In this document: piece by piece, positions 1 to 64,000 of the stretch
Numbering within the stretch: position 1 is the first letter of the stretch
How the letters are laid out: the number at the start of each line of letters is the position of its first letter
DNA from: Heliocidaris erythrogramma
Taxonomy: Eukaryota; Echinodermata; Echinoidea; Camarodonta; Echinometridae
Direction: 5' to 3'
Assembly (NCBI GenBank): GCA_025617745.1
Contig: CM046870.1
Location: forward strand, 23,231,501-23,295,500
DNA: 64,000 nucleotides
Made by a program: the position numbers and the translations under genes
Notes under the pieces: generated by a model
Database searches by the model: none
Seen by the model: the letters and a program-made list of their open reading frames with translations, nothing else
What the model was told of the DNA's origin: nothing

Positions 1-640
1 ACTTAGAGAAATGAGGAGCCATATTTTTTTTTTTTAGTCTTCTTCCTTTGTAAGTACATTCCACCAGTGGTGTGTATAGTCTGAAAATGTAGCAGTATTT
101 TTCACATTTGCTGTCATTGCGCAAGATTGAAACTTTAAAATATGAAAAATCAAAGTATATTGAGGGGATCCTCCAAATATCTTTTCATAATTATCTGTCA
201 AACGGTTATGAATGAATGAATTTATTACCATTTCTAAAACAATATATGAAACATATTTACAAGGCATTTACAAATGTGAATGGTAATGGGAGACCACGAA
301 ATAGCTGAAATGGCTAATGAATATGTGGTTCCCTGACAAAAATTATGTAAATGTGATTAAATTAAAGACTACGTAAATCACTAACTAAATTTTAAGAATA
401 CAAATACTCTACCAATTAAGGTCTTACAATAATCAGTAAAAACTGTAAATACTGGCAAGAAGAGTATGTATATACACACACGCAATCAACATCAATAAAA
501 GAAAAAAAAATTTGTTCATTGAGTATAAACAAAATACCTGTATCTATAAAACTATAGGTTATATATTCACAAATACCAAGGGGGGGGGGGGGAACAAAAC
601 AAAACAAAACACAAAAAAACCCAACAACAAACAAACAAAA
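1..640. other. AT-rich noncoding stretch
   Basis: No coding signal is visible. The stretch holds short A/T runs, a run of G at about 581-592 and an A-rich tract at 595-640. Open frames crossing it on either strand are low-complexity and look accidental. Confidence 0.5.
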
Positions 641-654
641 AAAGTGATACATCA

Positions 655-1386
655 CTCTAGATATTCCATTAGCATCATTTCTCTTAACTTCCTACAAAAT
701 GTTTTGACAGAGGGTTTCTCTTTAATATCTAAGGGCAATGAATTCCATATTCTAGAACCGTAGAATGAAATTGACCTCTTTCCATGCTCAGTCTTTACTT
801 TTGGTAAAATGAGACTTTTGCTATCTTTTTGTCTCAAAAAACTGGCAATATTCATACACCGAATGGGGAAGTTGTTGATGTATTAACTTATACATGAAGG
901 TAGCTGTTTGTGAAACTTGTAAATATCTAAGATTTTCAAAGCGAGAAATAAAGGCGCAGACGGTGTCATAAATCCACTAAAGGTAATAGCCCTAACAATC
1001 ATTTTCTGTATAATGAATATTCTGTCAACAAATGAACTATACGCACATCCCCAGACTTCAAGGCCATATGAAATGTGTGGCTGAACAAAAGAATGATACA
1101 ACAATAATAGTATGTAACGTGGAACAAAGTGCCTCAACCGATACATAATTCCAACTTTTTTGCGGAGCACTGTACATGTTCTATTTATATGATTCTTCCA
1201 GGTTAAATAATTATCAATGTGAATCCCAACAAAGGATGCAACTTCAACCTCATTCAGAATGTGGCCCTTCATTTTGATCAAACCTTCCATATTTACCCGT
1301 TTTCTTTTGGATTTAATCACCATATAATTTGTTTTATTGATATTTATTGTTATTTTATTTGCAGTTATGTTGGGAAAAAATTGAAG
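655..1386 (-). pseudogene. LINE reverse-transcriptase C-terminal fragment
   Basis: The minus strand encodes the end of a non-LTR retrotransposon reverse transcriptase. Visible landmarks are a KTNYMVI-like segment, FVGIHIDNYLTWKNHI, the connector VPRYILLLLYHSFVQPHISYG, VWGCAY and the terminal SFYGSRIWNSLPLDIK. These are typical of Jockey/CR1-like LINE polymerases. The catalytic F/YxDD palm region is absent, so this is a 5'-truncated copy. The 655-855 and 883-1323 blocks are in the same frame but separated by a stop. The natural reading of the segment between them (TFMYKLIHQQLP) lies in another frame, so compensating indels have broken the copy. The LINE clade is not certain. Confidence 0.8.
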
Positions 1387-1605
1387 GCAATGTTATTCAT
1401 GAACCCTCATGAAATGTAGTCCCACGTATAATGGTGCATGCAGGAGGGTTTGCACTCGAGTGTACGTACGACCTACCTGCAACACATGCTACACAGGCAG
1501 CTCGCTATAGCAAGGCCAGCAATCATGCAGCAATAATCTGCAAGCGACAGCGTCTGTGGGAAGCGTACAGGCTAGGCGTATGAACATACACGAGATCGAG
1601 AGTGA

Positions 1606-1695
1606 ACAGGGGGCATGTCTTGTCAGTGTTTGTTACCGACAAATGTGATCTTAGCCAATCAGATTGCAAGGATTTCAGTAGCTATAACAGAACAG
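1606..1695. repeat. Partial copy of the 14892 / 60292 MITE family
   Basis: This segment matches the core of two complete MITEs in the window: TTGTCAGTG-like arm, ACCGACAAATG, then CCAATCAGATTGCAAGGATT, then TCAGTAGCTATAACAG. The right terminal arm is missing or diverged, so the copy is incomplete. Confidence 0.65.
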
Positions 1696-1700
1696 CTGAT

Positions 1701-3310
1701 CGACGTGAGCACGAGCTGAGGCATGCACACAGAGGCGAAATCATTCGATGATAGACTGTAACTTCCAGTTTTTTTCACGTTAAGTCTTCAATTTTTTATG
1801 GCAGTTTTACACAAAACTAGCAAATGCGCAAACTTGAAACTGCGCATGGAGTGAGACTGGAGTTTAAAGTCTAGCAATATGTCATTTGTTTGCATATTCA
1901 TTTCGTCCCAGACTTGTGTCGGGGAAAAAAAAAAAAAACCTCTTTTCACGGTACTCGGTACAGAAAAATACTCGTATCTCAAAAAAAATACTCAACCATT
2001 TTCAGTGAAAATTGATATGAAGCACAATACCACCATTTCCTACGTACTCCAGAATTTTCATGATTTTTAAGGCCCAAATAAGGGAGATACATGTACAAGA
2101 AGGTGAATTTTAGAGGATAATTGCTCTTCTCTCAGCACAGTGCCTCAGTAGCCGTTAGGAATTGTTAAGATCCAAAATCCACAAACGATAAGAATCAAAC
2201 AAAAGATATTAACTTTGGATGATTTATGGTTTAATTTAAATATTTATCAACATCTGGTGTGTCTTGATATAAGAATTACAAATTTTAGTTACAAATACAG
2301 TACATATACTTAACTAGCAAAGACTTACAATTTCTCAGAGCTCTGGGAAACTCCTATGAGTCCAGAATGTTCTTAAAGTGTAGAGTAAGTTGGCTGCTAA
2401 TCCACAATTATAAATCCCAAATATTAAATCCAAATGGTATGTTGTCCTACTGGTAAATAAAGATTCCAGAAGATCCAGCCGAAGAATCAAGATAATTCAG
2501 GTAGTCATCAATGTCGATGATGTCGATGACGATGTCCAAGACGATGTCGATGACAATGTCGATAACAATGTCGCACACGACGTCAAATAGGTCAAGGATG
2601 ATGTCCACTTGAGATGAAGTCCAAGATGAGGTCCAGGACGATCTCCACAGGTTGATATCAATATGATCAATATCAGATGGTGTTAACTGAGAACTTATGC
2701 AATATGCTCCACGATGTTAGGGTATAAATTCTGAAATTTCTGTGCAAGCTCCCAGCTTATAAAATCTCAATCCTTAATTAGAATTTTCTACCTTCTACTA
2801 CAATATTCATGAAGGTTTGGAACTCCCTTGTAAGTTCTACATAGGTCTTGTTGTAACAAACAAAGGAAGGGGATTCCATGATCTATTCATAGACTCATTG
2901 CAATGTTACACTCTTACTAAGAGGTTCATGCAAAGGTCAGGATTATCAACACATTCCAACTATCCTACAGTACATCACACATTATGTAAAGATCTAGAAT
3001 GTTCTTCCTCTACTGGATGTGCATTATGATTATCTCACTGCTACACAGCACATTCACTGTATGCATAATAATTTCTCTTCTGGAAATTTCTATGTTCATA
3101 AAATCATAAAGAAAACTGGAAAATTAACTTCCTTCCAGAAGATTCCTTAATTATATTTATATAACAGAAATCAAAAACTTTTATACCTTTATGAGTAGTT
3201 AATTGCAGTATAGGGCCGTGCCTGTGGTATGAATGTCAAACTTGGTGCTAGCAGGGAAAAAAACCCCTTTTTTTTGAGGGAGCCATTTTTCTTATTGGTC
3301 ACAAATTCAC
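1701..3310. other. Noncoding, with a GATGTC minisatellite at 2505-2650
   Basis: No gene is seen. At 2505-2650 a degenerate 12-bp-scale array is built from GATGTCGATGAC / GATGTCCAAGAC variants. It would encode D/V/M-rich peptides in one frame but has no gene context. The rest is AT-rich sequence without recognisable features. Confidence 0.5.
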
Positions 3311-3324
3311 AAGAGCCATTTTTA

Positions 3325-4094
3325 GCTCACCTGAGCCTAAGGCTCGAGTGAGCTATTGCGATAACTTTTTACATTTTCATCTTCTTCTCCAAAACCCTTG
3401 ATTGGAATTCAACCAAACTTGGTAGGAATCATCCTTAGGGGTAGGGGACCCAAAGTTGCTAAAATGGTACATTTCTATTTCTATAGGGGCCCTGTGGAGG
3501 TAACATACTGGAGGGGGGGGGGGGGGGGGGGTGGGGCGCTGCCAGGCAAAATGTACATTCTGATCTTCTTCTCCAAAACACATAATCGGAATTCGACCAA
3601 ACTTGGTAGGAATCATCCTTAGGGGTAGGGGACCCAAAGTTGCTAAAATGGTACATGTGGCCCCCAGGGGGCCCAGGGGGAGGGCCCCCAATTGTAAAAG
3701 CTATGTAAATTTCAAACATCTTCTCCAGAACCAGGCATAGCTCAGACATGGTATTGTGTATGGAGATACCTCTATAGACGAAAAATGAAAGTTGTTCATG
3801 AATTTTTTCTGGGTGGCCCTATAGGGGGTCTGTGGGGGTAACATACTGGAGGGGGGGGGGTGTGGCAAGTTGTCCGCCATCCATAAACTTTTTACATTTT
3901 CAGCTTCTTCTCCAAAACCCATGATTGGAATTTAACCGAACTTGGTAGGAAGCTCAGACTTGGTATTGTGTATAGAGATACCTCTATAGATGAAGAATGA
4001 AAGTTGTTCATGTGCTAGAGAGAACATGCACCAGATGTGAATTGATCCACCTCGGGTGAGCGTCGTGCCCCCTGGGGCTCTTGTTGAAGTTGCC
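3325..4094. mobile_element. Non-autonomous element with 13-bp target duplication
   Basis: A 770-bp repeat starts with an imperfect hairpin (GCTCACCTGAGCC TAA GGCTCGAGTGAGC) and ends near GGGGCTCTTGTTGAAG. It is bounded by a perfect 13-bp direct repeat, AGAGCCATTTTTA, at 3312-3324 and 4095-4107. Inside, a module containing CTTCTTCTCCAAAAC, TTGGAATTCAACCAAACTTGG and TAGGAATCATCCTTAGGGG recurs at about 3380, 3567 and 3905, separated by G-runs. Hairpin-headed repeats of this kind are common in marine invertebrate genomes. I do not know an assigned class. The duplication length fits LINE-style insertion better than a cut-and-paste element. Confidence 0.7.
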
Positions 4095-4107
4095 AGAGCC
4101 ATTTTTA

Positions 4108-6250
4108 TAATTAAAAAAAGAAAAGAAAATATCACATGTATGTTGACATAAAGTGTATGCATTTTGAAGTATTGTTTGTTAATTTGTTTTAGGCAGCTAA
4201 ACTTCCATCGGTACTAATTAGGTATACTGTATAAGTATTTCCTTTTTTTCCTTTGTCAATAAAAGGACGTACTTAGAAATATATTGCTTGGAGCACACAT
4301 TTCAAATTGTAATATGGTTTGTCATTTCTTATACAAGCTATACCCTTTTTGTTAGTTTGCATTCGTCATCTACATGTAATTCAGTAACCCACGAGTTAGC
4401 CTAAAATTATTAAATGTTGCTTTGTCATTCGTCTTAAGTTCATTGTCATGTGAAAGCGTGATCATCAAGTATTTTGATGTGACTGTGAGAGATCCTGATT
4501 AACAGAGATAATGAGAGATATAGCTAGGCTCGTTTTGAAAGCCCATTTTCGGTAGTCGTTTACACAGACATTTTTTTTGACAAGTAATCGACTACTCGAT
4601 ATGATGATTTCGCCAATAAGACAGGTCGACCGCTCTGGCCTTGCAGCCCGCCAACTGTCTATGGTCTAGACCGGATCCGGAGCACCAGCGTAAAGCCATG
4701 AAACCAGTCCCAAACAGCCTGTGCAACAACTGTATTTCCGTATAAAAATATTAAAATCAAACAAGTTTAAAATGATCAGTGTTGCTTCTAAAATTCAGAG
4801 CAATGTAAATTATCTCCTCCTACGTACTTTTTATGAGACTAAATAAAATTCAAAGTAAAATAAAGCGAAATAGATCGTCATTTTCTCCACTTTTTCATCA
4901 CAGTCGTAGTCATATTGCAGTTGTTCGCCAGTCGCCAAGAGGTGGCGTTCGTACTCGGAAGTACAGTTGGCTTCGTAGCGTTTTAGTACATGAAATCCCA
5001 TTCACCTTTCTCCGTATTGAAAATGTGTACATTCTGAGCGCGCGATCGACATCAAATTTAATTTCCCTTGCGATCATTGACATGCCCGCGCATGCCCCTG
5101 CGCAGACAAACAGGTGTGCGTTGTTAGCAATTATGAAGTATTTCTTGCTTTTACATGTCAGTGACCTTTTGTTTTAATTTATTACCATCTTTAAAATAGT
5201 CTGTGCTGCACTGATTCGTGTCCTTTCATTTTTACAAAAACTTTAAAGATTGTGTGAGCTCGAACAATTACACTGCTGGCCAAGAACATCTGAGTCACAG
5301 ACAGTCCGGGCCCTATAGGGATCGGGAGCCATTTTACTTTTTCGATCGCTCTCTCTATTGGTTATGCGAGCGCGATTTCAAAGCTTACGGGAGCGAAATC
5401 AATCGTCACTCTCGTGTATTTTTTTCCCTGGGTGCTATTATATATCACCATAGGAAGACGATCTGATTAGATTTAGGTCAAAGGTCTCACAGCTCAATTT
5501 CTGAAATTGCAGGTGTTAGCCTCATTCTCGCGATAACTCGAACCATTTGATCCATTAACTTCAAACTTGGAACTAGTATGCATGACCATAGTGAGATGAA
5601 CTGATTAGATTTTTGTTCATGTAGGCCAAAGTTGACAGGTCATAGAGGTCATTATACCAGTGTACAATGTATGTGAAATTAATGTTTTTTTACCTTTGTT
5701 ATCACCATTTCCCAACTATTTTGTATTCATGACTAGGAGGAGATAAAGTGATCAGACTTTATAAGGTGTAAGGTCAAATGTCAAAGAGGTCCATTAACAT
5801 GTAATTAGAGGCTTTTTATTCTGGTTAAATCACAATATGTCAAGAACAGTTTGAGCCATCAACTGAATTAATGCGGAGGCATGTAGGAGACGCAGTCACA
5901 TTCATCTTGTTTTGAATATATCTCTGGTTTTTTTAACTATGACCAAAAAGCTTAATGGCACTTTGAGGGTCCCCAAATTTTTAAAGATAAAGAATTGGAA
6001 ATCAGTTTTAACTTTTTCTTGTAGCATGGACCTAGGTTGATCTCCCATAGCTTAATGAAAAATTTTCAACTTTGATTTATGTGCCTGAGGTATCCCTGAA
6101 CAGCAAATTGTTTTACGGAATTTTGTAACCCAAATTGACACACCATTTTGTTTGGAGCTGAAAAAAATATAAAGCCATACACAATATATTCCTTTTCTAT
6201 TCATGATTAATGAGCATGGATGGATCTTTAAAAAATTTACATGTCATCTG
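4108..6250. other. Intergenic; CpG-richer block and dispersed repeat
   Basis: At 4620-5460 the sequence is noticeably richer in CpG and in GCGC/CGCG words than its surroundings (for example GCGCGCGATCG and CCCGCGCATGCCCCTGCG). It could be a promoter or first-exon region, but no coding exon could be demonstrated. At 5520-5870 lies a dispersed-repeat-like segment (GCGATAACTCGAACCATTTG followed by several GGTCAAAGGTCA-like words) of a type common in marine invertebrates. Confidence 0.4.
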
Positions 6251-6294
6251 AACAATCTCTCATATCTTGATGGAATGGTGTAATCGAAAATGGT

Positions 6295-9251
6295 GTTTCG
6301 GACGTTACATCTTCCGTAAACATTTTAGACCCACATTTAACCCACTAGAACAAGAACTTAATTTCCTCATATCCATATTAGAATACACTTATTAGTTACT
6401 CCAAATAAATAGCTTAAAATAAAATAGCAATATACTGTAGTAGTGCTGATGGTAAAAATATCCTCATCAAATGAAAAAGATGTCTAATTTTCCGTAAACA
6501 GTTTTGTAACGTCCGAAACAATTTTCATTTTGAAGTAGAAAAAAATGTATGACTTGGAGGACCTATCTTTTAAAACATTTTATAAACATCTTAAGGCAGC
6601 TACCCATCTAAGCAAAAAATAATGGAGGAGCTTATTACATTGTCACTTTATCAGTAAAACCAATTTTCCGTTAACTGTTGTAACGTCCGAAACAAATGTA
6701 ACGTCCGAAACACAAAATACTCATTTAAAGCTGATTAGTCAAATTTTATGGTATCTGGAGTGAATCAATCATTATGGAATAAAACATTGTAAGTCATTAC
6801 ACAAATTTAGACACAAATTATATGATTCACATGCAACAATTTTTTGTAAGGACAAGAAAGTTGTTTCGGACGTTACATAATTTTATTGTTAACACATAAT
6901 TTACAAATTTCAACTAATTTTTTGACATATCAGCAAATTATGATTTCACAATCTTTTCCCATGTTAAGAAAACTATTTTTAATATTTTATTTAGCTTTGA
7001 ATATAAAGAAAGCATGAATAGGATGCTAAAAACTCATTTTTTAACGAATCATCTAAGCTTTCTGCAAACAGAAATATAAACAAATTATAATTTTGAAGCC
7101 ACTCTATGTGATGAAATGCATTGCTGGATGGTTTAGTATATCCTAAATTGTAATTTATCGCAAAAAAATCACAACAAAAGTTACTTGTAAAAAATTTTGA
7201 GACATGTTAACAGAATTTTCTGGTACGCTGTAAGCACGTTTCGGACGTTACATTATACTGTTAACATCAATTTTTAAACTCCAGCCAGTTCAAATGAGTG
7301 GCAAAGATTGATGTAAGAAGGAGTGATTTCCATTTTTCAACCTTTCCTCTTACTGTTAACATTGTTTTGCATTTGTATTTTATCAGTTTTTCAGTTTTAT
7401 GAAGGACATCCCAAATTATGTCATTAAACTTAAGTTTATTTGGTCAATTTAGAGTATTTTTTCAGTAACAGTCATGCACCTTAACTTTACCCAGTCTACA
7501 AAACAAAGAATATGTGGTGAAAATATTTCAAAAATACAACCAAGCTAAACCATTCTCTCAAAATTTACATGAAATATGGATTTTTACCTTAAAATAGGGG
7601 GACTATTAAACTTTAATATGTATAATATTTATGTGTGTATATGTATGTGTGGGACTACTTACAACTTTGAATTATTTAGCTGATTTTTTTAATGCTTAAT
7701 CCTCACAATTTATAATGCCATTTTGTGAAATAGAATTGGAAACCAATCATTGGTACATGAAGATTGATTACACAGTTTTTGGTGAACACACAGGGCCTTC
7801 CAAGTGTATATAGATCTATAGTCAGGTATACTAAAAGAAGCTGTAAACTTGTAAAAAATGTTACTTACAAATGGCTGTATATAAGCCTTTAATTTAACTA
7901 TCCACATCCTAGACAATTAATTTCATATGGATTATCAACTTGTGAATAATAATAATAATAATACATACATGTATAGCATGATTTATAATGCGCAAATCCA
8001 ATTTGTGGAGTGCTCTAGGCGTAGGGTAGAATAAAGAAGGGCATAAGATAGTAGAAATACGAAAGAATGTAGAGTAATAATTAATGGAAGCATTAAACAA
8101 GTAAGTTTTTAGACTGCTTTTGAATGAATCTGGAGAATTGCAACTTCTAATAACTATAGGTAGATTATTCATGACATTCTAACATGAAAATAAAAATAAG
8201 CTAAAGCCTCTCCAAATCCATCCATTCATTTATTTTCTTCTTGTAGGGTGTAATACTCTATCAGCAAAAACTTAAAAAACACTACCAACAATAATTCCTA
8301 GAAAGTATACAAGAATAAAGCATTACAACTAAATTTTTGTAGATTTCCGTGAAGTTCTCTCACTACATGTATGCCAAGAGATTTCTTGCTCGTTTCGACT
8401 TTACCAAAATGTGAGCTACATGTATGTTCACTGTACTATTCAAATGCTTGCCCCTCCCATGCCTTGTGTACCAAATAAGTAGGATATTAGTACCCTTTCT
8501 AATGATTATTCAATTTTATTTGTAGAAGCTATGAAAATGAAAATGGGTTTTTTATTCATGTTGTATACCATTGTTAAAGTCAGACAAAGAAAAGGTCCTG
8601 GACAAATCTACAATCCAAACGAAAAAAAAAATGTTTATGGTACCAATAATGTTTCATAGCTTGATTTTATGCTCTGAATACTTTGAATATCCTCATAGAA
8701 TCCCCTGGTGAAGCACCGGTAAGCTAGGATGTCACATCTTTGACATCAGCAAGCTAGATTAGAGATGACCAAAAGCCATTACCATTCAAGTTCATACATC
8801 AGCCACCAAACGACTAAGAAGCACATGCTCTAAGTTCAGATCAGGACAAAGTTTGGATTATGATCTGATCGACATGTTAACATCATGTAACGTCCGAAAC
8901 GAAACACCGCATACATTGTTTTTCATAACATGCTAAACAGAATATAAGTTTAAGTGAATTTTCTAAGAGGTTTCAGTGACTACAATTGCTATTAGGTTCA
9001 TATCTTGCAAGTTTACATCACTTATACATTTTAAGTGCATGTAAGTACACCTTGGATTCCAAATTGAGTAGCTGATAGAGACAACTATGTGCTAAACTGC
9101 ACATTTGTGTAGATTACATTTTGCATAAATGTAATAAATTATTGATATAGTATTTATCTGCCAACAAGTATTGTCACAGACCAATCATACCAAAAGAAAA
9201 GAAATAAAAATGATGAAAACTGTAATGTTAACAGAATGTAACGTCCGAAAC
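6295..9251. promoter_or_regulatory. Eight-copy TGTAACGTCCGAAAC 15-mer array
   Basis: Eight perfect copies of one 15-mer occur in AT-rich noncoding DNA. Forward copies (TGTAACGTCCGAAAC) are at 6505, 6679, 6697, 8886 and 9237. Reverse copies (GTTTCGGACGTTACA) start at 6295, 6863 and 7238. All but the 6697 copy have a TGTTAACA, CCGTTAAC or CCGTAAACA word on the TGTAAC side. The measured spacers from TGTTAACA are 3 bp (8886, 9237), 6 bp (7238) and 9 bp (6863). Extra TGTTAACA words without the 15-mer are at 7205 and 7354. The sequence between copies is unrelated and has no long ORF. The array ends 580 bp before the first recognised NSUN6 exon. It could be a cis-regulatory cluster or the decayed body of a repeat with internal sites. 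The function is unknown. Confidence 0.6.
7909..8172 (-). pseudogene. LINE 3' end (reverse-transcriptase tail plus ATT tail)
   Basis: On the minus strand the peptide MNNLPIVIRSCNSPDSFKSS, followed by LKTYLF, is the standard extreme C-terminus of CR1/L2-type reverse transcriptases. It is followed by a short 3' UTR and an (ATT)n tail, visible on the + strand as AATAATAAT at 7947-7961. Only the last ~30 residues of the polymerase remain, so this is a strongly 5'-truncated insertion. A microsatellite 3' tail is characteristic of CR1/L2 LINEs. Clade assignment is inferred. Confidence 0.7.
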
Positions 9252-9830
9252 GTCAGGGGTGTTACAAATGGAAATCGTCAAATGATGCACCCGTTCCCAA
9301 TTTTTTTTGTATGTATCTATCTTATATCATCACTTGTTTACATAAAATAAGTTTGACCCAAGGAAAGTACATTCTACTATATGAAATAAAAACTTTTACT
9401 TGTCAAACCCCAAATTTAGGGCTATTTTTAAGTTTCAAGGGATGTAAAATCTATATTTTTCAAGATAGAAACTCAAAATTTTCCATGAATAATCTCTGAA
9501 GCACATTCCAAATGAATATTATATATCACTGATATAATTTGGAACAAATCAGTTTAATATCACAGTTATAAGATATGCTATATTGTGGAGTAAAATTGTA
9601 AAACTCATAATGTTCATGTCTGTCCACTAAATATGGAGATAGATTAAGCTCCAAAATTTGCATTTCTCAAAAATATAAATAGTCTTGATACTCAAAATAC
9701 GTGTTTGAAGTGTGTAAACATAATTTCATTTTAACCTTCTCTGGGGACATATTTGGTATATGTTAAAAAAACCAGAGCCATATATCTCTTATTTTTTACG
9801 CGCCACATCTGCCCTCTCCTTTTTACCAAG

Positions 9831-16422
<6,592 letters not shown>

Positions 16423-17800
16423 CAAATCTTTTTCTTTTGCATATCTAAAATAAAATTGTACAACTGTTCAGTTGATTTAGAAAAAAATTGTATCAGGAGG
16501 GAGTACCATGATAAAGTAATTCTGTCACCTGACCCTCAATCAGAGGCTTACGGTTCGAATCGCTGCCCAGTTTGTATGTCCTCAGACAAGACATTTTATC
16601 TACATTTGTCTCTCTCAACCCTGGGGTTAAATGGGTAGATGGTAGGATTCATTCCTTGAAATGCACTATGTTCTGATCATTGTTGGTGGAGCTCAAGCCA
16701 GAATAATAATTTCCAAAGCTCTTTGAAGCTCATAGAAAAAAATATGTCAAAAAAGTGGAATATTATTATCCCCTCGCTGACAAAGTTGGAGGGGGATATA
16801 GTAATGCTGCTGTCTTCTCATGGGTCATTCCATAAAGTAGCAAACTTTCTGTACATCCAATCCTTAGGTATTAGTAACTTCTTTCTTGCCTAGTAATATA
16901 ATAGTATAGTCTGATAGAGGTAACTTGTTCTGACGTATATACATGTAGGCCATTTGTACCCGGCGAGGGGATGCTACGCTTTGCATTGCTCTTGTTGTTA
17001 CTATTGAGTTAACCTACCGTATTGATATTGAAATCATTTATAGATAAATGTTTGGAAACAATGTTATTATGTATTCATCTCCATTTAAAGAAAATGTGAG
17101 TAGATCTTCCTTCAACTTTTTTTCCCCCATCACGATGCACATGCTCTACCCTCTTCTGGATTCCATAGTGGTGTCGTAATTTTTCTTCAGCTATTGTTAT
17201 GCAAACCTTTCTTTTGTCGGGTTGGGATCGAGACTGAGGTGCCGGTTTGGTCTAAAAAAAACTAAAAATATTATTAGAGACATATTTTGAATGTGTATTC
17301 TATTAGTAGGTATAGCACATGAAATTTTAAAATAACATTTACATGTTTTAAAATGTTCCATTTGAAAGATCTCAGTTAATTATTCATTTTGGTGCAAAAA
17401 TCATGTGAATCAGACGTTCCATTCTGGAGTTATTGCCAAATACAATTCTTTGAAAATGGTCAAATACCTGCCCAAAATATGCCAAAATATGCCATTTATC
17501 GCTAAAAATGTTTATTAAGGAATTTTGAAGTCTTGTATATTAATACAAGGTAAAGTGATTGCTTGAAAATCAAGTTATGTATCATACTTCCAACAATTCT
17601 ATCAGTGTAGAAAAATCTCATGTCATTTATATCAAATTCATGCCACAGACTCTTGAAAACCAGTGCCCAAATATTGAATGCTGCAATCTTAAAAATGTTT
17701 TAAAAAAGGGTCCAAGTCCAGCTAATTATTCATTGATTCATTCAATTATTTTATTCCTTCTTGAAAAAAGACATTTACAAAAATTATAGATTAATCACAT
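16423..17800 (+). repeat. NSUN6 downstream region with tRNA-derived SINE remnant
   Basis: About 16490-16780 looks like a tRNA-derived SINE. A RNA polymerase III B-box-like word, GGTTCGAATCG, is at 16552-16562. It is followed by a body containing TTTTATCTACATTTGTCTCT and GGGTTAAATGGGTA, and an A/T-rich end. The A box is not convincing, so the head is decayed. From 16768 to 16980 is a fragment of another dispersed repeat (CCCCTCGCTGACAAAGTTGG ... CGGCGAGGGGATG). The rest, to 17800, shows no gene. Confidence 0.55.
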
Positions 17801-17829
17801 TATAATAGTGCATGAATGAGGCGACAGCT

Positions 17830-18850
17830 TAGGAAGGCAAAAGAGCCATATTGGTGCTGCCACCAACACAGGATGAACAATATCATATATCATTGAGAAG
17901 CTTTTGAGGATCCGTATGATACTCGGCAGTGTTCATGACAAAATCTTATGCTTATTGAGCATCTACTTCAGTGGCAGAGTAATGTGTGAGTTGATTAGAT
18001 CCATAGCCCGAATACCACCAATAACAATCTTGTCTTCCAAGTTTACATGACTGATCTGGGTGAGTTGGTTCTTTTGCTTGTTTGATGGTAGGGTTTCATG
18101 AACTGGTTTGATACGTCCTCTGTGATGATGGTAGTAGACATCAGCTCCTTTCACGAAGGGAACATTCAAACGATTCCCATGATATGCCTTCAATCTGTTT
18201 CTGTCCCCAATTTCATTGAGGTAGTCCTTGAATGCATTTGGGCATCCAGCTTCTGCACTAGCATTGGGTCCAAAAGCCTTGCAAACTGTCTGTAAAACTA
18301 AAGTGTAGCATTTTTCTTATCTTTTCTCCACTTGCTTCAACAGATTCCCAGTCGTTTAATGCTGCTCCAGCATATTCCTGTAGGTTCATAAGCACCACAT
18401 GCTTAATACCACAGTATAAATTGTACTGTGGTCATGCTTTCTTTCAAGTCATCACCTACATTGTCCCAGTTTTTAGTCACTTTTGGAAGTGTTTTTCATG
18501 CCGTTCTTCCAATAGTTCAGCAAATTTCTTATTCACAATGCAGCTGTCAGGTATTGTGTCTTTGACTTTTACCAGTAATCAGTTATTTCCTCATCGCCAA
18601 CAAAGTTGTTGATTGTCAATAACTGCTCCATCACACAAATAGTTTCTGTACAGAATAATTTCTGCATTGTCTGTCTCTATTTCAGTTAAGGCCAATACCA
18701 TAGGTTCCCATGTCGGTACTGGCTAAACATAGTGACGTATGGGATGTGTTTTTGACGTTCCATCTGTCTGCATTGTCTCTGGATTGTCACTGCTCTCGAT
18801 AGCTTCCTTCGCATCATGTTTTGAAAGCAAGGCCTGTTCAAAGGCCATGT
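17830..18850 (-). pseudogene. Degenerate multi-copy-type ORF, class unknown
   Basis: Minus-strand reading gives scattered protein-like blocks in several frames: AFGPNASAEAGCPNAFKDYL, then RLKAYHGNRLNVPFVKGADV, YYHHH, and GIRAMDLINSHITLPL. The blocks follow each other collinearly but are separated by frameshifts and stops, so the gene is dead. The pattern resembles multi-copy hypothetical proteins of invertebrates that are probably transposon-encoded. That resemblance is from memory and I cannot name a family. Confidence 0.35.
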
Positions 18851-20165
18851 ATCAGTTTTTGTTCTTTTTATAAAATAGCAATCTGCAATGCAAATCTACT
18901 GCATCCCTGCATTCATGCAGGCATTGATTCTATTCTTGGACCAAGAAACCATAGAACTCCTATGGTAACACGGGCCATGTACAATTTGGTAAAGCCTTGT
19001 AATGGTACATGTTCTCTCACTCAAACACTTAAGCACATACAAAATAGTGACTGTGAATGATGATGGGAAGCAAAGACATCCAGAGAGCATCCTCACGCAG
19101 AGTCCATGCTTAGACACAATGGGTAAGATATTTTATTGCCTAGGTTTCTTTATCTGTTGATATAAGTAGGTTTATGCTGTAAATTAAGACGGTCCAACCT
19201 CATTTATTCAACCAGGGTTCGACCCCAATCATGCCTTTCAATACACTTTTAGTTTTCACATCAGAATTTTTTTTCATTGAGCAACCACAGAAATTATTAA
19301 AGATATATGAAAACTGAAGCAAATATAAAAGTTGATTTTACAGGTATTGAGCAACTCTCATTCTTGAATGTGATATTTGAATCATTCAATCAATCACTCT
19401 GCAGAGTGGATTTGGTGCATTGCAAATCTTATTATTTAACCAAGACTCTCCAGTAGCAGTCTTTATTCTTGCATCCTTTCGAGTACGTTAAGAAACTGGC
19501 TTGATAGCCGTTGATGCATCTTTATGATTCTATTAATCGGCCATGTTTCCCAGCCAAATACTTCGATACCATATCCTATTCATCCAAAGACTCATTTTAT
19601 CTCATTTTTTCCTCATGCAATCTCTTTCAAACACTATGGCATATTATATGCAATCATCCACAAAACTGGAGGAATGGTTATTTACAACATCAGACTTTTC
19701 AACGACCAAAGAGGAAAAATTGATAATGATGAAACTGAGCCCCATCATGACCATGGTACCATTTTGTGGAAAACGTTTTTATTCAATGCATTCACTGCAT
19801 TAATCGCATAATTGATGAGGCCTCGCGGCCTCGGGGAAAATACGTTATCCGGTATAGAGCTGGCGAGGTCTCAACAAATAATACAATTTTCACTTTGAAG
19901 TACATGTCATGCAATTTTTTTATCTTACATGAATAAGATAAAAATGAAGGTAACAGAAAGTACATGTAGATGCATGTCATGAAGCAAAAATGCATTAAAC
20001 CGTAGTTAAGGGGAGGGGAAAATTGGGCAGGAATGGACATAATGTTGGGTTTGTTATCAATTAAGTGATTTGCAACCTTTCCGTCATAATCAGATTAACT
20101 CTTTAATGTGCTGAAGTTTCAAATTGACTCCACATGTAATACAGTAGTCTGGCGTAACCGGGCTC
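18851..20165. other. No gene seen
   Basis: AT-rich sequence. The ORFs here overlap in several frames without motifs. A B-box-like GGTTCGACCCC at about 19205 may be a SINE relic, but no second promoter box or body is recognisable. Confidence 0.45.
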
Positions 20166-20522
20166 TGCCGGGGTAGCGTTTTTGCCTTGCAGTCAAATCT
20201 CTTGAACCCGGTCCACGTTCTCAACAATCTATCAGCAACAGTCTTGTGGATTCTTATGAAAATATATCGTACACAAAGTGGATTCTCTAATTTCATTCAC
20301 TCCCGCAACCACTTAATGTAAGAGTAACTAAATAAACAACACTTACACAATATCTGCAGCTTAGGAAACTTTATGTACGCACTGCGCCTGGGAAAACCTG
20401 TCACCAAGACAGCTCGACATCGACTGCGCTTACAAGTTTTGTCCGATACACATATATATAGTTCAACATAAACTACTGCGACCTCTATCGGTCTCCTATA
20501 ATACTGGGCTAATTACGCTACA
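20166..20522 (-). repeat. 3' LTR of the Gypsy-type element
   Basis: A 357-bp sequence bounded by TG and CA that repeats at 28645-28994 in the same orientation. On the minus strand it begins TGTAGCGTAATTAGCCC and ends CCCCGGCA. The purine-rich tract lies at its inner edge, which sets the element orientation. Confidence 0.85.
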
Positions 20523-20534
20523 CAGCCCCTCCCC
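20523..20534 (-). other. Polypurine tract
   Basis: Minus-strand TTGGGGAGGGGC directly abuts the TGTAGCG start of the 3' LTR. This is the expected plus-strand primer site for LTR-element reverse transcription and supports minus-strand orientation. Confidence 0.75.
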
Positions 20535-21356
20535 AAGAGTGGGCAGTCCACGGACCACATGTATAAAAGCAAAAATGTAAGCGACATTTATTCTCTTTTT
20601 GGTTTAAGCAAAGATAATCCATAAAACAACTTTTCATAAGTCAATAATCATTGGCAAAACAAGATGAAATCTCTTCAGAATACTTTTTCAAGAAAAGTAC
20701 AAAAATAAACGTGAAAAACTCTTAAAGTTAAACTACAGGTATATACACTTAAATATAAGAAAATCCGGTCTTTCAACATGAAAAACTGGTTGTGTCTTCA
20801 AAAATATATCTATAGCACTCTTTTCGAAGCCTGAGTTGAATGTCCTGAACATGAGGCAAAAGTTACATAAACATGGCAAGTATAAAAAGTCAGCACTGGA
20901 ATCTTTCAGCTGCGTAAATAAACTGTAACATCAAACAAAGCGCCTTCTTGTAGGCAATGTCCTTACAACAACAACTACAAAAATAATCTATATACAAAAG
21001 TAGAGAGAAAGAGCAAATGAGTAGTGAGAGCAGGAAAAGGTTAAGAAAGGAAAGAGTAGAAGAAATAGGACCATAGGCAAGGAAGACATGGAATAAGTAC
21101 AATGCATAGATATATCAAGGTGTACACGTAAATCTTCTGAAAAAATAAAGGCAAATCTAAGTTAAAACGATAAAACATAACCCTGTTCTCGTAGCCTTTC
21201 ATCTACTATCTAACAAATGCAATAAGCCCGCGTATATTTCATAACTTGAACAAAATAATGCACATATCATTACAGGTACGTAAGTAATACAACAAATACA
21301 TCTCAGCTGAATCGGTAAGTACTGGATCTTCTAAGCTGCTGGCTTAGAGTTCGCAA
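20535..21356 (-). other. 3' untranslated interior of the LTR element
   Basis: No coding signal is seen. This AT-rich stretch lies between the stop of the last element ORF and the polypurine tract. Confidence 0.5.
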
Positions 21357-21942
21357 TTAAAGAAGGTGGGCCTTGGTGACTCCTGCCACGTCAACGGTGT
21401 ACTTGCGCTTCAGTTCTTCTTCGGAAACCACTAGTCCTGACTGGAATACCCTCTTGGTAGTCGTCTCTATGATAGAAGTTACATGACCAACCAAGGCCTT
21501 CTCAAGTTCTCCCGTAGACATTCTCCCCAAAGAATTCCCGCAGTTGACGTGATAGAGATCAGTACTTGGATCACCTTGCGTTGACTGGTCACATTCTTTT
21601 AGGACTACCATCACATATTTCCTTTCTTTCTGTTCCTGGATGAGTTTCTGGTGCACAGAGAAGTACGTAGAAGAAAAAGACTCCTCCACACCGACTAGGT
21701 TGCCTGGCAAGATATTACCCATTTTGAGGTCGGGGATGTCTTTTCCAATTCTTATCTTTCTTGGAGCTTCCGAGAAGACTGAATTCGTCTCCGACTTCTG
21801 CATCAGAATCTTCGGATGGTGCCGATGACGACGACTCTATGTGGCGTAACATGCTCAGGAGCTTTCCTCCTTTTGGACTCGGTGCCTCTTCTAACACAAC
21901 CACAGGGTCCACAGCCTCCTAAGTTTCAGGGGACATATGGAC
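21357..21942 (-). pseudogene. 3'-terminal ORF segment of the Gypsy-type element
   Basis: Minus-strand coding continues from the zinc-finger segment at 27587-27973, now separated by the palindromic insertion. The reading enters as DVHMSPET and continues DPVVVLEEAPSPKGGKLLSM, an acidic SSSSAPSEDSDAEV stretch, and then a second frame with a globular segment ending VDVAGVTKAHLL. An in-frame TAG after SPET and a frame change near 21780 show decay. The function is unknown. In some Gypsy elements a 3' ORF lies in this position. Confidence 0.5.
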
Positions 21943-22828
21943 ATCTAGTCCAGGCTAGAGGTCACATGACCTTGTTTTTTTATATATACAATGTTTTTTG
22001 GTGGTTTCTTGTCAATTTGAGGGTGCTGATTCCAAATCTGAATGATGCCACTCGCGTAACCTTGAGCATTTTCCGCAAATTGGCAAAATCCAAGATGGCC
22101 GCCAAAAATGGGAATTTGACCCTGATAATCACAATTACTTGCATTTTATGATGAATTATTATATTTAACTTCATACATTTTTGTTCCTTGAGTTATTTAA
22201 TATGCAAATACAGGTCAATTTTCATTTTTAGTAGATATGTATGGTAATTAGGGCGCAATTTCAATTCAAAATGGCCGCCGTTCATATAATACTGTACAAT
22301 ATGAAAGCAATCAATATGCGTAGAAATATGAAATTATTTTACTGTTTTTCTTACCTCACACCGACACTCTTATCTAGTTTCCCAAGCTGATTACAATTAT
22401 CAAGGCTCCACTTACATAAGGCTGTTCTTTTTATATGCGAAAATCCAAAATGGCCGCCAAAATCATGATTGACACAAAGAACCTCCAAATAGACACATTT
22501 GACCATTTGTTGCATATATGCCCACTGTTTGGAACATCCTAACCTTCATTTGCTTTATAATAAATCTAATTAAAAAAATGTCGTTTGGACTTAAATCAAA
22601 TATACCTCTGATAAGGGCATAAATTGAGCACCTAAGTGGAAACAGTGTAAAATATGTTACACATCACTAACAAATCAAAGTGAAAGGTACGTCTTTCAGT
22701 TATCTTACCAATTCTGTCACTAGAATGAGTTTTATTCAGTCTCGTCTTCAGAGCTTGCACTTTCATCGTCTTCTGAAGGTTTTTTTCATTGGGTTCTGGC
22801 AGCGGACATCAGCCCCACATCGACAGAA

Positions 22829-24508
22829 TTAAGTGCAGGCTAAAGATGATTTGGTACAACCACACAGTGCAGACCTGCAATCTCCCTTGCAACCACACTT
22901 GATGATGTTCAGAACTTCCTCAGGAGCCACTGGATGATCATTTGCCAGGTAGATAGGTTGAAGAGATGATGACTTCATTGACCAACCGTTCTGCCGAGGA
23001 TCCAAAGTTGGAGGTTCAGGCCTACCAGCAGCCATCCACAAGCTGTCTGATAACTGGCGCGCTGACAATGTGGTCGAATTAAAGCAATGGTAGGTGGAAG
23101 GCTGCACAGTTTTGGTGGTAGGTGACGCTTTCCACCAGTCTTCTTGGTGAAAATGTTCTTGCGCATGGTGTCAAGGGAGCCTTGGAAGTCTCCTCCGTAA
23201 AGTGCATACTTCAAGCAAGATTCCACTGCCTCGTCCAGTGCCACTGCTGGATCTCCCAGGAGGAGAGTGTCTGAATATGACTCCAGGGCTTTCAGTGCTG
23301 AAGCCTTTCCCACACTTGAGAAGCACGACACTGTATCACATCCGGTCAGAGCATGCGCGGCAAGAAGATTGGGTATGATTTTCTGATGTTTCTTGATTAT
23401 CTCATTGACGTCGATGACTGTTCGTTTCCGAGAACATGATTCCATCACCACTTTCACTATGCGTTGCAGACCATTCGTGTAGATGGTGTGCCAGGATAAC
23501 AAGCACATCGGTGTCATCACACACAACTTTCACACTTGAGTGCCCATTCTTGGCCTCCTGTATCATGTGGAAAGCCATTAGAACATCAGCTTCTTCATGC
23601 GTCACTGCTTCTGGTAGTACTCCAATGCCAACATCTATTGGATGTGGTTCTGGTCCTGTCACAACTACCTTCTTGCCCTCTGGTATTCTCTGGGTGCACA
23701 ACTGGTCAACGATCAACTTTATAACTTGTTGTTTGTTTGCAGAGATGTTCAGGACGATGTTCTGTTTTGGCAGAGGGGACGTGCTGAAGAGCCTGTAGAC
23801 ACGGGTGAATCCCTTTGCACGTGTTGTCCGACAACATGACTTGATGCTGTTCTCGTAGTATCTGTCAAACACCACATGAAGAACTGATGGACTTTCAGCG
23901 TATTTCATGGTTGTACCTACTGCAGCATCAACAAAGGTGGATACTTTTGCCGGAGAGCAAGGCCATGGAACCGTCCAGAGAAGAGCACAACCATCCAAAA
24001 TTACGAGTTCAGGAACTGGTTCGTAACGTTGGCTACTTTCCAATTTGCTTGTGGAACGTACATCACCATTCTCATCAAATAGAGCGGGTGGGTAGCGGGC
24101 CAATTCATACGAGAACAATGTCTTGGTTGAGATTGCCTCTTTTGATGATGCCAAGATCCCAATTACTCGTGCATAGATCATTTCTTGTGATGCGCCGCCT
24201 CTTTGTGTCAGTGAAGCTTTTGACATCACCTTAACCTTTTTCTTTATGGTTTCGTGAAACCCCTTTGGCCACTTTCTTTCATACTGCACCATCTGATCCG
24301 TTCCGATTCTGATTCCATCATCAGCGTTTACCCCTCTATCGTCAACAGCCTGACCAGTGAAGATGTTGACCAGACCCGAGGATGGGTGTTTCTCGACGTC
24401 CAAGACATCGATGCAAGTTGATAAGGCTTCACGAATCTTCATTCTGTCAAGTGTGTCATATCTTATTCTTGTGAGAAGTAGGGCATCATTCTTTCAACTG
24501 CGTGCCAT
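22829..24508 (-). pseudogene. FEN/XPG-like nuclease with CXC domain, left-arm copy
   Basis: A long ORF (23402-24442) continues in a second frame (22975-23526) and a third (22829-23107). Motifs in order are VILDGCALLW (first acidic site), HVVFDRYYENS, THEEADVLMAF, VVCDDTDVLVIL, and HALTGCDTVSCF with GVGKASALKAL-like residues. The end is a Cys-rich CGCKGDCRSALCGC segment. This order matches the PIN/FEN nuclease fold (DG, VFD, EAEA-like, DxD, helix-turn-helix GxGxxxA) followed by a CRC/tesmin-like CXC motif. The assignment is my inference from motifs. Lesions are a frameshift just after the DDTD region, an in-frame TAA inside the Cys-rich end, a 12-nt deletion relative to the right copy, and loss of the 5' part with an internal deletion at about 24474. 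Confidence 0.7.
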
Positions 24509-24509
24509 T

Positions 24510-26673
24510 TCACTGACATCAACGAATTGACTGATACCATCGTTAGACAAAGCAGGACAACCAGATTGTGGGTCGATTGTCTGGTAAAGCCAACAATCAT
24601 CTGCATGGCTTTTGTTCGAGCTGAGAGGGCAGGTGATTGGTCTCTCCATCTGCAAGCAGTTGAAAGAATGATGCCCTACTTCTTTGCATCAGGACACACA
24701 AATTACGCTCGCTATGGATTGTATTATCTTCGCTCCATGTAGCGTCTTTCCCCGGCAATCTTCAAGCAGTTCATGGATGGAGAACATGTCATGCGCCATC
24801 AGGATGATCTGTGGAATGGTATCTGGTCTGATATGTTCATTGAGACAACATACATGCGACATAGAAAAGAACCTGCCGGTATCATTGGATCGACTTTGAA
24901 TGAGACCACTCTTGCAATCTGGGCTTTGTCTCTGAGTGTGGTCGGACAACTGAAGAATGATCGGGCAGTCATGCAAGAGGGTAAAGAGCAAGAAGTTATG
25001 TCTCACAAAGAAGAGAGTCTCACAAGAATAAGATCTGTTGCACTTGACAGAATGAAGATTCGTGAAGCCTTATCAACTTGCATCGATGTCTTGGACGTCG
25101 AGAAACACCCATCCTCGGGTCTGGTCAACATCTTCACTGGTCAGGCAGTTGACGATACAGAGGTAAACGCTGATGATGGAATCAGAATCGGAACGGATCA
25201 GATGGTGCAGTATGAAAGAAAGTGGCCAAAGGGGTTTCACGAAACCATAAAGAAAAAGGTTAAGGTGATGTCAAAAGCTTCACTGACACAAAGAGGCGGC
25301 GCATCACAAGTTGTGAATACAGAAATGATCTATGCACGAGTAATTGGGATCTTGGCATCATCAAAAGAGGCAATCTCAATCAAGACATTGTTCTGGTATG
25401 AATGGTGGTGTACGTTCCACAAGCAAGTCTGTTCTGAAGGAAAGGATCAAAGTGGAAAGTAATCAACGTAACGAACCAGTTCCTGAACTCGTAATTTTGG
25501 ATGGTTGTGCTCTTCTCTGGACTGTTCCATGGCGTAGCTCTCCGGCAAAAGTATCCACCTTCGTTGATGCTGCAGTAGATACAACCATGAAATACGCTGA
25601 AAGTCCATCAGTTCTTCATGTGGTGTTTGACAGATACTACGAGAACAGCATCAAGACATAGTTATGTTGTCGGACAATACGTGCAAAGGGATTCACCCAT
25701 GTGTACAGGCTCTTCAGCAAGTCCCCTCTGCCAAAACAGAACATCGTCCTGAACATCTCTGCAAACAAACAACAAGTTATAAAGTTGATTGTTGACCAGT
25801 TGTGCACCCAGAGAATACCAGAGGGCAAGAAGGCAGTTGTGACAGGACCAGAACCACATCCAATAGATGTTGGCATTGGAGTACTACCGGAAGCAGTGAC
25901 GCATGAAGAAGCTGATGTTCTAATGGCTTACCACATGATACAGGAGGCCAAGAATGGGCATTCAAGTGTGAAAGTTGTGTGTGATGACACCGATGTGCTT
26001 GTTATCCTGGCACACCATCTACACGAATGGTCTGCCACGCACAGTGAAAGTGGTGATGGAATCATGTTCTCGGAAACGAACAGTCATCGACGTCAATGAG
26101 GTAATCAAGAAACATCAGAAAATCATGCCCAATCTTCTTGCCGCGCATGCTCTGACCGGATGTGATACAGTGTCGTGCTTCTCAGGTGTGGGAAAGGCTT
26201 CAGCACTGAAAGCCCTGGAGTCATATTCGGACACTCTCCTCCTGGGAGATCCAGCAGTGGCACTGGATGAGGCAGTGGAATCTTGCTTGAAGTATGCACT
26301 TTACGGAGGAGATTTCCAAGGCTCCCTTGACATCATGCGCAAGAACATTTTCACCAAGAAGACTGGTGGAAAGCGTCACCTACCACCAAAACTGTGCAGC
26401 CTTCCACCTACCATTGCTTTAATTCGACCACATTGTCAGCGCGCCAGTTATCAGACAGCTTTGTGGATGGCTGCTGGTAAGCCTGAACCTCCAACTTTGG
26501 ATCCTCGGCAGAACGGTTGGTCAATGAAGTCATCATCTCTTCAACCTATTTACCTGGCAAATGATCATCCAGTGGCTCCTGAGGAAGTTCTGAACATCAT
26601 CAAGTGTGGTTGCAAGGGAGATTGCAGGTCTGCACTGTGTGGCTGTACCAAATCATCTTTAGCCTGCACTTAA
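24510..26673 (+). pseudogene. FEN/XPG-like nuclease with CXC domain, right-arm copy
   Basis: This is the mirror copy of the left-arm gene but retains more N-terminal sequence (FVRAERAGDWSLHLQAVERM, then GEHVMRHQDDLWNGIWSDMF). It then follows the same motif order: VILDGCALLW, VVFDRYYENS, HEEADVLMAY, VVCDDTDVLVIL, LTGCDTVSCFSGVGKASALK, and the CGCKGDCRSALCGC end at about 26605-26670. It shares the left copy's frameshift after DDTD and the TAA in the Cys-rich end. Private lesions are a TAG at about 24740, a deletion after KTLFWYE (about 25400), and a stop near 25660. The shared lesions mean both arms descend from one already broken gene. The 5' end is truncated at the palindrome centre. Confidence 0.7.
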
Positions 26674-27586
26674 TTCTGTCGATGTGGGGCTGATGTCCGC
26701 TGCCAAAACCCAATGAAAAAACCTTCGGAAGACAATGAAAGTGCAAGCTCTGAAGACGAGACTGAATAAAACTCATGTTGCCAAAGTGCATCTAGTGACA
26801 GAATTGGTGAGATAACTGAAAGACGTGCCTTTCACTTTGATTTGTTGGTGATGTGTAACATATTTTACACATTGTTTCCACTTAGGTGCTCAATTTATGC
26901 CCTTATCACAGGTATATTTGATTTAAGTCCAAAGGACATTTTATTTGATGAGATTAATTATAAAGCAAATGAAGGTTAGGATGTTCGAAATAATGGGCAT
27001 ATACGCAACAAATGGTCACATGTGTCTATTTGTAGGTTCTTTGTGGCAATCTTAATTTTGGCGGCCATTTTGGATTTTCGCATTTAAAAAGAACAGCCTT
27101 ATGTAAGTGGAGCCTTGATAATTGAAATCAGCTTGGGAAACTTGATAAGAGTGTCGGTGTGAGGTAAGAAAAACAGTAAAATAATTTCATATTTCTACGC
27201 ATATTGATTGCTTTCATATTGTACAGTATTATATGAATGGCGGCCATTTTGAATTGAAATTGCGCCCTAATTACCATACATATCTACTAAAAATGAAAAT
27301 TGACCTGTATTTGCATATTAAATAACCCAAGGAACAAAAATGTATGAAGTTAAATATAATAATTCGTCATAAAATGTAAGTAATTGTGATTATCAGGGTC
27401 GAATTCCCATTTTTGGCGGCCATCTTGGATTTTGCCAATTTGCGGAAAACGCTCAAGGTTACGCGAGTGGCATCATTCAGATTTGGAATCAGCACCCTCG
27501 AATTAGCAAGAAACCATCAAAAAACATTGTATATATCCAAAAACAAGGTTAGGTCCCCTTTCTATGGGGCCTAGCCTGGACTAATC

Positions 27587-27973
27587 GATAACATCCTCCG
27601 ACTCCTTTTCCACGGACATGCTGGGCTTCGGCGTTACCGCCTTTGATTCCACAGCTAAGGTGTGATGCCTCGTCGGATCCCGGGAAACATCCCTCTGTCT
27701 TTTTAGGTTCCTGTCTGTCGACCGATCTCTTGCTTCTGCGCTATGACGCTCTCTTTGATGAGCCCTCAGGTTGTCTCTCCGACTATACACCTTGTCACAT
27801 CTGTCACACTCATATGACCGGCGTTTTCGATGCATCTCGTCAATGTGTCTGTGCAGGCTTCTTCTGTGCGAGAAATACCTTCCGCAGCTGCAGCATTTTA
27901 AGCTCTCGTCTCCAAACATCCGATGCCTCATCTTGACGTCCATTTCTCTTCTCTTGTATTCTACAAGTGACAT
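27587..27973 (-). pseudogene. Two C2H2 zinc fingers at the end of Gypsy pol
   Basis: Minus-strand ORF with two consecutive classical fingers: CCSCGRYFSHRRSLHRHIDE followed by MH (C-x2-C-x12-H-x4-H), and CDRCDKVYSRRDNLRAHQRE followed by RH. It overlaps the end of the integrase ORF in another frame, and its start (EYKRREMDVKMRHRMF) reads as the natural continuation of the integrase tail. A frameshift near 27950 therefore probably separates what was one polyprotein. The fingers would bind nucleic acid and might target integration. The ORF is cut at its far end by the palindromic element. Confidence 0.7.
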
Positions 27974-28644
27974 CTGACAATTGTTGGATGATCAGGTAAG
28001 GGCCTTCCCACTTTCTCTGGAGTTTTGGAGATAAGCCTTTAGTCTTGGCCTGGTTGTGAAGCCAAACAAACTTCCCCACTACCAAAGGACTTCCCTCTGC
28101 CTTCGCATCATAGGTCCTTTTTTGTCGTCGGGCACTCTCTGCGAAGTTGTCCCGGGCTCTTTGGTGTGCTGCCCGAATTCGCTGCCTCAGGGTTAATGCA
28201 TAATCTGTCTCCACATCATGCTCCTTACCCTCTTCATCCCTTAAGGCCTCTGTCGTCAAATCAATTGGCACATGCAGTTCTCGCCCTAACATGAGCATGT
28301 TAGGTGTCTCTCTTGTGGAATCTTGGGGGGCACTGCGGTAGGCAAACAATGCAATCGCCAACTTCTCATCCCAGTCCCGTTGTCGTTTATGTGGTTCAAT
28401 CATCATTGAGATCATGTTAAGCAGGGTGCCATTAAATTTCTCAATGAGTCCGTCGGACTTGGGGTTGTATGGGGTGGTACGTGTCTTGTGAATGCTGAGG
28501 ATGCGGCACATTTCTTGAAAAACGCACGACTCAAAATTTCGGCCCTGATCCCAATGCAGTACTGTAGGCACACCGAAACTGCAGACAAACTCGTTAACAA
28601 CCGTTTCCGCTGTTTGATCTGGTATCCGGTAGGCTTCCATCCTC
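27840..28644 (-). pseudogene. Gypsy integrase, core to C-terminus, fused to the 5' LTR
   Basis: A continuous minus-strand frame encodes most of a Gypsy-type integrase. It contains IPDQTAETVVNEFVC, GVPTVLHWDQGRNFESCVFQ (second catalytic Asp), TRTTPYNPKSDGLIEKFN (catalytic Glu), and an AAHQRARDNFAESARRQKRT tail helix. KFVWLHNQAKTKGLSPKLQR with KWEGPYLI forms the GPY/F module. The HHCC zinc-binding N-terminus and first catalytic Asp are absent because the frame begins, at MEAYRIPDQ, exactly where the 5' LTR ends. No primer-binding site or gag is left between them. The ORF itself is otherwise undamaged to 27840. Confidence 0.85.
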
Positions 28645-28994
28645 TGCCGGGTAGCGTTCTGCCTTGCAGTCAAATCTCTTGAACCCGGTCCACGTTCTCA
28701 ACAATCTATCAGCAACAGTCTTGTGGATTCTTATGAAAATATATCGTACACATGGATTCTCTAATTTCATTCACTCCCGCAACCACTTAATGTAAGATTA
28801 ACCAAATAAACAACACTTACACAATATCTGCAGCTCAGGAAAGTTTATGTACACACTGCGCCTGGGAAAACCTGTCACCAAGACAGCTCGACATCGACTG
28901 CGCTTACAAGTTTTGTCTGATACACATATATAGTTCAACATAAACTACTGCGACCTCTATCGGTCTCCTATAATACTGGGCTAATTACGCTACA
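28645..28994 (-). repeat. 5' LTR of the Gypsy-type element
   Basis: A 350-bp direct copy of 20166-20522, ending on the + strand in GCTACA. It lies 42 bp from the stop codon of the neighbouring transposase-like gene, so the retroelement landed in that gene's 3' untranslated or flanking region. Confidence 0.85.
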
Positions 28995-29036
28995 ATATAA
29001 ATCCTTGAGAGCTGCAAATCCCTGACAGATAATGAG

Positions 29037-32000
29037 TTAGTGTACTTTTCGGCGATGGTCATCGATATCCTTATTACTATTAAATACATACTTGCAGTCG
29101 GCTTTCTGACAGCGCCCAAAATTTTTCTCCTGGAACTTGGGCAGATGGTCACATGGGAGGGACGGTGAAGACAGGGCTTCAAGGAAGGTTTTGAAGTGCC
29201 AAGGGTGGGACAGGCTTGGCGTTGGTGATGGGAAGTGGCGGAGACATTGGAGAAGTTCCTGTGGGGCAGTAGGTGGATGACTAGTACAGTGGGTGCAAGT
29301 TGGATTGACATATTTGGAGAAAATGATTGTCCCGATCCTCCTGTCCATGTGCGCCATTACAAACCTGTACTCCGAGTACACCTCAGGACACTGTTTCAGC
29401 CGTTTAGCTGAACCAAAGATAGCTGATTTGATGGTCTCGTAGTCCTCCCCATAAGGAATGGGTAGTGCACCACTGTGCTCACATGTTGCTTGAATTTCAT
29501 GACCAGCAAATTTGATGTCACGCCAGTACCTATCACAGATAAGGGACATAGCATTGTCAAACACTGCATGCTCCTTCTCGAGCCGCTGCTCAGTGGTAAG
29601 GTTAGTCTGGTAATGTGGAGGTTTATCTTCTCCCTCAAGTGTGGATGGGAGGTACACTCCCACCAATGCCTTGGTGCAAGGGCCCCACAAATGCTCGACA
29701 GGGTTGAAAGCCGAATCGCCCGGACAATAGGATGTAACGAGCAAGCCATCAAGGTTCATGTCCCTGAACAGCCTGCCGTAGAAGAACTCATTAACATGAT
29801 GATTAACATTGAAATCTGGGCCTCCATCGACAATCAAGGTGAGAACTGACTTCCCTGCTTGATGCTGCAGAATCTTCGAAATGTCGTTCATATGACTTGC
29901 GATGTTATTAATTGAATGGGGGCTTCGGAGAATGATGAACGACCTTGAATTCCGAGGAAGCCTGCAGTAATAAGTGAAAATCGATGTATGAAATGGCAAT
30001 CAGTATTAAGTAAACATGAAACTGTATTGTGACAATTTTGTTCGTTTTTATTTATTATTATACAAATATGTAAGCATACATAAGTACAGTGAATAGGCCA
30101 TTATTGGGGAGATGAGACTGATAATTGGGACTGGGACTGATGGTACATCCATGGTATTGAAAACGAGTATGTTTTGTTTTGTACTGTAATATATTTTCCT
30201 GAATTTTTTTTTTAAATTTTACATACCGTAATTGAAAGTAGGTGAAGTTTACCTCAAGTTCAAAGGCCAATGGCAGTAGTTAATGACTGAAGACCAATGA
30301 TAATCTTTGAAAGCAAAATTTTATTATGGAACATATTAATTGTAAAAATTAACAAAGATAAAAATGATGATGATGATCAGGGGAAAAAATAATTTCATTT
30401 TCGGGGGCTACTTTTCCTGTTTCAGTGCTTGCCGGATACTTTTTTGTATTGACCTTAAATGGGTCAACAGTCTTTCAGAGCCTCCAAATTTAGCATGTTC
30501 TAGTAAAAATCGCACATGTATCCACTACAGATAAACATAGAACACATTTACTTACATGTGATGTTGTCTTCCCAGGAGATCTGTGGTACAGCCTGGGACA
30601 GGGTCCACTTCCAGGCACCCAGATGGCGTCAGAAGATAATGGGGTGTGGGGAAGTCATGGTCATAGTAATTGGGAGCATCATCGACTGGGAAATACCTAG
30701 AGTCGGAGGAAGGATAGAAAATTGCTAAGTACAATGAAGATAAAATTAGAAGTATTCTCTCTATCTTGGAAAAGGTGACGGAAATAACATTAAAGTTTAT
30801 TTTAATTGGGATTTGGGAAAATTAAAAATTAAGAATCAAACATTCTTTAACGGGGTAAATAATGGTATTTCTATAAGGATAGTCAGGCAAACATCCCATG
30901 GGCCCACCTTATTTGGGGGGAGTGGGGTTTCCGGTCATAATTTCAGGCAGCGACTAGGACCGTTCTCATAATTTTTCCAAGGGGTGGAGGGAGATGTCAT
31001 ATTTTTCGAAGAGACTAGAAAGCGAGGGAGCAAAGCCACCAAGCTTATATTAAATAGTGAAATTGACAGATTATGTGAACAATATCAGAAAAATAGTATA
31101 AGCTTCCATTTTTTTTGGGGGGACAACAGCCCCCTTCCCCTGCCAACACTACGTACATGTACGGCCATGGTGGTCACCCCACAATTGCAATAATTAATGT
31201 CTGATCACTCATGCATACCAACAGTATTGTACAATGATCCAGCTGCCCCCCCCCCCTCCCCCGCCACACACACACACCCACAAGTTAACGAATCAATAAC
31301 TTTGGGAGGGGGAGCAAAATCCAACCCCCCCCCCCCCACCCCCCTTTTCTTTCCACTTTCCACTTTTACCAACTCCTGAAAACTGGTAAATTTCTTTCCG
31401 CTTTGACCACAGCCTGAAAACCGGTAAATTTCTTTCCGCTTTGACCAGAGCCTAAAAACCGGTAAATTTCTTTCCGCTTTGACCAAAGCCTGTGAACTGG
31501 TAAATTTCAGGCTGTGGTCAAAGCGGAAAGAAATTTACTGGTTTTCAGGCTTTGGTAAAAGCGGAAAGAAAGTAATCGGTTTTTAGGCTGTGGTCAAAGC
31601 AAAAAAATCAACGGTTTTCAGGAGTTGGAAAATAGTTTTTTGCAGCCATTATGTAAACTTCAAAATGGAGGACTAATAGGTGCCTGTACAAAGAGACACA
31701 TTGTTTATCTGATTACATATTCAATAACCTGCCTTAGCAACCTAATTAACGATAATGAGTTGATTTTCGGCAAAAAATATTGTCCAAAATCAGATTAGCA
31801 GCCATTTTGTAAATTCTACATTGCCGCCTCAGAGGTGTCTGTACAAACAGAAACGGGGATAACCGGATTCTCGATCAGCTATCTAAATCATGACCATGTG
31901 TTGGCTTGAAGCTGAAATATTGTGAAAAAGAAATGTTTTATCAGCAATTTTGTAAAATCGAAGATGGCGACCCTATAGGCGTCTGGACAAATGGAAACAT

Positions 32001-35000
32001 TTTTAATCTGATTCCACATGTAACAACATGCTTCAGCTATCCAAATTGTGGTAATATGTTTGGTTTAAAGCAGAATATTGTAGGTAGAAATTGAAACATT
32101 TGATATTCTGATTTCTAAAGCCAAGTAAAATTGATTCCCAGTTTCTTGTCCAGATATTTTTAAAATGAGGAGGAGGAGGTTCCATGTTATTTATATTCTT
32201 CTGATACACAAAAATGCTATTGGGTCAATTTCAACACATTCTTCAAAAATTTAATTTCACTTGTACATGCACTAAAGAGGCTCAAAACAAGGTGTAATTG
32301 CATCATATCAATGGTTTTTGGTGTCTCATTGTCTAGTTTTCTTCATGTTTTTATATATATCATTTCAGAACAAAAATATCAACTCACAAAAAAATTGAGG
32401 CGGCCCGATAAAAGGAAGGAGGAGGGGACAAGAAACTAGAAATTATTTTTATTTGGCCTAATATATATTAACCCAGTTTAGGTGCAAAATAAACATTATG
32501 TTAGGCTGTTTTTAGTTGCAATTATCTTGAACACCCCGTTTTGGATGGCCATTTTGTAAAATCCATGATTTTATTTCTAATTGTTCATGCCATAACCTTC
32601 CCAAAAATGTTTAGTGTTCGATTTCTCCCAAAACTTTCCACGAATGTAAAAATTGAACATAGTGTTCCTGACTATTTGACAGAAACCAAAATCTATGAGG
32701 CATCTTCCCTTTGGCACACTTCTAAAATATTGTAAAAACTTCATTCTGCTTTGACAAAGTACCAAAATTTACATTCACAGTGTCAAACAATATACAATGG
32801 ACTAGTGAGAACGGCAATACTTTGTCAATGACCTGATTATAGATGTCACATCTGTGCTCTATACATCATAAGCATACTTAAAAGTGCAATACAATCTTGA
32901 TTAAAGTAAACATGTTTACATGTCAGGAATTTGAATGTGCAAGATCAACTTTGATGCTCCCATATACCTCAGAAAGCCTTAGACCCAAGTTGGTATAAAC
33001 AATGCCCACGATCGCATTTGATTTGACTCGATTTACAGCACCAAAATATCATTATTCTCGAAGATTCTTTGATCTTTATACCTGTGGTGTCTGCTGCCAA
33101 AGGAGAAAACATGTTGAATAAAATTGTATTTTGACCTTGATTGCACATACACCTAAAAGAAACTGGTGAGACATTTCACTTGCTGTTTTCACTGTATTCA
33201 TATGGGTCATCATTGAAATACCACAAAAAAAATCTCCAATACACAAGACGAAGGCATGATGTAGAAATTAATTAATGCTTAAATCTCATGGGTGGTATTC
33301 TGAACCTGTTTTAACTAAGTTGTAACTTTGCTTTAACTAAACGGTATTCTAAAAACTATTTTACTTTTGTTATAACTATTGTTTTAATTCTGCAGTAATG
33401 TTTTGTTTTATCTAGCGCAATCTTTGTGCACCCGCGCTTGTCAAAGTTTGTGTGCAATTTATGCCTGTAAGTTAAAACAGGGTGGGAGGTGTTTTAACTT
33501 TGTTTGAATTTGGCCATGGCAGCAATCTTTATTGCTCAGCTTGCTTTTTGTCACAAAGAGAGGAGATACGGTGACATATTTAATCTTTCCGATGTTCCGG
33601 AAATAGTATTCCGTCTGAATTTTTGTCACGGGGTGGAGGAATTATGCAGCACATCATCAGCAAATCATTCTACTGGCAAGCAAAAATTTCAGGCAGACCT
33701 AAGGCTCCAAGCTGAATGTGTAGATCAATTTATAAGCGCAGAGTTTTATAGTGCATTAAACAAGCATGGGTGAGGCCAAGTTACAATTGCCATGCTTTTG
33801 GTCAAGGGAGCAATTTTATTGGTTGAGAATTCTTTGTTGTTCCTCTAACAGCAATTCTTATTGGATCTTACAACAACGTTAAAACAGTTTTCAGAATACT
33901 GTTTAACAACTGTTTTAGCGGTGTTGTAATTATGCTCCTTAAAATGAAAGTTACAGCAGAGCTAAAACCGTTTTCAGAATACCACCCATGGTCTGCAGAA
34001 ATACTGATTTTTAGACCAGCGAAATCTGGGAAATATATTTTACAAACACTCCTGTTCAATAAAATAGTATACTTAATGCAAGGAACTTTGTATGTAAAAA
34101 ATTAAAAAATCAACAAAATTTGAATGAGATGGATTCCAATAAATATATCAGAATTCATTTGTAACTTTTGGGTAGATTTTCTTGAGGACAGACAATCTTT
34201 GGTAAGATTAATCTCACACATTACCAAACTTGAGCAGATTAATTCATCTCTTTGCCCAGGAAAGAACAAAACAAAACTAAAAATGAAATGTAAGAAGGTC
34301 ACTGATTCCAACCCTCAAATCAACGCTTATCAAGGGGGGGGGGGGGGGGGGGGGGTGAATCTTCAATTGGGTGGTTGCAAATGTATGCCTCAGCCAGATT
34401 TGAAACAGTTTTGCAGTTATTGTGAAAATGCTCCAATTTTATGTGTTTTATGGAATTCTGTGACCTTGACCTTGACCTTTGACATGATTACCACAAAAAA
34501 CTATTTAGATCATCATTACCACTAATGCATACACGATCCAAGTTTTAAGTTGATCTGCAAAATGTTTTTTGTTTTAGATATGGCAAGAATGAAAACGGGA
34601 CAGACGGACGACCCGATAACGTAATGCTCCCCGCAACCACCTTTGGTGGCAGGAGGCATAAAAAATGTTACTGATTTGTTTGTTTTATTAGGTCATGTCA
34701 ACCCAACTTTCCTATAATAATCACCTTTTTAATTGTGGGCAGTAATGGAAAGCCAAGACAAGACAAATGGATTTATTCTATTGTTTGTATATGTTCTGGA
34801 TGTGTAGATTGTGATTATTTTGCCGAATGAAATAATAATAATAATAATAATAATAATTATTATTATTATAACAACAATAATAATAATGATAATAATAAAA
34901 ATAATTATTATTATTATAACAACAATAATAATAATAATAATATCTCCTATACCTTACAGGAGAGAAACACTAAATTAGTACAAATAAGGTCTTGTTTTGA

Positions 35001-38000
35001 TCATTGATTAAGCTGACTAAATGAATTCTCACCAGGAATCTGTCCCAATCATCACCAGTTCATCTTCTTTGGAGTACCTATCCAAGATTGTCATGAAGTA
35101 ATCTCCAGACAAAACAGTTTCCATCCTAGGCGGGCGCTCTTCTATTCCATCAGTTCTCCATGTTGTTAAGACAAAATGCTGTTCTTTGTCATCTAGGGAT
35201 ATACAAAATGTGAAATAATCGAAAAAAAACAATTATTGATAAAACTACCCACTAAACAGGCCTTTGGTTTATCATAAGAACAATTTTCATCCAAACAACC
35301 GAGTAGGATTCAATTACCATAATTGCCGCTCTCATGTGAATAGATCAATAATATATTAAATTGAACATTAAACGGTTCTCATTGATCATTAACATGAGCC
35401 ATTTCACCTACAGAACAAGTTCTGAGACCCTTTCTACTGTGACCTTAAGACCCTCAAATCATCTGCAAGTACATCAGCTCCATATTTTATATACATGCCA
35501 AGTTTGACCTTAAAGGAGAATTATCCCCAGGCTTTTAAATGTAAATAGGGTCATAGTGAATAAAATAACATTTAATTTGATATAAAAATCACCGTTTTAG
35601 ACCAACTGATGCCGTTGTAAGAGCAGAAAATAGAGACCACTTTTTACGATGTCTACTCCTACTGGCGGCGTCCATTTTCTCTAAATTTCCCATAAAACCT
35701 TGCGCGTGATGACGTAGGGGATGGAGAACTCACTAGCTAGTAGCTAGCTTGCATGAAGCGCGCGCTGCATATACACACGGTAAACATGGTGTATTGTCAA
35801 GCGTTCGGCTGTTGTAACTGTTCCAAGAAAACGATAGGGAAATCATTCCATCGGTTCCCAGACCCGCAGAAATGTCAGCAATTGTTCAAGCATTGGGTGA
35901 CCATATTGAACGTGGAAAAATTCCAAGGAAAAGACTTCAAACTTGATCGGAAAAATGATGTGATCTGCAGTGATCATTTCACGGAGGCCGATTATCACGT
36001 AGATCTGCGGGCTAAGCTTATGCCCGGGCGAATCGTATAATCAAGCTAGTGTGTCCTGGAACACGTTTTACTTACGATGATTATTTTACTCTAATAAATG
36101 TTTTTCAAATGTGATAGTTACGTAGATAATATAAATTGATTTATTTAATTTAATTATGAAACTCTTGCGTAATTTATGTTATTATTAATAATAATAAACT
36201 CTTTTTAAAATAATGTTGGTGAACTATTGCGAGCCAATTACAATGCGCTACGGCCAACTCCATGCCCTACGTCACACAGCCCGATCGCACCGGGAACATG
36301 GCGACGCTGCTTTACTCTTGAGAACAATAAAAATCGGAGGATTCAATCGACAATTCCCATCCTCTCGATTCTCGAATATACGATGTTTTTACTTTATCAG
36401 AAACTGTTTAGAATTCTGTTTTAGGTCAATGATAAAAGTCTCGTGGGGATAATTCTCCTTTAAGTCCTTCAGCTCTTTATTTATCACAAGAACTAGCCCT
36501 TTTCTTTCAGAATTTGTTCCAACATTTTTTCATGACAAATTTGGTTGCATGTGTGTGACACTCTTTTTATTTTTAACTATTGTACATCATGAATTTTTGC
36601 TGGTGCAGAATTTACATTATTTTTTAGTTCATGAAATTATATTTCTTTAAAGGGAAGTTGTAGTGTGACATGCCCTTTAATTGGGTGACATCAGAACCAC
36701 ACCCATGGCTTAAATCAATGCAAGGTTATCCAAGGTTGTGAATGTCCCTTTCATTGGACTGGAAAAATAGTTGTCCTCCTTTTTTTTTTACAATCTTTGT
36801 TTTTTGTATTGCTTGCTGCAGGATTAAATTGAAATACAAATAATTTGCCTTGCCTTAAAACTGTCAAAATGTAAGATTTGGTGTACCTCCAGTTGTCACT
36901 ACTATATGATCATATCCAGATCATCAGTAGTTGTATTAATACTGAGACAAAGTGCAAAGTTGATCCATCAAACAGCTCTTTAATTATTGTGGCAATATTG
37001 CATCATCCCTTCTCCCAGTACATGAAAATCCAACCTTACAAAAGCAGGTAATCTTTTTTATTCAATAAACTGAAAAAGTATGTTCCTTTCCATTTAGCTT
37101 CTCCACTGTATGACCTGCTGCAACTACATCCTCACAAACATAGCCAATTGTAGTCCTTGTCTGCAAGGCCTCCTCAATAGCATTGAGATCTGAATCCTAA
37201 TGGGAAAAGAAAAGAAAGATAAATTATCACACATACCATTTTATAAAAACACACATTCTATGGGAAAAAATGCATGAAAGAAACAAAATTGTTGTACAGT
37301 ATGATAATTAAGGCCATGTGTCTTGAACTCGCCATCCATAGCGTTACATTGTGTGATTCTAAGAAAATTGCATCTATCACGCTTCAAGTTAGCATAACAT
37401 TAGAAGTATTCACCCTACCTATAAAGGAAATTTCATGAGGATTTGAAATATGCCACAAAAAATTGGGTAGGGTGAAGTAGAAGCACTTTATGGGTGAAAA
37501 AAATTTATTTTCAAGGAACAAAAAATGTGTTTCTTGAAAGCATTATATTTCACTACCCATTGCCCCTACATTTATTTTCTCTTCATATTTGAATCCCTCA
37601 TCAAATTTCCTTCAAGAAAATGTATAATTGCGTGGGGTTATGCCTTTTCATAAATAAGATGAAATTTGCATGCACCCATATACACGTATACCTACTTCCA
37701 TAGAGTTTGTGTGTACCGCTTCCCCCGCCTCCACCACCCTGCCTATTATGAATTCTCTTAGTCACAGTGTCATCATTAAAAATGCTAGAGTATTTCCCAT
37801 TACAGGGCTGAGAGTGCATTTATTTAGCTTTAAAATGAGACCAAAAGAATAGTAATACGTTCAGGTTTGGCAGAGATATCAGCAATTCATTCAAGTCAAA
37901 TTTGGAAAAACGTAACATCGCCACCTTTTTTGGATGGCGAGTTCAAGACACATGGCCTTAATATTTGCAGGTTAAAACATCTTTTCTTACGAAAAATTAA

Positions 38001-41000
38001 TCTGTTTCAAAATCATTAACCATTAACCATTAACCATTAATTAATATTTCTATTAATTTCATAAACATTTACAAGTATTTCATGAAAATATAAGAATAAA
38101 TCATCACACTCCCAAGTCCCAAGGGCCATCTGGTCTAGGCAACAAATCAGATGTTCACACTTGAAATAGGCACTGAAGTCACATTGTACAGTCTTAATCA
38201 CCCCTTGAAAAGCATCTTAAATGAGGATTGGAGTATGGAGCTATTTAACCCTATACAGAATAGCATACTCCCTATTTCATATTTCAGGAGGATTCAAGGA
38301 TTTTTTTTTTCTTGAACTTCATATACTACTGCCATTCATTTTCTCACCACCCAACCCACCCTTTATAACTCAGCATAGATTCACACCCCTAGGGTGGGTA
38401 CTGGATGCGCTAAGATGTGGCAAATTGTATTTGGGAGAGTTGCCAGCACTGTGCACTGATGCGTCAAGACCTCATCAGTCCTTCTTGTCCAAAAGTAATC
38501 GCTAGGTTTAATCAAGTTTCTGACCCTTTTCGCAGATCTTATTATTCTTGACAAGCCTTGTTCTCAATTCCTAAACCCTTTTTACATATCTATCTACAAA
38601 ATTTTAAATAACATCACTGTCACAGAATTTGATACCTTTGTTCTCAATAATAATTAATGACAATACCTGTTACATATACAGTGCACATATCCACCTTGCT
38701 AGGTGCTCAGGGCGCTTATGGGCGTTTTAGATATCTGGTGACGGATGCACCTTTCACATGTTTTTATACACACGGAAGATGTACAGTTGTTTATGAAAGC
38801 AAATTTTTGACTGATTAAAAGTTACACACACCACTAACACAACGTTGTGTAAATGTTTAGCTACATAATGCAAGATTTCTGTGAAAAGCAGTAAAGTAAT
38901 GCTGAAAAACTGGCGGTAGTAGGGGTTAAATCTGTAATAATGAAGAAAAAACACAAACAACAAAAACAATATTTCATATATCGAATTAAAAGGGCTCATA
39001 TATATATATGTCTTCATCAACCATATGTTTATTAGTGCTAGGCATATAAGGTCAGAGGCATACCTGTTTGACATTAACAAATGCTAGTCCTATTCTGCGA
39101 TTATGTTCAACATCCTTCGGCGTTCTAACAAACTGCAGATTCGGACAAGTACTCTCTTCACACCCATTTGTTTTCCAAGTCTTTGCAGCCTGCACCAACT
39201 GTAAAAATGATCGCGGAATTGATTTCTTGAAGTCCATCCCTGCAATGACAAAAAGAGTATTTGAAAAATGTATTACTTATAATTCCTTAAAATTTGCATG
39301 TTAATATAAAAAATAAAAAATATACACAAAATCATTAGCAATTTCAGGTCCGACATGCACTTACATAATGGTGCATAACTTCAGAACTAGTACCCGGGCA
39401 TGAGGAATTTGGTCTCGTGTGTTACACAAGTAAAAAGGCATTAAGTGGCAACGTTAAAAATATTTCACAAAGCAGAACGGTAGCGCAAAATGTTGAGCCC
39501 CCTTCCCAACCATTAGCTTGTTTTCACGGTCAATGATTATGCAACACCACACATTGTTTAAGGGACTGCATGGGAGGCATTTTTAACATTATGGCAATCA
39601 AGATTTGTCAAAATAAATTCACTTTTAATTTTTGGGGACAGCATTAATGAATCTGATTATATAAGAAATGCCAAAATAAAGGGTCAAATTATTACCATTG
39701 TATGGTTTGAGGAAATCATCAGACGTGTGAAGAGGGTAGGCATCCACTGTTTCCTCCCACGTTTTGAATCCAAGCTGAATCATTAACTCTGCCTTTACCC
39801 CTTGGAGCATCTTACTCTTTTCTGCACGAGCCTTCAATTCTTTGAGCGCGAGTTCCCCAGATACTACTTGGGAAAGAAGGTTGTATCTCTCTCCTTCTCC
39901 AAGACCTTGCAGAGGTAGAAACAACTGTGAAAATGAAATCAGAAATAAAAAGAACATAGTTTCAAGTTCAATAATTATTTCATGAGTGATTTGAGAGAGA
40001 AATTGGGAGCCCATGACCACCTGTGTGCAGTCAAAACTAACTAAATGAATCTTCGACCAGGCGGTCGAAAATTATGCCTCCACCACTGCCAGACTCAAAA
40101 TGTTGTTGATTATTGGGTGCCTTGATAGTCTGTTTAAATTTACAGATTACCTTTTGTATTTGAAAAAAATTGAATTATTTATCAAAACCTGAAAATCCTC
40201 TTAGTTTATTGTTTTATGTATTTTATTGAATCCCTCGATCTTGACCTTTGACTTCACTATCCCCCAAAAATAATCAGCTCATCGTCACCCCCGATTCATC
40301 GATGACCCAAGTTTCAAGTTGATCTGTGAAACCGTTAACGAATTATACAGTCCATTATTTTATGTATTTTATGGTATTCTGTGACCTTGACCTTTGACCT
40401 CAATATACCCAAAACTAATTAGATCATTGTTACTCCCCAATGCATACATGATCCAACTTTCAAGTTGATCCGTGAAACAGTATAATCAGTTTCAAGTCAA
40501 TCCATATTTTTTTTTGTTATAGAGAGATTGGTCAATTCTTTGTATTTTATTGAAGTTCGTGACCTTGACCTTTGACCTCATGACCCACAAAACTTATCAG
40601 ATCATATTCATCCCTTTTTTACCTTTGGTAGGCAGAGGCCTAAAAAATTAATTTAGATACTTCATAAGGACTATGTCATCAAGGAAACTATCAGTAAAGG
40701 GACTTATAGGAGAGAGAGAAAGACCTGTAATCCCTCCTTCCAAATAACTCATAAATTTAAAAATTCAAACTCAAGGTGAGAGATCCACTCATAAATTACC
40801 CTCCTGGAATAAGAAAGGGTGACACAGTGCAATAATTAATGCACCTTAATTAATAAAACTTTTCACAAAATTCTTTGAAATTTCATTTTTTTTCTTAAAC
40901 AGTTCAAATCTCCTTATAATACCAATCTACCATTTGCCACTGTTAGGAATAGCAGTACCTAGGATCTTTTGTGACAGGTATAATAAATGTGCCCGCTTCA

Positions 41001-44000
41001 TTAATGGAGTGCATACAGCCACCACTAGGTCCTTCCCAACTGTTGTTACACGTGCATAATCTTCCCCTTTCTCCAGGTTGAACTCGTTGATGTGATGTTT
41101 AAGGTCCTTCACCATTTGTTCACCGCTTGGAGCACCATATGACTTGGAAAATATCTTGTAGTATAGCCTGAAAATGATTAAGAATAATTTTAAATGTCAG
41201 TTCATCAACATATTTAACAGCAGCAAGACAATGCATTATCAACTGTCATAAGCTAAAATTATATTTTTTTACTTTTTACATAAATCATACTTTTAAACAA
41301 GGCGATAGCCATAATGTGTCTTGCCCATGGTTGCGAAGTTACTATGGATGAACCATAGGCCTAATGAAAATTCTCAGGTGAAATTGAACATAGTTCTCCA
41401 AAAGTTTGTTCACCACTGTTGGTGACCTTTGACCTTGAGATGACATTCACCGCCCTGTGGGACATCTACCATCCAAGAAAGACCACTACCCGATGTTTTT
41501 CTACCGAGGAAAATTTGAGGTGTTCCTTGCATGCATTACTATTCATTTTCATTGCTAAAAAAACAAACCAAACAAAAACAAAAGACATGTACGTTCATCT
41601 TGATCACTTAGTCTTCCTCCACCTCTTAGGGCTTGACGAAAACAAAGGTATTCAAATGAGAGCTGAGCATCAGATAGCATTATGTGACTTTAGGTCTCAT
41701 GACAACATTGGACACAGTGATGCAGAGTCAATAGGCCTACCCAGTTTGAAGCATGTCTGACTCAATAGGGCAGGAGTCAAATAAAGCAGCAAAACTGAAT
41801 CTATCAATTACAAGTCCCAGGGGAAAGGGGGGGGGGGGGGTCTACCATTCAAAATTCAAATTCATATTTATTTCATTTCCAACAGAAAAAAAAGACAATG
41901 GCATTACAGATATTGTTACAGAAAATATGAAAAATATATGTACAAATTCAATTTACCTTCATTGATAAGTGTAGAAGTACAAATGTACACTGTACATATA
42001 TAAATACATTATAATGAATTATTAAAATTCTTAATTTCTGAGGAAATGTGGGGGACCCACTAAAAAGCAGTGCTTGTAATTTGTGGATCCCCCAGGGAAA
42101 ATAACATCGTTTTAAATTGTGCCTACGAAGACTTGGAAAACACAAAACCATTGAACCCTGTACAGAATCCTCGCGGATAACCCTTTGAAAAGCACCCTAA
42201 AAGGGGATAAAGATTATCTGATTTTGATACCCTAAACAGGGAGAACATTTGAGATTTTGTTTTTATACCCTAAAAAGGGTGGAAGATGTTACAATGCTTT
42301 TTGATACCGTATAAATGGAGAATATTTCAACTATTTTTGGACTATCCTTAACAGGAAAAAATAATGCTGTACACGTTTCAATGGAACTTAATGTGCATTA
42401 CCTGAAACAATATCCGGTATCAGGACAAGTTGCCCTATCAGCAGCAGCAAAGGCATAGTTGCTGCCTTCAGAGATTTGCATGTCTGTCTTGATTGATTCT
42501 AGAGCTGATGCTGGTGAATGGCCTTTTTCGAAGAGTTCTGGCAATTTCATCTTTGTTTCCTCTGACACATCATGTTCCCGCAAAGAGTCTGCAGTATGGA
42601 TGAGGTGGTTATGGTTGTTGTTGATTTCAATCTGACATGGGTATTCAGGAAGGTATGGATCAGGAACAGTAGCACTGCCAGAAAAAAAAAAGTATGCAAG
42701 ATTATCACACTGAAGCAATGTTGTATGCTGTATTGCAATAAATGACTCCATATCAAGACAACTACCCCGCGGATGATTCCCACCTGAAAACTTTGCAGAG
42801 GACAATTCCTCCCCCCCCCCCCAAGGACACGGTTCCCAGGAGGTCAACCTCCCCCCCCCCCCCCCCCAAAAAAAAAAAGATGAAAGTGCTTTTTAAAGTA
42901 TGTCGACAGGCTAACTAGATAAAAGTTAAAAATCATAAATATAAAAAGCAAACAGGTCTACCAAGTTCAGATTTTTTGCAAAATGTTGCCATGAAAAAGA
43001 AAAGAGAAAATACTTCTGTGTGTGTGTGATTCCGCAATGCACATTTGCATATGCAAATATACTGGATTTCAGGTATCATCTTCAGTCAAAATGGAAAATA
43101 TCCCTGAAATAAGAAATAATTTGTTAAAATGACTGAAATGTCAGAAATCTAGATGCCAGAGAAATTTGAATTTAAAAATGACAGTGCACAAATGTCATTC
43201 TGCAATGCCAAGAATTGTCCATATCAAAAACAGACTTGGATGGGGGGGGGGGGGGGGGGGGGGGTTGTCATTCTTTGAAAATACAAATATCTTCAACAGT
43301 ATTGGAAAAGTGAGTTCTTCATTATTAGTGTTGTGTCTGTCTGTTGTGCATACATTGAAGTTTAAACATACCGTGACTTCTTCTTGAACTGTGTCCTCTT
43401 TACCGTGATGATCATTGTAGCTGGGCAGTTTGTGTTTTTGGAGGTCATCCTCTTATCAGCACTCACAGAACGAGGAATGGTATTGTGATGACATTGAAAG
43501 TACCGTTTGTACACATTCACCTTTCCTTTAGCAACCTTTCCTGATTGCAATCTCCATGTCATTTTACAATTTTCCTGAAAATCTTTTCGCCATTGTTCAG
43601 CTTTGTCTTCATTTTCAATGGTTGTCCGTATCACAGCTTTGAAGTCTGACACACTGGAAACTTGTATTTATATCCTTTTGGAAGAGGTTCCTGCAAAAGA
43701 GACAAACATGTGCAATAAATACTGATAGCATGATGGTAGACTAACCCTTACCCTATGGCAGACTACATATGGTCGGGGGTCCTAAAGCTACTCGGGTCCT
43801 ATAGCTATGTACCATAAAAATCACATACACGTGCAATGCAACACGTTCAAATCAGAGTAAAAGACACACCGATACATTCAGCCACTTTCAATATCAAGAT
43901 TTGCATTCATTTATTGCATGTGCGTAGCTTTAGGACCCCTTCATTTTTCCGAACAAAATTTGACATAGGCATTGATATCGACCTGAAAATGTGCATAACT

Positions 44001-44650
44001 GGCATTCACCCGTCGTAGTTTTCTCCACAAATTAACTTTAGAATATGTAAAATCAAGATATGGAATGAAATTTGGACAAACCAATGATTTTTGTGACTTT
44101 TCAGCTGCTGAAAATAAAGTACGTACATGTAGCTTTAGGTCCCCCCATCACACATGTAATTAACATTTCAGCGGAAAAAATAAATTACTGCATGGGAAAA
44201 AGTGCAGAATACAACCAAATATGTAAACTTTGTTTATTGAGAGCTGTTGTCTATGATCTACGACAAGCGATGTACAGTAAAACTGTTTATACTATAGACT
44301 GCCAGTGTCAACGACCTGCAATCAATGATTTTTGGACCTATCACTTATCAGTCATGGTCTAACACTACAGTGTATAGTGACAGTGTGAGTGTCACTCTCA
44401 CTCAGTCTCAGTCAAGCCACACACAGTCACACTCACATTCACAGTCAAAACTCGGTCACGGTGATCAGTTACTAATTCCCACGGAATACACAAGATATAA
44501 TAGACTATTTCTGTTCCAAACATGCCAAAAGTGCACGCATAATAAGCACATTGCATAATATGCTGGACTATAAAGAAAAAATTAGTCAAGCTACTTTTAT
44601 CTATCGATATGACTATGTACCTGCACAGAAGAAACTTCGGAAATCGCCAT
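29037..44650 (-). CDS. Ten-exon DDE transposase-like gene with C2H2 finger
   Basis: Exons on the minus strand: 44621-44650 (ATG, MAISEVSSVQ), 43372-43690, 42402-42674, 40959-41167, 39696-39905, 39064-39239, 37065-37196, 35033-35192, 30556-30696, 29037-29961 (stop). Splice phases agree at all junctions but one. The N-terminal half carries NNNHNHLIHTADSLREHDVS, a FEKGHSPASAL block and VAVCTPLMKRAH, as in MULE-like and related large transposases. The C-terminal half has IGTDSWYFPVDD, LIVDGGPDF and YCPGDSAFNPVEHLWGP, candidate D, D and E of an RNase-H-fold transposase. It ends with a C-x4-C-x12-H-x4-H finger. Lesions: a GT duplication near 43650 shifts frame in exon 2, and exon 7 runs into a TGA (37062-37064) where a donor is expected. 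An internal GCAG|GTCATA could bypass this in frame. No flanking TIRs were found. It is a recently decaying transposon gene or a co-opted one. Transposition or DNA binding is inferred only. Confidence 0.72.
31364..31635. repeat. 38-bp tandem units forming a foldback
   Basis: Left half: four units with period 38 bp, each with GGTAAATTTCTTTCCGCTTT and GACCACAGCCT (unit anchors at 31385, 31423, 31461 and 31499). Right half (from about 31507): the same units inverted, with GTCAAAGCGGAAAGAAATTT and ACTGGTTTTCAGGC. The outer ends are CCAACTCCTGAAAAC and GTTTTCAGGAGTTGG, making a ~270-bp hairpin. It sits in the large intron of the transposase-like gene, next to C/G runs. Confidence 0.8.
31640..32570. 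repeat. Diverged ~150-bp tandem repeats, GCCATTTTGTAAA type
   Basis: Recurrent blocks begin GCAGCCATTWTGTAAA and continue to a GGTGTCTGTACAAA-like word, at about 31640, 31798 and 31938. A further GGCCATTTTGTAAAATCCAT is at 32546. The copies are diverged and non-coding. Confidence 0.55.
33287..33989. mobile_element. TIR element, GGGTGGTATTCTGAA ends
   Basis: Terminal inverted repeats GGGTGGTATTCTGAA at the left and TTCAGAATACCACCC at the right bound a ~700-bp unit rich in GTTTTAACT / AGTTAAAAC words. An 89-residue ORF (33504-33773, + strand; MAAIFIAQLAFCHKERRYGD, then IFNLSDVPEIVFRLNFC) could be a remnant of a Harbinger-type transposase N-terminus, but this is weak. A related end fragment (GGGTGGTATTCTAAAA) lies at about 14114. 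Confidence 0.65.
34320..34951. repeat. Poly-G run, TGACCTTGACC repeat unit and AAT/ATT microsatellite
   Basis: A run of ~23 G is at 34335-34357. At 34410-34665 lies one unit of the dispersed repeat also found at 40080-40640 (TTCTGTGACCTTGACC ... GATCCAAGTTTTAAGTTGAT). At 34838-34951 an AAT/ATT microsatellite contains a duplicated ATTATTATAACAACAATAAT block. Confidence 0.65.
35514..36459 (+). mobile_element. Kolobok-like element, TTAA-flanked, internally deleted
   Basis: A 946-bp unit is flanked by TTAA at 35510-35513 and 36460-36463. Its terminal inverted repeats are AGGAGAATTATCCCC and GGGGATAATTCTCCT. It encodes only a THAP-domain ORF and no catalytic domain. TTAA target sites together with a THAP finger are the hallmark of Kolobok transposons (piggyBac also uses TTAA but lacks THAP). 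It is therefore a deletion derivative inside the intron of the DDE gene. Confidence 0.8.
35786..36040 (+). CDS. THAP-type zinc finger ORF
   Basis: From the ATG at 35786 (an in-frame ATG at 35753 is less THAP-like) the protein begins MVYCQAFGCCNCSKKTIGKS and continues FHRFPDPQKCQQLFKHW and NDVICSDHFTEADY. C-x4-C near the start and C-x2-H (CSDH), with the conserved Pro, Trp and Phe positions, define a C2CH THAP DNA-binding domain. The ORF ends 14 residues after the Y of TEADY, so it is a lone DNA-binding domain of about 84 residues. In the intact family it would recognise the element's ends. Here it could only act in trans, if expressed at all. Confidence 0.78.
   Translation: MVYCQAFGCCNCSKKTIGKSFHRFPDPQKCQQLFKHWVTILNVEKFQGKDFKLDRKNDVICSDHFTEADYHVDLRAKLMPGRIV
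37312..37957. mobile_element. TTAA-flanked 646-bp MITE
   Basis: Terminal inverted repeats GGCCATGTGTCTTGAACTCG plus CCATCCA match, inverted, TGGATGGCGAGTTCAAGACA plus CATGGCC. TTAA sits at 37308-37311 and 37958-37961. There is no ORF with domain features. It is a Kolobok- or piggyBac-type non-autonomous element in an intron of the DDE gene. Confidence 0.8.
40080..40640. repeat. ~150-180-bp units with TGACCTTTGACCT words
   Basis: Repeated blocks containing TGACCTTGACCTTTGACCTC followed by CCCAAAA.TAATCAGATCAT and GATCCAACTTTCAAGTTGAT recur at about 40235, 40383 and 40560. A related unit is at 34440. It is an intronic dispersed repeat. The word TGACCTTTGACCT equals a perfect DR1 nuclear-receptor half-site pair. 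Confidence 0.65.
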
Positions 44651-44770
44651 CTCGCCTGTCCTCTTTCCTCTGCAGAATCCTCACCGCAAAAAAGAGTTAG
44701 TCCATGCGCATGCGTACTCATACTCCGAAGCCGCAACTCATGAATATTCATATAATGAAGCCCCAAATTA
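44640..44770 (-). promoter_or_regulatory. Candidate promoter of the DDE transposase-like gene
   Basis: Immediately upstream of the proposed ATG (44650) on the minus strand are a palindromic NRF1-like core, CGCATGCGCATG, and an ATGAATATTCAT palindrome. The local base composition is less AT-biased than the surroundings. No TATA box is placed convincingly. Confidence 0.4.
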
Positions 44771-45046
44771 AGGTTCAGGAAAAAAAAATTCGCGTCCTGC
44801 CCAGTGTCTTCCAATGTTAATTATACAAGACAGTAGGACATGCTGGAAAACTGATAAGGAAACAAAGCTGAAAGTGACATTAAATAATTTTGTAATGACC
44901 AGATTTATCTCTATTAAATGACAGGAATTATAGAAACAAATAACTAGTTGCTTCCAACATTGAACAAGCCTCTCTTCCTTTCTTTTTTGAGTATAGCTTT
45001 TTCTTACATGTATGTACTTAGTTGTTTTACAGATTTTACACTCTAC

Positions 45047-46029
45047 CGGTAATGTCCTTGACATTGAGGTGCTGCTGGCATCTGACCTCAAGAGTCGCTT
45101 TTTGGCCGGCTCCTCCTGCTGTCTCTTGACTAGAGGATGTTGCCAGATTTACACTGTCTTCTGTAAAAAATAAAATAAAAATAAAAATACAATAAGATAT
45201 AAAAAGAATAACAATGTGAAGGGGGACAAGAATATAAAGCTTAGATAGCCTTGCATCCAGTGCATTGTTGAACAGTCGAAAAGAAGTAATGCAAAATATA
45301 TATGCAAAAGCTGTATTTTGCTTTTTTTAATATATAGTAGCTGAAATTGCCATGATAATAGAAATAGAATGCAAGAAAATCTGTCATATCATCTTTTAGA
45401 ATTCACCATGATGGGAAATGCTTTAAAACTATTTAAAATCATAAATTTGAAATGAAAAAAAAAATATAACTTGCCGTTTATTTAGTCAAAAATATCAACA
45501 GCAAACTCAAGATTTAGGTCCCTCTTGTTGAGTGTGCACGCACACATTTGCACGCAAATTCAATGGAGGTGGGTTGAAGTTTCCCAATTTTAATTCTGCA
45601 TAATAGGCTAACAAAACACTGTCTGTATTAAATAAGTTTGGCAAAGTGAATGAGGGGGACCTTAACCACGATGTAGCCGAAATTACATGAATTAGTAGAT
45701 ATTCTGTAATCAAGAACATTTTTTGCTTACCTTGATGTCGAAACTGAATGTGTGCTTGGAGTTGGAGTTGTAGCTGTATTTGCAGTTGTGTAACCGGCTG
45801 CATGATCATAACCACTTGACTGTGTGTCGGCAAATTGAAGTTTAATCACCTCTGCTTTGACAGCTATGGCATATTTTCTTTGGTCGGGTAGTTAAATTTG
45901 TTTAAACTCTTCTCAGATAAGGGAATTACTCTGCCATGTGTATCAGTTGTATGCATGCAGCAAAAAGAAGACGATTTTCCATCGGAATCGTCTGCTTCCG
46001 AGGAGAGTGAAGACGACATGTAGGCGGCC
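45047..46029 (-). pseudogene. Possible upstream exons or a separate broken ORF
   Basis: From an ATG in good context at 46029 (GAAGATGGCC) the minus strand reads MAAYMSSSLSSEADDSDGKS and then GRVIPLSEKSLNKFNYPTKE. It shifts frame in an A-run near 45875 and ends in a Gln/Leu-rich stretch with donor CAAG|GTAAGC at 45730. A further candidate exon (45047-45160) has acceptor TTTACAG and reads DSVNLATSSSQETAGGAGQK. The LSEKSLNKF block resembles N-terminal parts of multi-copy invertebrate transposase-like proteins. Whether this belongs to the DDE gene downstream or is independent is unresolved. Confidence 0.35.
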
Positions 46030-46356
46030 ATCTTCTCCACTGAAGTCAGTTTATTACGGGCGCTATGATTGGTTAACGCAAACTTCATCGTTCCTGATCG
46101 CGGTAAAACGTGGGATTCGATTGGCTAACAATTCCGCCGAAAACTTTTTTCCATATTTCTATAAAATGTGCAAATTTTACTCATGACGAGTTTGACATCT
46201 TTCATCTAATATATTTTCACACCATATCTGAGAATATAAAGTAGCTGCCTGATTGTGGTCGTGGAAAGTCGTCTTTTGAGGGCTTGCAGCTCGGTCTAGA
46301 AGAGGAAAAGGGAGAGTGAAATGGGTGGAAAGAGACGGGTCATCCCAATGATGACT

Positions 46357-47919
46357 TCAAGCCAGAGCAGGGTGTGTCACGATCAGGTCGATGAGCCTGG
46401 GTAGTCCAAAGTCATCGCTGATATTAACGCCGTCTCTCGCCCACAAAGTCAGCTCTCCCGTCAGGAAGCACGTCTGAGGGTCCACGTACTCCACTTTCTC
46501 TTCCTCAGCGATGATGCGCATCGCCGAATTAAACACATAACCCAGCTCCCCCATCTTGTCCAGGCGCGGTAGGATTCCGATATATACCACCTGATGAAGA
46601 GAGGAGAAAGAGAGAGAGAGAAGAATAAGAAGTAGAAGAAGAAGAAATTTAATGGGGGGTTAATGTCACCGCGTGCCAAGGATAAAGAAGGAAGGAATAA
46701 CACATATTCCAATCCGATGTACGACTACTACTATTAATAATCTATGTAATAATAAAGCTATATTGATTTGATATTACAAAATGAATATGCATAAAAATTG
46801 CATAATACGGAGCATAAAATGACTAAGACTACGCTATAGCGGGCCTACATTACACAATGGAAATAACAAAATTTGGACATGCTTCAAGAAGAAAGAGGAT
46901 AACATTTGTACCATGTTAGTAGCTCCATATATATATATATATATGTGTGTGTGTGCGTGAATTTTGATATCAAAGGCATTATTGATGTTAAACTAGATGC
47001 ATCAATAAGGCACTATATGGTCTTCACAAAAAGAAAAAGTGAGTGAAAGCATGATCAGTCATGTTCGGGTACTATACATTACCATATAACAGTCGTACAT
47101 GCCGACCGAGCTCTCTACCCCCCCCCCCCCTCCCTCTCTCTCCCTTCCCGTGACCCCTTTCTCTATCAACCACGGTCATTGTTCCACTGTACTTACACGT
47201 GCCACTTAATTGGGAAGCTCTCCACAGGAGGCTCCAAAATTCCTCCCTGGCCTCTCTCAGAGCCTGCTGCCGTCCCCCATCCGGATGTTGTTAGTGCCCA
47301 CCTGAATAAGAAGAAGATCCGGCCTCCGAGGAAAGCTAAAGTGTAGTAGTTCCTTCTCCAGGTGGGCACAAGTTCCACCTGGGTTCGAATTCACCAGAAA
47401 CTGGCAGCCATCTTTACGAGGGAGGGACACGTCCCCCTGCACAAGTGCCCTCAGCTGGCTGTCGTCAAACATACAGATAAACTGAGGTGGAAAAAGAGGA
47501 ACATAATGATTAATCATGATTTCTTTAATCATCAGTCAGAATTTATGATATAGATTTAAACTTTAAAATATGTCCTTGATGTTATACATACAAGTATCCA
47601 TAAGGCAATATTTGTAATTACCGAAGGTGGAAAGAAAAACAAGAGAAAATACCATACAAAACAGCAAGTTGAACCAATTAGGACTATAGCCATAGTACAC
47701 TGAATAAAGCAAGATAGCATCAGCATAATTATAGTAGAGCCATATTAGCAATATTCCACCAGTTCCTAGGAAGAAAAATGTGAATGAGAGTTCGATATGA
47801 AAAGAATTAAGAATAACCGTACCTTCTTCCATCTGTCAATTCCTTCACAAGCAAAATGCTTTCCGCTGGCCCCAATCTCAAATCTTTTGGTCACAGCACG
47901 TTTTCCTGTACCTCTCATT
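46357..47919 (-). pseudogene. SGNH/GDSL-hydrolase-like gene remnant, three exons
   Basis: Exons on the minus strand: 47823-47919 (MRGTGKRAVTKRFEIGASGK), 47197-47481 and 46357-46590 (stop TGA). Exon 2 carries FICMFDDSQLRALVQGDVSL and PRRPDLLLIQVGTNNIRMGD. The VGTNN word matches SGNH block III. Exon 3 carries VVYIGILPRLDKMGELGYVF and LWARDGVNISDDFGLPRLID, the block V DGVHLSD-type His/Asp region, with Asn replacing the usual His. After MGDG in exon 2 the good frame (QQALREAREEFWSLLWRASQ) is shifted by one base, and its phase at the donor does not fit exon 3. At least one lesion is therefore real. Similar SGNH modules occur in repetitive-element-encoded animal proteins. Enzymatic activity is doubtful. 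Confidence 0.6.
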
Positions 47920-48126
47920 CTGATCGTGGTCAAATCATGAATGCTCAAATGCAGGAATGGGGAATGGACAGCGACGGATATACGTTAAGCAATTCTATCG
48001 GGGACGTAGCTCCATTGCGACCCATTGATTGGGATCACGTTGGCTAATTAATGCCAACTTCACAGAAATCAAAGGATAATCAACGAAATCAATTAAAGAA
48101 TGATTGGAAAATAAAAAACCTATTCT

Positions 48127-50889
48127 GAGTAATCGGAGCTCGAGGACACCGGGGAGGACACCACCCGGTGGACGACCGCCGACACCTCCACCAACCTGCG
48201 GGACGCATTGTTTAGGTAGTCCCAAACATCGTCGTCAGTGCGGGTCTGGGACCCTACGTCGTTGGAAAGAGCAGCCTTCAAAGGACAAAGAGAAAGAATA
48301 TTACATTTCATTTTTGTGTTCATAGTTACTATAAAGTCATGAATGATCTCGATCTTATGAACAAAAAAAGTTTTCAATGTCAATTATTATGTGGATCACG
48401 ATATGCAAATGCCCTCCTGCAAATGACGCCTATCAAAGAAAACAGAAATGCACTCCATAGCTGAGTACACGATTATTGATATTAACATTTCAAACGTTAG
48501 TGGTGTTTGGATTACGTGGATCAATAGAGCAGTAATTTGTCTTCACGAAAAGAAATGAAATAAGAGAGATAAGAAAGCTTCATGACATGACCGCGTAGAT
48601 CATCAACAACATCACTCAACCTATATCAGATACCTGTGGAGAGGCGCTTAAAGGGAGCGACAAGTCGCAATCTATGGGCGGTTTTACAGTTGGCTGCTCC
48701 TTTCTCTGGATCAAAGTTCAAAGCGACTTCAATTTATCGCGCGCAGCTAATAAAAGTTCGCACATTGACCCAAATTTGAGTAAACAAGATCGCACGTTCT
48801 TTATTCCAGTATTTGAATCTCATTGGTCGGTTACGTATGTAGGGATTCGAGTTAACGATCACGCGAGGAATTCGGCAATAACATTCCTTCGGTAGCGCAC
48901 GATTGGACCTGATTGTATCCGAATTTCCCCGAGTCAGGCCAACTGGTCAGGCCCATGGATTACGACTTGCCACTCCCTTTAATTAGCTCCGTCTGGAGGT
49001 GGTGGCAGGCACTGCCGGAGCTTCTTTTAAATAACAAATGGAAAGAATATGACTTTTTCCTTTGGATGTTTATATTCTCAATTCATATTTTATCAAAATA
49101 TGAAGGGGGAAAAAAAAACAAATTTCGATTGCCACACTATGTGGATCACGAACATGACTATGCAGCAAATACCCTCACCCCCCCCCCAAAAAAAAAGAAA
49201 TATATATATATATATATATATTTGGTCAGTCCAAATTTTTGGCTCCTGCAGTGTTTTTATTTGACTCCTGAGTATTTACTCTTTCTTCGATAAGGCTTTT
49301 TGCTCTTCATAAGAAGAAAACATAAGAGAGTGAAAGCATGATCACATGTTCGGGTATATATCATCATCAACACAAACCAGGCTATCGCATACCTGTGCTG
49401 CCATCTGGACTCCCACATGGCGAGGCCGCCTCCAGATTGTGTCCCACATGTCCCTTTAAAAGACAATTATTAAGAATGTTACTTTTCCTTTTGTTTATAG
49501 TTAGTAAATCAATAAATGATCAAAGTGTAACTTTATGAAGCGCACTTCGCACTATTCATGGGAAAACTTGTCTAGGTTTATTGTGACTCTATCCATAAAA
49601 AACAAATTGATATTATTCTTTTTCCTAATATGTATGTTAATAACCCGTAGATTACTTGCAAGGAAACCGACTGCACTTTTGGGGTTAAAAAGAGAGTTTA
49701 AGGTTCAACTTAGACCTCTGCCTATGACAGTGAGAGCATATTTCCCCTACTTGACCTGACATTGCCTCATTCAATCGAGTGGAAATTCCGAACAAGATGA
49801 TTTATTGAACCATTTCGTATACCAAATCGTGGCTAATGACATCCTCTAACAAGTGATCTAAAGATAATTCTGATTGGTTGACAGGAATTTGGTGCCTTTT
49901 GCTGTTCATTATTTGTTGTCACATTATTCACGAATTAAAGTTTATTGGATTGTGCCATTCTATCATGGGGTAACTTGATTTGTATACAGTGAAAAATAAT
50001 TAGTCTAACAACAATCAGATAGATTGTGAGATGCGTGTAGGCATATAGAGAGAAAAGAGAATGAGATTAGAAACGAATGAAAATGTCAAGAGCCGTGATG
50101 TATATTGTGAAGATGTTCGTTTTGAGGTGGTAACTACAACGCCTCTCAAAGTGCAAATAAACCCCCGTTTTATAAAATGAACCTGCCCGATGACTCATGT
50201 GCATTACGTAATCACTGGGTGTCAAGGGAGGTCAGGGATTGCTCGATGAGAAGTGTATGCGGCAAATCTCAGAAAAGTAGTTCATATGAAAAAGACAGAC
50301 AGAAAATGTAATCCATACCTGGCTGCCATGAACGTCCACCCTCTGCGCGTCCTCGAAGGAGGGATACTCCCCTTCACTTTCATGGGCCTTGGAATCAGAG
50401 AAAGAGAAATTCATGTTTTGGATATTGCATTCTACTATTTTTTCCTTTGTGTCATGCTACACTTGTTGAATACCAAACATACATGCTTAATTCCAATTCC
50501 AGAGGCGGACGAACGTTGTGCTTGTATAATAGGAGGGGGAGTACCTTTTGTCCACCAAACACACCCCCCCGCGCCCTCATTGTATGAGCCCCGACGTTGC
50601 GCCGCCCCTGTTAGTACTACATAATAATCATACCATCTCCTCCTCCTTCCTCCTCCTCTCCCAGGGTGGTCGATCTGTCCGATTCACTGATGTCCATGAC
50701 TTCATCACCTCCCTCTGTTGTCCGAGGTCAGTCCTGTTGCTTCCTGCCCCGAACCGATGGTTGTTCGGTCCGAGTCCGAGTCCCCGGTCAGTCCTGTTGC
50801 TCCCTGCTTCGAACCGATGGTTGTTCGGTCTGAGTTCGAGTCCGAGTGGGTGTCGCTGAATAGCAGCGGTGTCGATGGTGGATCCTGTA
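48127..50889 (-). pseudogene. Scattered exon-like blocks upstream of the SGNH remnant
   Basis: Minus-strand blocks with plausible splice sites: 50640-50889 (after GTACAG; DPPSTPLLFSDTHSDSNSDR, an internal ~57-bp tandem repeat, then ESDRSTTLGEEEGGD in a shifted frame), 50320-50391 (AHESEGEYPSFEDAQRVDVH, donor CCAG|GTATGG), 49392-49459, and 48127-48285 (AALSNDVGSQTRTDDDVWDY, ending at TAG). They are acidic/Ser-rich, as expected of an N-terminal linker region, but phases do not join cleanly. They may belong to the SGNH-like gene. Confidence 0.35.
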
Positions 50890-51353
50890 CAGGAAGAAAT
50901 AACATGAAAAGAAGAGGAAGGCAATTAGTACTAGAAGACGAATATGTCAAAAAATATTAACCACTACATGTAAAATTGTTATTAGCTGCCTCTTTTAAAA
51001 ACACAAAAGTGATATCCTGTTGCAGTTTAATCAAAGTCTTTAAACATAATAATTCACATTGCGGAATTACTTATATTTAGTGATAGAAGGAAAAAAAACG
51101 AATTACATTCAAATGTCATTGTATGATCATTATAGCCTTACCATGATACGTATACTGATCTCCAAGTGAATGGGAAAGGAAACATGATTGTGAGCAATGT
51201 CATCCACCCCCATCCCCCATTCCCCTCGTAACAAGAAAGAAAAAAAATCATGCGGCTCTATTCCTGTAATGTACGGTTGAAATCACAGTGAGATGGGGTG
51301 GAAAGAAGGGAAGCGAGACATCATCATCATCATCCTATTGTGAAATAGGATGC

Positions 51354-51605
51354 ACTTCTTAGGCTTTAGCTTGAGCCCAAACTTGGCGAACCGACCCAGA
51401 ACTTCGTCCAGGCTATTCAGATGGTCCTCGACTGTCTCCCCTAGGATGATCACATCATCCAGGAAGGCTAGGACAACCTGCCAAGATTAAGTCCATCGCC
51501 CGCGAGAAGGTTGCGGGCGCGTTACAGAGACCAAACCCCATACGTACGAATTCATAGAGCCCGTACTTGGTCGTGAATGCGGTCTTTTTCCTATCCTCTG
51601 CCTTT
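51354..51605 (-). pseudogene. Gypsy reverse-transcriptase fragment
   Basis: Minus strand encodes [20 protein letters not shown], then [16 protein letters not shown]. After a one-base frameshift it continues [20 protein letters not shown] to KFGLKLKPKKC. FLDD is the polymerase catalytic box (YxDD class), and the preceding QxP-like APATF block is typical of Gypsy elements. Only about 85 residues of the palm remain, with no LTR nearby. It might be a displaced piece of the same family as the reverse-transcriptase-less element at 20-29 kb. This is untested. Confidence 0.8.
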
Positions 51606-51730
51606 TGGGCATTTCCTGTTCACTCATTCCAGCCCACAGTTGCTTCATTGAATACAACATTAATTAAGTTGTAGTTTAAGCTGATTCATGTACAGTTTGG
51701 TTCAGCAAATGATAATTGGAAAGAAACATG

Positions 51731-53695
51731 TTAAGTCTTTGTCCATTTTACTATTATAGTGCGCGGCCGGTGCAGCAAGCTAATTACACTACTAATAAAA
51801 CTACACTTAAATCTAAAATACCTATTATCTACTTGTCTTGAAAAGACGACACTCAGCAAGACAGCAGAGCAGTGTATTGCAGGCTGAAGAGCTAAAATCA
51901 CGGTGTACGTGTATGTTATGACTATGTCGCCAGGGACTTCTATAGTAGTAGGTGTTCGCTCTTCAACAGGTTGAGTATCATCTGGCTGCGTGCGTGCCTT
52001 CTTCATGGCACCACGGTGCGGGATACCTCGTACCAGTGGCGAATATGGCAGAGGCACTACACTATTTTTAAATGCAAAATTACAACCCACCTCTCGCTTG
52101 CATCCTGCATATACCACAGGATGATACCTGTCAGTTCCTGAAGGATCTTATTCTGCAAAGGTTTTTCAGGAACATGAGAATTCTTTTTTTTTATTCTGAG
52201 GAGGGTCGGGCAAGTGCTTTTTACATCTTTCTGAACATTCTTCCAGTCTAGCTTCTTGTAGTCTTCCATCTTAGAAGCACAGGTCTTAAATGTGCCTTTC
52301 CTTTGTAGACATGTTGCCTCCTTTTTTACCTCCTTGCATATACATGTGTATGTTTGTTAGCATATGGGTCTTAAATGTGCCACTTCTCTTCTCCATGAAA
52401 GCCAGCACCCCTGTGTTGTCAGCTCCTTTGAGCCTGCTTGCTGCTTGCTGCTTGTGGAAGAAAGCCGGAGTTCTACATTTTTATTAAAAAAAGATTAGAT
52501 ACATGAAAAAAAAATTACTTAGATATTTCCTTGAATGTTAACATTTTGTGTGATTTAAAATTTTCTAGTTTTCTAGAGTAACCATCAGTGTTTATTGTTT
52601 CTGAATAAAAATGTTATTCCATTTTTATACACCATTATTGAAATAGACTTTAAGATATTAAGATGGACAATTTTATGAGTTTGATATAATTCAATTATAG
52701 GATGCATAGATATGCATGAACCATGAGACCAAATTTATGCTAAAATCAAGGTTGACAGTAATATACATATATTTTTTTGATAATACTGATCCTTTGATAT
52801 TGATATTAATAATACTTTTTTAAATACAATGTTTATAATTTCATATTTCAAAGTTCTCCAAATCTTCATTGATCATCTGATACCGGGTTGATTACCACAG
52901 GCATCCTATAAAAGTCACAGTGGACCAACCATTGCCTTGCTCTTCTTACAAGAAGTCTGTGTTGCTGTCTGAGTTTTTGCAGGTGTATATCTCCTCTGTC
53001 TCTTAGAAGGCTGAGTACGATTTGGCATTCTCAGCCGTTTCAATTTTTTTTCCAATGTATAATTCATTGGAAGCCAAATCCTTGATTTATTTTGTTGCTT
53101 GAACAACTTTCTCATTTGGTCTGGATAGATTCGAAAGCATTGATCTGCATATGCCGGTTAAAAATTGTATAAGTTTCCGGCATTAGCTGTGGTGATGGTG
53201 AGGATATGTGAAAGGGATTCCCTGCAGATTTGCACCACTAGCTGATCTACTTCCCCTAGACCGAGGTAGAGTCATACAGCAGTGAATCTGAGTTTCCCGT
53301 TCACAATACTCCTCTAGGATCTCCAGTCATCGCTGATTAGGTGCTTCCCCCCGTAGGGTCGCCACAGCTCCCACGTGGGTCCAAAGAAGGTCCAGCACAG
53401 AACAATCTATCCCCAGCTCACTAACTCTGATGACCTTTGGATTGGATAGAAGTTGTTCCAAACAGTGGAGCTGAGGCTCTGTTACCAGCGAGGATCCTTG
53501 GGATGCAGTGCCTTGGATGGAGCTGACGCGAAGATCAAAAGCTTTCCAGCGTCGCGTGGTTGGGCATCCAGCAACGGGCATCTCCTCATCGTCCATTTCG
53601 ATCCCACAGTCACTGTCTCCGCAGTCCATAGGTCCTAACGGGGAACGAGGAACTGCCTTCTGCAGTTTTACATCTATTCCAAACCCCACAATCAT
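51731..53695 (-). other. Unrecognised minus-strand ORFs
   Basis: Three open stretches look mildly protein-like but carry no motif I recognise: 53327-53695 (122 codons, GFGIDVKLQKAVPRSPLGPM), 52915-53115 (basic, KRQRRYTPAKTQTATQTSCK), and 51731-52269 in two overlapping frames (MEDYKKLDWKNVQKDVKSTC; HRGAMKKARTQPDDTQPVEE). They may be exons of one decayed gene. The AT-rich gap 52500-52900 shows nothing. Confidence 0.25.
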
Positions 53696-53699
53696 CCTT

Positions 53700-54855
53700 T
53701 GAAATATTTGAAGAAAAAAAAATTCTCCTTATGAGTCATATTGACTTGTCCACAAGATGTCTCTGGTTCTTCTCTTTGAATAGGGGTAGGGGGTAGAAAT
53801 ATGCACAGAGTGATCAAGCGGTCCCACTGGATACTGAATATCAGCATCAAGCACTAGAATTACTGGTATTGAACAGTGTCATGCCAATGTAGAATTATAA
53901 ATTTTGGCTTGTGGTTTGAGTTCCATGTTGGACAATTACCCTTGCTATGGCAAGGTTCTTGCAAGAACTTGTTCTCTTCACAACTTTCTAACACCAGATA
54001 GCATGGTCTCACCAAATTTGGTTTACCACAAAGATGTGATACTTCCAGCCCAGATGAAAGGTCCCATGACCCATGAATGTTACTGATAAATATTACGGTT
54101 AGGGTTCTTTACGAAGAATAGCATAAATGCACCAAATAATCAGTCTCTTAGACTCGAGTTGCAACTGCAATCCATTTTAATGCCCGAACTCTCTTCATAC
54201 AGTTATATCACATAACTCAATAGGAAAATACGGTTGCTACCTGAATTATGGAACGCCACTTGTTCCTTTGTAATAACGTTCAATATCTAACACTTCTCTC
54301 CCCTCCTAAATAAAACGTTCCAGGCACTGTGTTTTCGTTTTGTAACACTCGCCAAATAAATCATGTATATACAAATATCTGATCCCTTTTATTCAAGAAA
54401 CACACATGATATGTTCTTCCTTTTGTTAGAGAAATGTCAGATACCAGTAGTACTCCACTGTAAATCTAAGGAATAACACCAATGAAAATATCATCTTCAT
54501 AACAATTACCTTGTTATCCTCATACTAGAAAAAATTTCTCAACAAATATACATGTACTTCCAACAAAATTTCTGTATTTCTGTATAAATGTACATACCAT
54601 AGGTGCACAGGTTGTAAAAACTGACTTTATGTATTTATGTATGTTATTCGAAATCCTTTCAATATGGTTTTGTACTTTGTATGATAATTCTTCATTAATA
54701 TCACAAATGCTTTCCTTTGAATAAACTGTTATTACCAAATATGACTTGTCTGAGTTGTCTGTCAAGTGTGTATCATTACCAAATGTTATGCCATCTTCAA
54801 ATCCGACAAATAGTATATAAACTTATAAACTAGAAATATCACTGAAGATGATGAT
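53700..54855. other. No gene seen
   Basis: AT-rich noncoding sequence. Short ORFs here lack motifs or codon bias. Confidence 0.45.
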
Positions 54856-54859
54856 TAAT

Positions 54860-55845
54860 ACCCCCGCCTCGTGAGAACAGCCTTTCTTGACTTTTGGTCG
54901 AAAACTGAGGAAGTAGTTCGATCCGCAAGATTTTTCCCTGATTTACTGCCATAGATATGCCGTTTCCATGGCAACGCAGCTTCCGACACATCAAAAAAAT
55001 ATGTTGTACACATCTTCCCAGTAAGACCAATATGTGTACCAAATTTCATGACTTTCGGTCAAAAACTGAGGAAGTAGTTCGATCCGCAAGGCGTTTCCTT
55101 GATTTTCTGCCATAAATATGCCGTTACCATGGCAACGCAGATTCCGACTCATCCGAAAAATATGTCTTGCACATCTTCCCACCAAGACCAATGTGTGTAC
55201 CAAATTTCATGACTTTCGGTCAAAAACTGAGGAAGTAGTTTGATCCGCAATGTGTTTCCTTGATTTTCTGCCATAAATATGCCGTTACCATGGCAACGCA
55301 GATTCCGACTCATCCAAAAAATATGTCTTGCACATCTTCCCATCAAGACCAATGTGTGTACCAAATTTCATGACTTTCGGTCAAAAACTGAGGAAGTAGT
55401 TCGATCCGCAAGGTGTTTCCTTGATTTTCTGCTATAAATATGCCGTTACCATGGCAACGCAGATTCCGACTCATCCGAAAAATATGTCTTGCACATCTTC
55501 CCATCAAGACCAATGTGTGTACCAAATTTCATGACTTTCGGTCAAAAACTGAGGAAGTAGTTCGATCCGCAAGCTGTTTTCCTTGATTTTCTGCCATAAA
55601 TATGCCGTTACCATGGCAACGCAGATTCCGACTCATCCGAAAAATATGTCTTGCACATCTTCCAACCAAGACCAATGTGTGTACCAAATTTCATGACTTT
55701 CGGTCAAAAACTGAGGAAGTAGTTCGATCCGCAAGATTTGCAACGGACCGACCGACCGCCCGCCCGACCGCCCGCCCGACTGCCCAACCATCGACTGATT
55801 CCAGTATACCCCCTTCAAACTTCGTTTGGCGGGGGTATAAAGAAA
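54860..55845. repeat. 161-bp tandem array in a CCCCCGCC-bounded element
   Basis: The word GAGGAAGTAG recurs at 54907, 55068, 55229, 55390, 55551 and 55713, a period of 161 bp (last 162). Each unit contains TTGATTTTCTGCCATAAATA, TGCCGTTACCATGGCAACGC, GATTCCGACTCATCC and ACCAAATTTCATGACTTTCG. The array begins beside TACCCCCGCCTCG and ends in a GACCGACCGCCCGCCC run, then TATACCCCCTTCAAACTTCG and GGCGGGGGTATA. It is thus part of a discrete element whose end resembles the fragment at 16768-16980. Open frames through it are periodic artefacts. Confidence 0.85.
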
Positions 55846-55946
55846 AACATGTTAATGAATGCTCAATAAGTTCAATTAACATCCAAAAATCTCAAAAGCT
55901 TTCTCAAATTACATTAATCATTATGAAACCATACTAATCTTTAAGA

Positions 55947-56106
55947 TCACATGGTGTAAATGAGTCTATCTGGTGGTTTGATGGTTCTGTGTGACCTTCT
56001 CAACTCAATATTATCAGACCTGGGTGAATTTCCTTGGTTTCTTGTGGTCTGATCATGCATTTCCAATCTACTACTAGGTTTTACCTCAGTAGGAGTAGAC
56101 ACATTG
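55947..56106 (-). pseudogene. Gypsy pol extreme C-terminus (downstream half)
   Basis: Minus strand reads VSTPTEVKPSSRLEMHDQTT and ends LRRSHRTIKPPDRLIYTM, the usual basic RxSxRxxKPPDRL tail of K02A2.6-like Gypsy polyproteins. The matching upstream half is at 61562 and beyond. The two are separated by the hAT element, with CATTG duplicated at both junctions. Confidence 0.7.
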
Positions 56107-59100
56107 CAGGCCTCGAAAGTCAGCAATTTTAGGGGCAGGCAATTTCTGGTTTTGGGGGCAGTCTCTTTCAATATTTTTTTAGGGGCATCAAGGCAAGTCA
56201 GTGGGGCACCAAGGCAAAAAATAAAAAATAAATAACAAAACACAAATGACTGACTTTACATGTAGGTACCATTATTCTGAATCATTTTCAGATGATGACG
56301 ACGATGGGGCAGGCTTTCTTTTCCCATAGGGCTTCATGTGGGGACGCCTCATGTTGTTGCACCACTTCTCAACTGGAGAAGCAGGAGAAAACTCTTCTAC
56401 TGGTGGGCCCTCTGTGATGATGCGCAGAAGATCTTCAATTGTAGTTGTGTTGAGACTCTGTCTCCAATCACCTTGACATCGCTTTATGGTTGAGAACTTT
56501 CTCTCGACTTGAGCTGTGGCTGTTGGAAGAACTAGCAGAATCCTCAAAAGGTGGGCAATGTTGGGATAAAGGTCCTTCTTGCGAGTGAGAATAGCTGACC
56601 ACATTTCCCTTGGTTCATCTCGCATATGATGCCTGTGGATATCCTCCTTCAACTTGTGCCACTCAATGTTTAGTTGTGCGGTCTCACACCCCTTACCTTG
56701 GAGGAGATGGATAAAATGGTCACTGAGCGTAGTCACTCCCTCTATCCCAAATTCCATGAAGGCATCCATGAAGGCATCCTTGTCGATGGGAAAGTTGGCA
56801 GGATCAAGAATTTCGGACGACTGCATGACTGGGTCTTCTTGGAAATTCCTGAATCGGTTGTCTAAGCATGCACTGATAGTTTGCAGGATCCTTGTTTTCT
56901 CTTTGTCAAAGGCTGTGCGATCTTGTGGTCCGATAGCAATGTCTGTTCCATGGAAAGTGACAGAGGTCCCTTCTTCATTGATGGAAGCAAGGAGTGACCT
57001 GAGAAAGGTACCTGGGTTTACCTCCTTTCGCCCCAAGCTTGCTTGGGCTGCTGACACGCCGTTCTGTACTGCTGACATGAGGAGGTTGTCCCTTTGAAAC
57101 AGCAATGAAAGATCAGCTACCTGCTCCACTATATCCCTGTACAGGGCCATGTACACTACAAACTTGAAAGACGTCATCAGTTTGCAGTACCCCTTCATCT
57201 TTGCAGCATCAGCGGGTGCGATGTCTGGTCTTTCACCCGAAGCATGCTCCTGGAACTGGGTGATGATGGCTTGGTAATTATTTTCCCCCAGACATTTCAA
57301 CGCTTTCCTTCTATGGTCCAACCAGCGTGTGCCTTGAGATCTGCTCGGCTTGACAATATGCTGCTCTAAAGCTGTGGCCACTGCTTGCAGCTCTCTCCAC
57401 TTCTTCGCACCACTTCTTCGCAGATCTGCGATACAGATAATAGAGCTGCATCATCATGTCGTCAATCTGGGGAGAAAAAAAGTTGCATTATGATTTTGAT
57501 ATATTCTAAAGAAAATGATAAATAATATGCTATGATGACTGTCAGATTATTACTTTATGTTAATAACAGTTGAGTTAACTACTTTCTAAACTTTAAATAT
57601 TTTAATATCAAGTTTACTTTTATGCAATTATGAGAATATAGTTTAGTTTCTTTACTCAGTCAGACATTGTTACTTATACTACTATGGAATTTATTTATTA
57701 ACTTCAAATTCAATATATGAATTCAATTGATTTATTAATATTTATCTGCCATGTAACAAAATATATGATCCATGCAAGTGTGTTTTTATAAAGTGTTTAT
57801 ACAATGTGTTTATAATGATTAATTTATGTTAGTGTTAGACGATTGTATAATATTTTAATTAATAATATGATTATGGTTTAAAAATAACCTTGGAGAAGTA
57901 GGTGTCCTTCAAGGCATCCTTAAGAGCAAGCTCAAGGCGATGTGCAATACAATGAACAGTCACTAGCCATGGTGCCCCGGACTCCTTGAGCCTGGTCATG
58001 ACTCCAGATCTATGCCCGAAATTCACTGATGCACCATCTGCAGCTGCCGCTACGAGACTGCCGAGGTCTAGTTTACGGTCATCACATAGCTTGCATATTG
58101 CTTGATGTACCCCACCAGCATCACAGCTCCTTGGCTCCACAATTCTGTTGGTGAAGGAATTAGAATTATAATTAAGTAAGAAGTTGGCATCTTAAAATGT
58201 TATGATTCTGCTAAAATACATGTATAAGTATTTTGATTTTTTTCTTAGTCCTCTATTAGTATTATGCAACTTTAAAGGTGAATGAGAGTATTGGGAGTCA
58301 GTGAAAATGTATGTTTATTGTTATCCGTAAAATGAATTCTATGTTGCTTGATTTGTATTGACGAAGTTATAGTGGAAATAAAAATAAAGAAATGCATAAG
58401 TATTAAGAGAAAAACTGTTGTTACTCATGACAGACAGACATTTTTTGATTTATTTCAATTTTGACTGTCTCATTGACTTCACTCAGGAATAAAAAACAAA
58501 TAAAATGAAATGTATTAATATTAATAGTTTACCTTTTAATCAAATAAATTGTGTCAAAGGATGAATTTCATTTGTGCAAATTTTCCCGAGCTATTTTTCC
58601 ACCACATTTGTTAATTATTTAAAAAAATACTGGAATCATTTGAATTAATCACTACAGTACTAACTTCTGAGTCTTCTCTTAATGCAAGATTAAGATTTTT
58701 TTTTTTTTTTTCAACTTTTTTTTACTCACTTTTGGCTTTAATTTACAATCAAAAGCACATCAAACCTACCCAAGAAGCTTTATTTGTGGCCTGCCCTCAT
58801 TGTCGATCAACTTGATACTAACTACTTCCTTCTCGGAAAGAGCCTTGTCTGTGCTCCCATCAAATAACAGTGAGAAGTAGAACGGCTCCACCCCAAACAG
58901 TTTTTCCAAGTCATCAACTATTACACCAGCTATGTAACGGATGAATGTACGACACGCTTTGTCATTGGCATAGGTCACTCCTAGTTCAACACCATGTTTT
59001 TTCTCCAGCAACACCAAGGTTTTGAACATCGTGAAAGGCAGCTCAGAGTATGCGACAGTATATGCAATGTCAAATAATTTGTGCATTTTCTCTTTTGTCT

Positions 59101-60117
59101 TCTCCATCGCGCTGTCGATTTGTCGAACGAGTTCTGTTTCATGAACAGGGGGCACAGCCTCTTCCTGTACAACTACCAAGTGAGACTTTGACAGGGAATG
59201 AGACTTTGCAGTGTCTTTCTTGACATTAGTGGTGCCAGTGATGTAGGCATCGCTCACCTTCAAATTGTTATACCGACCAGCAAATTCTGTTCATGCTGTG
59301 CTTTGCACAAGGTACACCAAACCTTTGTGATATAGCTGCCACACGCCTCATATTGGAGCCAGCTATATCCCCAGCCAATGACCGTCGATACCTTGGTTTT
59401 TCCAGCTTTGGGAAGGGACGGTGCCGTTGACTTATCTGCATCATCATGATCACGTTGTGCAGAGCCACTGCCAGAATCATGGGAAGTCCCAAGCTCACAT
59501 GATTCAGAGCTTTGAGAAGAGGACTTCTCGGGTTGTCTGTCAAATAAAAGTATTTTAATTGTCGAGCATTAAATTCAGTGAGGTGTCAATCGTAGTAGTA
59601 GTACTGTACATTTAAAACCTATTTTGTAAACGATGTAGACACCACTAAAATAGTATTATTGACCTATTATATTGTCTATTAAACTCTATATTGAAATCAA
59701 TGAATCCTTCCTCACCTATGAGTATGTTTTCTTGTGAAATGTGTTATCCGTACCACCCAGACATTAAGTTAATTGTTCATCTCATTCATATTTTATTTTT
59801 AGGGAAAGGAGAAATGCAGGTAAGCTATTTTGTTATTCAATAATGAAATTATTACATTTCAAGTTTCAAGATTTCACAATTATTTGTATATATGTTTGTT
59901 TTTTTTTTCAATTACAATTTAAAATTTAATTGTATGAAAATGTAAACACTGTTTCATTAATAAATGCAGAAACAACTGCTAAAAAATATTTTAAAAAATC
60001 ATCTAGAGGGGTGGCTTAATTATTAATATTTCACGATTTGGTCATAAAACTAACTAAGTTTTGGTTTCAAAATGTAGAGATTTTATTTCAATCTGGTACA
60101 CTAAAAGTATAGTCACG

Positions 60118-60815
60118 CATTGTATTACCGGACGTGTTATGTCTATGGGAAAATCGAAATTGCAACTTTTACCGATTTCGGGCGAAATCAAGATTTCAAA
60201 TACTGAATAAAAGCTGAAAAATCGTCGAAATTTTATATATTTTTCTTGATCGGGTTGGAAATATTGTAAAGATAATATGGTGTGAAAATCAGGGGAGCAT
60301 CTCATCAAGCATTTTGTCAGTGATTTTTACCGACAAATTTGCTCTCAGCCAATCAGATGCAAGGATTTCGGTAGCTTACAACAGTTGTCGGTAAAAATCA
60401 CTGACAAAACGCTTGATGAAACGCTCCCCAGATTTTGAAAGCTTTGAATTCGCTCACAGCGCGCGAGCGACGAAAGATCGACTTGCAAGATCGAACATCC
60501 GCGCTCGCGCACGCCGCTCCATTGATAACACACGTGACGCAAAATCGCGTGGAGTGTTGACAGCAGAAATGTCATTTCCCCATAGACAATACACTTAATA
60601 CCAGTTCGTTTTGCCTGCGTCAAAAATAACAGAAATTTTGCGAGGTCGTGTTTCGGAACTTATATCTCGAGACAACGATCATCATTTGCAAAACGGATTT
60701 CATATTTGAATTCATCATCACTCCCTTTATGAACATCGTATTGGGAAGCAATTTTGAAGGTAGTTTCCAGTCTACGAAATTAGAAGAAACTCTTAGTGTC
60801 CGGTAATACAATACA
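60118..60815. mobile_element. TIR element in the hAT intron
   Basis: ATTGTATTACCGGAC at the left is matched by the inverted GTCCGGTAATACAAT at the right, bounding ~700 bp. Inner inverted similarity includes GTCTATGGGAAAA / TTTCCCCATAGAC. There is no transposase. It contains the 60292-60429 MITE. Confidence 0.65.
60292..60429. mobile_element. 138-bp MITE nested in the 60118 element
   Basis: Complete member of the 14892 family: GGGGAGCATCTCATCAAGC, TTTTGTCAGTGATTTTTACC, core CAGCCAATCAGATGCAAGGA, and the inverted right arm ending GATGAAACGCTCCCC. Confidence 0.8.
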
Positions 60816-62350
60816 CCACTATACGCAAATAAAAAAGAAGGGGCCCTGCTTAATATGATACAGACAACTAGTGTACATGTGACTGCCAATAAGTAAACGG
60901 TTGTTTCACATCTTCAGTAGATTTTATAGGCAGTAGCATTCATTCTATGATAACCTTACCTTTGAATAAAGAAGTCGAGCGTTCGGCATTTAGCCGCCGC
61001 GTTCTTCAGCTCACACTCTTTTATCGCTTTCACTGCGATTGGCTTTCGGCATTTTTTATTGTACACATGTGCGTGAGCTGAGAGAAAAGACTGACCGTGC
61101 CATCACTGGGTGCGCATGTCAGACTCGGTACCATAGAGTTACATACTGCTCCGCGCGGCCTCGCTCCCTGCTGCCTCTGGCCGGGTGGCCGGCGTGCCCG
61201 GCTATTCACACCAGCGCAGCCAGCTACGTTACCTGGCTAGCTGACTGGCGGGCAGCAGATCAGAGCGCGATGTTAAAAAGTTGCAGTTCGTCGTCATGCA
61301 ATGACATTATGTACATTTCTATGAGTGCGTGTGAACAGGTAATAATGTCATTTTGGTGTAAAAAATTCACTTGTGTAGTGATGTTCCTCCACAGGCTATT
61401 GTTTGTGTATGTTTCGGGTGAAAGGGCATGACGGCAAAATAAAAAAAGGGGCAGCCACAAGATGCCTTAAGTATCGGATTTTTAGAGGGGCATCGCGGCA
61501 AGTTGAAGGGGCATTGCGGCAAATTGCCTTTTGCCGACCGGGTAATTCGAGCGCTGCATTGTCTTGGGTATGACTATCTTGAGTGAGTTTCCCACCTGAA
61601 CCTAAACCACTGAACACATCACTGTAACGTTCAAACTCTTCATCAGAATCTATGGTCATATCATCATGTGGAGATGAGTGACCTTCAACTTCATCAGCTA
61701 ACCTATAGGTAACAACTGATCTACATGTCTATGCCAAATTCCCTTCTTGACTTGGACTTTGTACATCAAAGGACCTTCCTTATCAACTATCTGTCCTGGG
61801 ACCCATTTGGTTTTGCTCATGTAGTCTCTTATAATACCTTGTCACCTATGTCAAATTCACACAATTTCCTCGCTTTTGTGCGCATTTCTTGCTGTCTAGC
61901 TTGTCCGTGCAATTGACTAGCATACTTCTTTGCAATGTTCGGCCTTAGGTTATCTAACCTGATCCTCAAAGGTCTATTCAAGAATAGCGTAGCCGGTGAC
62001 TCACCTGTCACTGCATGTGCTGCATTTCGGTATGCTAACAAAAATCTATCCTGCTTGTTCTGGATTGTGCCCTGATCTGCTTTAGACGCTCGCAAAGCAT
62101 GTTTCATTGACTGCACAAATCGCTCTACTTGCCCATTTGTACTGGGATGATATGGTGCGCTTCACTTGTGCAATATTCCATTCAATTTCATGAATTCTTC
62201 GAATTCTGCGGACGTAAATTGGGGTCCGTTATCTGAGGCAAACGAAATCTTGCAAATATGCCCCTTAGAACATCAGTTGTTTTTCCAGTAGTAATGTTAG
62301 ACATGATGTGAACTTCCGGCCATTTGCAATATGCATCCACTACTAACATG

Positions 62351-62968
62351 TATGATGGGGTGTCCAAACTTCGCGGACATTTTCGCCTTTTATGACGTTA
62401 CAACACAATTTGATAGATATACATTAAAAATTTAATATCAAATGAAGCAGAATATACCGTAAAATAATGTCATACAAAAATGTTTGAAAATTTTATCTTA
62501 TAAACTCTCATTTTAAGGCCAAATCCTATCGCTTACCATCAGCTTTCGCTTACCACAGACGAGTCCATACTTCGCGGATTATGTTTGGTGCCCTCTTTTG
62601 GCCCTATTTGTGCAGATTAATTACGATAAATAATAAATAAGACGTCAGAATACACTCGTCTACGGAACCCGACAGCGTAACTAAAAGTTAGAGCCGACGC
62701 TAATTTGGGGGTAAGAATTTGATAATTTAGGGGAATTTTAAATACAAAATTATAATTTTAAGCTTGATTTTACTAAAATTGACAAGATTCTCATCAATAT
62801 ATTGACTAAATTATACATTTACTTACATTTTTTCGTCGCATTTTGCCTCTTTTGGGTTCTTTCCGTATTGTAGAACGATTTTCCGCAGTCCCACATACAG
62901 TAGCGCGTATAATGTACTTTTTATCGCGTATTTAGTACTGATACGCGAAGTTTGGACACGCTGCCATA
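62351..62968. mobile_element. 618-bp TIR element splitting Gypsy integrase
   Basis: Left end TATGATGGGGTGTCCAAACT plus TCGCG. The right end, inverted, is TATGGCAGCGTGTCCAAACT plus TCGCG. CATG is duplicated at 62347-62350 and 62969-62972. An internal GAGTCCATACTTCGCGGAT at about 62565 repeats the terminal word. No ORF. Removing the unit rejoins the integrase reading. Confidence 0.8.
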
Positions 62969-63522
62969 CATGAGACCTTCAAACGGCCCAGCAAAATCTA
63001 CATGCACTCACTTCATAGAACGAGTCGCTGGTATCCATGGATGTAATGGAGCTTGCGCTGGCTGCTTCTGTACCACTTGACAGGTTTGGCATAACTTTGC
63101 AGTTTCCTCAATTTGCGCATCCATACGCGGCCACCAGACATAGCTTCGTGCTATTGACTTCATTTTGACAACTCCCAAGTGTCCTTCATGTACTTCTTTC
63201 AGTACTGCTCTTTGCATCTTCAAAGGTACGATAATCCTGATCCCCCACATTAGGATACCTTGCTCCACTGTGAGCTCCAATCTACGCATAAAGAAGGGTT
63301 GCTAGTCTTTCTCTTCATCTTGCAGTTATGTAGGCCAACCATCTATGACATGTCACATTACTCTGGACAATGTCTTGTCCTTGCGCGTAGCATTGCGCAA
63401 CTCTTCATGATTCATAGGTAAGACTTCAACACGGCAGATCGCAACACTTTCCGGTTCACGGTAATCCGGTTTCTCATCTCTATCCGGTAATCGCGATAAG
63501 CAATCGGCATTTGCATTCGCTT

Positions 63523-63935
63523 GTTTTTTTGTTTTTTTAGTAGTATTTATTGATTCATTCAGTTCAATCATACAAAATATATTATATCTCAACATTAACA
63601 TAATCTAATCGTGAACCTTGCAAAGTCATAACACATAATATAACTTCATAAAACATAATATCATATTGCTAATATAACCTAATATTTGTATAGTCAAACA
63701 ACTTATATCACCTGAATAAATCTAAATTTAAACAAACTTTTTTTTTTTTTTTTTAGTAGTAGTATTTGATTGTCAGTTCAATCATAGAAAGTATATTATA
63801 TCTCAACATTAACATAAGTCTAATCATGAACCTTGCAAAGTCATAACACATAATATAACTTCATAAAACATAGTATCATATTGCTAATATAACCTAATAT
63901 TTGAATAGTCAAACAACTTATATCACCTGAATGAA
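63523..63935 (-). repeat. Tandem pair of ~205-bp retroposon-like units
   Basis: Two closely similar direct copies (63530-63735 and 63755-63935) share CAGTTCAATCATA, TATATTATATCTCAACATTA, CCTTGCAAAGTCATAACACA and AACTTATATCACCTGAAT. Each is headed on the + strand by a T run, i.e. a 3' poly-A tail on the minus strand. They interrupt the Gypsy coding frame just before the linker. They could be 3'-end retroposition products of one unidentified transcript or SINE. Confidence 0.6.
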
Positions 63936-64000
63936 TCGGAAATTGATTTGGCCATGCCCTCCCCCCGCCCCCTTAAAAAATAAATCACAGGACAGACGAC

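Follow-up and report, generated by a model that had tools for sequence, protein, structure and literature searches.

The 64,000-nt stretch of the Heliocidaris erythrogramma genome analysed here (the window) contains a palindromic element of 5,638 bp (21946-27583) that is very likely a non-autonomous, fold-back derivative of an AcademX-type DNA transposon. Its two head-to-head gene copies, one per arm, carry FEN-like motifs and were read in an initial annotation as a FEN-like nuclease that forms the sole gene of the element, which would be unusual for a transposon. The mobile palindromic element with terminal inverted repeats (TIRs) and FEN-like motifs stands; the independent, sole gene does not. 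Judging from the sequences, the FEN-like protein is the C-terminal part of a predicted DDE-plus-FEN protein of ~1,500 aa, which is encoded intact elsewhere in the same genome, and is neither independent nor a sole gene.

Structure and insertion of the element

The features of the element and its insertion site are collected in Table 1. Both 13-bp ends are perfect, with 100% complementarity, and ATC is found at both junctions, as first described. Inward of the 13-bp repeat, the left end continues with a left-specific block (AGGTCACATGACCTTG), and the right end with a right-specific block containing CCCC and GGGG runs. The arms that the two gene copies were said to fill are indeed inverted repeats (element positions 24-2531 versus 5604-3073), with 94.3% identity overall and 92-98% in ungapped blocks of at least 61 nt. 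With very long inverted repeats that make up nearly the whole element, the window element has the form of a fold-back transposon. A stretch at 24684-25017 is present in the right arm only, and the orientation of the loop relative to the outer ends varies from copy to copy. Both window genes are broken into several frames per arm (23402-24493, 22975-23529 and 22829-23170 in the left copy). A D...D...E set is incomplete in the element: the conserved E is retained in the right gene copy at 24842-24844, while the first two aspartates (D1 and D2) are absent.

Table 1. Coordinates of the palindromic element and its insertion site (window positions)
Feature	Position	Strand	Basis
Target-site duplication ATC, left copy	21943..21945	.	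sequence, empty sites
Left 13-bp terminal inverted repeat, TAGTCCAGGCTAG	21946..21958	+	inverted-repeat comparison, other copies
Left arm of palindrome	21946..24505	+	inverted-repeat comparison
Three subterminal repeats like AATCCAAAATGGCCGCC, spacing 176 and 179 bp, left arm	22087..22458	+	direct-repeat comparison
Left gene copy: FEN-like region and Cys cluster; stop 22732-22734	22732..24493	-	ORF and homology
Loop, 146 bp, between innermost inverted repeats	24506..24651	.	inverted-repeat comparison
Right gene copy: end of DDE region, FEN-like region, Cys cluster; stop 26767-26769	24590..26769	+	ORF and homology
Right arm of palindrome	24652..27583	-	inverted-repeat comparison
Same three subterminal repeats, right arm	27059..27431	-	direct-repeat comparison
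Right 13-bp terminal inverted repeat, TAGTCCAGGCTAG inverted	27571..27583	-	inverted-repeat comparison, other copies
Host retroelement ORF (two C2H2 zinc fingers), interrupted by the insertion	27581..27991	-	ORF reading, profile search
Target-site duplication ATC, right copy	27584..27586	.	sequence, empty sites

The clean interruption of a host retroelement ORF, also part of the initial annotation, is borne out by two empty sites (C12:48038404-48038583 and C7:9095136-9095315) in which the retroelement flanks are uninterrupted. Joined flanks (90+90 bp with one ATC) served as the query, and all 180 positions aligned to both sites at 98% with unchanged length. A TAG within the element's TIR terminates the host ORF, which adjoins an integrase-like ORF; with the flanks joined, it continues for 7 further codons to its native stop.

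The palindromic family and its long relatives

Across the genome, the first 455 bp of the element gave 40 scored matches out of 94 candidates, at 96-100% identity and counting the copy in the window. Among them are four pairs of oppositely oriented matches spaced 4-6 kb from each other; each pair probably represents the two ends of one element, so that the window's family numbers at least ~36 elements. A 3-bp duplication flanks 16 of the 20 elements with both ends (window included), compared with agreement over 3 bp in 9% of randomly paired flanks; these copies with the same ends and duplications establish the mobile TIR element that had been proposed. The remaining elements have a 4-bp duplication (L013), only 2 bp (L011) or none (L024 and L026). 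When the window element and 20 copies are taken together, the inverted outer arms match in 19 of 21, and in 18 of 21 both strands encode gene parts of 50 residues or more. A one-off inverted duplication was ruled out because this structure is common to so many elements. The three exceptions are L012, with a right arm of 77 bp, L027, for which no right end was found within 10 kb, and L028. Mean arm identity between left and right arms is 0.927 within copies and 0.921 between copies (left-left 0.963, right-right 0.894), with L012 and L028, whose right arms are truncated or interrupted, taken into the means. Homogenisation of arms within copies was considered as well, and there is no clear excess of within-copy identity.

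Intact relatives in the same genome combine, in one reading frame, a D...D...E set, then FEN-like motifs and then a Cys cluster. Single open frames of this kind, joining DDE and nuclease parts in one gene at the level of motifs, have 1,578 aa in L030, 1,567 aa in L031 and L032, 1,484 aa in L033 and 1,521 aa in L037; in L029, which shares 46% identity with the window fragment across 99 residues, they extend over a 1,255-aa frame and 259 aa in a second frame. The D...D...E set lies in the same frame in all five distinct long relatives aligned. This alignment, in which L029 is represented by its 1,255-aa frame only, has 75 invariant columns. The invariant acidic residues (L033 numbering) are D468, D471, D649, D849 and E853, followed by D1081, D1121, E1194, E1195, D1197 and D1221, with one more at D207. 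The D...D...E set presumably forms the catalytic triad. Of the 114 listed matches to the DDE query, 18 fall within a 1,567-aa frame, and 17 of these are free of stops; the two such copies that were read share 99.8% identity over 8.9 kb.

Together, L029 and L036 make up a single-gene element of 8.8 kb that has ~0.76-kb inverted repeats (97%), ends that begin TAGTCCGG, and TTA on either side. An end of the same TAGTCCGG kind, with TAT, was found in L034. Common to the window element and L029/L034 are TAGTCC and a 27-bp subterminal stretch, and a motif similar to the AATCCAAAATGGCCGCC-like subterminal repeats also occurs in L029 and L034. When the L029 DDE region was the query, none of the window-family matches listed began before residue 217, D1 being residue 37 and D2 residue 206. 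Neither the first two aspartates nor a DDE-complete element with exact TAGTCCAGGCTAG ends was found among the window-family matches listed, for which 99 of 304 candidates were scored. A full-length, DDE-complete sister could have escaped the candidates scored.

The FEN/XPG-like region

The family and its relatives show the FEN/XPG pattern, with acidic residues in the order D, D, E, E/D, D, D, D and a GCD...G.GK segment. Intact homologues retain the FEN-type acidic residues, in agreement with the FEN/XPG-like motifs and CXC-like end initially read from the window. Exceptions occur in the second D of DTD, which is replaced by N in L028 and by I in L029, and in L033, which has GSD for GCD; the GCD segment of L029 lies beyond the end of its first frame and is located in the second. 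The order of acidic motifs is the same as in the family of FEN1/EXO1/XPG and the Pol I 5′-nuclease, from which the region differs in that its profile similarity is sub-significant only. Sequence matches in the PDB, taken up to E=10, were EXO1 in four of five cases, weakly (E 0.076-0.12), with VFD..S.K..R..R and TGCD..S..G.G aligned to Exonuclease 1 chains, and a DNA polymerase I profile matched weakly at positions 109-207 (E=0.017). The FEN part had no match to Pfam XPG, and profile searches of Pfam, NCBIfam and PHROGs returned no significant FEN family. The window's first-arm protein had no sequence match in the PDB. When alignment A4 was compared by hhalign with 50 targets from T7, T4 and E. 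coli K-12, the PolA 5′-nuclease did not rise above decoys (rank fifth, probability 0.8%, aligned outside the expected region). TAL effector repeats, the best of 17 PDB matches of L009 (E<=10) at 0.0012, consist of many low-scoring pieces and were taken as chance. Searches of viral_contigs gave one pattern match and no relative, phage records gave no match, and the literature search yielded no paper on DUF6589. The putative FEN fold is assigned from the motifs and from weak profile matches below sequence significance.

Origin, movement and alternative explanations

The nuclease of AcademX is of the XPG type. The DDE-plus-FEN relatives fit the AcademX lineage of the Academ superfamily, as compared by description: they combine D...D...E and FEN-type motifs in one protein, and a 3- or 4-bp duplication flanks 17 of 20 palindromic elements (three have neither). 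The window element differs in retaining the 3′ part of the gene only, twice, in inverted arms. Galileo of the P superfamily, with copies that have extended TIRs, is also among the closest known systems to the palindromic family, but belongs to another superfamily and makes 7-bp duplications; Galileo is not known to have a nuclease part. The premise that known DNA transposons have no such enzyme had overlooked Academ: one paper describes AcademH and AcademX as encoding a helicase and a nuclease, with target duplications of 3-4 bp for AcademX (PMC10045372), and another lists Academ among the superfamilies with a DDD/E transposase (PMC9587614).

Given that 18 of 21 elements have gene parts in both arms and that none of the matches listed retains the first two aspartates, the family most likely consists of non-autonomous fold-back elements. 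In their ancestor, a single gene would have coded for a protein with a Cys-containing N-terminal part, then a DDE core, a FEN/XPG-like nuclease region and a CXC-like C-terminus. The terminal repeats would have been lengthened into the element by an inverted duplication, presumably arising by aberrant repair; each arm would thus have taken in the 3′ part of the gene, and the 5′ part would have been lost together with the first two aspartates. Palindromic founders would then have been copied as palindromes: members of the same structure lie at separate sites with different 3-bp duplications; L016 and L018, for example, have an equal length of 5,147 bp and duplications of AAC and ATA. For their movement, the palindromes most likely depend on an Academ DDE transposase supplied in trans, which would read their ends. 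The nuclease part would normally assist the transposase, and the FEN copies would mostly be decaying passengers. An apparent nuclease-only transposon thereby becomes an understandable derivative of a little-studied superfamily, the palindromic family shows terminal repeats absorbing half a gene and then spreading in that form, and the genome offers material on why such transposases carry a FEN-like part.

Because one frame of at least 459 aa is left in 9 of the 21 elements (among them L009 and L011, each with 579 stop-free aa, and L028, with 564) and the pooled pN/pS is 0.62 over 17,795 codons, the FEN part may be under some constraint, past or present. These values would also agree with a truncated FEN+CXC protein, still made by the palindromic copies and acting in trans, for instance by repressing or assisting the full transposase or by acting on hairpin intermediates. 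We consider this unlikely: no such frame is left in the other 12 elements, single motif acids are changed in L016 and L028 (DTN for DTD), and simple pN/pS counts without transition/transversion correction fall below one even under neutrality. Cells normally destroy palindromes, and it is improbable that the retained Academ nuclease part drives or licenses their movement here by acting on arm hairpins or together with a foreign transposase; if it did, transposition would take two proteins, of which the family would supply only the nuclease. Catalysis by the FEN-like nuclease itself, which would define a new class of TIR transposons with the DDE-bearing relatives as later fusions, is likewise improbable. 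The FEN part is what the palindromic family retains, the long frames and pN/pS are as such a catalyst would have them, and the family has spread with no DDE-complete member among the matches listed; however, all five aligned long relatives have D...D...E in frame, and the aligned codons contain 53 stops, in addition to the 12 elements that lack a long frame. Amplified or long-read data are known to produce artefactual palindromes, but the mirroring of one element by a hairpin or chimeric read in the assembly is ruled out here, as the arms differ at several per cent of sites, the left and right ends each have their own blocks, elements of this structure occupy other loci with duplications of their own, and empty sites exist.

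Insertion site and genomic family

The window (C18:23231501-23295500) comes from a genome of 1.06 Gb in 26 contigs, probably that of an animal. The initial annotation had proposed a palindromic mobile element at 21946-27583, and the element is confirmed: the 13-bp ends form perfect inverted repeats, ATC is present on both flanks, and element-free flanks occur at two other loci, matching at 98% over all 180 positions with length unchanged. The arms are inverted copies of each other, with 94% overall identity. The insertion interrupts a minus-strand ORF with C2H2 fingers that adjoins an integrase-like ORF (Pfam Integrase_p58_C above cut-off, rve below cut-off) and is now terminated by the TAG at the start of the terminal inverted repeat (TIR). 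We take the retroelement hosting the insertion to be Gypsy-like. Two further features were seen in the vicinity: a 320-aa ORF (DGGPDFN...SAFNPVEHLWGP) that resembles a DDE transposase end, with only weak OrsD and zinc-finger matches in Pfam, and a pair of adjacent tandem arrays.

Features of the window and loci of the long DDE+FEN-type relatives
Feature	Position	Strand	Description
Window element	21946-27583		Palindromic TIR element
Last residue of the D...D...E set, right-hand gene copy	24842-24844		E
Insertion host	27581-28697	-	Integrase-like ORF, then (other frame) ORF with two C2H2 zinc fingers
320-aa ORF	29037-29999	-
Tandem arrays	31356-31622		Two, 38 bp; units look like mutual inverted copies
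L029			1,255 aa + 259 aa (second frame)
L030			1,578 aa
L031	C2:13194500-13203500		1,567 aa
L032	C10:32771200-32780200		1,567 aa
L033			1,484 aa
L037			1,521 aa

The first 455 bp of the element gave at least 40 genomic matches at 96-100% identity, the window's own included (40 scored of 94 candidates). As four pairs of matches probably represent the two ends of one element each, these correspond to about 36 elements or more. Twenty family regions (L009-L028) were fetched for reading, and the ends and 3-bp duplications recur: 18 of 20 copies have both ends, each with no more than one mismatch, and a 3-bp duplication is present in 16 of the 20 two-ended elements (19 copies plus the window element), against 3-bp agreement in 9% of randomly paired flanks. 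In the remaining two-ended elements, the duplication is 4 bp (L013), just 2 bp (L011) or missing (L024 and L026). The left end of L024 is altered, and in L027 no right end lies within 10 kb. L028 contains an insertion with a reverse-transcriptase-like ORF, judged by eye to be LINE-like.

Probable FEN-like nuclease part and relatives with a putative DDE core

The FEN/XPG motif order read in the window gene holds across copies and relatives with single exceptions (DTN in L028, DTI in L029, GSD in L033). With a profile of six FEN-region sequences, PDB gave five matches at E of 10 or less, and four of these are Exonuclease 1 (E 0.076-0.12); the alignment places VFD with an S.K..R..R helix before a GCD...G.G segment, in the same order, with the first stretch scoring below zero. 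Among NCBIfam models, the L009 protein (579 aa) is matched best by DNA polymerase I (E 0.017), over profile positions 109-207, which correspond to the 5'-nuclease of that enzyme. The FEN part had no Pfam match to XPG, and in hhalign against single bacterial and phage sequences it did not rise above decoys. Judged on these motifs and profiles, FEN-like homology of the nuclease part is likely, not proven.

As a query in sequence searches, the FEN part alone gave no significant match. A query from the N-terminal edge of the right-hand window copy aligns at 46% identity over 99 residues with L029, a long relative in the same genome, within its 1,255-aa frame. The long relatives have a common layout: a Cys-containing region at the N-terminus, the D...D...E set, FEN-type motifs and finally, at the C-terminus, a Cys cluster that matches the TCR/CXC model weakly (best 0.0011, L037, below cut-off). 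Among five of them, 75 alignment columns are invariant, including the acidic residues D207; D468, D471, D649, D849, E853; and D1081, D1121, E1194, E1195, D1197, D1221 (L033 numbering). From this residue pattern, D468/D471, D649 and E853 would form a DDE core. Weak DUF6589 matches overlap the putative DDE region in L037 (8.5e-6), L033 (5.3e-5) and L030 (0.0034), all below the curated cut-off; L031 has no DUF6589 match.

L029 and its upstream neighbor L036 together make up a single-gene element of 8.8 kb: its inverted repeats measure ~0.76 kb (97%), its ends are TAGTCCGGCAGCC and GGCTACCGGACTA, and TTA flanks it on either side. L034 belongs to the same family; its ends are of the same kind, with a TAT duplication. 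The window element begins with the same six bases as L029 and L034, TAGTCC, and has, like them, a 3-bp duplication; with L034 it also has a 27-bp subterminal stretch in common. In the window family, matches to the L029 DDE query begin at residue 217 or later, with D1 at residue 37 and D2 at 206; as 99 of 304 candidates were scored, this is no proof that copies with D1 and D2 are absent. The right-hand window copy retains the last residue of the set. Over 8.9 kb, L031 and L032 are 99.8% identical; both have the 1,567-aa DDE+FEN-type frame intact, and tandem repeats lie downstream of it. Among the listed matches to the L029 DDE query, 18 of 114 lie in a 1,567-aa frame. The two loci probably represent a young Academ-like family, with ends outside the regions read.

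Aligned against the L009 frame, 17,795 codons from 21 elements (the window element plus 20 copies) contain 53 stops. A simple count, including both arms and frame-broken stretches, gives pN 0.043, pS 0.069 and a ratio of 0.62. One frame of at least 459 aa is kept in 9 of 21 elements (L009, L010, L011, L013, L014, L015, L016, L018 and L028), and 12 are without. Together these figures show no strong constraint on the FEN part; a weak one may exist.

Classification and origin of the palindrome

As far as tested, architecture, duplication length and TIRs would assign these elements to Academ, a placement made by such features rather than by alignment to reference Academ proteins. One report suggests a relation between the helicase or nuclease encoded and the different duplication lengths of the two lineages, AcademH and AcademX (PMC10045372). 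Another describes Academ amplification in bivalves (PMC10294476), which fits an animal host. The titles and abstract openings found in the open-access literature name no palindromic Academ element.

We propose that the 3' end of an Academ element was duplicated in inverted orientation, probably when repair after excision switched templates, and that the terminal repeats thereby came to include the 3' part of the gene. Such an element would keep good ends but lack a working transposase of its own, and may have spread via transposase made elsewhere. Galileo is similar in that its TIRs have also taken in the last piece of the transposase ORF (PMC4168063).

Inverted outer arms match in 19 of 21 elements, and gene parts lie on both strands in 18. 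L016 and L018, both 5,147 bp, have the same internal structure at different sites with different duplications; same-structure copies of this kind indicate that the palindromic form itself has been copied. The innermost inverted repeats of the window element enclose a 146-bp loop, whose orientation relative to the outer ends is shared by five of the 21 elements (window, L012, L016, L018, L022), opposite in 10 and mixed in L025 and L026; no loop was found in L017, L021, L027 and L028. L019 (5,130 bp) and L022 (5,138 bp) resemble flip isomers of each other. The differing orientations may reflect inversion between the arms or exchange of ends. In 20 elements, the first 35 bp inside each end form majority blocks, AGGTCACATGACCTTG on the left and GCCCCATAGAAAGGGGACC on the right, which stay distinct although the rest of the arms is near-identical.
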